Shown here one piece after another: positions 1 to 51,097 of a stretch of 51,097 nt of DNA. A program made the translations under genes and the position numbers. Source of the DNA: Planctomycetota bacterium (GTDB lineage Bacteria > Planctomycetota > Planctomycetia > Planctomycetales > Planctomycetaceae); contig QWPB01000023.1 of NCBI GenBank assembly GCA_003671275.1, forward strand, positions 1 through 51,097. The letters run 5' to 3'. Position 1 is the stretch's first letter. Every line of letters begins with the position of its first letter. The notes under the pieces are model-generated. The model was not told the DNA's origin. It was given only the letters and a program-made list of their open reading frames with translations, and searched no databases.

Positions 1-463
1 AAATCAGAGCCGGAGTGATGATGAAGAACATTCCCTGAAAGGCCATGAACAGTGCCACGGGAATCCCGTAAGATCCCTGGACGGGCCAGACACCGGGCTC
101 CGAGGGGAGAACCCCCTTCAGCAGGACATGATCGAAATTTCCGACGTACGGGTTCGTTCCGCCGAATGCGAGCGAGTAACCGTACACGGCCCAGACAACA
201 CTCATCAGCCCCATCAGGAACAGGCACTGCATGAACACGCTGAGGATATTTTTCTTGCGGACCAAGCCGCCGTAGAACAGGGCCAAGCCGGGTGCTGTCA
301 TCATCAGCACGAGTGCTGAAGATGTCAGCATCCAGGCAATATTACCGGAATCGAAGGCTGGGGGGGCCGGAGTGGCCGCAGCCTCTTCGGCAAAGGCCGG
401 GGCAACCCCCAGTGTGAGCATGGCCAGTCCGGCCAGACCCCATGATTTGATGCGAGCGATCAT
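1..463 (-). CDS. amt: Ammonium transporter Amt, 5' part (3' end outside window)
   Basis: Inner-membrane channel for ammonium uptake (Amt/MEP/Rh family). Only the first 154 residues lie in the window; the gene runs off the left edge. The protein starts MIARIKSWG and has a cleavable-looking signal peptide ending AFA-EE, as in many bacterial Amt proteins. The first membrane segment (NIAWMLTSSALVLMMTAPG) and the family motif FYGGLVRKKN follow at about residues 45-70, then a second and third hydrophobic segment. The ATG at 463 is preceded by GAGG. A sigma-54 promoter lies about 150 bases upstream, which fits nitrogen-limitation control through an NtrC-type activator; this is inference from the site. 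A PII gene (glnK) often accompanies amt but would lie outside the window. Confidence 0.93.
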   Translation of the reverse strand, partial: MIARIKSWGLAGLAMLTLGVAPAFAEEAAATPAPPAFDSGNIAWMLTSSALVLMMTAPGLALFYGGLVRKKNILSVFMQCLFLMGLMSVVWAVYGYSLAFGGTNPYVGNFDHVLLKGVLPSEPGVWPVQGSYGIPVALFMAFQGMFFIITPALI

Positions 464-549
464 CTGAACCTCGTTTGTGCTGAGAGGTTGCGTCTGATTT
501 GTGATCAACGGCAGAGCGTCGATTGTTCCCGGAGGAGGGGACAAACCTT

Positions 550-599
550 CGTGAGCCCACTGTCTCTCCTCTCAGCAAAGAGAGACTTCGGACCTCACG
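550..599 (-). other. Two-part stem-loop in the amt leader
   Basis: An outer stem CGTGAG (550-555) pairs with CTCACG (594-599). An inner 7-bp stem GTCTCTC (562-568) pairs with GAGAGAC (580-586). The outer arm starts within about two bases of the predicted sigma-54 start, so the structure would form the 5' end of the amt mRNA. Function unknown; stability or regulation are both possible. Confidence 0.4.
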
Positions 600-610
600 T
601 CTTACAGGAA

Positions 611-627
611 ATGCAATCGGTGTGCCG
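611..627 (-). promoter_or_regulatory. Sigma-54 (-24/-12) promoter for amt
   Basis: Read on the minus strand the site is CGGCAC-ACCGA-TTGCAT. The invariant GG (626-625) and GC (614-613) are separated by exactly 10 bases, and the site matches the sigma-54 consensus TGGCAC-N5-TTGCA at all but one position of the two blocks. The predicted transcription start is near 601, giving a leader of about 138 bases before the amt ATG. Confidence 0.8.
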
Positions 628-737
628 TGCGATTATTTTCAGCAGTAACAGGAAACCGCCAGCAATGAGGATGTTTTCCCTGCTTTTCCCGTCGACAGAC
701 ATCGGCTGTCAACGGATCTTCAACTGAATCGGGGAGA

Positions 738-2795
738 TCAGTGGTTAACCGTAAATTCGGTGGAATTCAAATAGGCCCAGAACACGTCACCCAGAGGTTC
801 CGCACCCGGCATCTCTCGGCGGTGCTTTAATTGAGACTGGAATACCACCAGTTCCTGATTGCGGGGGTCACGCCCCAGAGCGGCTCGACTCAGGCTGCGG
901 ATCTTGGTTCTTTCATCGGCATTTGTTCGGGCAATTTCATTCAGTACGGTCCCCGGGGCGTTGCTGATCGCCCGCTGAACGAGATCGCCGTTCATCATCA
1001 TCAGGGTCTGGGCATAGGTTCCACCAAATGTGGTCGCGTCCGCGTTCTCTTCATTCTCCAGGGCCGAGTAGAAGTCGGCCAGCCAAGCCTGACGATTGGC
1101 TTCAGCCTGTTCCCAGTAACTAGCTCCAGCGCGATCGGCAGCTGTGGCGACCAGGAGTGAATCGAACAGTTGCTCTGCGGAAAGCGGTTTCAGATACATG
1201 CGACTGAAGAGGGGCAGGGCACCGTCGACGGGTTCATCGCTGGCATTTTGGGCCGTCGCCACACTCGACAGGTGATAAGCCTGTGACGAGACAATCCATT
1301 TCTGCAAACGCACCAGATCGAAGTTTGAAGCAACGACAGCCTCGGTCAAGGCCTCCATCAACTCGGGGTGGGCACAGGGGGAGTGGGGGCCCATATCATC
1401 GATCGGATTCACGAGCCCTTGTCCAAAGAAATGAGCCCAAGTCCGGTTCACGAGTGCCGCCGCGAGTTCACGCTGGCCCTCCGTGGTAATCAGCCGAGCG
1501 AGTTCCTGACGGCGTTTGATCGTCGAATCGGGGTTGATCTCCTGTCCCGCGAATCGGGGATAGGCCACATTCATGACGCCGCGCAGATCTTCGTAGTGCG
1601 TGGGCCCTCCCTCTGGCTTATCGATCAGGGAGCGGCTGACGATCTCGTCACGTCCGGTCAAGGGGTTGTACTTCCGGTTCTCGACAACTTCTGCCTGCTG
1701 GAAGAAGCTGTTGAGTTCCCAGAACTCAGACATGGTTCCGCCATGGCTTGAGTCCGGATGCTTGTGGCATTGCGTACACTGCACCTGACGGCACAAGAAG
1801 ATTCGGGCGGTCACCGCCGTGGCAGGAACCGCCTGGTTATTGAGATGGGCCAGCAGGAAGTTCGCTTCCCCGACTTCTCGGGCGTCACCTTCCGCAGAGA
1901 CAAGCCGTGCGACCGTTTCGGTCCATGGGCGATTCTGGCGGAACTGTTCACGTAAAAATTTGCTCAGTCCGGCACGATCAATGGGGCGTTCGGTGGTTCG
2001 GCCAACCAGCAGATTGGACCAGATGGTGGCCAGATTTCTCGCATGGTCGGGGTGATTCATCAACTCCTGAACCAGCAGCGAACGCTTGTTGCGGCGACCA
2101 TCCGCCAGAAAGCGATCCACACTTTCTGAATCGGGAATGTGCCCCAGCAGATCCAGATAAACCCGCCGGAGCCACTCGGAATCCTCTGCCATGAGGGATG
2201 GCTCCACATGGGCATCCGACCACTTGGCCCGCATCAAATGATTGATTCGGGAGACCACCGACGCGTCATCCATCGGCACCGTCGCCGCGACCACGGCTGC
2301 GGGGGCCGGATTCGGGGGATGCATTACGGAAGGAGTCGGCGAGGACATCGGGACATCCAGGGCCACCGTGGGAAGTGGCGTGGTGTCAGTATTCTGGTTC
2401 GGAGCTGACAGAACGGGATGGTTCGCAAGATTCGGAGAGATCACCGGGTCGCTCGGGAGTTCGGGAGTTCGTCCGATCCAAAGGACCATCAGCAGAGCCA
2501 AGGCTCCCGCCAGCAGGCCCCCCAGTGAAGTCACCAGCCACCGACGCAATCGAACGGGCCGGGTTGTCGCCTGTGTTCCCGCCCGTTCCGCAAAGGCAAC
2601 CAACTGCGAGGCGTCTGTCAGTGCGGCATCCCATGTCAGGGTGCCGTGGAGCTGCATATAGCGGACATAAAGCTGGCGGGCCTCGGGGCTCTCAATCACC
2701 AGTTGCTCCAAACGGTCTCTCCCGGCAGGAGTCAGGCTGTGCTCGCACAGTGCCTCCAGCAGTGGAAAGATCTCGAATCGGAAGTCAGTGGACAT
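738..2795 (-). CDS. Anti-sigma-like domain fused to DUF1549/DUF1553 protein
   Basis: The 685-residue protein has three parts. Residues 1-60 resemble the cytoplasmic N-terminus of planctomycete anti-sigma/FecR-like proteins (a LLEALCEHSLTP...LEQLVIESPEARQLYVRY pattern). A single membrane helix follows at about 85-108, and a proline-rich linker leads to DUF1549 and DUF1553 from about residue 180 to the end. DUF1549 carries the CTQCH motif also seen in the paralogue at 4910-6562. DUF1549/1553 proteins are exported planctomycete proteins of unknown biochemical role, often linked to DUF1501. The gene lies 56 bases downstream of an ECF sigma gene, the usual place for a cognate anti-sigma factor. 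I infer that the N-terminus binds that sigma factor and the outer domain acts as sensor or effector. Confidence 0.8.
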   Translation of the reverse strand: MSTDFRFEIFPLLEALCEHSLTPAGRDRLEQLVIESPEARQLYVRYMQLHGTLTWDAALTDASQLVAFAERAGTQATTRPVRLRRWLVTSLGGLLAGALALLMVLWIGRTPELPSDPVISPNLANHPVLSAPNQNTDTTPLPTVALDVPMSSPTPSVMHPPNPAPAAVVAATVPMDDASVVSRINHLMRAKWSDAHVEPSLMAEDSEWLRRVYLDLLGHIPDSESVDRFLADGRRNKRSLLVQELMNHPDHARNLATIWSNLLVGRTTERPIDRAGLSKFLREQFRQNRPWTETVARLVSAEGDAREVGEANFLLAHLNNQAVPATAVTARIFLCRQVQCTQCHKHPDSSHGGTMSEFWELNSFFQQAEVVENRKYNPLTGRDEIVSRSLIDKPEGGPTHYEDLRGVMNVAYPRFAGQEINPDSTIKRRQELARLITTEGQRELAAALVNRTWAHFFGQGLVNPIDDMGPHSPCAHPELMEALTEAVVASNFDLVRLQKWIVSSQAYHLSSVATAQNASDEPVDGALPLFSRMYLKPLSAEQLFDSLLVATAADRAGASYWEQAEANRQAWLADFYSALENEENADATTFGGTYAQTLMMMNGDLVQRAISNAPGTVLNEIARTNADERTKIRSLSRAALGRDPRNQELVVFQSQLKHRREMPGAEPLGDVFWAYLNSTEFTVNH

Positions 2796-2851
2796 GAGAG
2801 AGAGCTACGAAGCTCGGTGAAAAGAGAAGAAGGTCAGAGAAGGCGGCGGTT

Positions 2852-3439
2852 TCAGGATTCGGCAATCCGTCGCTGAATGCATTCCAGCAGAACACGGCGG
2901 ATCCGTCCGAGTGACTGGTAAACGGCGTTTTGTGGGCGCCCCAGTCCGGCGGCCACTTCCTTGCCAGAAATTCCGGGCTGATAGCGGCGGCTGATCAGTT
3001 CCCGATCTTTCGAAGGCAGCTTCTGCAGGCAGGCCTCCAGAGCCTGCCGGCGGTGTTCGAGGTCATCGTTCTGCTGGATCGATTCCTGGGCGACGACATC
3101 GATGAATTCTTCGCTGAATTTGAGTCGGTCTCGATGATACCGCTGCCGGTGCTGAAGCACTTCATAGCGGGCAATCTGACAGGCCCAGGCGAAGAAATTC
3201 GTACCGGGGTCAAACGATGCGGACTTGGACCAGATCACCAGATTTGTGTTCTGAAGCAGCTCCTCAGCATCCTGCGGACGACCGGTGAGACCGAGCAGGA
3301 ATAGATACAAAGGACGCTGGGCTTTCGTGAACAGCTGTACGAAAGCCGCCGGGTCCTGGGGAACAGAGGAACCACTCGCTCCCCCGGAAGGGGCAGCGGG
3401 AGAGGGCACCACCGGTAGGGCCGGATGGGAACTCACCAC
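2852..3439 (-). CDS. ECF-type RNA polymerase sigma factor (Rhodopirellula/Verrucomicrobium type)
   Basis: A sigma-70 family extracytoplasmic-function factor of 195 residues. Region 2 lies at about 32-95 (QRPLYLFLLGLTGRPQDAEELLQ, then FFAWACQIARYEVLQHRQR), and region 4 at about 130-190 (LPSKDRELISRRY, then GRPQNAVYQSLGRIRRVLLECI). The frame opens with GTG GTG at 3439/3436; GGAG stands 5 bases before the second GTG, so 3436 may be the real start. The next gene downstream encodes a membrane protein with an anti-sigma-like N-terminus, so the two probably form a regulatory pair. The start is only a few bases after the T-run of a terminator ending the DUF1501 gene, so expression may depend on readthrough. 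Confidence 0.88.
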   Translation of the reverse strand: MVSSHPALPVVPSPAAPSGGASGSSVPQDPAAFVQLFTKAQRPLYLFLLGLTGRPQDAEELLQNTNLVIWSKSASFDPGTNFFAWACQIARYEVLQHRQRYHRDRLKFSEEFIDVVAQESIQQNDDLEHRRQALEACLQKLPSKDRELISRRYQPGISGKEVAAGLGRPQNAVYQSLGRIRRVLLECIQRRIAES

Positions 3440-3445
3440 AACTCC

Positions 3446-3474
3446 AAAAAGCAGGGGGGCTCTGAGCCCCCCTG
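3446..3474 (-). terminator. Rho-independent terminator after the DUF1501 gene
   Basis: A perfect 10-bp stem (CAGGGGGGCT 3452-3461 with AGCCCCCCTG 3465-3474) closes on a 3-base loop and, on the minus strand, is followed by CTTTTT. It lies 32 bases after the DUF1501 stop codon and directly before the Shine-Dalgarno sequence of the ECF sigma gene. Confidence 0.85.
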
Positions 3475-3505
3475 TCGATTCAAGACCATGGTTCGCCAGG
3501 GGGGA

Positions 3506-4768
3506 CTAGATCAAACCCTTGATCGGCTGTCCGCCGTTGGCAATCTTCATCGGGCGACCCCGCTTGGAGGTATGGACCGTGTCGAGCGGAATCCGCATCG
3601 CGTAAGCCACTGTCGCCCACAGATCGCTCGGCAGGTAGCTGTCGCTGACGATCCGTGTTCCGTCAGCATCGGTCTCGCCGATGGCCTGACCACCCTTGAG
3701 ACCACCACCTCCGACGAGGACCGACCAGCTGGTGGCCCAGTGATCGCGACCGACGTTCTGGTTGATGCGCGGAGTACGACCGAACTCACCCATACAGATG
3801 ATCGTGACGTTGTCCATCATGCCACGCTGTTTGAGGTCAGCGACCAGCGAGCCAATCCCCTTGTCGAGCTGGGGCAACCGCTGATTCTTCAGCGTGTTGA
3901 ACACATCGTTGTGCAGATCCCAGCCGCCGAGAGTATTGACTTCGATGAACGGCACACCGACTTCCACGAGACGGCGAGCCATCAGGAGGCTGTCACCAAA
4001 GCCGCCGCGGCCATAGGCTTCGCGAACTTCCGGCTTTTCTTCGTCGAGTTTGAAGGCCTTCATCTGCTCAGACTTCATCAGATTGACGGCCTTGCCGTAC
4101 ACATCTTTGTGAGCCTGACCAGCCTCGCCGCGATTTGACTTGATGAAGCCATCTTCAATGGTTTCGAGCATCGACAGGCGAGCCATGAGGCGTCCCTGGT
4201 CCATGCTGCCCATGTCGGCATTCTGAATCCGTCCGCCCGCATCCACACTGAACGGAGCGTGCGACATTCCCAGGAAGCCGGGGCTCATCCCACCGTTTCC
4301 GATGGAGACGAACGCGGGAATTTCCAGATTCTGACGCTTGGTGCCCACTTCGTAGCTCACCACCGAGCCGAACGTCGGGTGAACGACCGTCGGATTCGGC
4401 ACATAGCCGGTGTGCATGAAGTACGCACCCCGCATGTGGTCAGCTTCGCGGGTGCTCATCGAGCGGACGACCGACAGGGCATCCATGTTCTGGGCGATAG
4501 TGGGCAGGTGTTCGCAAATCTGCAGATCACCTGCGGTGCTGATGGGCTTGAATTCCCCGCCGTTCTTTGAACCGGGCTTCAAGTCCCACATGTCGATCGT
4601 CGGGGCACCGCCGCCCAGCCAGATCAGAATGCAGGCTTTTTGATTCTTGGAGACTTCCGCAGCGTTCAGCTGAAGATGACTCAGAAACTGATTAGCGCCG
4701 AGCACGGCGGCCCCACCCATGGCGGCATGGCTGAGAAAGTGACGGCGAGACATGCCTTGATTAAACAT
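3506..4768 (-). CDS. DUF1501 family protein, Tat-exported
   Basis: A 420-residue member of DUF1501, a sulfatase/alkaline-phosphatase-superfamily-like family very common in planctomycetes and usually paired with DUF1549/1553 proteins. The N-terminus is a twin-arginine signal ([19 protein letters not shown] at about residues 6-24). Internal family segments include [39 protein letters not shown] and [11 protein letters not shown] start it at the ATG at 4768, which has GGAG 8 bases upstream and puts the RR motif in place; the frame is open further upstream (to 4852) but has no signal logic there. It lies 141 bases after the DUF1549/1553 gene, probably in one transcript, and is closed by a strong terminator. 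The biochemical function is not established. Confidence 0.9.
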
Positions 4769-4909
4769 GGGACGGACTCCAGGAAAGGGTGGTGATCGTT
4801 GGGAAGATCGCAAGTTGCCAAGCGACCGTTGTTTTGTTGTCAGGGAGATCACAAGTCGCCTTGTGATCCGTCAATTCAGTCGATTGCGAGTTACCTCGCA
4901 ATCAGTCAC

Positions 4910-6562
4910 TCAGTGGATGACGATGAACTCGTTCGAGTTCAACAGCGCCCAGTACAGATCCTGATACGCCATCAGGGGGGTGGGGTACCGGCTCATCATT
5001 CCCGACATGTTCTTGACTTCAGTACTGGTGGGTGTACGCCCCAAGGCTGCCAAGTACAAGGCACGGATGCGATCGGGATCTTTCTTGTAGGAGGGGCTAC
5101 TCAGAACCTCATTCAGGTAGCTTCCCTTCTCCGCGCTGATTGCATTCTGAACCAAGGGGCCGTTCATCATCAGCAGGGCCTGTGGAATAGTACCGCTGAA
5201 CAAGGAGGGTTCTTCGCCGTCATCTGCTCCGAAAATTCGCATGAACTGCCGAAGCCACTCCTCCCGCTTGCCCTGAGCCGCTTCATAGCTCCCCTGACCT
5301 GCGGCATTGGCGCTGGTCGCCACAAGCAGCGATTCGTACAGCTGCTCCACCTGCATGGGTTTAACGTACATGTGGCTGAAGAGTGCCGTTTCCCCATTGG
5401 AGGGATTGTCAATTTCGTTCTTTTTGCCGTTGAAGCGGCTCGTGAGATTGTAGGCCTCGGTGTTGCAGATCCAGCTGGCCAGCTTTTTGGTGTCGTAGCC
5501 ACTTTTGATGAACTCGTCGGTTAGGCGGTCCAGCAGTTCCGGGTGGCTGGCGGGGTTGTGAGGCCCCATGTCGTCGACCGGGCGGGTGAAGCCGTTTGCA
5601 AAGAAATGGCCCCATGTGCGATTCACCATCGCCTTGGCGAGCAGTTTCTGGGAGTCATCCTTGGTGACTGCTCTGGCGAATTCCAGTCGACGGTTGGTTT
5701 CTGGACCGGGGTCCAACTCGGTCCCGAAATACTTCGGGTAGGCCACCAGCATCAGGCCCGCACGGGTTTCGTAGTAAACCGGGCCCTCGAAATTGCGACG
5801 AATCAGTTCCGAGTAGTCATCATCCATCTGCCCGGTTTGCGGATTGTACTTTTCGTGGTCGACCCGCAGGGCCTGACGGAAGAAACTGTTGAACTCCCAG
5901 AACTGGTTCTGCTTCCATTCATTGAACGGATGGTTGTGGCATTGGGTGCATTGTACCTGGAGCCCCAGAAAAATACGGGCTGTCTTGGCGGTGGCCTCAA
6001 CCACGTACTCTTCACTGTTGGGATTGAGCTGGAGCTGGGCCAGCACGTAATTCACCGCTCCGTTTTCATCGAATCGTCCTTCCGCGGCGATGAGGTCGTA
6101 CGCGACTTCATTCCACGGGCGTCCCTTGGCAAAGCTTTCCCGCAGGAATTTTTCGAGACCAGCCCGGTTGGTCTTATCGGGAGTTCCCCGGCCAATCAGC
6201 GTGTTCGTCCAGAGGGTTGTCTGATTGCGAACATAAGCGGGATCCGCCAGCAGGGTATCGACGAGTTTGCTGCGCTTGGCATCGTCCTTGTCCCGCATAA
6301 ACTCTTCGACTTGCTTACCGGACGGGACGTGACCCACGAGGTCCAGAAAGACCCGGCGAATCCACTCTGCATCGTCAGCCACTTCACTCGGTTCAACGCC
6401 GTTGTCTTCCCATCCCTGGCGGATGAATTGGTTAATGTCGTTGATGAGTGGATCCGATGATCCTGTTGTAAACTTCGAGGCTTTGGCCCCGGTCGATTCC
6501 TGGGCGGAGATAACACCGCACAGACCGAGCAACATCACCAGACTCAATACGGCTCGTTGCAT
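4910..6562 (-). CDS. DUF1549/DUF1553 exported protein
   Basis: A 550-residue exported protein. A Sec signal peptide (MQRAVLSLVMLLGLCGVISA) is followed by DUF1549 (about residues 40-250, with RIFLGLQVQCTQCHNHPFN) and DUF1553 (about 290-540, with MVNRTWGHFFANGF and DDMGPHNPASHPELL). The N-terminal PSCyt1 cytochrome domain found in larger relatives is absent. I chose the ATG at 6562 because it gives a clean signal peptide and has GGAG 10 bases upstream; the frame also opens at 6613. It is the first gene of the minus-strand cluster and is followed by its usual partner DUF1501. The C-terminal half is clearly paralogous to the protein at 738-2795. Confidence 0.9.
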   Translation of the reverse strand: MQRAVLSLVMLLGLCGVISAQESTGAKASKFTTGSSDPLINDINQFIRQGWEDNGVEPSEVADDAEWIRRVFLDLVGHVPSGKQVEEFMRDKDDAKRSKLVDTLLADPAYVRNQTTLWTNTLIGRGTPDKTNRAGLEKFLRESFAKGRPWNEVAYDLIAAEGRFDENGAVNYVLAQLQLNPNSEEYVVEATAKTARIFLGLQVQCTQCHNHPFNEWKQNQFWEFNSFFRQALRVDHEKYNPQTGQMDDDYSELIRRNFEGPVYYETRAGLMLVAYPKYFGTELDPGPETNRRLEFARAVTKDDSQKLLAKAMVNRTWGHFFANGFTRPVDDMGPHNPASHPELLDRLTDEFIKSGYDTKKLASWICNTEAYNLTSRFNGKKNEIDNPSNGETALFSHMYVKPMQVEQLYESLLVATSANAAGQGSYEAAQGKREEWLRQFMRIFGADDGEEPSLFSGTIPQALLMMNGPLVQNAISAEKGSYLNEVLSSPSYKKDPDRIRALYLAALGRTPTSTEVKNMSGMMSRYPTPLMAYQDLYWALLNSNEFIVIH

Positions 6563-6962
6563 GGACGACTGACTCCTGCGGGATACTTGCGCGGCCCCCC
6601 ACGCATGCGGCATCAGGCATGCTTCTTCGGGAACCTGATCGTCAAGGCAACATTCAGTCTAACTTGTCGACGCTGTTGCGAAAAGGCAACATCGGTCTAG
6701 GGTTGCGACAGATGTCCATGCCTTGGCCATCATGAAATTACCGCCTGTTTGCAGACAGTGTTCGAGTGTTTTCGCGAAATGTGTGCCAGGATGTGCAGTG
6801 AGTTACGCACGAATTGCCGTAACCATTTCATGGGAAATGGGATACGTCCGTTTTATAAAGGCTTCTGGAATTCTCTTCGCCGGATGACTTTTCACCGCTT
6901 TTCTCGATCGAGAAGAGTGGTTAGTCTCTCCCAATGTGTGTTTCCCGTCTCTGAGGTGTGCG
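6563..6962. other. Divergent intergenic region upstream of ispH
   Basis: About 400 bases between the DUF1549/1553 gene and ispH hold no credible gene. They contain a TATAAA-like -10 (6854-6859) without a convincing -35, and a perfect palindrome at 6901-6914. Repeated GGCAAC/GTTGCGA words occur around 6650-6710, but I see no clear structure in them. Confidence 0.5.
6901..6914. promoter_or_regulatory. Perfect 14-bp palindrome upstream of ispH
   Basis: TTCTCGATCGAGAA is fully self-complementary and lies 48 bases before the ispH start codon, just downstream of a TATAAA-like element. It could be an operator or a leader hairpin; no regulator is identified. Confidence 0.4.
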
Positions 6963-7904
6963 ATGCGAATCCTTCTGGCCAGCCCGCGGGGCTTCTGCGC
7001 GGGGGTCAATATGGCAATTACGTGCCTGGAGGAGTGCATCCGCGTCTTCGGGACCAGCATCTTTGTTTACCACGAAATTGTTCACAACAAATATGTCGTC
7101 GAGCGATTCATCCGCGAAGGAGTTCGGTTCGTCAATTCCATCGACGAAGTCCCCATCGGCTCAGTGCTGTTATTCAGTGCACATGGAGTCTCTCCCGAAA
7201 TTCGACACAATGCGCGAGCCCGCAACCTGAAAACGATCGATGCCACTTGTCCCCTGGTGACCAAAGTGCATCTCGAAGCGATCAAATATGCGAACGAAGG
7301 GTTCCACATCATCCTGATCGGCCACGAAGGGCACGACGAAGTGATCGGGACCATGGGGGAGGCCCCCCAGAGCATCACGCTAGTCGAATCCGCAGCGGAG
7401 GTGGCGAACCTGAAGTACCCCAAGGAGGCTCGGCTAGCCTACTTGACGCAAACAACGCTGTCCGTGGAAGAGGCCGAGCAAGTGATCTCCGCACTGGAAG
7501 CCCACTTTCCGGGGATCGAACACCCCCCTAAGGAAGACATCTGCTATGCCACGACGAACCGTCAATTTGCCGTGCATGAGTTGATCCAGCAGGCCGATCT
7601 GCTGATTGTCCTCGGGAGCCAGAATAGCTCCAACAGTCGCCGACTTCAGGAAATCGGGTTGCAGACCAACAAGCCAGCCTACCTGATCGACGGCGCTGCG
7701 GAGCTGCGGGAGGAGTGGTTCGACGGTGTCGAGACGGTCACCGTCACTGCTGGAGCCAGTGCACCGGAAGTGGTCGTCGAAGAAACGATCGACTGGATCA
7801 AAAATCGATTCGGAGCCACCACCGAAGAGGTCGTCACCCGGGAGGAAAATGTCCACTTCCAGCTGCCGCGAGAGTTGCGGGTACTGCAGGGGCCCCGGAC
7901 GTAA
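6963..7904 (+). CDS. ispH: 4-hydroxy-3-methylbut-2-enyl diphosphate reductase IspH
   Basis: Last enzyme of the MEP isoprenoid pathway: a [4Fe-4S] enzyme that reduces HMBPP to IPP and DMAPP in the cytoplasm. At 313 residues it is of family length. The three cluster cysteines are present: C12 (RGFCAGV), C96 (DATCPLV) and C194 (EDICYATTNRQ). The substrate-site residues H41, H74, H124 and E126 (GHEGHDE) are also present. The start at 6963 follows GAGG by 6 bases and places the conserved MRILLASPRGFCAGV at the N-terminus; the frame is open upstream to 6936 but without homology. hpnC and hpnD, which consume isoprenoid units, lie 6 kb downstream on the same strand, a metabolic link though not an operon. 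Confidence 0.97.
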   Translation: MRILLASPRGFCAGVNMAITCLEECIRVFGTSIFVYHEIVHNKYVVERFIREGVRFVNSIDEVPIGSVLLFSAHGVSPEIRHNARARNLKTIDATCPLVTKVHLEAIKYANEGFHIILIGHEGHDEVIGTMGEAPQSITLVESAAEVANLKYPKEARLAYLTQTTLSVEEAEQVISALEAHFPGIEHPPKEDICYATTNRQFAVHELIQQADLLIVLGSQNSSNSRRLQEIGLQTNKPAYLIDGAAELREEWFDGVETVTVTAGASAPEVVVEETIDWIKNRFGATTEEVVTREENVHFQLPRELRVLQGPRT

Positions 7905-7993
7905 ATCCCCCCCCCCCTGTGGGTGAGGAGTCCCGCATCACGTGGCAACCCACCACGCCGTGGCTCACTGCGGGTGAATCGAAGGGAGTTAAG

Positions 7994-8965
7994 ATGTCAT
8001 TACTGGCAGGCCATCGGCTCGACGGAACGTCGCTCAATGCCACATCGCGACGGGACTGGTTACGGGCGGTTTGTGCAGCAGCTGCGGGAAGTTCCATATC
8101 GCAGTTGCACGCCGCCGAGCCGGCCACCGGCCCAGATGCCCAAAGAGCCTTTGGCTACCTGGAGGCCATCTGCAAGCTGGGACCGCGGATCAGCGGAACG
8201 GAGCCCATGGCTCTGCAGCAGCAGCTGGTGGGGAAGCACTTTACCGCACTCGGAGCCCGGGTTTCGCTTCAGGAGTTTGACACGCCTCATCCGGTCCACG
8301 GCACGCCTGTTCGAATCCGAAACATGATTGTCGAATGGCACCCCGAAACCACCACTCGTGTTCTGCTGAGTTGTCACTACGACACTCGTCCCCGTCCGGA
8401 TGAGGAGTTACTCCCCTCGCAGCGGAACGGGGTCTTCATCGGGGCGAATGATGGCGGCAGCGGGGTTGCGACCCTGATGGAGATCGGGCACGCGATCCCC
8501 ACGTTGCCGATGTCCGTGGGCGTGGATTTCATATTCTTTGACGCGGAAGAACTGATTTACCAGAAGCCTGGCAAGTTCTTTATTGGCTCGGAATATTTCG
8601 CCCGGCAGTACCGGGATCAACCCCCAGCATACCGCTATCAGGCAGGTGTACTGCTCGACATGGTGGCAGATCTCCGCCCGCAGTTTTACTTCGAGGGGAA
8701 CTCTCTCAGGCTGGCTCCCGATGTGACTCGGAGTGTCTGGGCGGCAGCCAAGGCTGAAGGGGTGAAGGAATTCTTCCCCAAGGTCAAGCACACGGTGATC
8801 GATGACCATCTGGCATTGAATCAGGTGGCTCGGATTCCCACATGCGATGTGATCGATTTCGATTACCCGCACTGGCACAAACGGAACGATTTGCCGGCGG
8901 CGTGCTCAGGAGAGACAATGGCCAAGGTGGCCCGGGTAATGCTCCGCTGGCTGCGTAATTTGTAG
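7994..8965 (+). CDS. Tat-exported M28-family zinc peptidase / glutaminyl cyclase-like protein
   Basis: A 323-residue protein of the M28 metallopeptidase fold, close in layout to glutaminyl-peptide cyclotransferases. A twin-arginine signal is seen at residues 18-41 (SRRDWLRAVCAAAAG, ending LHAA). The metal-site pattern is complete: H128 (CHYDTR), D153 (ANDGGSG), E185/E186 (FFDAEEL), D222 (VLLDMV) and H293 or H295 (PHWHKRND). The ATG at 7994 is preceded by GGGAG and begins the Tat peptide; the open frame extends about 280 bases further upstream through ispH without meaning. Whether it cleaves peptides or cyclises N-terminal glutamine cannot be told from sequence alone. It follows ispH after 89 bases that include an 11-base C run. 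Confidence 0.85.
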   Translation: MSLLAGHRLDGTSLNATSRRDWLRAVCAAAAGSSISQLHAAEPATGPDAQRAFGYLEAICKLGPRISGTEPMALQQQLVGKHFTALGARVSLQEFDTPHPVHGTPVRIRNMIVEWHPETTTRVLLSCHYDTRPRPDEELLPSQRNGVFIGANDGGSGVATLMEIGHAIPTLPMSVGVDFIFFDAEELIYQKPGKFFIGSEYFARQYRDQPPAYRYQAGVLLDMVADLRPQFYFEGNSLRLAPDVTRSVWAAAKAEGVKEFFPKVKHTVIDDHLALNQVARIPTCDVIDFDYPHWHKRNDLPAACSGETMAKVARVMLRWLRNL

Positions 8966-9023
8966 CTCACTGGAGTGACAGTGCGGCAGTGTGCCTGGAC
9001 GGCCCGCGAGGGGGTTCCGCGAC

Positions 9024-9066
9024 TTGACCCTGACAACCAATCAGGCGACAATTGCGTACAGTTGTC
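9024..9066 (+). promoter_or_regulatory. Promoter of the BlaI-type gene with overlapping operator
   Basis: A -35 TTGACC (9024-9029), a 17-base spacer and a -10 GACAAT (9047-9052) stand just before the repressor gene. An inverted repeat at 9047-9066 (GACAA...TTGTC, 7 of 10 positions symmetric) covers the -10, the arrangement expected for autorepression by a dimeric BlaI-family protein. This is inference from position and symmetry. Confidence 0.55.
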
Positions 9067-9087
9067 CGTTTTGTTAGGAGGCCCACA

Positions 9088-9477
9088 ATGGCTGACCGTC
9101 CGGCTCTTTCGAGAGCGGAAATGGAAGTTGCCCGCATCGTCTGGACGCTGCGTGAAGCCACCGTCCGGCAGGTTCTCGACAACCTTCCGGAGACCCGCGA
9201 CATCAACTACAAGACCGTTCAGACGTTCCTGCGACGACTGGAAGCCAAAGGTTACCTCAGCTCGCGACGCGATGGACGCAGCCTGATCTACACGGCAGAT
9301 GCCCGTCCCCGGCAGGTCATTCGTGACACCGTGCGGGATTTCCTGAACCGCCTCTTCAATGGCGAACCGCTACCGCTGGTTGAACATCTGATTCGCGACC
9401 AGGGACTGGAGAAGGCCGACATCTCTCAGTTGCGGGCCTTGCTGAATGAAATGGAGTCCCAGCCAGGAAGCAAATAG
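9088..9477 (+). CDS. BlaI/MecI/CopY-family transcriptional repressor
   Basis: A 129-residue winged-helix repressor. The N-terminal wHTH (residues 5-75) has the family pattern LSRAEMEVARIVW, ATVRQVLDNL, NYKTVQTFLRRLEAKGYL and RDGRSLIY; the C-terminal half is the dimerisation region. In known systems such proteins bind an inverted repeat and are inactivated by cleavage when the membrane M56 protease senses its signal. The start at 9088 has AGGAGG 6 bases upstream. The next gene, 65 bases downstream, encodes the M56 partner, so this is a BlaI-BlaR-type pair. No beta-lactamase gene is adjacent, so the target regulon is unknown. In planctomycetes such pairs are common and not necessarily linked to antibiotics. 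Confidence 0.92.
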   Translation: MADRPALSRAEMEVARIVWTLREATVRQVLDNLPETRDINYKTVQTFLRRLEAKGYLSSRRDGRSLIYTADARPRQVIRDTVRDFLNRLFNGEPLPLVEHLIRDQGLEKADISQLRALLNEMESQPGSK

Positions 9478-9506
9478 CTCCCGAAGGGACGGCGATCAGG
9501 CCGAGT

Positions 9507-9521
9507 GACATCGACGGTGTC
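9507..9521. promoter_or_regulatory. Candidate second BlaI operator before the M56 gene
   Basis: GACATCGACGGTGTC is a 15-base interrupted palindrome (6 of 7 arm positions match) sharing the GACA/TGTC arm ends with the operator at 9047-9066. It lies between the repressor and protease genes, 22 bases before the protease start. Confidence 0.35.
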
Positions 9522-9542
9522 TCCCCGATCGGGAGGGTTGTT

Positions 9543-11615
9543 GTGTTCCTGAGTTTTGAGAATCTCCAGACACTGGTGCTTGCCCAGTTGTGGCAGGTCA
9601 CGCTGTTGATTCCACTTGCGATTGTGAGCGTGCGGCTGACGTGTCGGCGACGGTCCCATCTGGCCTATGGCATTCTCCTGGCAGTGCTGCTGAAGTGTGT
9701 GGTTCCACCTCTTTGGAGCAGCCCTGCCGGAATGTTCAGCTGGCTGGCACATGCAGTGGAATCGACGAAGACCGCAGCCTCGTCGACCGATGGACCGAGC
9801 ATCCCGGCTGCGGCAAGCGGGGTCACGGAAAAGGCTTCGAACTCAGCGAGCGGGAATGGCTCCGATCAGCTCCGGGTACCGGCTTCCGACCTGAGTGAGG
9901 CGTTTCCAAAGAGGGCTGTCCCCGAGTCGTTACCGCCGGTTGCGATGGAGTCGGAGCGATGGCAGTGGGTTTTCGCGGGCTGCCTGATGCTGTGGGGCGG
10001 TGGCGTGCTGTCGATTCTGGGGTATCTGCTGGCCAAGCGGATCTACCTGGAACAATTTCACGACGACACTCGAGTGGAGTCGGAATGTGAACTATTAGAG
10101 ATTGTCAATCAGACGGCGGTGGCCCTGAACTTGAAGCGTTGTCCGGATCTGGTGGTCACAACGCATCCGACCATCCCATTTGTTGTCGGCTGGTGGTTGC
10201 CCCGGCTGGTGGTGTCACGGCAGATCGTGGATCGCTCCAGCCGTGAAGAAATGCAGCTGATTATTGCGCACGAACTGAATCACTTGCGTCGTTGGGATAC
10301 GGGAACCAATTGGTTGCAGCTATTGGTGCAGGCTGTCTGGTGGTTTCATCCGGGCGTGTGGTGGCTAAATGCCGAGATCCGCAGGTGGCGTGAATCGTGT
10401 TGTGATGAAGAGGTTGTTGCGAGGTTGCAATGTCCCCCCTCGCGGTATGCGCACACGCTGTTGAATGTGCTGGAATGGCAGACCACACTGCGAGTCACAA
10501 CCGGGTTTGCCAACCTGAGCCCGCTGGAAGTGACTCGGCAGCGACTGCAGAACATTATGCGTCCCGCAGTACCATTTTCGCGATCGGCACCACTGATGGT
10601 GTGGGTGGTGTTTGGTGGGGTACTGCTGGTCGTTTTGCCGGGAGCACAGTTCGCCAATCTGCCACCCACGGCGGCAATCGCCCACGACGAAATTCCGGAT
10701 CCACCACAGTCGTTCGAGGGGCAACCGCCCTCGAAGGCCGAGACGATTCAGACGCCGCAGGAGCCAGAGCCCACGACGGGCCAGGGGCCTCCGTTACCGC
10801 CACCCCCGGTGGTGGAAGTTTCCCCCGCCGTCGCGAATGCCCGCGTCTGGAAGTACAAGCCGGACGTGCGACGATCTTTCACCTACGGTGTGTCGATCCA
10901 GGAAAACGGACTTCAGGGGGGAACACGGCACACGGGACAACCGGTCGTTCAGGCCACCTATATTAGCGGCGGAGACTGGGAACTGAAGATGCGGAACTCT
11001 GAACTGTCGACATTCGACATCCCCTCGTCGACAGCTCCTTTTCGCGGAATGCGGCCCCCGCGAATTCCCGGACCGTTCGAAGGCGAATACACCGCGACCA
11101 TTTCCGCACGGGGAAGATTGATTGACGAACAAGGCGAGAGCCCGCTGCCACTTTACCTGGGCCAATGGGGAACCTGGTTATTTCGCCCCTTGCCGGAGGG
11201 AGATTGCGATCAATGGACAGTGGCGGGAGAACAATCTCTGACGAATCCGACCACGCCGCCTCCCAATCCGTTTGGTCCCCCAAGGATCATCCCGTTCACC
11301 CCTGCCAGTTCACCAGCCCGGCAATTGGCGGACTTCCAGCATGTCATCCAGCGGACAATCACCCCACAGGGGCTATTACTCAAGACGGCTCGCACCCTGA
11401 CATCACGGGAAGAAGTGAATGGCACCCCCTCACTGGAATTGAGGGAAGATTCCACTTGGAGCTTCGATGCAAAACTGGGCATGCCGACGGAGCTTCGAGG
11501 CCAGGGAACGCTCATACAACGCCGATTGAATCAGGAGACTACCACTCCTTTTGAGTACACGGTGACTCTGGTCACGGATGACAACGCTCCTCCCGCTGCC
11601 GCTGGAAATCCCTGA
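9543..11615 (+). CDS. BlaR1/MecR1-like M56 membrane metalloprotease sensor
   Basis: A 690-residue membrane protein. Membrane helices lie near residues 10-30, 38-56, 140-165 and 345-365. The cytoplasmic zinc protease carries HELNH at about residue 243 (IIAHELNHLRRWD) and the conserved CCDEEVVAR downstream. After the last helix a proline-rich linker (about 390-430) leads to a beta-rich outer domain of about 260 residues, which is not the penicillin-binding domain of BlaR1 and which I do not recognise. The start is GTG at 9543 with GGGAGG 6 bases upstream. With the upstream BlaI-like repressor it forms a proteolytic signalling pair: the outer domain would sense a ligand, the HELNH site would then cleave the repressor. 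The signal is unknown. Confidence 0.88.
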   Translation: MFLSFENLQTLVLAQLWQVTLLIPLAIVSVRLTCRRRSHLAYGILLAVLLKCVVPPLWSSPAGMFSWLAHAVESTKTAASSTDGPSIPAAASGVTEKASNSASGNGSDQLRVPASDLSEAFPKRAVPESLPPVAMESERWQWVFAGCLMLWGGGVLSILGYLLAKRIYLEQFHDDTRVESECELLEIVNQTAVALNLKRCPDLVVTTHPTIPFVVGWWLPRLVVSRQIVDRSSREEMQLIIAHELNHLRRWDTGTNWLQLLVQAVWWFHPGVWWLNAEIRRWRESCCDEEVVARLQCPPSRYAHTLLNVLEWQTTLRVTTGFANLSPLEVTRQRLQNIMRPAVPFSRSAPLMVWVVFGGVLLVVLPGAQFANLPPTAAIAHDEIPDPPQSFEGQPPSKAETIQTPQEPEPTTGQGPPLPPPPVVEVSPAVANARVWKYKPDVRRSFTYGVSIQENGLQGGTRHTGQPVVQATYISGGDWELKMRNSELSTFDIPSSTAPFRGMRPPRIPGPFEGEYTATISARGRLIDEQGESPLPLYLGQWGTWLFRPLPEGDCDQWTVAGEQSLTNPTTPPPNPFGPPRIIPFTPASSPARQLADFQHVIQRTITPQGLLLKTARTLTSREEVNGTPSLELREDSTWSFDAKLGMPTELRGQGTLIQRRLNQETTTPFEYTVTLVTDDNAPPAAAGNP

Positions 11616-11617
11616 TC

Positions 11618-12106
11618 ATGGCTCGCAAAAAGACGTGGAACGAGAAGTTGCATGATGCCAAGGACCTCCCCAAGGTCATCACTGTGGAACCGGAAACAGG
11701 CTCCCGCTGGCCGGTCGGACGCTACGTGGTGCCCGCCCCTGTGGATGTGGATGCCGTGATGCGGGGGATTCCCCGACGAAAGTTGATGACCACCGAAGGG
11801 CTGCGGCAGGCACTGGCTGCACGGTATGAGACCGATTTTGCCTGCCCGTTGACGACCGGAATCTTCAGTTGGATCGCGGCCCAGGCAGCCGTGGAAGCGG
11901 AAGAGTCGGGAGCCGTGCGTGGCGGACGTGGAACGCCATGGTGGCGGACTCTGAAAACTGGGGGAGAACTGAACCCCAAGTTTCCCGGCGGTCCCGATCG
12001 GCAACGTCAATTGCTCGAAGCGGAAGGACACGAAGTGGTCACGAAAGGCAAAAAGTACGTGGTTTTGAATTACTCGAAATCGCTTTATCAACCTGCCAGT
12101 AAATAG
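11618..12106 (+). CDS. MGMT-like (alkyltransferase fold) conserved protein
   Basis: A 162-residue protein that begins 2 bases after the M56 stop codon and is therefore probably co-transcribed. It has a conserved layout (MARKKTWNEKLHDAKDLPKV, then PRRKLMTTEGLRQALA, ACPLTTGIFSWIAA and WWRTLKTGGELNPKFPGG) that I recall as a family annotated MGMT-like. The middle resembles the DNA-binding and active-site region of O6-alkylguanine transferases, but the reactive PCHR motif is replaced by ACPLTTG, so repair activity is doubtful although one cysteine is kept. Function is uncertain. Confidence 0.65.
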   Translation: MARKKTWNEKLHDAKDLPKVITVEPETGSRWPVGRYVVPAPVDVDAVMRGIPRRKLMTTEGLRQALAARYETDFACPLTTGIFSWIAAQAAVEAEESGAVRGGRGTPWWRTLKTGGELNPKFPGGPDRQRQLLEAEGHEVVTKGKKYVVLNYSKSLYQPASK

Positions 12107-12166
12107 GTTCCACGATTCAAGGGATGGTGGACCGAAGCACGGATTTGGGATTCTTGCGACTTTTCT

Positions 12167-12193
12167 CCAGTCCCGTGGAGCGTCTGCCGATAA
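12167..12193 (+). promoter_or_regulatory. Possible sigma-28 (FliA) promoter upstream of flgM
   Basis: GCCGATAA at 12186-12193 is an exact match to the sigma-28 -10 element. The position expected for the -35 TAAA (12167-12170) reads CCAG, a poor match. The box lies 122 bases before a gene for the sigma-28 antagonist FlgM, which is normally in the sigma-28 regulon. Confidence 0.4.
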
Positions 12194-12315
12194 TTACAAT
12201 GTCGCCGAGGAAACTCGAAAAGGATTCAAGTTCCGGCGACACACTCGCAAGATGCCGCGTTCTCCAGCCGGATGAACGCGATGGATCCAACCAGGATGGT
12301 TGAGGAGGAGCAATC

Positions 12316-12783
12316 GTGCACCCCATCAACCGGATCGAAAATCTGTTCACCAGTATCGTCGGTACGTCCAGTCATGCGTCGACGGTGGAACACCTGTTGC
12401 CCACTTCCCGATTGTCGGCTTATGATTCGTCAGTTCCTGTCGCAGCGACGATCGCCGTGACACAAGGAATGGATGCACTGGAGGGCAGGACTGTCATGGA
12501 AGTTTCAGGCGCTGGATTTGTCGGCGGAGCGGGTTCCATCCGCCCGGTGCAGTTCACAGCGGCCCCCTCCACGGCGGCCAATGTGGACCCGCTCCAGGCT
12601 CCCCAGGACGAAGTGGTGATCTCCCCCGCAGCCCGAATGATGCAGGCTTCCGAAACCGGGCCCGCCGCTCGGGCGGAACGGCTGGCCGAAATTCGCGCTC
12701 AGATCTCGCAGGGAATCTATGATTCACCCGAGAAGCTGGCCTTGGCGGTCGATCGCCTGATCCAGGATTTGAACCGCCGTTAA
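12316..12783 (+). CDS. flgM: FlgM-like anti-sigma-28 factor
   Basis: A 155-residue protein whose C-terminal 60 residues match FlgM: a DEVVISPAARMMQ segment followed by RLAEIRAQISQGIYDSPEKLALAVDRLIQDL, the sigma-28-binding helices. The N-terminal 95 residues are low-complexity and not conserved, longer than in enteric FlgM (about 97 residues). FlgM holds FliA (sigma-28) inactive until the flagellar hook is complete and FlgM is exported. The start is GTG at 12316, preceded by GAGGAGGAG. No other flagellar gene is in the window. Confidence 0.8.
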   Translation: MHPINRIENLFTSIVGTSSHASTVEHLLPTSRLSAYDSSVPVAATIAVTQGMDALEGRTVMEVSGAGFVGGAGSIRPVQFTAAPSTAANVDPLQAPQDEVVISPAARMMQASETGPAARAERLAEIRAQISQGIYDSPEKLALAVDRLIQDLNRR

Positions 12784-12888
12784 TCTCACTCGAATCTCTC
12801 GCAGTTCGGGAGGGCGACGGCGAGTCTCCCGGTTACAAAATCCGTGCGATGCCGTTCAATGATGGCTATCTTCTCAGGCTGAGGTCGC

Positions 12889-13815
12889 ATGGCAGTTGCG
12901 AATCCGAGTTTTCTGGCGGAGGTGGCCCGTTGGCGGGCGAACCCGCCGGTCCCCTCGCTGGAAGAGTCCCGAACCTATTGTGCGCAGCTGGCCCGTTCGC
13001 ACTATGAGAATTTTCCCATCGTGTCGTGGTTCCTTCCGCGACGGTTGCATCAGCACTTCTTCAACGTCTATGCCTTCTGTCGATGGGCCGATGATCTGGG
13101 CGATGAGTCCGGGGGCTCTTTCGAGGCCCTCGAACTGCTCGCCTGGTGGAAAGCCGAACTGCACGCTTGCTGGCGGGGAGAGCTGCGACACCCCGTCTAC
13201 GTCGCTCTGCACGAGACCATCCACCAGTTTGGACTGACCTCACAGCCGTTCCTCGACCTGATCTCTGCGTTTGAACAGGACCAGACAGTTTCACAGTACG
13301 AGACCTTTGCGCAGTTGAAGGATTACTGCCAGCGAAGCGCCAATCCGGTCGGTCGGATCATTTTGCGGATGGCGGATGCCGACACACCCGAAAATCTTCT
13401 CTGGTCCGATTCGATCTGTACGGGACTCCAGCTGGCAAATTTCTGGCAGGATGTGTCGCGTGACCACCAGATCGGACGAAATTACCTGCCGCGAGAAGAC
13501 CGCCTAGCCCATGGGGTCAGTGACGAGATGTGGGCCAGTCGGTGTTCAACACCCGCGTTTCAGGCTCTGATCCGGGACGAGGTCGATCGCTCCCGACGCT
13601 ATCTGATCGATGGGCAATCGCTGATTCAGGCCGTTCCTCCATGGCTGCAACTCGATCTGGATCTCTTCGTTCAAGGGGGATTGCGAATCCTGTATGAGAT
13701 TGATCGCATCGATTATCGAGTCTGGGAGCAGCGTCCGATCGTGACTCGGGGAGCGGCCTTCCGGATACTGGCGGGGGCGGTTTGTCGCAGTTTGCGACGC
13801 TGGTGCGGACGCTAA
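12889..13815 (+). CDS. hpnC: Hydroxysqualene synthase HpnC
   Basis: A 308-residue squalene/phytoene synthase-family protein. The first Asp-rich motif is at residues 68-72 (RWADDLGDE) and the second is in NFWQDVSRDHQIGRNYLP; SHYENFPIVSWFLP near residue 37 is typical of HpnC. In the three-step HpnC-HpnD-HpnE route HpnD makes presqualene diphosphate, HpnC converts it to hydroxysqualene and HpnE reduces that to squalene for hopanoids or sterols. hpnD follows 112 bases later on the same strand, which supports the assignment. hpnE is not adjacent. The ATG at 12889 follows GAGG by 4 bases. Confidence 0.93.
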   Translation: MAVANPSFLAEVARWRANPPVPSLEESRTYCAQLARSHYENFPIVSWFLPRRLHQHFFNVYAFCRWADDLGDESGGSFEALELLAWWKAELHACWRGELRHPVYVALHETIHQFGLTSQPFLDLISAFEQDQTVSQYETFAQLKDYCQRSANPVGRIILRMADADTPENLLWSDSICTGLQLANFWQDVSRDHQIGRNYLPREDRLAHGVSDEMWASRCSTPAFQALIRDEVDRSRRYLIDGQSLIQAVPPWLQLDLDLFVQGGLRILYEIDRIDYRVWEQRPIVTRGAAFRILAGAVCRSLRRWCGR

Positions 13816-13927
13816 AGGGATTTGCTGCAGCCCCATTATCGTATTCAAGACACGATCGGATTGGGTTATCAGTCTTCCGCCGTTTGGCTTACAATTCCCT
13901 GCGTCGGAGCCACGCGGAGGGAGTTTG

Positions 13928-14854
13928 ATGGCACTTGTGGAACTGGCCGAGTCGTATCAATCCTGCATCGACCTGGCCCGCCGAACAGGTAAGAATTTTT
14001 ACTATTCGTTCCTCACTCTGCCGCGTCCGATGGCCGTGGATATGTGTGTCCTCTATTCGTTCATGCGATGGACGGATGACCTGGCCGATGCGGAAGATGT
14101 TCCCGTCGAACTGCGACAAGTCGCGATCCAGCAGTGGAAAGATAAACTATTGGCGGCGATCGATGCTCGTCCCGTGTCGTCCCCCGATGAGATGTGGGAC
14201 ATGGACGTTGACGACTCTCTGACAGGTGTGAAAACCGCCGAGATGGATCGTCGGATTCTGCGGGCCACTGCGCATCTCGTGCACAAACACTCCATTCCGG
14301 TGCAGTACCTGCTGGATGTGATTGCGGGCGTCGAAAGCGATCTCGAACCGCGAGCCATCTCCACTTTTGCGGAACTGGAACAGTACTGCTACCACGTCGC
14401 GGGAGCCGTGGGGCTGGGCTGCATTCACATCTGGGGGTACCAGGACTCCCGGGCTACCCAGTTGGCAATCGACTGTGGGACAGCGTTTCAACTGACAAAC
14501 ATCCTCCGTGATCTGGCGGAGGATGCTCGCCACGGGCGAGTCTATCTGCCGACCGAAGATCTGGAACAGTTTGGGTACTCGCTCGATCAGCTGCTTCGAG
14601 GCGAGCGGACGCCCGAGTTTCGTCAGTTGATGCGATTTCAGGTGGCCCGGGCCCAGGATTACTACGACCGTTCGGCAGCCTTGTCGGACTATCTCAGTGT
14701 TCCAGGCCGACGAATCCTGTCGGCGATGCGTGAGATTTACGGTGGCTTACTTCGCGAGATCGAGCGTCGCGACTACGATGTCTTCACGTCGAGAGTCCAG
14801 CTGTCGCGGCTGAGGAAACTCAAGGCCGCCCTTGTGGCACGTTTCCGGCATTAG
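13928..14854 (+). CDS. hpnD: Presqualene diphosphate synthase HpnD
   Basis: A 308-residue squalene/phytoene synthase-family enzyme that condenses two farnesyl diphosphates to presqualene diphosphate. The Asp-rich motifs are RWTDDLADAED (from residue 48) and LTNILRDLAEDARHGRVYLP, both complete, the second being the canonical family signature. The ATG at 13928 is 7 bases after GGAGG; a TTG codon directly before it (13925) is less well placed. It is adjacent to hpnC, and holA follows 44 bases downstream. Confidence 0.94.
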   Translation: MALVELAESYQSCIDLARRTGKNFYYSFLTLPRPMAVDMCVLYSFMRWTDDLADAEDVPVELRQVAIQQWKDKLLAAIDARPVSSPDEMWDMDVDDSLTGVKTAEMDRRILRATAHLVHKHSIPVQYLLDVIAGVESDLEPRAISTFAELEQYCYHVAGAVGLGCIHIWGYQDSRATQLAIDCGTAFQLTNILRDLAEDARHGRVYLPTEDLEQFGYSLDQLLRGERTPEFRQLMRFQVARAQDYYDRSAALSDYLSVPGRRILSAMREIYGGLLREIERRDYDVFTSRVQLSRLRKLKAALVARFRH

Positions 14855-14898
14855 CCAGAATCGGGTCGCGGTGGTTTTCGACTGGCTGAGAACGATCC

Positions 14899-15906
14899 AT
14901 GCACGCTACCCAGTTTCTTGCACGCAAGACCTCGGACCGCCCGGCAGCGGTCATGGCGGTCTATGGAGAAGAGGCCCATCTAAAGCAGCAGTGTATCGCT
15001 CGCATCGCCGCACTCTGGTTGGGCGAGGGCCCCGATGCGGCAGTGGGGCTGGTTCGGTTCACCGGAAAAGACGCGGACCTCAAGGCCGTCAAAGGGGAGC
15101 TGCAAACGGTTGGGATGTTCTCGTCGTCCCGGTTGGTCATTGTCGATGATGCAGATGATTTCATTACCAAGTATCGCGAAGGTCTGGAAGCCTACTGTTT
15201 GAAGCCAGCCTCACGCTCCGTACTGGTCCTCGACTGCAAAAGCTGGAAGTCCAACACTCGGCTGGCCAAGAAGATTATTGAGCTGGGCGGCGACCTGGAT
15301 TGTAAGGAACTGGCCGCAGGAGCCCTGCAGAAGTGGCTGACCGATCAAGCTCTCGCGGAACATAACAAGAAGCTCAGTCGTGAGTCTGCCAGCCTGCTGA
15401 TGGAACTGGCAGGGACCGGTTTGGGCCAGTTGACACAGGAACTGGCCAAACTCTCCAGCTATGTCGGCGACCGGGGTGACATCAAGCCCGAGGATATCCG
15501 GCAACTGGTCGGCGGCTGGAAGGCGGAAGAGACCTGGACGATGACGCGGGCGGTGCTCGACGGAGCCTCGGGCACCGCGCTGGCATGCCTTGGTAAGCTG
15601 CTGCACAGTGGCGAGGCTCCGGCCAAGATATTGGGAGGGATCACCTACGTCTTCAAAAAATATGCGGTTGCCACGGAAGCGTCACGCCGCACGAAGCCAC
15701 TGCGGCAGGCCCTGCAGGCGGCGGGCGTGTTTCCGGGAGAGCTGGACGCGGGTGAACGGTATTTGAAACGGATTGGCCGTCCCCGGGCGGACCGCATGCT
15801 GCCTCGTCTGGCCGAAGCAGACCGCAACCTCAAGGGGGGCAGTCGCCTTCCGGATGCTTTGCAACTGGAGCAGTTACTGCTGTGGCTGGCGGGGCGCGTT
15901 GACTGA
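14899..15906 (+). CDS. holA: DNA polymerase III subunit delta
   Basis: A 335-residue clamp-loader subunit that opens the beta sliding clamp. The AAA+-like N-terminal domain starts with FLARKTSDRPAAVMAVYGEE, and the middle shows MFSSSRLVIVDDADDF and SLLMELAGTGLGQLTQELAKLSSYVG, the family's most recognisable segment. The C-terminal domain ends LQLEQLLLWLAG. Length and order match HolA of other bacteria. The ATG at 14899 has only a weak ribosome site. The gene is a housekeeping function placed after hpnD with no functional link. A 10-base C run (15935-15944) follows the stop. Confidence 0.93.
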   Translation: MHATQFLARKTSDRPAAVMAVYGEEAHLKQQCIARIAALWLGEGPDAAVGLVRFTGKDADLKAVKGELQTVGMFSSSRLVIVDDADDFITKYREGLEAYCLKPASRSVLVLDCKSWKSNTRLAKKIIELGGDLDCKELAAGALQKWLTDQALAEHNKKLSRESASLLMELAGTGLGQLTQELAKLSSYVGDRGDIKPEDIRQLVGGWKAEETWTMTRAVLDGASGTALACLGKLLHSGEAPAKILGGITYVFKKYAVATEASRRTKPLRQALQAAGVFPGELDAGERYLKRIGRPRADRMLPRLAEADRNLKGGSRLPDALQLEQLLLWLAGRVD

Positions 15907-15969
15907 CCAGAGATCACCGGTCAGCTCTCTGCTTCCCCCCCCCCACTCGCGCCTCCCGCAGTGAAGCGG

Positions 15970-18900
15970 TCACTCCTTGGTCATTGTCTCATCGAGATTC
16001 AGCAACAGATTCCCCATCAGCGTATAGCTGGCTTGCTCGGCGGGATCGAGTGACTCATCACGCGGGGTGGCTCCGATCGTCAGCAGCTTTTTCGCGGATT
16101 CGACGTTCGCCCGGAAGTGCTCCAGATGCGTGTTGAACTGAGCCAGCAGCACGGACTGTTCACGTTCGTTGGGAGTCCGAGATGTGGCCAGCTGGAATCC
16201 GTAAAGCAGTCGTTCAGCAGGGTCGGAGCCGCCGTCCTTCATCATTCGCTGCGCCAACTGACGAGAGGCCTCAACGTACTGCTCGTCATTCATCAGCACG
16301 AGAGCCTGCAACGGGGTATTTGTTCGCGCGCGGCGGGCGATGCAGTTCTCGCGGGACGGGGCATCGAACGCCATCAGGCTGGGCGGGGGTGAGGTCCGCT
16401 TCCAGAAGGTGTACATGCTGCGACGGTACAGGGCCTAACCACTATCCCGATTGTAGGAGTTCGTGTTACTGCCCTGGAAGGCGACCGCTTCCCAGATTCC
16501 ATCGGGCTGGTAGGGCTTGACACTCTTGCCGCCGATGCGGGGCGACAACAGTCCGGCAACAGCCAGGGCATTATCGCGGACCATCTCTGCATCCATTCGG
16601 AACCGGGGACCGCGAGCCAGCAGGATATTTTCTGGATCACGCTCAGCCATTCCAGCGGCCACTCGGGACGACTGACGATAGGTCGCCGACATCATCATCT
16701 GCTTCATCAGCCGCTTAACGTTCCAGCCGCTTTCCTGAAAGTCTACTGCCAGGTAGTCGAGCAGTTCGGGATGGGCCGGAAACTCGCCTTGAGAACCAAA
16801 ATCTTCCGCCGTCTTAACAATTCCTCGGCCAAACAGTTGTTGCCAGTAGCGATTGACGGTCACTCGCGAAGTCAGCGGGTGTGACGGGGAGACGAGCCAC
16901 TGGGCCAGACCAAGTCGATTGTTGGGCGCCCCGTCCGGAAACTTGGGAAGAATGGCAGGGGTACCACGATCGACTTTATCGCCCGGTTTGTTGTATTCGC
17001 CCCGGATCAATACGAATGTCTCGCGGACATTCGGTTCATCGGCCATGACCAGCGAGACGGGAATGGCATCATCGACGGCCTTGCGCTGAGCGGTCAGGTC
17101 GTCCGTTTCCTTTTTGAGGGGACTGAGCTGTTCGCGGGTCTTCGGGTAGATGTGGGTCAAGAAGTATTCGCGGATCAGCTTTTTCTGATCGTCACTTCGT
17201 TTGTCCGTTTCGGCCTTAATGGCATCGCGAACCGGTTGAGGTACGGTGGAGGTCGCCTGGGCCTTGTCGTAGGTTTCCCATGCAATCTGTGATTCGAAAC
17301 CGCGCCCATCCTGGGGAGTCTGAGTCACGATCCCGGCATGATCCCAGTAGACCTGACCACCGTGCTGCGTAAAAGCCCAGCCATTGAGCATCGCTCCGGC
17401 GTTCAGGCCGACATGCTTGGCTTCAACCTCGAGCCGAACCCACTCGCCGGCTTTCGGCAAATCACCCATGCGGCGGTGCCCCGGGACATCCCCGGTTCCA
17501 AAAGCGATCGCATCTTCCCCCCAGAAGGCTCGATGCTCCCACGTGCCGTCATTGAACTGAAGCATCACGGTCTTGGGGGGATTCTTCGGATCGAGATAGA
17601 CATAAGCAAACAACTTGTCACCTTCGCCGACCTTGAGGGGGACTGTGGCGGCGGTGAAGAAGTGCTGACTGGTCGCCGCGGGAGCCTGACGCCGAGTCGA
17701 CTTGGTTCCGCTATGGACCGGGTGTTCGGGAGCCGAGACATACTCCCAGGGAGTATCGCCTTGCAGGTTGGCTCCGACGGGAGCACTGTCCTCGATCCAC
17801 ACAAACTCCTGGGGACCAGTCGCAGTGACAACGGGTTCCGTTGGTTCAGTGTATTCCACCTTGGCCAGGATTTCGGACAAGGCTTTGTGCTTCTCGGCGA
17901 TCTGGGCGTCGAGGTCTGCAATCTTGGTGGTGTCTTCCGGGGAGGGAACCTTGACCGTGGGCGGAGTGTCGTGCCGGTTGCCGTCCATCGCCGGATCAGC
18001 AGCTGAGTTGAAGTAGGAGTACAGCGAGTAGAACTCCTTCTGCGAGACCGGATCAAACTTATGGTCGTGGCAGACGGAACATCCGAGCGTCAGCCCGAGA
18101 AATACGGTCGACAGTCGCTCGGTACGGTCCACGGCATACCGCACTCGCACTTCTTCGTTGATTGAACCGCCCTCGCTGGTGGTCACATTACAGCGAACAA
18201 ATCCCGTGGCAATCTTCTGTTCAATTGTCGGATTTGGCAGCAGATCACCGGCCAGCTGCTCGATCGTGAACTGGTCATAAGGCTGGTTCGAGTTAAAGGC
18301 GTTGATCACCCATTCGCGATACTTCCAGATCGACCGCTCATTGTCCAAGTGCAATCCGTGCGTATCGCCATAACTGGCGATATCGAGCCAGAACCGGGCC
18401 ATGTGCTCGCCGTATTTCGGCGAAGCCATCAATCGGTCGATCAGATTTTCATAGGCCTGCGGGCTCGTATCGTTCAGGAACTCCGTGGCTTCGGCGGGAG
18501 TCGGAGGCAGGCCGGTCAGATCCAGCGTCGCCCGGCGGAGCAGTGTGATCCGATCGGCCTCCGGGCTGGGGGTGAGACCCGTTTTCTCCAGATCGGCGAG
18601 GACGTACTGGTCAATGCCATTCGTCCCCCAGGCAGTCTTTGCGGGCGCAGGAGCAGCCTTGACGGGAGCGATGAAGGCCCAGTGCCCCTTGTATTCGGCC
18701 CCTTCGGAAATCCACCGCTGCAGGGTTTCGACCTGCTTCGGGGTCAGGTGCTTGCCCGTCGCGGGAGGCGGCATGACTTCGTTGGCATCCGTTGACACGA
18801 TCCGCCGGACCAATTCGCTCATGTCTGGATTACCGGGGATGATGGCCAGCTTTCCAGAGTCCCCCTTCCACATGGACTGGTCAGAGACATCCAGGCGAAT

Positions 18901-19068
18901 TCCCGCCTCGCGGGTTTTGTTGTCCGGACCGTGACAGGTCAGGCAGTTCTCAGACAGGATCGGGCGAACTTCCTTGTTAAAGTCGACACGATCCAATGCC
19001 GAGACCGGCAACGAGAACAGGCCCAGCGCCAAGCAAGCAAGGATCAATCGAGGCACGGTGAGAACCAT
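15970..19068 (-). pseudogene. PSCyt1-DUF1549-DUF1553 protein gene interrupted by an in-frame amber codon
   Basis: The frame encodes an exported planctomycete cytochrome-type protein. Domains in order are a signal peptide (from ATG 19068, MVLTVPRLILACLALGLF), a PSCyt1 domain with CLTCH heme motif (C42, C45, H46), DUF1549, a lectin-like insert at about residues 380-580, and DUF1553. A TAG at 16437-16435 stops translation after NRDSG, inside the conserved C-terminal block; the frame resumes directly with ALYRR and YTFWKRTSPPPSLMAFDAP and continues to a natural stop at 15970. No frameshift is needed: one base change explains the break. The last ~155 residues are therefore lost unless the codon is read through. 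A sequencing error, a true nonsense mutation or readthrough are all open. Unlike the cluster at 3.5-6.6 kb, no DUF1501 partner is adjacent. Confidence 0.82.
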
Positions 19069-19176
19069 CCAGGCAGGAATCAAAGGGCAGGGGAACGCAT
19101 CAGAGAACGTCCATCCAATTATGATAGCCAGAGGCAAGGGCCGTAGCCAAGAGCCGAGTCGGGATTCATCATGAAG

Positions 19177-21195
19177 TCACGATGCGGGACGACTTTCCAG
19201 TGCCGCGTAACCCGCGTCCAGCACACGGGCAATCGCTTGCGTGTCGTACACGCACCCGCCCCAGGTGCCGCCACCCGCCTTTTGGAGCATCGCCCACAGC
19301 ACGGTGTCCGAGGGCATCTGCGGATCGGGCTTCAGGGGGACGCTCGGCTTCCGTTCAGCGAGCAGCTTGGCCCCCTCTTCCGGAGTGATTCGCCGCGATC
19401 CATCCCCAACAAGGTTGATTGAGCCAGTCAGATTCACGCGGTCGACGATGATCTCGATCAGGTCGCCGTCTTTGACCTTGCCGATCGGTCCGCCCGCCAA
19501 GGCTTCCGGTCCGACGTGACCGATACAGGCTCCGGTCGAGACCCCGGAGAAACGGGCGTCCGTGATGACCGCCACATGCTTCCCGAAAGGCAAGTACCGC
19601 AGAGCTGAGGTGATCTGATAGGTCTCCTCCATTCCGGAGCCCAGCGGTCCACGGCACATCAGAACAATGATGTCTCCCTCTTGGATGGGCGTGAAGGGAC
19701 CGGCCGGGATGTCGGTCCCGCTGCGGCGTGGGCGTCCTTTGATCGCCGCGATGGCGTCCGGTTCGCTGGTGAACACACGGGCGGGGCCGACCTTGCGATA
19801 GACGCCGTCCGCATCGACCACGCTTGGATCGATCGCGGTGCTCTTGATGACCGAACCTTCCGGAGCCAGATTGCCGACAGGGAATGTCACCGTACTCGTC
19901 AGACCGCGCGTCTTGGCCTTCGCGGGGGCCATGATGACATCGTCCGGATCGATTCCATCCTGCGCCTTCAGCAGTTCCCGAAACCGGGCCCGACGCTCCG
20001 ACTTCTCCCACCACTCCAGCAGATCGCCGAGCTTCGCCCCCGCAGCTGTCAGGACATCCAGCTTCAACAGCCCCAGTGCCCGCAAGTGCAGCATGACTTC
20101 CGGGACTCCTCCGGCGAGAAACACCCGCACGGTCGGATGCCCCACCGGACCATTGGGCAGCACATCAACAATCCGAGGAACCTGGCGATTGATCGCGTTC
20201 CAGTCTTCGACCTGCGGGCGCTGGAGTCCCGCTTCAAACGCAATCGCCGGAATGTGCAGCAGCAGGTTCGTCGACCCGCCCATCGCCGCGTGAACCACCA
20301 TCGCGTTATGAATCGCATCCGCCGTCAGAATGTCGGCCAGCGTCTTCTTCTGCTCAGAGAGCGTGACGACAGCCCGCGCTGACTGCACCGCGATCTGCTT
20401 CCAGATCTCCTGTCCCGACGGAGACAGCGCACTATGCGGCAGGCTCATCCCCAAGGCTTCCGCCACTGCTTGAGCTGTGGCCGCCGTGCCAAAGAATTGG
20501 CAGCCTCCGCCCGGTGAACCGCACGCCTTGCAGCCGACTTCGGCAGCGTACTTCAGATCGATCTCCCCGTGCGCAAACCGGGCTCCAATCGCCTGGGCCT
20601 TCCCCGCATCTTCTCCATCCGAAGGCGGTAGCGTGACCCCACCGGGAACGATGATACTGGGCAGGTTCTTCTGCCCCGCCAGAGCCAGCATCATCGCGGG
20701 CAAACCCTTGTCGCAGGTGGCCACCCCGATCACGCCCTTACGATGCGGCAACGAGCGGATCAACCGCTTCAACACGACCGCGGCGTCGTTGCGATACGCG
20801 AGGCTGTCCATCATGGCGGTGGTGCCTTGCGACCGCCCGTCGCAAGGGTCCGAGACGTAAGCGGCAAAGGGCAGCCGGTCGAGCTTGTCGAGTTCCCGCG
20901 CGGCCGCCTGCATCAGCAGACCGACTTCCCAGTGTCCGGTGTGGTAGCCCAGGGCGATGGGTTGGCCGTCTTCGCCTCGAATCCCCCCCATCGTACTGAG
21001 GATCAGGATCTGATCCCGCAACAACTGGTTCGGATCCCAGCCCATGCCGGCATTCTGGGTCATACCGAAGATGTCGCCACTCGGGCTGTCGAGAAGCATC
21101 TCCGGGGTTAGTGGCAATGTTCCCTCGGGACCGGGAGCGTTGGAACGCACTTGATAGGCTTCGGGCGAACAGTCGAGCAGGCGGGACAGTGGCAT
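19177..21195 (-). CDS. yjhG: YjhG/YagF-type D-xylonate (sugar-acid) dehydratase, IlvD/Edd family
   Basis: A 672-residue iron-sulfur dehydratase of the IlvD/Edd family. It follows E. coli YjhG closely through most of its length, for example [47 protein letters not shown] and [20 protein letters not shown]. The cluster cysteines are in [20 protein letters not shown] and [16 protein letters not shown]. The family dehydrates D-xylonate (and related aldonic acids) to the 2-keto-3-deoxy acid. No other xylose or xylonate gene is nearby, so the in vivo substrate is inferred from the family. It is monocistronic as far as can be seen. Confidence 0.88.
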
Positions 21196-21360
21196 GGTGG
21201 AGAGCAGTGGATGGTTCAGAATCCGAATCGGACTGCGAACGGGAAAGGGAGCGATCGCGCAGGGAGCGGTGTTGTCGGATCAGTGTAGCGAATCGCTGCC
21301 GTGGAGCAGCAGCACCTCCAGTGGGGCGTGTGTGTTTCGACCCTGGACAAATCCGATAAC

Positions 21361-21404
21361 GGTTCACATTCACACGCAATGCCCGTGCGATCACGGGATG
21401 AACC
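21361..21404. other. Nested inverted repeat between the dehydratase and DUF1559 genes
   Basis: GGTTCA (21361-21366) pairs with TGAACC (21399-21404), and inside it CCCGTG (21382-21387) pairs with CACGGG (21392-21397). It lies 34 bases after the DUF1559 stop codon, so it may be a terminator without a T-run, or an operator upstream of the dehydratase gene. Confidence 0.35.
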
Positions 21405-21437
21405 GCATCGCCCCACGTCGAACGCATCGGGTTCACT

Positions 21438-22313
21438 CTAAGGGCGCGAGTGGTGTTTCAAGACTCGGTCCGGGAATACGGGATAAGGGTTCGAGGGCGG
21501 GACATTCGTGGTGGCAAAGTGGATCGCTGGCTGCAGGCTCTGTTCGGGAGTCGGGCCACCAAACTTCCGGCGTCTGGCGGCAGCTTCAGACTTCATGATG
21601 GCGAAGTATTCCTCGTTGGATTTCGTATCAACCCACCGGACAGAACCATCAAGCCATAGCAGGTAGCCCCCCTTAAACCGTCCACGCCCAAATCCCCGCA
21701 GAGAGTAATCCTCTCGGCCTTCCAGTTTTCGCCAGTTGAAGGGGTACGCCCAGGGACGAAACTCCGTATGAATCTCACTCACACACCAGACCGAGGAGGT
21801 CTCGTCAATCTTCTGAAGCGAGGTCGAGCTGTTGCGATAGAACAGATCAGGATTGGCCGTGTAATGCATCAGCGGCCACCCGTCGGGAGTCCAATTCTGG
21901 TCCGTATAGGGCGTCTGGTAGACCGGATACGGACAGCGAAGATAGGGGGCGTTCCGAGGATCGCTCCAGGGACGATCGAGGCTCAGACTTCCGTAAACCG
22001 GACTGGCATCCAGGAAAGGTAGTAGTTGTGTTGTCCAGCCGTGATGCGGTGTCCCGCTGATGTCGACAGTCGCTCCAGGGGGAAGATGCGAATGGACATC
22101 ATCGTAACTGTGCAGTGCCAGCCCAATCTGCCTCAGATTGTTCCTGCTCTGAGATCGCCATGCCTGTTCACGGGCGAGTTGAACCACTGGAAGCAGTAGC
22201 AAAATGAGCATAGTCGGCACGCCGATGAGCATCGCCAGCTCGATCCAGCGCCGAAAGGGCGGACGAATGCGAACTCGATCGGCGGGATCCTCCGAGGAAG
22301 CTCCGGCAGCCAT
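21438..22313 (-). CDS. DUF1559-like protein with atypical N-terminus
   Basis: A 291-residue protein of the DUF1559 family, pseudopilin-like proteins expanded in planctomycetes. The hydrophobic helix at about 28-47 is followed by the typical NNLRQIGLALHSYDDVHSHLPPG and GWTTQLLPFLD, and the C-terminus carries a LLWLDGSVRWV element like the usual H-x9-DG end. The canonical prepilin leader (RGFTLIELLVVIAIIAIL) is replaced by RRWIELAMLIGVPTMLILLLLP after a 22-residue charged N-terminus, so processing by a prepilin peptidase is doubtful. Function unknown. Confidence 0.8.
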   Translation of the reverse strand: MAAGASSEDPADRVRIRPPFRRWIELAMLIGVPTMLILLLLPVVQLAREQAWRSQSRNNLRQIGLALHSYDDVHSHLPPGATVDISGTPHHGWTTQLLPFLDASPVYGSLSLDRPWSDPRNAPYLRCPYPVYQTPYTDQNWTPDGWPLMHYTANPDLFYRNSSTSLQKIDETSSVWCVSEIHTEFRPWAYPFNWRKLEGREDYSLRGFGRGRFKGGYLLWLDGSVRWVDTKSNEEYFAIMKSEAAARRRKFGGPTPEQSLQPAIHFATTNVPPSNPYPVFPDRVLKHHSRP

Positions 22314-22444
22314 AAGTCAACCCTCTCGATTGTGTGGTTATCAACAGAGTATATACGCTGAAATTCCGCTGGGTGAGAGAGCTGCTTCGCGATCGCGTTC
22401 AGTTGCTGGGACAGCGCTGACTCTGACAGGGTCTGCTGTTCGAG

Positions 22445-22954
22445 TTGCGAAGCGAGTCGTTACTTCTTTTCGCGGCTATCCCACTCGAAGAGGGATATGC
22501 CGATATCGTGGATGGGATCGTGGATTTGCTGGAGACCGCTCGGCGAGCGTCGGCCCGATCGGTCAATGCGATCATGACAGCGACCTATTGGGAGCTTGGT
22601 CCCCCGATTGTGGAGTACGAGCAAGCCGGGGAACGGCGGGCCGAGTATGGAGCCGAAGTGCTCAAGCGGCTTTCCGAGGCTTTGACCGAGCGGTTCGGGC
22701 TGTCGAATTTGAAGCAGATGCGGAAGTTCTACATGTGTTTCTCTGGCTTGGCGATTGGCCAGACAGTGTCTGACCAGTCCCACTCCGAAAAAAGTCAGAC
22801 ACCGTCTGCGCTTTCCTCATCGGATCACCGAACAGCCCCGCGTTTCCCGCTCCCCTTGTCGCATTACATCCGCCTGCACAGCGTGAAAAAAGACGACGCT
22901 CGCCGGTTCTCTTCGCGGTTGTAGTCGTCTCGCCAGACCGGCGGTTGGTCGTGA
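22445..22954 (+). pseudogene. Degraded DUF1016 (YhcG-type PDDEXK nuclease) gene, N-terminal remnant
   Basis: The frame from a TTG at 22445 encodes the DUF1016 N-terminal domain: IVDLLETARRASARSVNAIMTATYWELG, IVEYEQAGERRAEYGAEVLKRLSEALTERFG and LSHYIRLHSVKKDDARRF. A stop at 22922 cuts it off where relatives continue into the PDDEXK nuclease. The same frame after the stop reads RQTGGWS and then another stop, resembling the next conserved block (GGWSVRQL in relatives). The normally invariant GRRIVEYE is GPPIVEYE here. No ribosome site precedes the TTG. I read it as a dead, truncated gene; the nuclease domain is absent. Confidence 0.7.
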
Positions 22955-23245
22955 TCATGCGTGCTATTTCGCACACTCAATCAACGCAATGTGCATCTCG
23001 GCGCGCCCGAAGGTCTTTGCATCGCATGAATTCGCGAAATCCGGAATGGAAGTTAAGCGCATTAGCTGTGGACGAGTTGAGTGAACCTCGTCGCTTTCGT
23101 GCCAACAGCGTTATGGCGTGAGTTTTGCTGAGACAGGTCGCCAGCTGGAATCGAGAGAGATTCGGCGCCATTGGTTCGTGCGCTGCTCTGATCGATGATT
23201 GCTCCAGCCGGTTCAACTCCGGGATGTGATGAGGAGTCGGGTGAG
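22955..23245. other. Non-coding stretch after the DUF1016 relic
   Basis: About 290 bases with no credible gene and no homology I can see to the missing nuclease domain. A promoter for the DUF6438 gene is expected here but no clear -35/-10 pair stands out. Confidence 0.4.
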
Positions 23246-23842
23246 ATGCGCTCGTATACTTTTCGAACACGCACGATTGTGACCCTGTCTGGGGCTGTTC
23301 TATTCGGTGTGGGCAGCCTGCTCTGGTCTGGCGAGATTGCCGATTTGCATCGCAAGTGGGTTCGCCCGAAGGAGAGTGATGCCTCCCCGCAAATGGCAAG
23401 ATTTGAGGCCCTGCAATCGCCGTCGCATGGGGTCAGTGAGATCGGACTCGAACGAGCGATCTGCCTCGGAACCTGCCCGGCGTATTCTGTGACGTTCAAG
23501 GCGGACGGTTCGGTCCGGTATGTGGGGACGGAGAACGTGGCCCACAAGGGGGAGCGGACCGGTCGGATCTCGGACTGGGAGTTTCATCGTCTGGCTGATT
23601 TCGCCGTGAAGAGCGGCTACATGAACATGGAGTCGGATTACGATCTGCCAACGATTTCTGACTTGCCCGTGACGTATTCGACGGTCGTCCTCGGGGAGAA
23701 GCGGAAGATCATTCGCAACTACGGAAGCTTGGGGCCGATCGAGTTGTGGGCCTTTCAGCAGTCTGCAGAGTCGTTGCTGGCCGAAGTGGAATGGGATGAC
23801 GAGCGTCCTAAATCCAATGGCGATAACGAACTCAAACCTTAG
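23246..23842 (+). CDS. DUF6438 domain protein, membrane-anchored or secreted
   Basis: A 198-residue protein with an N-terminal hydrophobic segment (IVTLSGAVLFGVGSLLW) and a DUF6438 core: IGLERAICLGTCPAYSVTFKADGSVRYVG, then the HKGERTGRISDWEFHRLADF continuation. The CLGTCP cysteine pair is the family hallmark. I chose the ATG at 23246, preceded by GAGGAG; an upstream ATG at 23195 would add 17 residues without signal features. Function unknown. The LRR/TPR gene follows 40 bases downstream and could share its transcript. Confidence 0.75.
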   Translation: MRSYTFRTRTIVTLSGAVLFGVGSLLWSGEIADLHRKWVRPKESDASPQMARFEALQSPSHGVSEIGLERAICLGTCPAYSVTFKADGSVRYVGTENVAHKGERTGRISDWEFHRLADFAVKSGYMNMESDYDLPTISDLPVTYSTVVLGEKRKIIRNYGSLGPIELWAFQQSAESLLAEVEWDDERPKSNGDNELKP

Positions 23843-23882
23843 TAATATACTCGGTGCGACTTCGGTCTAATGAGGGGAGAAC

Positions 23883-25088
23883 ATGCGGCAACACATTCAT
23901 GTTCAAAGCGTACTGGTGATGCTGGGACTGTTGGGAGTTCTCGGATGGGCGATCGCACAGGAGGGCGTTGACCCTGCGGAGCAGCCACCAGATCAGGAGG
24001 CGGCTATCGCGCGAATTGAGGAACTGCAAGGCTCCGTGGGCATTGATGGAGACGCTCCGGGGCAACCGGTCTGGATGGTCGACTTCAGTGACGTGTCTGT
24101 CGATGCGGCGGTTCTTCAAATGCTCAAAGCGTTCCCCCAACTGGAGACCCTCTCTTTCGATCGGACTCCACTCCATGACAAGTTACTCCAGCAGGTCGGC
24201 GAAATCCGTTCACTGCGCGAACTCTCGCTGGTGGACACGCGGATCACCAATGAGGGCTTAAAGTACCTCGCGAAGCTGGACAAGCTGGAACGCATCAACC
24301 TTAGCGGCACCAAAATCACCAATGAAGGTCTGCAGCATCTGGTTCCGCTCCTGAAGCTGACGGATATTCAGTTCGAGGAGAGTGGGATCACGGCACTGGG
24401 TATCGAGCTACTGGTTGATGGCCAGCGCCGCTACAAACCCACTGCGGAGGAATCCCACACACCGGGGGAGCAGACTGTGAAGCCCGATCCGGGTCGCCGA
24501 TTCAACGAGGTGGGACGCCTGATCCTGTTGGGAGTGGATCGAAAACGCGGGACCATCGAATCCGGGGTGGAGTCCCTGGAGCGGGCAGTGATCGCCGCCC
24601 CGGACAACGATCAGTATAAGCTGGATCTCGCCGACGCTTACGCGTTACTCAACAACGATTTGACGCTCGCAGCGGCCCTTGATCTGTATGAGGATGTGCT
24701 GATACGTCGTCCCGATGACGAACAGCTGCTCGGGTTGATTGCGAAGACCTACAGTGCGATCGGGAATCAGGAGCAGGCTCAAGAGACCATCGAGCGCCGG
24801 TTGCTGTTGGTCCCGGTGACTGGCGTGTTTGATACGGTGACTCAGACGGTCGGGGTCGTCGCGATGGGCGGTGATCGTGAGTGGGCGATTCAGCAGATGC
24901 GGACAGCCACTCGCAAGGCTCCCTCAGATCGGCGAATTGCCCTCCTGCTGGCCGGGCTGCTGGTCGAGGCCCAGCAGCCGACGGAGGCCAGAAAGATCAT
25001 CGACCAATTCCGTCAGGAGACGGCCGCTGACCACCCGTTGCGCGAGGCGGCGGATGAGTTACTGGCCAGTCTGGAGGATGTCCGATGA
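23883..25088 (+). CDS. Secreted leucine-rich-repeat and TPR-like protein
   Basis: A 401-residue protein with a Sec signal peptide (MRQHIHVQSVLVMLGLLGVLGWAIA). Residues 85-170 are leucine-rich repeats of the planctomycete type (LRELSLVDTRITNEGLKYLAKLDKLERINLSGTKITNEGLQHL). From about 220 to the end the pattern is helical and TPR-like (ESLERAVIAAPDNDQYKLDLADAYALL, DLYEDVLIRRPDDEQLLGLIAKTY). The ATG at 23883 has GGGGAG closely upstream. Its TGA overlaps the ATG of the next gene (ATGA at 25085-25088), so the two are translationally coupled and probably function together outside the cytoplasm. Confidence 0.8.
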   Translation: MRQHIHVQSVLVMLGLLGVLGWAIAQEGVDPAEQPPDQEAAIARIEELQGSVGIDGDAPGQPVWMVDFSDVSVDAAVLQMLKAFPQLETLSFDRTPLHDKLLQQVGEIRSLRELSLVDTRITNEGLKYLAKLDKLERINLSGTKITNEGLQHLVPLLKLTDIQFEESGITALGIELLVDGQRRYKPTAEESHTPGEQTVKPDPGRRFNEVGRLILLGVDRKRGTIESGVESLERAVIAAPDNDQYKLDLADAYALLNNDLTLAAALDLYEDVLIRRPDDEQLLGLIAKTYSAIGNQEQAQETIERRLLLVPVTGVFDTVTQTVGVVAMGGDREWAIQQMRTATRKAPSDRRIALLLAGLLVEAQQPTEARKIIDQFRQETAADHPLREAADELLASLEDVR

Positions 25089-28000
25089 GCCATTTCAGAA
25101 GCCGATTCGCTGTTCCAGTGATGCTTCTGTGTGCCAGCATTCTGGCTCTGACGGGTCAGATATTCGGCGAGGATGTCCTGCCGCGCAAGTCTGCGCCGTG
25201 GAACATTCAGTCCGCCCGTCAGAAGTACTACTCCGGCCTCGATGCCGCTCGACAAGAGGCGATTCGCCAGATCGAGGCGGAGGGTTTGACGCTCAGCTAC
25301 AACGCGGACGGCACAGCCATTCACGACGACGCCTTCGACAAGGCGACGCAGTACTACAACCAGAAGCAGCAGTCACTGCTGAGTGAGGTTCGCAGCGACA
25401 GTCGGCGCGATGAGGAGTTCAAGGCCCTGAGCGAATCCGCGGGGGCCACCGTCAAACGCGAAGGAGGAGCCCAGCCGGGGGAGGGAGCCTATAGTGGGGC
25501 GCTCAGTGATCGCGACGTGGAGTTGAATACCAAGGCCCAGGTGGAGAATCTGACCGAGGCCGCTCGAAAACAGGGGTACCACGTTGTCACGGGGCCAGGC
25601 TATGTCAAGATTCTGGAACTCGATACGGTCGTCTGGGAGCCATTCCGGTCGCACGGCCCCGGAGGTGTGGAACTGCGGCACGACGATCCCGAAGTGATGC
25701 TCTCGTATGAAGTCATCGTGGGTCAGCAAAAGGCGAGCGTGACTCAGCAGGTGAAGAAGATCGAAGATCTGTATCGCGAGGAGATTCCCGGCTCGACGCA
25801 GAAGCAACATGAGCTTGTTGCCAGTGTGGCCAAGGCGGTCGCCAAGTCGGCGGACGCCATTGGGCAATCGGTCTCGGAATCGGGCGGCGTTCTGGATCGC
25901 AACCAACTGAATGAGTACAAGCTGCTGAAGAGCCGCAAGCTGACCAAGGATGACTTGATCAGCCCCTTTGACAAGCCCGAGGCTCAGGAACGCCAATTGA
26001 ATGAACGCTTTCAGAAGGGGCGGCAGGAGATCCAGGCCTGTGACGGAGAACAGGCCCGCCAGCGTGACGAGAAACTCAAGGAACTGAAAGCGGAACGAAC
26101 GACACTCGCGACAAAGATGCTGGAGGAGAAGGATGATGACGAGCGTCGTGCACTGGAAGTGCAGATCATGGAGATTGACGAGAGTACCCGGGCCGTGGAG
26201 AAGAGTCTCTCGGTCGATGCCCAGACGCGCCGCGCCATTGCTCGCAAGAATCCGAAACTGGCCACTGCGATGGGCTGGAACACGAAGCCTGACACGGTCA
26301 TACCCGACCAGGCCGGGGAACTCGCCCGGACCAGCCGCGTCATCGACGAAGCCCTGGAAATCAGCAAGCAGCAGGAGCCACGAGACACCTCCGCAACGGA
26401 AGCGTTTGACGCCCTCGCCGACGCGAATCGGACCATTGGCAAGGTCCTGAACTCCCCGTTCTTCAAGATCTTTGCCCGCGTGGCCGGGATGTCTCCGGGG
26501 GCGATCAAGCTGGCCGAACAGGTCGGAAAAACCTCGAAAGCAGTCGACAAGAACGTCATCTCCCCCACGCAAAAGGCGATCCAGAGCGAGGGCTTTGTCT
26601 TTGAAACGGGAGACGGAATGAAGGAATACATCGCCCGGAGACTGAAAGAGGAGGCTGCACAGGGCTGGGACATCACCGATCCTCGGCGTCAGGAGTTAAT
26701 TCGCCAGGAGGCAGTCCTGCGGGCCACCGGACTCGGCACATACGAGGGAGCCAAGTTCCTGCCGGGGCTCGGAAACATCATTCAGGGATATGAGAACACC
26801 TTCCATCTGACGGAATCGTCCGTCGGACTGGTCTATGACACCTGGAAATCCCAGCAGACCGCCGAAATGAATCGCTTCCAGCAGGAAGGGCAACTGGAGC
26901 AAGCAATCATCCAGGCCAAAGAATCACGAGACCGGCTGCGCAAGCTGATGGATACTGCTGCCAAGACCGTCGCGTACTCGAAAGAGATCGAGAAACTTCT
27001 GCCGAGCCTCAATGCCGACATCGAGCAACTGCAGCAGCAGATCAAGGACCGCCGGATTCAGCTGGAATCACTGGCCCCCGTCGATGGGCAAGCGTCGGCC
27101 CCGGAGTCGGCCATCGATCCTCAACTGCTGTCTGGCCTGCGAGCCCGCATGGAGACTCTGACTCGCCTCGCGAAGCGGTTTACCGCCGATTGCGAGAAGG
27201 CCATCGCGCGGGTCAATTCGGGCAAGGTGCCTCGCGAGGAACTCCTGGAAGAGCGAAACGCACTCCAACGACGCCTGATGGATGAGGTCGACGCGGAGTA
27301 CATCCGCATTGAAGCTCTTGTCGATCAGGTGAACGCTCGGATTCAGATGGTCACAGAGCCCGCTGAGGTCCAGAAAGTCTACGACGCCCTGCTGCTGGAC
27401 TATGGGCAGGCTCTCGCTCTAGCTTCCACAGCCGAAGAGATCGCAAGCCGATTGGAACGCAACCAACTGCTCTACAAAGACGCATTCCGGTGTTTCACCG
27501 AGGAGCGGAAGCGGATCTTGGCCGCTTGTGATTTCTTTGCGACGCGGGCGGTGGGTGATGAAAACCTGCAGAAGCGTCTGTCTCAGATGCGTGGGGAGAT
27601 GACCGAATATCACATTGCGGACTACCAGCTTCCGGAGAACTGGACTCAGACCTCATCCTTGAAACGTGAGGCCACCTGGTTGCGCCAGATCGCCGCAGAG
27701 CCGCCGAAGCCCCCGAAGGATGCGGTCGTTTCTCCCACAATGCGGGCCGAAGTGGAACAGTTGCAACAACAGTCCAATCTGTGGAAGGAACCCGAGGCGG
27801 CCATGACCGCCGCCGTGGACGAAGCCCGTGCGAAGTTTCGGGAACTTCAGGATCTGCTGCCGCTGGAACCGCCCGCGTTCTCCATCACAGCCGATCAGCT
27901 CAAGCCCCTCCAGTGGAAATTCACGGTCGAGTCGATCCGTGTTCCGGAAGACGCGAAGCTCGTTTACTCATGGGACTTCGGGGATGGTGCAGGGGAGGGC

Positions 28001-29047
28001 GGGCCGGAGTCACGCCGCCAGCACCTCTATGCCAAGCCCGGTGAGTACACAGTCCGTGTCCGAGCTTTTCTGGAACGTGCGGATCTCTCCGAGGATCTTG
28101 GCGAAGTCAGCACGCGGGTGGTCATGGGTGATCCGCTGCCGAATCCACCCGGAAAACCGGAACAGGTCGAGACTCAGCCAGCGGCTGGGCAACTGAGGGT
28201 GGGAGCGGACATTCAGTTAGACGGTGCCATCGAGCGATCGAAAGATCCCTTAGACGATCCACTGAGGGCGAAAGTTCCAGTTGGTCAATACACCTCAGAT
28301 GGCGGGTTGTGGATTGGCCTCGCGGAGAATGGCGAGGCATTGACCGGCAATTATTCCATCGGTCTGTATTTGAAGCTGAATGAAGGCGTCGCAAGGACTC
28401 CAGGTGCAATTCTGTCGTTCAACGAGTGGTCTCTCTTTGTGAACGGAACAGCACAAGGACGCTTGAATCGGCAGTCGGGAACATTCCTCCTCAATGGCAA
28501 CCCGGCCACTTGGGAGGAGCATGTCGGGCTTGGAGTCGACAGTGCAGCCGGGGGAGCGGATGCACGTCAGCTGCTCGGAGTGTCCCCGGAGCAACTCGGG
28601 TGGACCGGTGAAATCACAGGAAAAATGGACTGGAAGAACTTCGGCGGCGGTCAGGGCCGCATCCAGATCAACAAGCTCGTGCAGGGAACATGGAAAGTGG
28701 ACCCAATTTGGTGCTATTCTGTGGGTTCTCCCTCAGACGCTTCTTTGTATGACCGCCTCCCGCAAGTCCGCATTTACCGAAATGAAGCACTCGCCATCAA
28801 GGGTTTCACATCCTACGCGATGCGTTTGTCAGCCGGGGTTGGAAAGAAGAACATCGAGGGATTCGGCGATCAAGCTGTCTGGTCTCCCGGGGGAATGCTG
28901 GTCCGTACGGGAAGGTGGCATATTGACTACTGGCCGAACTTCCGCTCCAGGAGTCCCGAAACCTTCCGCGACTCGGTCACGCGGATCCGGCAATTCATTC
29001 AGGACAGTCAACTCGATACCACACTTCCGATCCTGCCGGATCCATGA
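25085..29047 (+). CDS. Very large secreted coiled-coil protein with a PKD domain
   Basis: A 1320-residue protein starting at the ATGA overlap with the LRR/TPR gene. It has a signal peptide (RFAVPVMLLCASILALTG) and long charged helical stretches rich in E, K, R and Q (about residues 210-450 and 600-900, predicted coiled coil). A PKD-type domain lies at about 945-1010 (LVYSWDFGDGAGEGG, then HLYAKPGEYTVRVRAF). The C-terminal 300 residues I do not recognise. A glycine-containing hydrophobic stretch near 555-590 (KFLPGLGNIIQGYENTF) interrupts the helical part. PKD domains usually mediate extracellular protein or glycan contacts. A structural or surface role is plausible but not shown. Confidence 0.78.
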   Translation: MSHFRSRFAVPVMLLCASILALTGQIFGEDVLPRKSAPWNIQSARQKYYSGLDAARQEAIRQIEAEGLTLSYNADGTAIHDDAFDKATQYYNQKQQSLLSEVRSDSRRDEEFKALSESAGATVKREGGAQPGEGAYSGALSDRDVELNTKAQVENLTEAARKQGYHVVTGPGYVKILELDTVVWEPFRSHGPGGVELRHDDPEVMLSYEVIVGQQKASVTQQVKKIEDLYREEIPGSTQKQHELVASVAKAVAKSADAIGQSVSESGGVLDRNQLNEYKLLKSRKLTKDDLISPFDKPEAQERQLNERFQKGRQEIQACDGEQARQRDEKLKELKAERTTLATKMLEEKDDDERRALEVQIMEIDESTRAVEKSLSVDAQTRRAIARKNPKLATAMGWNTKPDTVIPDQAGELARTSRVIDEALEISKQQEPRDTSATEAFDALADANRTIGKVLNSPFFKIFARVAGMSPGAIKLAEQVGKTSKAVDKNVISPTQKAIQSEGFVFETGDGMKEYIARRLKEEAAQGWDITDPRRQELIRQEAVLRATGLGTYEGAKFLPGLGNIIQGYENTFHLTESSVGLVYDTWKSQQTAEMNRFQQEGQLEQAIIQAKESRDRLRKLMDTAAKTVAYSKEIEKLLPSLNADIEQLQQQIKDRRIQLESLAPVDGQASAPESAIDPQLLSGLRARMETLTRLAKRFTADCEKAIARVNSGKVPREELLEERNALQRRLMDEVDAEYIRIEALVDQVNARIQMVTEPAEVQKVYDALLLDYGQALALASTAEEIASRLERNQLLYKDAFRCFTEERKRILAACDFFATRAVGDENLQKRLSQMRGEMTEYHIADYQLPENWTQTSSLKREATWLRQIAAEPPKPPKDAVVSPTMRAEVEQLQQQSNLWKEPEAAMTAAVDEARAKFRELQDLLPLEPPAFSITADQLKPLQWKFTVESIRVPEDAKLVYSWDFGDGAGEGGPESRRQHLYAKPGEYTVRVRAFLERADLSEDLGEVSTRVVMGDPLPNPPGKPEQVETQPAAGQLRVGADIQLDGAIERSKDPLDDPLRAKVPVGQYTSDGGLWIGLAENGEALTGNYSIGLYLKLNEGVARTPGAILSFNEWSLFVNGTAQGRLNRQSGTFLLNGNPATWEEHVGLGVDSAAGGADARQLLGVSPEQLGWTGEITGKMDWKNFGGGQGRIQINKLVQGTWKVDPIWCYSVGSPSDASLYDRLPQVRIYRNEALAIKGFTSYAMRLSAGVGKKNIEGFGDQAVWSPGGMLVRTGRWHIDYWPNFRSRSPETFRDSVTRIRQFIQDSQLDTTLPILPDP

Positions 29048-29131
29048 TGGAAGGCACCGCACGCTCACCGTCACTCAAGGACGACGAACGTCGCCTCCAC
29101 TTCTCTTTCCGTCAGCTACGAGGACTCACCC

Positions 29132-29275
29132 ATGTCACTTCTCGACTGGTGGTTACGCAGGCTGGGCATCTTCCGGTTCGGGGCCGAAGCCTCCGTCTAC
29201 CGGACTGCCAAAGATCGTCCGATCAGCTTGCAGATGACTGGGAGCGAGTGTTCCACAGGTGGACTGTTCTACTGA
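29132..29275 (+). CDS. Possible 47-residue small protein
   Basis: A short frame starting ATG 29132 with GAGG 8 bases upstream encodes MSLLDWWLRRLGIFRFGAEA... ending GGLFY. The amphipathic, aromatic- and arginine-rich N-terminus looks like a real small planctomycete protein rather than noise. It follows the 1320-residue gene after 84 bases and its last 7 bases overlap the convergent esterase gene. Function unknown; coding status is uncertain. Confidence 0.45.
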   Translation: MSLLDWWLRRLGIFRFGAEASVYRTAKDRPISLQMTGSECSTGGLFY

Positions 29276-30939
29276 TGGTCGAGGTAACTTTGAGCGAGCG
29301 ACTCGCCCAGCTTGATCACACCGGGCGTGTTGAGGACGAGTTTCTCTGGCTGCGGGGGAAGGTCGAACACTTTGAGATGGACGAATGCCGAGTCCACGGC
29401 TGAGATGGCTGTCAGGTTGGCGGTGATGTCGATCCGATTGAGCCCTTCCTGGGCGGGCGGTGGCTGTTGGCTGACGTACCATTTCAGGGTGGGTAACGCC
29501 AGATCCCGACGGCTCTGCAAGACGGTGGATTGCAGCCAAATGGGGGCCTCCTTCCGGTAGGGATAAAAGGCTATATCGTTCTCGCCGATGTGATAAAAGA
29601 TGCCAGCCACTTCCACTGGATGGCCTTTGGCTTCGAGTTCGCGGATCGACTCTTGGATAAACGTGAGGAATGGGGAGTAGAGATTGCAGTCCTTCGCCGT
29701 GGTGCCCTGCGGCGTCCAGTCGTTGATCTGCGAGCCGCTGTGCGTGAACTTGGCGATGGCGATGTTGCCCGGCAGTTTGGCTTGTAGCGCCCGGCCGAAA
29801 CTCAGCTCAGGGCCAAAGGTTTCATAGCAGCCAGCGGGGCCGAGCGGCTCCCAGCCCTGCGAGGTTTTGTAACCGCCGCCGAGGCTGTACTTGAAAGCGA
29901 TCCGGGCGTTGTCCTCCGCCAGCAACTCCTGCCCCGGCAGTTTGTTGAGGTCTTGCGTGAAGGCTCGCTCGCCCTCCATGTTGCGATGCCCGGCGAGGAG
30001 GAACAGTTTCACCGGGCTGCCTTTCGCATAGGGCCAGACTTTGAGCGGGCGCACGGTAGCGGGAAGCTGACCGATCGTGCGCAGATAGGCATCCGCATAG
30101 TTCACGCCGTGCTCCAACTGCCCCAAGGTTCCGTAGTGGTAGTGCAGGCCCTCGTGGCCCCCGATCTCTACGGCATCATGTGAGGTCGGGATGTAATCCG
30201 CGAGAAGATCGGCATCGGCGACGGACTTCTGTGCGGTCCGGATGGCATGCATGTTGTCACGATTGTCCATGCCCCAAATCGTCTTCGTACACAGCTCGCC
30301 GATGTAAAACCTCAAGTCGGGCGTCTGGAGATCACGACGCCAGCTCGCGATGAAGTTCGTGAGGTTCTTGGCATAGGCTGGCTTGAACGTCTGGTTGAAC
30401 ATGTCGTTCTCGCCCTGGTGCCACATGAAGCCTTCCAAACGGTAAGCGATCTTCCTTTGGTCCAGTTCGGCGAGCGATGAGCGGACCAACTCCAAGGCGA
30501 GTGGGTAGAGCTTGAAGCCGCTGGGGTCATCGGGATTCCAGTCATCGCCCAGAGCGGTGCCACCCGAGGCGCACTTGATGATGGCGATCGGGGACTCGAT
30601 GTTCTGCGACACCCTCCGGGCAAAGCTGAGTTCCGGCCCGACGACATTGTGGACCGGCTGCAAAGCCACCCAGCCGTTCGACGTCGACTTGTCCTCGCGT
30701 CCGATGTTGTACGAGAACAGGACGTTCTGCTGAGGCATGTCCAGGCCCGCAAACGGCGGGTAGTGTTTGATGTCTTCCGTCTTCGAGTCAGAGCCCACCA
30801 TGTTGGACTGGCCCGCGAAGATAAAGACACGCAGAGTCTTCGTATCGGTATCGCGTTCATCCGTTCGCGGAGTGTCAGCAGCGAACGCCGCAACGGGAGC
30901 CCACAACAGAATGCAGACAAGAGCGCAGGTGATCTTCAT
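29269..30939 (-). CDS. Tandem SASA (sialate O-acetylesterase-like) protein, second domain lacking the nucleophile
   Basis: A 556-residue exported protein (signal MKITCALVCILLWAPVAAFA) with two SGNH/SASA-type esterase domains. Domain 1 (about 35-290) has FAGQSNMVG with the catalytic Ser, FMWHQGENDM and a C-terminal GLHYHYG. Domain 2 (about 305-556) starts LLAGHRNMEG, where the Ser is replaced by Arg, and has FYHIGENDI; it is therefore probably non-catalytic and may bind ligand. Such esterases remove O-acetyl groups from sugars. It is the last gene of the minus-strand operon, 10 bases after the DUF6288 gene. Confidence 0.85.
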   Translation of the reverse strand: MKITCALVCILLWAPVAAFAADTPRTDERDTDTKTLRVFIFAGQSNMVGSDSKTEDIKHYPPFAGLDMPQQNVLFSYNIGREDKSTSNGWVALQPVHNVVGPELSFARRVSQNIESPIAIIKCASGGTALGDDWNPDDPSGFKLYPLALELVRSSLAELDQRKIAYRLEGFMWHQGENDMFNQTFKPAYAKNLTNFIASWRRDLQTPDLRFYIGELCTKTIWGMDNRDNMHAIRTAQKSVADADLLADYIPTSHDAVEIGGHEGLHYHYGTLGQLEHGVNYADAYLRTIGQLPATVRPLKVWPYAKGSPVKLFLLAGHRNMEGERAFTQDLNKLPGQELLAEDNARIAFKYSLGGGYKTSQGWEPLGPAGCYETFGPELSFGRALQAKLPGNIAIAKFTHSGSQINDWTPQGTTAKDCNLYSPFLTFIQESIRELEAKGHPVEVAGIFYHIGENDIAFYPYRKEAPIWLQSTVLQSRRDLALPTLKWYVSQQPPPAQEGLNRIDITANLTAISAVDSAFVHLKVFDLPPQPEKLVLNTPGVIKLGESLAQSYLDHQ

Positions 30940-30949
30940 CTGGGATGAC

Positions 30950-33373
30950 TCACTTCGGTTGGAGAGGCGTCAGTTCGGGGGTCTCGGTCGAGGCTTCGAT
31001 TTTTCGGATCGTCTCCCGGACAGTCTTTGCCTTCATCAGCATCAGTGCTGGCGGAAAGTTCGGTTCGTCCTTTTCAAAGTAGTCAGCGAGTTTGGTCAGT
31101 TCTGGAATGACCGCCTTGGCGTGTGTTCCGTAACTCAGAAGGATCTTCATCAGTTCCGGGGTCCGTTCCTGGCTGGCCCAGGGATTCTGTTCGCGTGTGT
31201 ATCGCACGCAGGCAATGATGCCGTCTTCAATTCGATGTTTCGCCAGCAGCCGCAGCCCCTCGACGCGGATCGAGTCGGCAAACATCTCACCGCTGGGAGC
31301 GGGTTCGATGATGGCCTGATGGATCGCGGGCAAGAGGGGCTTGATCTTCTCGGAGGAGAGATTCCGGTAGACGGAGCCGAGGCTGCCGCGCGCTCGACCG
31401 TCCTGATTCTTAAGTCCAGCCCTGACGGCCTGGTAGAGCAACTCATCGTCCACGCCATCGAGTGATCGGCTGAGCATTCCCTCCCCATTTTCAAACAGGG
31501 CGAAGGTCAGATACCGTTGTTGCATGCCACGCGGGTCGTTCTGTGGGTCCACTTGCGCTAGCAACTCCAGGAGTTCGGGCACGGTGTGACTGGCGGGTTT
31601 ACCGATGCTGGCTAGGGCCTCAGCCGCTTTGATCCGTAGCCAAAGATCTGTGTGCCCCAGCAGCTTTCGCAGGGGTTCCACGGCCGGTGCGGCTTTCCCA
31701 CGCATGGCGATTAATGCCTGACAGGCTCCGTAACGGGCCTCGATCGATGGCGACTCCAACATCTCGATTACGGACAGCAAAGGAACCTGTTTGCCACGAG
31801 CCAGGGTGATCGACGCTCGTTCGCGTACGATGGGCGACCAACTGCCGAGGCGCTCCAGAATCTGATCGGCATCGAGTGAATCATAGAAGCTATGTCGGTC
31901 CTTGTTGTTCCAACCACGTCCATCTTGGATCAGAGCATTCGAGGCGACGGCGTCGAGCTGGGGGACAACACTCGGACGGCGTCCGGTGAGGTAAATCTTC
32001 TTGAGCGGCATCGCATAAGCCAGCAGGTAGCTGCCGGTGCCGTCCCAGCCCTCGTAGCTGTCGTTGTCCTTCTCAGGCGGGCCCTGATGACTGAACGAAC
32101 CGTCCGATTGCCGGGCCAGATCGAAGTACCACGCTCCATACTCCTGCATCCAGGCCCCCGTGGATTGGGGGCCAGACAGAGCGACACCCGGCACCGCCCA
32201 GAGGAGATTAAAGAAGTTTCCGGTGTGCCCGGTATCGCGCTCGGGACCGTGGGAGGCCACGCTCATGCGCGAGAAGAACTCCGCGCTCCGGCTCTCACCC
32301 AGCAGGTTGAACAGGACAGCCCCCATCCCACACTTGCCGTTGTCATCGTGGTTCTCAATCCATGGGTGATGATCTCCGTACGGAATGGCACCTTTACCGA
32401 CGTAGAATCGCAGCAAGCGAGAACTGAGTTCGATGGCCCGGTCCACTTCCGGGGCCTTCACGCCCGCTTCCCGAGCCAGCACCAGCGAAATCGTCAGCGG
32501 CACACCGGGAGAGTTCATCATCCCGTACCCGCCGAGTCTCCCACTGGACAACGCGAAACCGTGGCCCCACGATCCGACCGCGCTCTGCCCCTCGGCGGCC
32601 TCCAGCGCAAGCCGGTTCAAACCCGGCATGACCGACTGGTCACCGGTGGCGATCACATACTCCGAAAGCAGCATCATCACATAGCCATAATGCCAGGTCT
32701 GCATCGAGTCGGATGAGTAGTCCGCTGCCCATTCGGCTTCTTTCTTCACCAGTGGGAGGTACCCCGGATCACCGCTCGCGAGCAACGCGAGCGCATTCAG
32801 GGAGCGTGTGATGGGGTCTTGGTCGGGGTAGTCCGCGCTGGCCACGCGGGCCGCGAGTGCCCGGCACCCTTGTTCCAGAATCCGCGTCGACTTCGGACAG
32901 TCATACGGAGCTGTGGCGCTGTAGTTGCCCAGCACGGGGACTTGAAGGACAACATTCTCCGTTTTGCCCACTCGCCAGCGAGTGACCTGGAGCTTTCCGC
33001 CGCCCGCTTCGGATTCCGCGGCGGTGAGAGCCTTGCCGAATTCGGTGCGAGGGTCATATGAGAACGGCTGGCCACCGACACCGAGCAAAACATCGCCGAC
33101 TGCCAACACGCCATCCGCAGGCGATCCTTGAACGACTTTGGTGATCGCAATCTGCCGAGCGTCACTCGTCACCATTTTGTCGCAATAGATCCAGCCGCGG
33201 GCTCCGGTGGCCCCCAGGTTCCAGTCGTGCCGCGCGTCTTTGGGAATCGGATCGCCTGCCGTAAAATCGGGCACCGCAATGTCTTTGTTCCCTTCGGCAT
33301 TCACATCGGATTGGGCACCGAGCAGGATCGCGATGAGCAATGCGGACAAGAGAGTGATGTGTGGTTTCGTCAT
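30950..33373 (-). CDS. DUF6288-type exported protein with PDZ-like and HEAT-repeat regions
   Basis: An exported protein of 807 residues from the ATG at 33373 (signal MTKPHITLLSALLIAILLGA). Residues about 70-150 form a PDZ-like region (ITKVVQGSPADGVLAVGDVLLGVGGQPF). The middle 400 residues resemble DUF6288: alpha/alpha-type helices with WHYGYVMMLLSEY, GMMNSPGVPLTISLVLAREAG and DGSFSHQGPP. The C-terminal 250 residues are HEAT-like repeats (YGACQALIAMRGKAAPAVEPLRKLLGH, AAEALASIGKPASHTVPELLELL). The frame also opens at 33439, but a signal peptide is only seen from 33373. It lies between two esterase genes, which suggests a role in handling the same polymer; activity unknown. Confidence 0.75.
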   Translation of the reverse strand: MTKPHITLLSALLIAILLGAQSDVNAEGNKDIAVPDFTAGDPIPKDARHDWNLGATGARGWIYCDKMVTSDARQIAITKVVQGSPADGVLAVGDVLLGVGGQPFSYDPRTEFGKALTAAESEAGGGKLQVTRWRVGKTENVVLQVPVLGNYSATAPYDCPKSTRILEQGCRALAARVASADYPDQDPITRSLNALALLASGDPGYLPLVKKEAEWAADYSSDSMQTWHYGYVMMLLSEYVIATGDQSVMPGLNRLALEAAEGQSAVGSWGHGFALSSGRLGGYGMMNSPGVPLTISLVLAREAGVKAPEVDRAIELSSRLLRFYVGKGAIPYGDHHPWIENHDDNGKCGMGAVLFNLLGESRSAEFFSRMSVASHGPERDTGHTGNFFNLLWAVPGVALSGPQSTGAWMQEYGAWYFDLARQSDGSFSHQGPPEKDNDSYEGWDGTGSYLLAYAMPLKKIYLTGRRPSVVPQLDAVASNALIQDGRGWNNKDRHSFYDSLDADQILERLGSWSPIVRERASITLARGKQVPLLSVIEMLESPSIEARYGACQALIAMRGKAAPAVEPLRKLLGHTDLWLRIKAAEALASIGKPASHTVPELLELLAQVDPQNDPRGMQQRYLTFALFENGEGMLSRSLDGVDDELLYQAVRAGLKNQDGRARGSLGSVYRNLSSEKIKPLLPAIHQAIIEPAPSGEMFADSIRVEGLRLLAKHRIEDGIIACVRYTREQNPWASQERTPELMKILLSYGTHAKAVIPELTKLADYFEKDEPNFPPALMLMKAKTVRETIRKIEASTETPELTPLQPK

Positions 33374-33435
33374 GCAGGGTATCCAGTCAGACCATCGTGG
33401 GGGCGGGGCTTGGCGCGTCGAACAATTCGCGGCAG

Positions 33436-34698
33436 TCATTCTTTGTCCCTAGTTTTCAGCAGATCCGCCATGGCCTCCGCGAAGCCCTTGCCGATCTGGG
33501 ACATGATGCGAGCGGAGCCGAGGTAGTGAAACTCCGCGTTGGAGACGCTGTCGCGCAGGACGATGAGTTCCTGCGGCGTAAAAGTCTCGGCGTAGAGATT
33601 GTCGCTCGCGGACTGACCTGCTTCGCGGCTGAGCTTGCCGTTCTTCACCGCAGCGTTGATCTCATCGACCTTCGGTTTGAGCGTCTTTTCCTTGTCACGC
33701 AACGCGGTCACTTCCATGTCCCAGAAGTTCTCGGTCAAGACGTTCACCACGTTGCCTTGGAACTCCGGGAGCTTGGCCGGTGCGGCCATCGCATCGCGAA
33801 AGTTCTGGTGAATGTTCTTGTACCGCTGTTGGTCGGGGCCATATTTGCTCGTGGGGCCGCCGACTCCCATGACGCCAATCACAAAGGGGAGTTGAGGAGC
33901 CGAAAGATCCTGGCGGACATCGCGAATCAACTGGGCCAGCAAGGTGGTGTAGTTGTCGTAGCCGCCGGGTTGGTCACGCTTCGGATAGACATCGCCATCC
34001 ACCATGTCGTTCCAGCCCTGCAGCCAGACAAACCCGGCCAACTCGTAGCCTTGCTTTGCGTCATAATTGGGATAGACCCGCTTGATGTCCGACAGGACAT
34101 GCTTCACATGCTCTGTCATCAGTCGGTAACTCTGCCCGCTCGTCTTCGTTCGTTCAGTTGAGATCGCTTCGATGTCTTTGCCCTGTTTTTTCAAGTTGTC
34201 CAACTGGGCCGGAGTGAACTCGTACGGCCCGGCGCTGGGCGGACGGAAATCGGTGTGCAGGCTCTTGCCACCCCAAGCCGTCTTGATGATCAGCATTGGT
34301 TCCTGAAGCGACTTCTTCAGGTAGATACCGAATGTGAACTCCGGCCCGATCTTGGGGCCACGTGGCTCCGCGCCAAAGCCAGCCGTGAGCTGGCCGGTTC
34401 GTTCCTCATCCGCTGAGCCGAGCGACGAGATCCACACTTGCTCACAGACTCGCGGCGAGCCATCGGCGTTTCGCATCTCCTTGAGAAGCGGTGCTGTGAT
34501 CGGACTGAGGCTCATCGCATCCATCGTCCGCACATGAGCATGCCCCTGCATGTTCGACTGGCCAGCGAGGATGAACACTTTCAGCGGCTTGCGCTGGACT
34601 TTCGAAGGCGGATCAGCCCCCACCTTCGATGAGGCCGCGATCAACAACAGCGGTGTCGCCACCAGGGCGAGGAGCAAGCTCCGAGTGCGATGCGTCAT
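33436..34698 (-). CDS. SASA/SGNH-type acetylesterase, exported
   Basis: A 420-residue exported esterase (signal [22 protein letters not shown]). The nucleophile motif is FILAGQSNMQGHA near residue 42, followed by block III-like LAGFVWLQGWNDM and the C-terminal catalytic-His element EFHYLGSARIMSQIG. The ATG at 34698 overlaps the stop of the upstream gene (ATGA), so translation is coupled. It is the third gene of the operon that starts with the hydroxyproline dehydratase-like gene. The substrate is probably an acetylated carbohydrate; this is inferred from the family. Confidence 0.87.
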   Translation of the reverse strand: MTHRTRSLLLALVATPLLLIAASSKVGADPPSKVQRKPLKVFILAGQSNMQGHAHVRTMDAMSLSPITAPLLKEMRNADGSPRVCEQVWISSLGSADEERTGQLTAGFGAEPRGPKIGPEFTFGIYLKKSLQEPMLIIKTAWGGKSLHTDFRPPSAGPYEFTPAQLDNLKKQGKDIEAISTERTKTSGQSYRLMTEHVKHVLSDIKRVYPNYDAKQGYELAGFVWLQGWNDMVDGDVYPKRDQPGGYDNYTTLLAQLIRDVRQDLSAPQLPFVIGVMGVGGPTSKYGPDQQRYKNIHQNFRDAMAAPAKLPEFQGNVVNVLTENFWDMEVTALRDKEKTLKPKVDEINAAVKNGKLSREAGQSASDNLYAETFTPQELIVLRDSVSNAEFHYLGSARIMSQIGKGFAEAMADLLKTRDKE

Positions 34699-35138
34699 GG
34701 TTGTGAGTTCCTCCGTTCAGCTGCGGACCGAATCTGTTTCTTGGCCTCGTCGAGTCTCGGCGGAAACTTGAACTGCGGGGCCATCGACGGGTCGTACCCC
34801 GCGAGGTGGCCGGTCAGGCGTGTGGCCGGTTTCGTGTAGCGAAACTCGGTGTCACCGAAGACTTCCTCGCACATTGCCGCCAATCGCGGGTCGTAGGTTT
34901 TCAATTCCAGGCGGGTGTTGACGTGATTGTGGTCATGGTCGTTTTCGCGGTTGTCATCGAACCAGGACTGGACCCCTTCGGCGAAATACTCGTGATGATT
35001 CACCGAGGCGTACTTCCCTTTCCAAAGCCCTTCGGTCATTCCCGCAACCATGCTGAGCATTACCACGATCGAGACGAGTTGCAGCGACACGTTGAGGAAG
35101 TGGCTCATTCGGCGAACCAACGCAGAGTGTGTCTTCAT
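34695..35138 (-). CDS. Small membrane-anchored or secreted protein, likely C-terminal remnant of a larger family
   Basis: A 147-residue protein coupled by ATGA overlaps to both neighbours (35135-35138 and 34695-34698). It has an N-terminal hydrophobic segment ([17 protein letters not shown]) followed by [46 protein letters not shown] and [19 protein letters not shown]. In planctomycetes I recall this block as the C-terminus of longer secreted proteins with a metallopeptidase-like core; here only that block remains. It is either a domain used alone or a truncated gene kept in frame with the operon. The His/Asp-rich stretch could bind metal. Confidence 0.6.
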
Positions 35139-36241
35139 CCGTGGACCTCCACGACTCGTGGTCCCAGCACTTCCATGCGGGGCGTGATACCGAGCCCGGG
35201 TTCAGTGCTGGCCTTCATGAAGCCGTTCTCGCGCTGCGGTGCGCCAGTCGCCGTACTAACGGTGACGTAGCTGTTGAAGTCGGTGCTGGTGAAGCGGAAC
35301 GGTTCCGGCGTGCTATGCGCCAGATGGGCAATCGCCGCCGTCGTGATGTCGCCGCCCCAACTGTCTTCGAGGGTCATCGCGATCCCCATCGAGACACACA
35401 GGTCGCGGACTTGCCGCGTTTTGGTCAGGCCGCCGAGCTTGCTGATCTTCAGGTTGACGACATCCATTGCAAGGTCAGCCTTGGCTCGCAGCAGCATCTC
35501 CAGCGAGTCGACATTCTCATCCAGCACGAACGGATGATCTGTCTGCCGACGCACGGCCAGACACTCTTCATAGGACAAGCACGGCTGTTCGATGTAGACA
35601 TCCAGGTCACGCACAGCCCGCACGACGCGGACGGCCTCGTGCTGAGTCCAGCCGGTGTTGGCATCGGCGACGAGCCGATCGGTCGGTCGGAGCATCGTCC
35701 GCACCGCACGAATTCGTTCGATGTCGGTGTCCGGGTCACCGCCGACTTTGAGTTGGAACCGCGTGTAGCCCTGCTCGCAGTAGCCCGCGACATTGCGGGC
35801 CATCTCGTCCGGCGGCAACTGAGAAATCGCACGGTAGAGCCGAATACTCTCACCGAAGCGACCGCCCAACAACGTGCAAACCGGCAGTCCAGTTGCCTTT
35901 CCGAGAAGGTCCCAGCAAGCGATGTCGATTCCCGACTTCACATACGGATGTCCCTTGAGTGCCGCATCCATCCGCTCATTCAGCACGCCCAGCTCGCGCG
36001 GATCAAAGCCGATCAGATGCGGCCCGAGTTCGCGGAGTCCGGCCCGCACTCCCTCGGCATACGCCGGCAAATAGAATGGCCCCAGCGGACAGACCTCTCC
36101 GTAGCCGATCAACCCGCAATCGGTCTCGACCCCGACGATCGTGCTGTCGAAGACTGACACCGACTTGCCGCCGGACCACTTGTACGAGCCCTCAACCAGC
36201 GGCAACTCGATACGATGAGCAAAGATGCGGGCAATCTTCAT
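35135..36241 (-). CDS. cis-3-hydroxy-L-proline dehydratase-like enzyme (enolase superfamily)
   Basis: A 368-residue mandelate-racemase/muconate-lactonising family member. It aligns along its whole length with characterised cis-3-hydroxy-L-proline dehydratases: [75 protein letters not shown] and [17 protein letters not shown]. The catalytic and metal residues are visible: the Lys in QLKVGG, Asp in ADANTG, Glu in IEQP, Asp/Glu in LDENVD and the Lys in NLKISKLGG. The reaction gives delta-1-pyrroline-2-carboxylate. I start it at 36241, which gives [15 protein letters not shown] as in the family; the frame also opens at 36274. It is the first gene of a five-gene operon and is divergent from a PAS-AraC regulator. 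Confidence 0.85.
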
Positions 36242-36365
36242 GGAGTCTGGACCTCGCGGATTTCGCAACGGCACGTCAATTGATTATGGTACTGGAGGAC
36301 TCCCGCATGATCTTGGATCAGAATCGCGTTGAACTGTGAAACCGCGCACAATTTCGCCCCGCAAG

Positions 36366-37091
36366 ATGTCTGTGTCGAGCGTTAAGTCCGTCGATATCGG
36401 CCTGCTGTCGGAGTTGTTCGATCAGTCGCCGGACGTGGCCTTTTTCGTGAAAGATGATGCCGGACGTTACCTGGTGGTGAACGATTCTCTGGCTGCTCGG
36501 CACGGATTGCGAACGAAGTCTGAGGCCATTGGCCAACGACCGTGCGACATCTGCCCCGGCGAGTTCGGACGCATTCCCTCCGAACAAGATGCCAAGGTCC
36601 TCCGAACGGGTCGTCCGCTGATCGATCAACTGGAAATGCAGTGGCACCGCCCCCACGCTCCGGTCTGGTGCCTGACGACCAAGCTGCCGATTCGTGATGC
36701 GGAAGGCCGCATCATCGGGCTGATTGGGTTCTCCCGCGATGTGCGTCAACCGGTCGAACCGCACGAGATCTCCGCCGACTTTGCCCAGGCACTGCAAGAT
36801 TTCGAACTCAATCTGGCGTGCGAGGTCACCCCCGCAACTCTCGCCGTTCGATCGGGCATGTCACCGCAACGACTCGCGCGCTTGACCAAACGACTCTTCG
36901 GATTGACCCCCAGCCAGTTCATCACCAAGACCCGCGTCGCCACCGCTTCGCGCCTGCTCCGTGAGTCGACGCGTTCGATCGCCGACATTGCCCACACCTG
37001 CGGCTTCTCCGACCACAGCGCCTTCACCCGAGCGTTTCGATCTGCCACAGGAGTCACTCCCTCAGAGTTTCGCACGAATTCGGCGGAGTGA
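36366..37091 (+). CDS. PAS-AraC family transcriptional regulator
   Basis: A regulator of 241 residues (251 if the GTG at 36336 is used; neither start has a clear ribosome site). The N-terminal PAS domain spans about 10-130 (LFDQSPDVAFFVKDDAGRYLVVNDSLAARHGL, IGLIGFSRDV). The C-terminal AraC DNA-binding domain spans about 150-241, with VTPATLAVRSGMSPQRLARLTKRLFG and the signature SIADIAHTCGFSDHSAFTRAFRSATGVTPSEFR. It lies divergent from the hydroxyproline dehydratase-like gene across 124 bases and is the obvious candidate to regulate that operon. The PAS domain would bind the inducer; its ligand is unknown. Confidence 0.88.
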   Translation: MSVSSVKSVDIGLLSELFDQSPDVAFFVKDDAGRYLVVNDSLAARHGLRTKSEAIGQRPCDICPGEFGRIPSEQDAKVLRTGRPLIDQLEMQWHRPHAPVWCLTTKLPIRDAEGRIIGLIGFSRDVRQPVEPHEISADFAQALQDFELNLACEVTPATLAVRSGMSPQRLARLTKRLFGLTPSQFITKTRVATASRLLRESTRSIADIAHTCGFSDHSAFTRAFRSATGVTPSEFRTNSAE

Positions 37092-37259
37092 GGCCTGACC
37101 TTCCAGGCTGCGGACGGCACGGAGTTCTCGGGCTACGGCTTGTTCGTCGCCGTCTCGCTTGACGATGGACATCAGTCGCCCGTCCGCGAGCTGCACGATC
37201 GGCGCGTGAAACCCGGCGTTGCGACCCCGGCCACCCGTGCCGTGTGTCGCAATCGCCAA
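37062..37259 (-). pseudogene. Possible sialidase-family fragment
   Basis: A short frame reads HGTGGRGRNAGFHAPIVQLADGRLM, which resembles the part of planctomycete BNR-type sialidases where the substrate-facing strand begins. After that the reading diverges and runs antisense into the AraC gene. If real it is a scrap of a once longer gene. A chance match is possible. Confidence 0.35.
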
Positions 37260-37268
37260 GCATGATTC

Positions 37269-37526
37269 TTAACGGGAGGGCACCTCGTTGACGGTGTAGA
37301 ACGCATTGCGGTGGACCAGTGGCTCGCCGTCTTGTGAACGTAGTTTGATCAGGTCGAGTTCATACACGAACCCCCGATCGAGTTTCTCCAGGCCCAGCTT
37401 CACAGAGAGCCCATCTTCGGCCAGGGACACCGATTTCACCGCTGGCTGCTGCTCCTCGATTTCGGGACCTCCGTAGCCGCCGTGATACGGGTGGGTGAAC
37501 GCCTTGATCTGGTAAGAATCCGCGCC
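37269..37526 (-). pseudogene. C-terminal fragment of a planctomycete exported heme-binding/dehydrogenase-type protein
   Basis: The frame encodes about 85 residues, AFTHPYHGGYGGPEIEEQQ..., SVSLAEDGLSVKLGLEKLDRGFVYELDL and LVHRNAFYTVNEVPSR to a natural stop. This is the usual C-terminus of long planctomycete c-type cytochrome or membrane-bound dehydrogenase-like proteins. Upstream of about 37526 the frame continues only antisense to the HTH gene at 37536, so the body of the gene is missing. The breakpoint coincides with the start of the truncated HTH gene, so one rearrangement probably made both truncations. Confidence 0.6.
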
Positions 37527-37535
37527 GCCACCCAC

Positions 37536-37940
37536 CATCGCGACGGCCAACAACACCTCCACCCCGGCCCAGCTCCCGATACCCCGAAGGGTAAGATCCC
37601 CCGCATCAGCCGCCTCATGGCGTTGGCGATCCACCGCGATGAACTCCTCCGCTCCGGCCAGATCAACAACCAGTCCGAACTGGCCCGGTACGCCCAGATC
37701 ACGCCTGCGAGGTTGACTCAGGTCGTCACGCTCCTGAATCTGGCACCAGACATCCAGGAGGAAGTTCTGTTCCTACCACGGACTACAGAAGGGCGAGGGG
37801 AAGTCAAAGAGAAGGATGTGCGACGGATTGCGATGGCACTGGACTGGAACCTTCAGCGTGTCAGATGGCAGGAGGTTTACACTTGGAACTCGGTAATACA
37901 ATGGTTCGATAAGGAAGCATCAGATGGCCTGAATAATTGA
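37536..37940 (+). pseudogene. 5'-truncated HTH protein, paralogue of the recombinase-associated gene at 49977
   Basis: In-frame from about 37536 the sequence reads GQQHLHPGPAPDTPKGKIPRI, SRLMALAIHRDELLRSGQI, NNQSELARYAQITPARLTQV and EEVLFLPRTTEGRGEVKEKD, and is clearly paralogous to the 132-residue HTH protein at 49977-50375. The first 18 or so residues of the family are missing and replaced by the fused cytochrome-type fragment, and the last 20 residues also diverge. The NQSELARYAQITPARLTQVV segment is the predicted recognition HTH. No ribosome site supports the GTG at 37482. Probably a non-functional copy. Confidence 0.7.
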
Positions 37941-37989
37941 TTTCGTTGGGATACGATCGAGCTACGCTTAGTAGACTATCACGGTACAC

Positions 37990-40900
37990 TCATCGAGATT
38001 CAATCGGGCTGTTCTGCTTGGGCACAGTGCCGTCCCAGAGAATCGTGGAGCCGTAGATTCCCCCGGCGACCAGGCGCTTCGAATCTGGGCTGAACGTGAC
38101 GCAGCGAAACATTTTGACTGGTCCCTGGAATGCCAGAAGTTCCAACCCTGTTGCCGAATCCCAGACTTTGACGGTTCCGTCGATGCTGGCCGAGGCGATG
38201 CGTTTGCCATCGGGGCTAAACGAGAGACATTCGACCGATCTGCCGTGGCCTCGCATGGTGAGTCGTTCTTGGCCGGTTGTCGCGTCCCAGAGTTTCAGTG
38301 TGTGGTCGTGAGCGCCTCCGGCCGAGGCGAGTTGCTTCCCATCCGGGCTGAAGACGACTCGATTCACGGCTCCGACATGCCCGGACAAGGTACGCAGCAA
38401 TTGCCCTGTGGCCGTGTTCCAGAGACAGATTGTTCGATCGGAGCTGGCTGAGGCCAACCATTGGCCGTCCGGGTTGAACGCGACGGAATGCACTCGATGG
38501 GTGTGCCCTTTCATATCGAGCAGCATCTCACCACTGTTGGCATCCCACACTTTCACTTCTCCCAGCGTGTTACCCAATATCATTGGCGATGTGCCTGTCG
38601 CCACTCGCTGACCATCCCCGCTGAAGGCCACGCTGGAAACACCCCCTGCCTGCGGGGGCAACGAGAGAATGTCCGCGCCAGTTGTGGCATCCAGGAGTTT
38701 GGATGTCCCGTCGTCGAACGCCGCTGCCAATCGCAAGCCGTTTGGGCTGAACGCCACGTCGTTGATCGGGACGAATTTGTATTTCCCCGTGATCGGAGAT
38801 ATTGGACCTCGTATCTCCAGCGTGCGAACGATTCGGCCCGTGTGGGGGTCACACAGATGAATCTTTTGCCCGAACGCGATGGCGAGCATTTGGCCATCCG
38901 CGCGAAAGGCCACGCTCGAAGCACTATCCGGTGTTTCGAGCGGCCGCGCGGACTGCTGAGTTTCTACGTCCCATTGTTTGATGGCACCACTCGAGTCGGC
39001 TGATGCGAGGCGTGTCCCCTCGGAGTTGATCGCCACTGCGACGACTGAGTCCGTATGCCCCTTGAGAATCGATCGCTCCAGCCCGGTGCTGACATCCCAG
39101 ATGCGGACGGTCTGGTCGTTGCTCGATGAGACCAGGCGCTGTCCATCGGGTGTAAAGAGTACCTGCAAGACGACACCCATGTGACCTCGAAAGGTCATGA
39201 GTTCTTGACCGGTGGAGTTGCTCCACAGCTTGATCGTTTGATCCTGGCTGGCGGATGCAAGTTGCTGGCCATCCGGGCTGAATGCAATGTCAATCACGCC
39301 CCTGAATAAACCATCGTTCGTCTCACCAGGCGCGATATGCTTCCATGATTCCACAACCTTGCCGGTAGACAGATCCCACAATTCGATTTTGTCGACTGCG
39401 ATAGACGCCAATCGCTGATCGTCTGGACTGAAGATCACACGTTGAAGGGGCCTTGGACTTCGTTCCAGCGTTCGAAGCTTCTCACCGGATTCCGCGTCCC
39501 ATATCTTCAGTTCGGTTCCCAAAGTGCTGGGAATGAGACTCGATGAACCCGTGATGATTCGTCGTCCATCACTGCTGTACGCCAGGCAATTCACTCTGGC
39601 GAAGTCCTCTTGGATCGTCAGCAGACATTGGCCTGTCGTCATATCCCAGATCTTGGCTGTAGCATCCAAACTGGCGGATGCCAGGCGTTGGCCATCCGGA
39701 CTGAACTCCACATGAGTGACTCCGTTCGTGTGTCCTTTCAAGGTCCGAAATTCGCGACCCGTCGCGGCATGCCAGATCTTCACTTCGCCGGGCTCAACAG
39801 GAACCAGATTCAAATTGAAGCTCGACGATGCCAGCCACTGTCCATCGCGACTGTATGCCATCGTTTGCACCAGTCGAGGAGCCTGGAATGTCAACAGATC
39901 GCTGTGACAACAGCGATCCCAGTAGTACCACTCAAAACCTCTCAGATCGTCAGCGGCGATCTGCCCCGGAGCGGGGCGGTACAAATTCAACAACCGAGCG
40001 ACTTCTCCGACTCGCGATGCCTCCCAGGCGGCCTGAGCGAGATTCATGTGGGCGGCATACAGATGCCGCTGGGCGAGTTGGGTCTGTTGCTGCGCAGTTG
40101 CGGCGTTGAGGTCAGCCTGCTCGCGAGCCGCAGCCTCTTGATCCGCGAGGTCACGATTTGCATTGGCGAGGAATCGTGCAATGCTGGTTTGACGTTCGGC
40201 CTCGACTCGTTGCCGCACTGCCTCTTGGCGTTGTCGCGATTCTTCGCGTCGCGCGGAGGCTTCGGTGATCGCCCGTTTGCTTTCCTTCCAGGCGAAATAG
40301 CTGGAAACTACGGTTCCTAGTAACAGCGATAGTACGACGGCAGCGGAGAGTCCGGCAGCCACCGGATTCCGCCGACACCAGCGTTGCCCGCGTTCGAGAC
40401 GAGACACGGGCCTGGCGAGAATCGGATGACCAGCGAGGTAGTGCTGGAGTTCGTCGGCCACTTCTTTCGCGGTGGCGTACCGGCGGGGGATCGACTTCTC
40501 CAGACACTTGAGGCTGATCGTTTCCAGGTCCAAGGGGATCGCGGCATTGAGGTCATGCAGTGACACGGGGTCGCGTTCGAGGACCTGCCGCACTGTGTCG
40601 ATGGCACTGGCCGATTGAAAAGGAGGACGGCCGGTAAGACAGGCGTAGAGAACGGCTCCCAGGGAATAGATGTCGGCGGCGGGGCCCACTTCATTCGTCA
40701 GTCCCGCCGCTTGCTCGGGGGGCATATAGCTCGGCGTGCCCAGAATCTGGCCAGACTCAGTCAGACTGTGGTCGGCGTTGGAAACCTTGGCGAGACCGAA
40801 GTCGCTCACGCGCGGTGTGAACTGCGACACGGAGTCCTCGACAGGGGCTGCATGGTTCTCTGGGGAGAAGCCCGTCGCAGACTTGGCCGTCGTGTGGGTG

Positions 40901-41805
40901 CTTGCATAGCGAGTGGTCGTATCGCGTGAGGACGCTCCAGTTCGCGGGGCTTGTGCGATCAAATCGCGTTGCCCCTCAGCACGCGGTGCCAGCAGGATGT
41001 TCGATGGTTTGAGATCCCGATGGACGACGCCGTGTTCGTGTGCGTACTGCACGGCCAGCGCGACATCGCGCACCAGCGCTGCGGCCTCACGCGGTTCAAG
41101 CGGCCGAGCGCGCAGCCGAGCCGAAAGACTCGGCCCCGACACGTAAGCCATCGCGAAGTAATGCTGATCGCCGACGGTGCCGATCTCATAGATCGGTACG
41201 ATGCCAGGATGATCTAGTTGTGCGGCGGCTTCGGCTTCGCGACGGAACCGAGCCACTTGTTCAGATGTGGCGATCTGTTCCGACAAGATCATCTTGAGAG
41301 CGACAGGCCGGTTGAGGCTTTTCTGACGTGCTTCGTAGACCACGCCCATCCCGCCACGAGCGATCTCGCGTAATAACACGTAATCACCGAAATAGGGGAC
41401 GCGCGTCAACGGGGCAGCGGTGTTCTCGCCCTCTTCGCAGGAATCAGGCCCCAGAATGGTTGATGTTCGCGAGGCCGACTCTTCGGGTGACTGTCTTGGG
41501 AATGCGGTTTTGTTGACTTGGCAGACTCGCTGAGACTCGAACACGGCAGCGACCTGTTCCGCAGGCAACTCGGGGAACCGCATCGCGTAGTCGGCCGCGT
41601 CTGGTTGTTTGCCCTGTGCGACGCGGAAGTCGATCTCCAAGCCGAGCAACCCGATCAGCAATGCTTGACGGCTCTCGGGCGGCACGTCGGTCAGAAATGT
41701 TTCGATCGCAGGCGACTGCCCATTCGTCAGTGCCTGCTCGAACGCGTCACAACGAGCATCGATCAGTCTCGCCATCACCAAGGACACCGAAGAATCTCGA
41801 TTCAA
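37990..41805 (-). CDS. Ser/Thr protein kinase with 14 WD40 repeats
   Basis: A 1271-residue membrane kinase of the PknB type. Residues 1-130 are an N-terminal planctomycete-type extension. The kinase domain lies at about 138-460: glycine loop IARGGMGVVYEA, ATP Lys171 (VALKMI), catalytic loop HRDLKPSN (D264) and DFGLAK (D335). A low-complexity insert of about 60 residues lies between the catalytic loop and DFG. One membrane helix (about 481-504) and a coiled coil (508-590) follow. About 14 WD40 repeats from 635 to the end (for example VAFNPDGQWLASASSDRTICLWN) would make two seven-bladed propellers. It is divergent from an ECF sigma gene across 230 bases, a pairing seen often in planctomycetes, which suggests phosphorylation control of that sigma factor. 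Confidence 0.93.
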   Translation of the reverse strand: MNRDSSVSLVMARLIDARCDAFEQALTNGQSPAIETFLTDVPPESRQALLIGLLGLEIDFRVAQGKQPDAADYAMRFPELPAEQVAAVFESQRVCQVNKTAFPRQSPEESASRTSTILGPDSCEEGENTAAPLTRVPYFGDYVLLREIARGGMGVVYEARQKSLNRPVALKMILSEQIATSEQVARFRREAEAAAQLDHPGIVPIYEIGTVGDQHYFAMAYVSGPSLSARLRARPLEPREAAALVRDVALAVQYAHEHGVVHRDLKPSNILLAPRAEGQRDLIAQAPRTGASSRDTTTRYASTHTTAKSATGFSPENHAAPVEDSVSQFTPRVSDFGLAKVSNADHSLTESGQILGTPSYMPPEQAAGLTNEVGPAADIYSLGAVLYACLTGRPPFQSASAIDTVRQVLERDPVSLHDLNAAIPLDLETISLKCLEKSIPRRYATAKEVADELQHYLAGHPILARPVSRLERGQRWCRRNPVAAGLSAAVVLSLLLGTVVSSYFAWKESKRAITEASARREESRQRQEAVRQRVEAERQTSIARFLANANRDLADQEAAAREQADLNAATAQQQTQLAQRHLYAAHMNLAQAAWEASRVGEVARLLNLYRPAPGQIAADDLRGFEWYYWDRCCHSDLLTFQAPRLVQTMAYSRDGQWLASSSFNLNLVPVEPGEVKIWHAATGREFRTLKGHTNGVTHVEFSPDGQRLASASLDATAKIWDMTTGQCLLTIQEDFARVNCLAYSSDGRRIITGSSSLIPSTLGTELKIWDAESGEKLRTLERSPRPLQRVIFSPDDQRLASIAVDKIELWDLSTGKVVESWKHIAPGETNDGLFRGVIDIAFSPDGQQLASASQDQTIKLWSNSTGQELMTFRGHMGVVLQVLFTPDGQRLVSSSNDQTVRIWDVSTGLERSILKGHTDSVVAVAINSEGTRLASADSSGAIKQWDVETQQSARPLETPDSASSVAFRADGQMLAIAFGQKIHLCDPHTGRIVRTLEIRGPISPITGKYKFVPINDVAFSPNGLRLAAAFDDGTSKLLDATTGADILSLPPQAGGVSSVAFSGDGQRVATGTSPMILGNTLGEVKVWDANSGEMLLDMKGHTHRVHSVAFNPDGQWLASASSDRTICLWNTATGQLLRTLSGHVGAVNRVVFSPDGKQLASAGGAHDHTLKLWDATTGQERLTMRGHGRSVECLSFSPDGKRIASASIDGTVKVWDSATGLELLAFQGPVKMFRCVTFSPDSKRLVAGGIYGSTILWDGTVPKQNSPIESR

Positions 41806-41926
41806 TCCGGAACTCCTTCATGCCTGGAGAGTCACGTCAGACCCAGGGCCTGACGAAGAGCGTGCGACTGATTAGAGTGTGCCCAATCAGGCCCGCTGCC
41901 CGACAGGCAAGGACCACTTTTCCTGT

Positions 41927-41977
41927 AATGGTTCGGTCTTGCACAATGGTTCGTTCTTAATGGTTGCTTAACCATCG
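41927..41977. promoter_or_regulatory. Iterated AATGGTT repeats in the kinase/sigma divergent region
   Basis: AATGGTTCG occurs at 41927-41935 and 41945-41953, and AATGGTTGC at 41959-41967; the third is followed by an inverted AACCAT (41970-41975). Three spaced copies plus one inverted copy between two divergent start codons look like an operator array. The binding protein is unknown. Confidence 0.35.
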
Positions 41978-42035
41978 AGCAGACACAATACTCGATATGA
42001 CTAGATTCAGTTTGGGATCGCAGAGAAATCGCGGC

Positions 42036-42641
42036 ATGGACTCTAACGAGTTGGACATTACCGAATGGCTGAGGAAGCTGGAGGACGGGCATGACGCCGC
42101 AGCCCAGCAGTTGTGGAAGGTCTTTTTTGAGCGGCTGGTTCGGCTGGCGGAAGGCCGGATGGGAGCCACCGACCAGCGGGTATCCGATGCAGAAGATATC
42201 GCTCTCAGTGCCTTTGCCAGCTTCTGTCGTGGGGCCGAGAACCAGCGATTCACGCAGTTGAGTGACCGTCACGGACTGTGGCGACTGCTGGTCTGCATCA
42301 CCATTCGTAAGCTGTCGCATACGCGGCGCGACCAGAATCGGCTGAAGCGTGGCGGAAGTCACCGACAGGTCGAATCGCTGGGCGACTCGTCCGCAAGCCG
42401 CTCCGTTGTTGACCAGATCATCAGCCGCGAGCCCACTCCCGAATTCGCCGCCCAAGTCGCCGAAGAACATTCCCGTTGGATGATGGCGTTGGGCAGCGAT
42501 GAACTCGTCCAACTGGCCGAGTGGAAACTTGAAGGTTTCACTAACGAAGAGATCGCGGAAAAATGGGGCCGCACCACGCGGACGGTCGAACGCAAGCTCA
42601 ATCTGGTTAGGAAGATTCTGGTTCATGAATTGGACAAGTAG
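42036..42641 (+). CDS. ECF-type sigma factor (planctomycete Sigma70_ECF group)
   Basis: A 201-residue sigma factor of the ECF group common in planctomycetes. Region 2 is TEWLRKLEDGHDAAAQQLWKVFFERLVRLAEGRMG with DAEDIALSAFASFCRG; region 4 is ELVQLAEWKLEGFTNEEIAEKWGRTTRTVERKLNLVRKIL. The ATG at 42036 fits the family N-terminus, but no strong ribosome site is seen and an upstream ATG (41997) is possible. It is divergent from the WD40 kinase gene. Unlike classical ECF factors no anti-sigma gene follows, which fits the group thought to be controlled by kinases. Confidence 0.88.
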   Translation: MDSNELDITEWLRKLEDGHDAAAQQLWKVFFERLVRLAEGRMGATDQRVSDAEDIALSAFASFCRGAENQRFTQLSDRHGLWRLLVCITIRKLSHTRRDQNRLKRGGSHRQVESLGDSSASRSVVDQIISREPTPEFAAQVAEEHSRWMMALGSDELVQLAEWKLEGFTNEEIAEKWGRTTRTVERKLNLVRKILVHELDK

Positions 42642-42789
42642 CCGTGCGTTGGCGGCGGCTTTTGGGTGAAACCACGTTCGATGTCGGGTTTGCGGTCGAA
42701 ATGGGCATGACTCAGGTACGTTGGTTCTCGATGGAACGGACGCCCGCTCTCCGCCAGCCTGCTCGCATTCAAAATCAAGGACACTGTTC

Positions 42790-43713
42790 ATGCCGATCAC
42801 TGTGACTTGTGAAGAATGTTCTGAGATTCATCGTGTTCGGGACGACGCGGTGGGCAAGCGTCTCAAGTGCAAAGGGTGCGGGATATCACTTAAGGTGGAG
42901 GCTCCGGCTCCCTCGGAAGATGATTTCGCCAACTTGGATGTATCCGAGCCGGACGACGATGAGATTGACCCTTCTCGACTCAAGCCGGCACTGCGGAAAG
43001 TGAAATCTGCGGCAGGGCGAAGGAAGTCGTCCAAGAGCGGCACCGGAAAGTCTGCGCCGGTGCCGCTGAGTGAGACCAAGGTTCCGTTGGGAATACAGCT
43101 CGTTTACTACGGGTTCATGCTCTTCCTGTTCGCGATGTTTGTCACATTTGGTATTGCCTGGACATTTCGAAACACCCCTCGGGGGATTCCACCGATTTCG
43201 GCTCCGGTCTTATACGGACTGGGGCTGCTGTATTTCGCGTCCAGCATCGTGACCACTGTCGGCAAACTGATGTGCGTGACCGCTCCACCGCAAATGTCCG
43301 GGAAAGGAGTCATCCTCGCGGCTGTGGCCTTCGACTTGTTTGCACAGGCCATCACGGTTGCCAAACTATTTATGGTGCTTCCGCCACCGTTGGTGGCCTC
43401 CATCAATCTGGTGTCCGTGGCCGGGATGGTTTGTTTCGTGTGGTTCCTCCAGCATCTCGGCCGCTTCCTGAAGGAACAGGACATTTCAGAGCGAGCCAGC
43501 GGGCTGCTTGCGTTGGGATTTGGCATTGTTGCAATGTGGTTGGCGATGATCGTGCTGAGTGCCCTTGCCATGGCCCGAGTTCTGCCTGTCATGGTCGGAG
43601 GGTTAGGGGGCGTGCTGCTTTCACTCGCGTTGTTGATTGTTGGGATCATTGGCGTCATCCGCTATGTGGGCCTGCTCCACAGTTGTCTCTACACGATGTC
43701 TTATGAATCGTGA
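42790..43713 (+). CDS. Zinc-ribbon multi-spanning membrane protein
   Basis: A 307-residue protein. An N-terminal zinc-ribbon motif uses CEEC and CKGCG (residues 7-10 and about 29-33) in the form VTCEECSEIHRVRDDAVGKRLKCKGCG. It is followed by an acidic linker and then six or so hydrophobic helices (for example LVYYGFMLFLFAMFVTFGI). The start at 42790 has AAGGA upstream. The same architecture opens the next gene, 123 bases downstream, suggesting paralogy and a shared pathway. Function unknown. Confidence 0.75.
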   Translation: MPITVTCEECSEIHRVRDDAVGKRLKCKGCGISLKVEAPAPSEDDFANLDVSEPDDDEIDPSRLKPALRKVKSAAGRRKSSKSGTGKSAPVPLSETKVPLGIQLVYYGFMLFLFAMFVTFGIAWTFRNTPRGIPPISAPVLYGLGLLYFASSIVTTVGKLMCVTAPPQMSGKGVILAAVAFDLFAQAITVAKLFMVLPPPLVASINLVSVAGMVCFVWFLQHLGRFLKEQDISERASGLLALGFGIVAMWLAMIVLSALAMARVLPVMVGGLGGVLLSLALLIVGIIGVIRYVGLLHSCLYTMSYES

Positions 43714-43836
43714 TTCCCCCGAGCCCCTCACAGTGCGACGGTTGTTTCAGTCGACAACCCCACGATGATTTCCAGTTGTCAGACCATCCATTGAAGTTCA
43801 CACGAACGATTCAGGCCGCGATCAAGGACTAACACA

Positions 43837-46800
43837 ATGGCGATCAAGATTTCATGTGCCTGCGGCAAGCTGCTCTCCGTCAAAGACGAGTTCGCGGGGC
43901 GGAAGGTGAAATGCCCCACATGTCAGCAGACGGTCAACGTGCCCAAACCGGTGGTCCGAGAGGAAACGTTCAAGGAGGAGTGGGGCAAGCAGGAACTTGT
44001 GGAAGACATATTCCTGTTTGATGACAATCCCCTCGACACTTCGCGACGGAATGTCGGAGCAGCAGCAAAACAGCGAGATCCAGTCTCGACCGAGTTCAGA
44101 CTGACGCGAGCCTCGCAAGTCCGAGCGGGGATTTCGTGCTACTTCTTCGGCTTTCTGCTGACCTTCTTCGCGTCGTGCTACGTGCTTATTGCACCCACGC
44201 TGCATCAAGGCGACATCCAGACGCTCTTCCGCATCATTCGCGGATTTGGCTACGTCAGCTTTCTGGCCGAGTTCATCAACACCGTGGGGCTGGGACTCTG
44301 CCTGACGGTACCGCGAACGATGCGGCGGCGTAATATCCTGTTTTTGGCGGTGCTCAGTAGTTTGCTCGGAGTGTTGATCTCTGGCAGGGCACTGTGGAAC
44401 CCGATGTTTCAATTACAAGTCGGACGCTGGCTCCCTCCGATCATGACGCTCACTACTCACCTCTCCTTCTTTCTGTTTGTGCGTGGTCTGGGTGAGTTCA
44501 TCGGGAATGCCGAGATCAAGCGGCAGGCCACTCGTGTCGCCGTGTTCTTGAGTCTGTTCTCGATGAGTTGGTTGGGAATGCTTGGCGGGCATCCCCTCAC
44601 ACCGAACGTGATAGCCCAAGGCGTGACTTTCGTGGTGTTGTTTACCTTAGCGATGCTTGCCGTCTTGATGTATACCGGGATCCTGGGGTTCTTTCAAACG
44701 CTGCGGCTGTTGTCGACGTGTCGTGCCGTCTTACGAAACGATGGCGATCCGGAGGTCACCCACGAGGATCGAAATTCGCCCGCAATTGCTGCTTCATGGC
44801 TGTCACGGTCGGATTTGCTGAAACTCGGTGTGGGAAGCGGCATCGTCGTGTCGGCGTTCTGGGGATGGACTCTACTACCGGGCAAGCCAGCGAACAATAT
44901 CGTGGTAAGACCCCATGACATCGCGCCCAGCGGACCTGCCCTGTCGCACGGTGAACTCGCCAGCAGCGGTCCCGTGAAGCCGCCCCGCTCGGTTCCGCAG
45001 GTGCTGGATGCGGCTCAGCCAGCACTCACCTTGAATGGGAACACCCACGCGAACAAGGGCGTCGCGAATCGTTCGGATGGAACAGAATCGGCAACTGGGG
45101 GGCAACAACCCGCCGCTCCCCCCAAACAACCGGGAGAACCGATCGAGTATCAGCCGTTCTTCCCGGATCGATGGCAGACGAAGAATCAATCGACGAAGTT
45201 GTTCCCCTGGGAGGGCGAACATGTGGTGCTGCTGACGACGACGGCGGACCTCGACGCGAAAACAATGGCCACGTTTCTGAAGCGGCTCGATGTCGGATGG
45301 AAGCTCTATGCCGATCTGGTCGGTCAGTCGCCTCGCTCTTTCAAGCAGCACAACGGAAAGGTCACGTTCGCGTGCGTGCCCGATGCCAGTTTCACCTGCG
45401 GCGCGGGCTGCGGTTACATGGGGATGACCGGGATCGAGATTGCCGGGTTCTATCGCGGCTTTAACGGTGGCCCCGGCGACTACGACACGGTCCTGAAGGA
45501 TCAGGAACTGTTTTTCGATTACTACTTCTACGAGATGGGTCGGAACTACTATCTGTTCGAGGATCGAATCAGCCTGTTCTCCACCGGCTTCCCCGTCGCG
45601 ATGCGACATGTCTGCATGGAAGACGTGAAGAAGTGGAAGGGTCAGGACACCTCAACTCGCGGCTGGATTGATCGCTTTGAAGAGGCGTACTCGAAGTCGA
45701 ACGTACCGTTTGAGCAGGCCTTCGTGCCGTTCGGAGCGAAAGCACCGCTTCGGCTGAATGACATCGACGGCAAGCCGTTCGAGTCTGCGGACCTCACGAT
45801 TCTCTATGCCTCTGGCTTTCTGAAGCTGAGGAAGGACAATGGCGGCAACGAGTGGGTCAAGAAGTTTCACAAGCATCTCTTCGACTGCCCGCCGTCCTCA
45901 CCCGTCGACATCGCGGGGGCCAAAGGGCAGTTACTGAACTGGGTCGTCGCCGCTTCTCTGGCTGCGGAACAGGATTTGTCGACTCTGTTTCGTGATCGGT
46001 GGCGATTCCCGCTCGCTCCCGAAGTCTGGCATTCACTCCAGACGATCGATTGGAAGCAGCCCGGACTGACAGCTGATCATGTGTTCGACACTCTTCCGGT
46101 CGATCACCTGCCGCTGGCGGTCGTCATCCATAGACCGTCGTTCCTCACACCGGAGCGGCGGAAACAGAACCTGCTTGTCGGCGGGACGTTCGAGGGCGCC
46201 GCCGCTGGCCAGTGGAAGTTGAATTCGTTTCGAGCCAACACCGGAGCCGGGGGCATTGCCGGTGGTGAGGCCAAAGAAGGTCAGAAGGCCGCTGCGATTC
46301 GGTCCACGGTCACCGAGGATGCTCATTTCGATCAAACCGTTCCCGTCAAGCCGGGAACTCGCTACTTACTCAGCGGCTGGATCAAGACAAAGGATGTGGC
46401 GATTGAAAAAGTGGATCAGACCTATGGTAAGGCCGGAGCCACCCTCTCGATCTGGGGCGGCTACGAACATAGTCGTTCCTTGACCGGTACCAACGAGTGG
46501 ACCTACGTGACGCTGCTCTTCGATGCAAGGGACCGATCTGAAGTGACCGTGTGCGCGAGGCTGGGCTACTGGTATAGCGTCGCCACAGGCGAAGCCTGGT
46601 TCGACGACCTCTGTCTGATCCCGATAGGTGAGAGTCCACAACGGTCCTCGCCCCCACCCCCAGCTGCCACGATCACGACCAACACAGACTGGAAGGGCTG
46701 GCCGAAGGACACTCCAGCACCAGCCATTGCCCCCTTCACTGCCGACCAAGCCAAGCAATATCAGGAGGCCTGGGCGAAGCATCTCGGAGTGCCGGTCGAA

Positions 46801-48651
46801 TACACCAACTCGATCGGCATGAAGTTCCGACTTATTCCGCCGGGTGAGTACCTGAGAGGCTGTAGTCCACAAGAGATCTTGGCGGGAGTCAATGCGACTG
46901 ATCCTTACTGGGGGCAATTCCTTCGCAGTTCAGGACCGCAACACAAGGTCATCATCACACAGCCGCTGTACCTTGGCTCGTACGAGGTCACACAGGAAGC
47001 GTACTCGCAAGTCATGGGGAACAATCCCGCACACTTTGCTCCGATGGGGCCAGGGAGGGGCGTGGTCGCTGGCAAGGAGACGGGCAAGTTTCCGGTGGAG
47101 CGTGTCAGTTGGAATGACTCCGTGGACTTCTGCGTGAAGCTCGGCGATCGTGAGAAACTGAAGCCGTGCTATTCGCGAGAGAGAGATGCGGTGACGCTAC
47201 GAGTCGGCAATGGGTATCGCCTGCCGACAGAAGCCGAGTGGGAGTTTGCATGCCGAGCGGGCACAAGCACCACTTTCTGGTATGGGAACTCGGTCGATGA
47301 GTACGCGCAGGTTGGCCGCCACTATCTGAAAAGGGAGCAAGGCCGAACGCATGAGGTTGGCGAGTTGAAAGCCAATCCGTTCGGCTTGTTCGACAGTCAC
47401 GGCAACGTCTGGGAGTTCGCCCAGGACGGTTGGTCTTCGACGACTTACAGGCAGTTCATCAGCGTTCCTGGAATTGATCCGAGTTTCCCACCGTCGGGCA
47501 GCAGTTTGCGCCCGATTCGCGGTGGAAGTTGGATGGACGTGCCAACGACCTCGACTTCAGGCTCTCGATTAGCCCATGGCCCCACAGATCGCAGTTTTAT
47601 CAATGTGGGTTTCCGCGTGGCCTTGTCTGTCGATGCTGTAAAGGCGGCTCTGGCCAATCCCGTGCAGGCTATCCCTCCGGCCAAGGCAGACAACGATCAG
47701 GCAGTCACTACATTGAAGGCTGCAACTCGCGGATTCACGAGCGTCGCATTCAGTCCGGATGGAAAGCGGCTCGTGTCGAGCAGCATCGAGCGAGCGGTCA
47801 AGGTGTGGGACATCGCGAGCAGCCAGGAGCAAGTTACTGCGATTGGCGGATTCTGTGCCGTGTACTCTCCGGACGGGGCACGATTGGTTTCGGCGGGGCC
47901 GGGTAACTCGGTGAAGATATGGAATGCATCCACCGGGCAGGCAGTGCTGACGCTCCCAGGGCACACCGGCGACGTTCGCAGTGTCGCATTCAGCGAGGAT
48001 GGCAAGCAGGTGGCATCGGCGAGCGCGGATCACTCCGGACCAACCGGACCAATTTTAACCCACTGGCTGGAACATGCATCGAACCGGGATCGGACCAACC
48101 CCATAGACATAGGGTTTGGTCCGATCACCTCCGGTCCATCGGGACAACTCAATTTGGTCCGGTCTGTCTCGATTGGTCCGATGAAGAGATTGGGGGAGTC
48201 GTCGACTCGTCCTCGACTTCAGCTCGGTGACTCGGCGGCGACTCGCTCGGTGTACCAGAGATCGAACTCGATCTCAGCCAGTACTCAGGAGATGACAGAA
48301 GAGACCTACACAACTCTCGCCTCTGCTCTCCAGATGTATCTGGCCGACTCCGGGCCTCAGACAAAACTGATGCGAACAGCAGCCCAGGAATGGCTGTCGG
48401 CCTGGGATCGAAGGAATTCTCCCCAGGAGATCGAGATCGAAATCGACTCGATTCTCATTCCAAGCGGTTCATCGATCGCCAGTTTTGGCATGCTGGCCCC
48501 CAAGTTGACCGTTGGGATCGATGACAAACAAGAAACCAACCCGAAAGCTGATCCCGCCAATCGTGTGAGCCTGGGGAATCCATTTCATTCGTCATACACA
48601 TACGGCCCGTTCTCGATCTCGTCCGTAACCGAGTATGAATTTGCCCGTTGA
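43837..48651 (+). CDS. Giant zinc-ribbon/membrane/FGE-sulfatase-like/WD40 protein with aberrant C-terminus
   Basis: The 1604-codon frame has domains in order. A zinc ribbon (C7, C9, C26, C29) is followed by several membrane helices (about 98-345). A domain at about 450-605 is reminiscent of a gluzincin-like peptidase but without HExxH (YEMGRNYY in its place). A carbohydrate-binding-like beta domain (about 778-930) precedes an FGE/SUMF1-type domain (about 985-1270: NSIGMKFRLIPPGEYLRG, RLPTEAEWEFACRAG, RGGSWMDV). The catalytic cysteines of true formylglycine-generating enzymes are absent. Two to three WD40 repeats (1290-1398) stop abruptly at VASASADH (about 48030); the last 205 codons are unlike any WD40 and overlap a GGACCAA repeat cluster, so they look like a fusion to foreign DNA. 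The intact gene probably encoded a full propeller. Confidence 0.8.
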   Translation: MAIKISCACGKLLSVKDEFAGRKVKCPTCQQTVNVPKPVVREETFKEEWGKQELVEDIFLFDDNPLDTSRRNVGAAAKQRDPVSTEFRLTRASQVRAGISCYFFGFLLTFFASCYVLIAPTLHQGDIQTLFRIIRGFGYVSFLAEFINTVGLGLCLTVPRTMRRRNILFLAVLSSLLGVLISGRALWNPMFQLQVGRWLPPIMTLTTHLSFFLFVRGLGEFIGNAEIKRQATRVAVFLSLFSMSWLGMLGGHPLTPNVIAQGVTFVVLFTLAMLAVLMYTGILGFFQTLRLLSTCRAVLRNDGDPEVTHEDRNSPAIAASWLSRSDLLKLGVGSGIVVSAFWGWTLLPGKPANNIVVRPHDIAPSGPALSHGELASSGPVKPPRSVPQVLDAAQPALTLNGNTHANKGVANRSDGTESATGGQQPAAPPKQPGEPIEYQPFFPDRWQTKNQSTKLFPWEGEHVVLLTTTADLDAKTMATFLKRLDVGWKLYADLVGQSPRSFKQHNGKVTFACVPDASFTCGAGCGYMGMTGIEIAGFYRGFNGGPGDYDTVLKDQELFFDYYFYEMGRNYYLFEDRISLFSTGFPVAMRHVCMEDVKKWKGQDTSTRGWIDRFEEAYSKSNVPFEQAFVPFGAKAPLRLNDIDGKPFESADLTILYASGFLKLRKDNGGNEWVKKFHKHLFDCPPSSPVDIAGAKGQLLNWVVAASLAAEQDLSTLFRDRWRFPLAPEVWHSLQTIDWKQPGLTADHVFDTLPVDHLPLAVVIHRPSFLTPERRKQNLLVGGTFEGAAAGQWKLNSFRANTGAGGIAGGEAKEGQKAAAIRSTVTEDAHFDQTVPVKPGTRYLLSGWIKTKDVAIEKVDQTYGKAGATLSIWGGYEHSRSLTGTNEWTYVTLLFDARDRSEVTVCARLGYWYSVATGEAWFDDLCLIPIGESPQRSSPPPPAATITTNTDWKGWPKDTPAPAIAPFTADQAKQYQEAWAKHLGVPVEYTNSIGMKFRLIPPGEYLRGCSPQEILAGVNATDPYWGQFLRSSGPQHKVIITQPLYLGSYEVTQEAYSQVMGNNPAHFAPMGPGRGVVAGKETGKFPVERVSWNDSVDFCVKLGDREKLKPCYSRERDAVTLRVGNGYRLPTEAEWEFACRAGTSTTFWYGNSVDEYAQVGRHYLKREQGRTHEVGELKANPFGLFDSHGNVWEFAQDGWSSTTYRQFISVPGIDPSFPPSGSSLRPIRGGSWMDVPTTSTSGSRLAHGPTDRSFINVGFRVALSVDAVKAALANPVQAIPPAKADNDQAVTTLKAATRGFTSVAFSPDGKRLVSSSIERAVKVWDIASSQEQVTAIGGFCAVYSPDGARLVSAGPGNSVKIWNASTGQAVLTLPGHTGDVRSVAFSEDGKQVASASADHSGPTGPILTHWLEHASNRDRTNPIDIGFGPITSGPSGQLNLVRSVSIGPMKRLGESSTRPRLQLGDSAATRSVYQRSNSISASTQEMTEETYTTLASALQMYLADSGPQTKLMRTAAQEWLSAWDRRNSPQEIEIEIDSILIPSGSSIASFGMLAPKLTVGIDDKQETNPKADPANRVSLGNPFHSSYTYGPFSISSVTEYEFAR
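48035..48182. repeat. Cluster of inverted GGACCAA motifs around a hairpin
   Basis: CCGGACCAA occurs twice in tandem (48035-48043, 48044-48052) and TCGGACCAA once (48090-48098). The reverse form TTGGTCCG follows at 48116-48123, 48154-48161 and 48173-48180, with a shorter CCGGTCC at 48131-48137. Direct and reverse copies lie roughly symmetrically about position 48107. It begins where WD40 homology of the 1604-codon frame ends. Confidence 0.7.
48088..48126. repeat. Strong hairpin with 14-bp stem at the centre of the GGACCAA cluster
   Basis: GATCGGACCAA plus CCC (48088-48101) pairs with GGG-T-TTGGTCCGATC (48112-48126), giving 14 pairs with one bulged T and a 10-base loop. No T-run follows on either strand, so it is not a simple terminator. 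It could be a transposon end, recombination site or protein-binding palindrome. Confidence 0.7.
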
Positions 48652-48786
48652 CTGCTTGTCTAGGAAGGTCTGGGCCTTATTGATCGCCGTTTGTGAGGGT
48701 TCCTCGGCCCTGACCAGTCCACTGACCGGAAGGAAGCTGGCGAGCGAAACGACGGTGACCATCAGGAGGGAGCGGACTGCGAACAT
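48592..48786 (-). CDS. Small secreted protein or truncated N-terminus
   Basis: A 64-residue frame starts ATG 48786 with AAGG 9 bases upstream. It encodes a clear Sec signal peptide (MFAVRSLLMVTVVSLASFLPVSGLVRA) and then EEPSQTAINKAQTFLDKQSTGKFILGYGRDRERAV. Its 3' end overlaps the end of the 1604-codon frame on the other strand, which supports the view that the tail of that frame is not really coding. It could be the preserved start of a longer gene cut by rearrangement. Function unknown. Confidence 0.45.
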   Translation of the reverse strand: MFAVRSLLMVTVVSLASFLPVSGLVRAEEPSQTAINKAQTFLDKQSTGKFILGYGRDRERAVCV

Positions 48787-49353
48787 GGGATTGTGCCTTT
48801 GAGTTGAGAGAGACCAAGCTTGGAAACGGTACGACTGAATGCAGTCGCAGGCCCCGCTGCCAGAGCGTTCAGAACCACCCGTCGTATCCGCAACAGGCTG
48901 GCTCTATCCATGAAATGGCAGTCCGGTTCGAATCTGTCCGATCATTCTTCTGATTTCTTCGTGAAAGACGCGAAGCTGCATTTGGGAATTGGCCTTGGCT
49001 GTTTCGTAACGACAATTCTATCAATGGATTGCGATCGCCACTCTGTTGCAGTTGCGACAACAGATTTGTCCGGACTGGTTCACCCATCCTGACAAACCGA
49101 ATTCGTTTGTGTTCACTTGAACAGTAGATTGGTCACATGTACACTCGTGGTGTTTGGAGCCATTTGTCGCAGGTGTCACGTGTCTAAATTCGAACTTTCG
49201 ACCTTGCCGTGGGGGCCAGGAAGAGGCTGTCAGCGTGGGTGTGGTTGTCGTGGAATGTGCAGGTGGTTGCGGGAAGCATCACGGTCGTTGAACTGGTGGA
49301 AGAGGCTTGCGACTGGACAGAGCAAGTGCGGGTCACGGAGCGGACAGGGGTGC
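48787..49353. other. Apparently non-coding stretch before the recombinase relic
   Basis: About 570 bases with no credible gene on either strand. The catalytic domain of the serine recombinase, which should precede the relic at 49354, is not found here in any frame. A weak TGTTG...CAACA symmetry near 49042-49060 is the only structure noted. Confidence 0.5.
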
Positions 49354-49980
49354 GGATGTGGGAATTGCGATTGCGCGATGTCCCACACGTACACATGCAA
49401 GGGAAATCGACGCTACCGGTACTACCTCTGTGGCCACGCCCAAAGGAATGGACGCGACCAGTGCCCGGCTCCTTCGGTTCCCGCCGGTGAGATCGAACGG
49501 TTCGTGGTCGACCAGATCCACCAGATCGGTACCGATCCTAAGCTGATCACCGAAACCATTCGACAGGTCCGACTCCAATCCGAAGACGGCATCACTCACT
49601 TGGCCGAAGAACGCACCTCGCTCCAACAGCAACTGCGAGCTCACCACGCCGACTTGCAGGCGACCGCCAGCCTTCCGAGTAGCACCAAGCGTGTCTCACA
49701 ACTGGCCGACCTGCAGGAACGAATCGGCACCACCGAAAGCCGCCTGACTGAGATCGACAACGAACTCGCCGCACTGCAATCCAACCAGATCGACGAGTCC
49801 GAAGTCACCCGACTGCTGGCCGAGTTCCACCAGACATGGGAATCCCTCGCCCCCCGCGACCAAGCCCGAGTCATCGAACTCCTGATCGAACGCATCGACT
49901 ACCACGGCCAACAAGGCCAACTCTCCCTTACCTTTCGCCCCAGCGGCATCCAAGCCATTACCCAGGAGACCGCCATATGA
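49354..49980 (+). pseudogene. C-terminal remnant of a large serine recombinase
   Basis: From about 49357 the frame (open from 49117) reads CGNCDCAMSHTYTCKGNRRYRYYLCGHAQRNG, the recombinase zinc-beta-ribbon of large serine recombinases. It continues with PAPSVPAGEIERFVVDQI, a coiled coil (LAEERTSLQQQLRAHHADLQ, LQERIGTTESRLTEIDNELAALQ) and DQARVIELLIERIDYHG near the end. The N-terminal resolvase domain with its catalytic Ser and the recombinase domain are absent, so it cannot cut DNA. Its TGA overlaps the ATG of the HTH gene (ATGA, 49977-49980), the normal arrangement of the intact two-gene unit. Confidence 0.8.
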
Positions 49981-50375
49981 ACATCCCGATCACCATCACC
50001 CGCGAATTCCACACCACCCGCCGCCAAGACGGCCGCCAGCACCTCCGCCCCGGCCCCGCCCCAGAAACCCCCAAGGGAAAAATCCCCCGCATCAGCCGCC
50101 TCATGGCGTTGGCCATCCACTGCCACGAACTGCTCCGCTCCGGCCAAGTCTCCAACCAATCCGAACTCGCCCGGTACGCGAACATCACGCCTGCCAGAAT
50201 GACCCAGATCCTAACCCTCCTCAATCTGGCCTCAGACATCCAGGAGGAACTCCTGTTCCTGCCGAGAACGACAACTGGGCGTGGGGAGGTTCAGGAGAAG
50301 GATGTCCGCAAGATCGCGATGGAGTTGGATTTGGGGAAGCAGCGGGAGATGTGGTCAAAGGTGCAGAGGGAGTAA
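49977..50375 (+). CDS. Recombinase-associated HTH protein
   Basis: A 132-residue protein coupled to the recombinase remnant by an ATGA overlap. After a short N-terminus (MNIPITITREFHTTRRQDG) come a proline-rich segment, ISRLMALAIHCHELLRSGQ and the predicted helix-turn-helix (NQSELARYANITPARMTQIL). The protein ends LPRTTTGRGEVQEKDVRKIAMELDLG... It is probably a DNA-binding partner of the recombinase; the role is inferred from gene order. The stop codon (50373-50375) lies inside the degenerate first CRISPR repeat. A 5'-truncated paralogue lies at 37536-37940 in the same orientation. This copy appears intact. Confidence 0.75.
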   Translation: MNIPITITREFHTTRRQDGRQHLRPGPAPETPKGKIPRISRLMALAIHCHELLRSGQVSNQSELARYANITPARMTQILTLLNLASDIQEELLFLPRTTTGRGEVQEKDVRKIAMELDLGKQREMWSKVQRE

Positions 50376-51097
50376 GAAATGGGGCCGGGCTTATTCAGCC
50401 CGGAGAATGCCAGCCGGGCCGCCAAGGTCGCTAAGGTGGCCACGACCGCTTCAATGGGGCCGGGCTTATTCAGCCCGGAGAATCTGGGACCGGCTGTCCT
50501 GCTCGGGTGCAATGCTCGGCGCTTCAATGGGGCCGGGCTTATTCAGCCCGGAGAATCCGACCAGGCTGTTCGGCTGTGGCGAGTGCAGACCGGCTTCAAT
50601 GGGGCCGGGCTTATTCAGCCCGGAGAATAAAGGCTTTGGTTGGTCCTGAGAAGAAAGCTAAGGCTTCAATGGGGCCGGGCTTATTCAGCCCGGAGAATCT
50701 CGCAGTTATTTCGGACTCATCAGGCGGGCTACTGGCTTCAATGGGGCCGGGCTTATTCAGCCCGGAGAATAAATGGCTCTGGAATCCAAAGCACGAGAAA
50801 TGGGGTTGCTTCAATGGGGCCGGGCTTATTCAGCCCGGAGAATCACAGCGCGCCGATTGAATCAGAAACTCTATCTCGGCGCTTCAATGGGGCCGGGCTT
50901 ATTCAGCCCGGAGAATCTTGTATATGTAGTCATCACTAACCACCTTGCTGGAGCTTCAATGGGGCCGGGCTTATTCAGCCCGGAGAATTAGATGGAGGAT
51001 TGGCACGATGAAAATGAATGGCGTGGCTTCAATGGGGCCGGGCTTATTCAGCCCGGAGAATTGTGGAGTCCGGCTTGACGTGTCTTTTCAGGAGGAC
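50373..51097 (-). CRISPR. CRISPR array, 10 repeats of 36 bp visible, continuing beyond the right edge
   Basis: Read on the plus strand the repeat starts GCTTCAATGGGG, holds a 7-bp stem CCGGGCT/AGCCCGG with loop TATTC, and ends AGAAT. Copies start at 50373 (degenerate), 50448, 50521, 50593, 50663, 50735, 50808, 50881, 50953 and 51026. The nine complete spacers are 39, 37, 36, 34, 36, 37, 37, 36 and 37 bp; a tenth of at least 36 bp runs to the window end. All repeats except the first are identical. The first has five mismatches in its first five bases, as expected of the leader-distal end. On the minus strand the repeat ends CCCCATTGAAGC, like the ATTGAAA(C/G) 3' handle of many Class 1 repeats, so I infer minus-strand transcription from a leader right of the window. 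No cas gene is in view, so the type is not settled. Confidence 0.96.

Follow-up and report, generated by a model that had tools for sequence, protein, structure and literature searches.

The closest described counterparts of the locus presented here come from a Streptococcus phage, a Sulfolobus plasmid, the PICIs, and IncQ RSF1010. In the record of Streptococcus phage Sfi21, a segment annotated as 'origin of replication, 302 bp non-coding region, phage inhibitory sequence' overlaps the 3' end of the primase gene; this element is described as an infection-activated origin that confers phage-encoded resistance (PMC6356513). The Sulfolobus plasmid pRN1 carries, 3' of its Prim-Pol-helicase gene, a stem-loop of ~100 nt that replication requires and that can be relocated. 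Conserved in structure but divergent in sequence, it has been noted in phage BIP-1 too (PMC4234260, PMC3869888). PICIs have an origin with two iteron sets directly 3' of pri-rep (PMC6092414), and the oriV of RSF1010, with ssiA and ssiB, brings iterons and priming hairpins together with the RepA helicase and a dedicated primase (PMC4234260).

Here we describe a segment of the window (the whole stretch of 51,097 nucleotides that was analysed) that is probably an orphan copy of a prim-pol-type phage origin, the type associated with a Prim-Pol/PriCT_1/AAA_25 replicase; we infer origin function from its position, its layout, and precedent. The segment and its parts are as follows.

48035-48183, no strand: 149-bp iteron and hairpin module, matching G000:C95:8358-8506 at 91%, with homologous clusters similarly placed
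48036-48052, + strand: two tandem iterons CGGACCAA with a 9-bp period, unchanged between both copies
48088-48126: central hairpin, made up of an iteron (48091-48098), stem, short loop, and inverted iteron (48116-48123)
48154-48161, - strand: inverted iteron TTGGTCCG
48173-48180, - strand: inverted iteron TTGGTCCG, at the module's right end

Exact CGGACCAA units start at 48036, 48045, and 48091 on the plus strand and at 48116, 48154, and 48173 on the minus strand. The whole window holds nine of them against 2.3 expected, and six of these fall within 145 bp; in 60 windows simulated with a Markov-1 model, at most two fell into any 150-bp stretch. The hairpin, which forms the GC-rich centre of the module, has 15-nt arms that are 93% complementary with 9 nt between them, and the 149-bp stretch folds far more stably than its shuffles (z -5.0/-5.4). 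A GGACCAA inverted-repeat cluster with a hairpin had been claimed by the sequence-only reading, and the six exact units and the 15-nt arms confirm it.

When 951 bp around the junction were used as a query against the window's own assembly (5.03 Mb in 198 contigs), a match turned up in one other place, G000:C95:8358-8506, where query positions 86-234 alone (window 48035-48183) were matched. The limits of the module at both ends are the outermost iterons, and the flanking DNA on both sides is unrelated between the two copies. They differ at 13 of 149 bases, and all of these differences lie outside the 48 iteron positions (P 0.0049); on this comparison the iterons look constrained, spared by mutation, an observation of modest weight with only two copies compared. 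The structure is weaker in the window copy, with a fold energy of -66.6 kcal/mol against -77.9 kcal/mol for the C95 copy and three base pairs of the C95 structure missing.

C95 is a phage-like contig of 18.7 kb with genes for a terminase large subunit, a Sak4-like annealing protein, a D5 primase/helicase, DUF669, HNH, a ParB-methylase, and dGTP_diPhyd. Its copy of the module spans the last codons and stop of a gene for a 648-aa replicase with Prim-Pol (E 1.3e-35), PriCT_1 (E 2.2e-17), and AAA_25 (E 5.2e-17) domains; Pfam finds no DNA-binding domain in the C-terminus of this replicase. As far as sequence comparison goes, this copy at the replicase gene 3' end is the intact counterpart of the window module, next to which neither a replicase gene nor remnants of other C95 phage genes were found. 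The helicase gene of the C95 phage also contains a Hint/LAGLIDADG intein (L020:16494-18689), and a similar stretch, VRLLNSTPLG.VTSERQ, occurs in both its terminase fragment (L020:3271-4275) and its HNH endonuclease (7279-8166), which suggests a domain swap or intron-like spread.

The position of the C95 copy recurs among related replicase genes. Of the 170 family genomes, 57 contain homologues of the C95 replicase, and replicase loci were scanned blindly, in 150-bp windows, for 8-mers repeated in direct or inverted orientation. In 21 of 26 loci (C95 and 20 others), the densest cluster lay at most 300 bp from the replicase stop, where chance would give a mean of 15% each (binomial P 1.8e-13; the loci are related by descent, and P overstates their independence, the placement itself being unaffected). 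In the other five loci the top cluster was far from the stop. Near-stop clusters scoring at least 20 occurred at 18 of 26 replicase loci versus 3 of 45 control loci (P 4e-8), and the most stable fold for its GC was also near the stop in 18 of the 22 loci tested. As a positive control, the top windows of the scan in a 16.7-kb stretch of Sfi21 fell within the annotated origin. What recurs is a layout, with sequences that differ by locus: two to four iterons at 8-10 bp spacing, inverted iterons, and then an iteron-bearing hairpin. The iteron cores in the related loci are often GGGAC, GCGAC, or CGGAC, and the hairpin loops are AT-rich, for example TTAA, TTTA, or TATA. The C95 copy and the 20 other loci share the hallmark of pRN1-, Sfi21-, and PICI-type origins, a cluster of direct and inverted repeats or a large stem-loop directly behind the 3' end of the replicase gene; the window copy has the module without the replicase. 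Among six other phages with a related Prim-Pol, a strong cluster was found at the replicase end in MW202867, HeadNerd, and R23.1 and was absent in the other three; a Prim-Pol query against viral contigs, in a search that reaches close relatives only, gave no relatives. This placement of similar clusters makes an iteron or origin array the best reading of the window module, and bears out the earlier suggestion of an initiator-binding array as far as sequence can.

The module sequence itself is far less widespread. Across the 170 genomes of the family, a covariance model recovered the two copies and nothing else, and BLAST and pattern searches gave no further copies; viral contigs, phages, and plasmids searched with the module sequence gave no match. 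Single CGGACCAA...TTGGTCCG pairs in relatives were at control level, and among the matches listed for tandem CCGGACCAA across bacterial genomes, those inspected were unrelated repeats (L164, a proline-rich coding repeat, and L165). Because these searches found the module sequence nowhere outside the assembly, only its layout can be called conserved. Separately, relatives carry arrays in which a 9-bp unit, (ATGGGACNN)n, is inverted about a short loop (L094, L095, L216-L245; e.g. G079:C7:35246-35330)—up to ~150 per genome in G076 and G079, and fewer in G144, G146, and G147. They are mostly intergenic, often between convergent gene ends, and resemble the GGGAC iterons of phage origins; a reversed control pattern gave no matches, and the papers searched did not contain their exact unit strings. 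These arrays were dropped as an answer for the window module, there being none in this genome.

On its left the module adjoins a host gene that it interrupts, and to its right, past the tail of the open frame, lie remnants of a mobile element.

43837-48034, + strand: truncated gene with a membrane N-terminus, an FGE-sulfatase domain, and WD40 repeats that break off at SADH, within the third blade (Pfam, sequence)
48184-48651, + strand: tail of the open frame, coding-like by its coding score, with a possible separate ORF from ATG 48292 and no relatives found
49357-49980, + strand: large serine integrase remnant with zinc ribbon and coiled coil, its catalytic domain missing (Pfam Zn_ribbon_recom E 5e-11; phrog_95 integrase E 2e-22)
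49980-50375, + strand: small recombinase-associated ORF beside the integrase remnant (phrog_14161 'recombinase' E 2.4e-13)

The entire open frame, 43837-48651, encodes 1604 aa, with Pfam matches to FGE-sulfatase (E 1.5e-34) and WD40 (E 6.8e-19) of which the latter ends at residue 1400. The third WD40 blade stops mid-blade at ...GKQVASASADH (codons to 48033), one base short of the cluster start at 48035; the propeller is indeed interrupted exactly where the cluster begins, as had been noticed from the sequence. To the right, the integrase remnant and its neighbouring ORF lie 1.2-2.2 kb from the module, and the stretch before the remnant (49117-49356) does not score as coding. A signal-peptide-like protein start (MFAVRSLLMVTVVSLASFLPVSGLVRAEEPS...) on the minus strand at 48786-48595 ends early after 64 codons and is another sign of decayed DNA adjoining the module. 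The recombinase-associated ORF occurs in the window in two copies, 37528-37836 and 50014-50322, with 80% identical DNA, and the copy at 37528-37836 is without an adjoining recombinase gene. Further right still, a CRISPR array at 50379-51061 has ten 36-nt repeats and nine spacers; no cas genes are in view by the array up to the contig end at 51097, the match to Rfam CRISPR-DR16 was below threshold, and the spacers did not match contig C95.

Several other explanations of the junction deserve to be weighed. One could take the gene as intact, with the cluster as part of its coding sequence and the tail as genuine protein; we consider this highly improbable. The frame does stay open from the H of SADH for 206 codons, to the TGA at 48649-48651, and a frame of 205 codons stays open in 0.08% of shuffles. 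The 155 codons past the module, read in the WD40 frame, have a coding score of 0.115, which is above 97.5% of wrong frames and in the low 14% of true frames, and the sequence-only reading of a tail open by chance is therefore unlikely. Against a genuine tail, the WD40 homology breaks off within a blade before three repeats are complete, the phage module makes up the tail's first 50 codons, and no orthologue with the same C-terminus—the finding that would have marked a real protein tail—was found in 170 family genomes, phages, or plasmids. Homologues of the tail were likewise missing from the PDB; a single weak match (G007, E 0.0015, 26% identity) was judged to be chance, and a single-sequence structure model was poor (pLDDT 38). 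By descent the tail does not belong to the WD40 protein, and it may be a small element gene from ATG 48292 that is in frame by coincidence. A mis-assembly that joined phage and chromosome at a repeat is the least probable account: the draft assembly has 198 contigs and the junction coincides with repeated sequence, but the two copies differ, as a single collapsed repeat would not, and the DNA on the right is not C95 phage sequence.

The module could also be a miniature mobile palindrome, MITE- or REP-like, inserted once at the primase gene end and once in the WD40 gene by a transposase acting in trans. Its palindromic fold and its sharp limits at terminal inverted units, with unrelated flanks at both sites, fit this proposal; a count of only two in 5 Mb, with no copy in any of 169 relatives, does not, and neither does the lack of a target-site duplication at the window or C95 copy. 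Neither the GTAG nor the CGTC tag of the known REP superfamilies (PMC3733652) is present on either strand of the 149 bp, and clusters of the same layout and other sequence in homologous genes mark the primase 3' end as the native site; overall, we regard the palindrome as unlikely, while giving it some weight. An integron attC was rejected as well, with no GTTRRRY core seen by eye. A transcription terminator or structured 3' RNA is very unlikely. Both copies lie at a gene 3' end and have a stable RNA fold, yet there is no T-run and no terminator-like site within 48035-48183, no Rfam family was matched, a terminator needs no multiple iterons spread across 150 bp, and the corresponding stretch of Sfi21 carries an origin annotation. 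As for the proposal that a mobile-element end truncated the gene, the truncation at foreign mobile-element DNA stands; a transposon end is not supported, because what the two copies have in common is the entire 149-bp cluster, set in different DNA to left and right, and there is neither a target duplication nor a transposase nearby.

If the module is a phage origin, we can outline how it would work and how it came to its present place. The C95-type replicase would bind the repeated CGGACCAA/GGGACA iterons, perhaps via its C-terminal region; its RepA-like helicase domain would open the DNA and expose the central hairpin, at which the Prim-Pol domain would prime. In the simplest history, DNA of an origin-carrying phage or integrative element came into the WD40 gene and degenerated, and the remainder of the gene went with it. 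The window module is cut off from a replicase, with a truncated gene on one side and a decayed integrase on the other. We therefore take it as most likely a relic at the edge of mobile-element DNA, and the WD40 gene as broken when that DNA arrived or was rearranged. The decay of an ordinary prophage leaves the exact limits unaccounted for, and their position at the outermost iterons suggests that the module was mobile as a single unit. There is also a slim chance that the chromosomal module is alive, either as an origin retained or captured by the host or a satellite that binds and uses up the replicase of incoming C95-like phages (like Sfi21 Per) or as part of a small satellite that replicates on phage proteins; such a decoy or satellite would agree with iterons that stay intact while the structure around them decays.

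Beyond this locus, iterons with an AT-looped hairpin at the 3' end of Prim-Pol/AAA_25 genes provide candidate replication origins for planctomycete phages and islands, a large group that has gone unstudied. The probable orphan in the window indicates that such an origin can occur alone, with exact limits, within a host gene—should orphan origins work as decoys, they would amount to a phage defence that needs no gene.

Like Sfi21, the C95 locus has direct and inverted repeats at the primase gene 3' end in a module containing a Prim-Pol gene; unlike here, Sfi21 has GTAAC-type repeats around an AT-rich stretch, its primase and Prim-Pol are separate genes, and its origin function is on record where ours is predicted only. 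The structured putative origin 3' of a Prim-Pol-helicase gene, with layout kept while sequence diverges, is also the arrangement of pRN1; however, pRN1 has an SF3 helicase and no iterons, in contrast to AAA_25 and iterons here. Iteron sets directly 3' of the initiator gene are shared with PICIs and SaPIs, which differ in their initiator and in an AT-rich origin centre, whereas the module has a GC-rich hairpin and lacks two iteron sets flanking an AT-rich region. Finally, RSF1010 has the same combination of iterons, priming hairpins, a RepA-type helicase, and a primase, though its proteins are three separate ones and its origin layout differs from the one described here.
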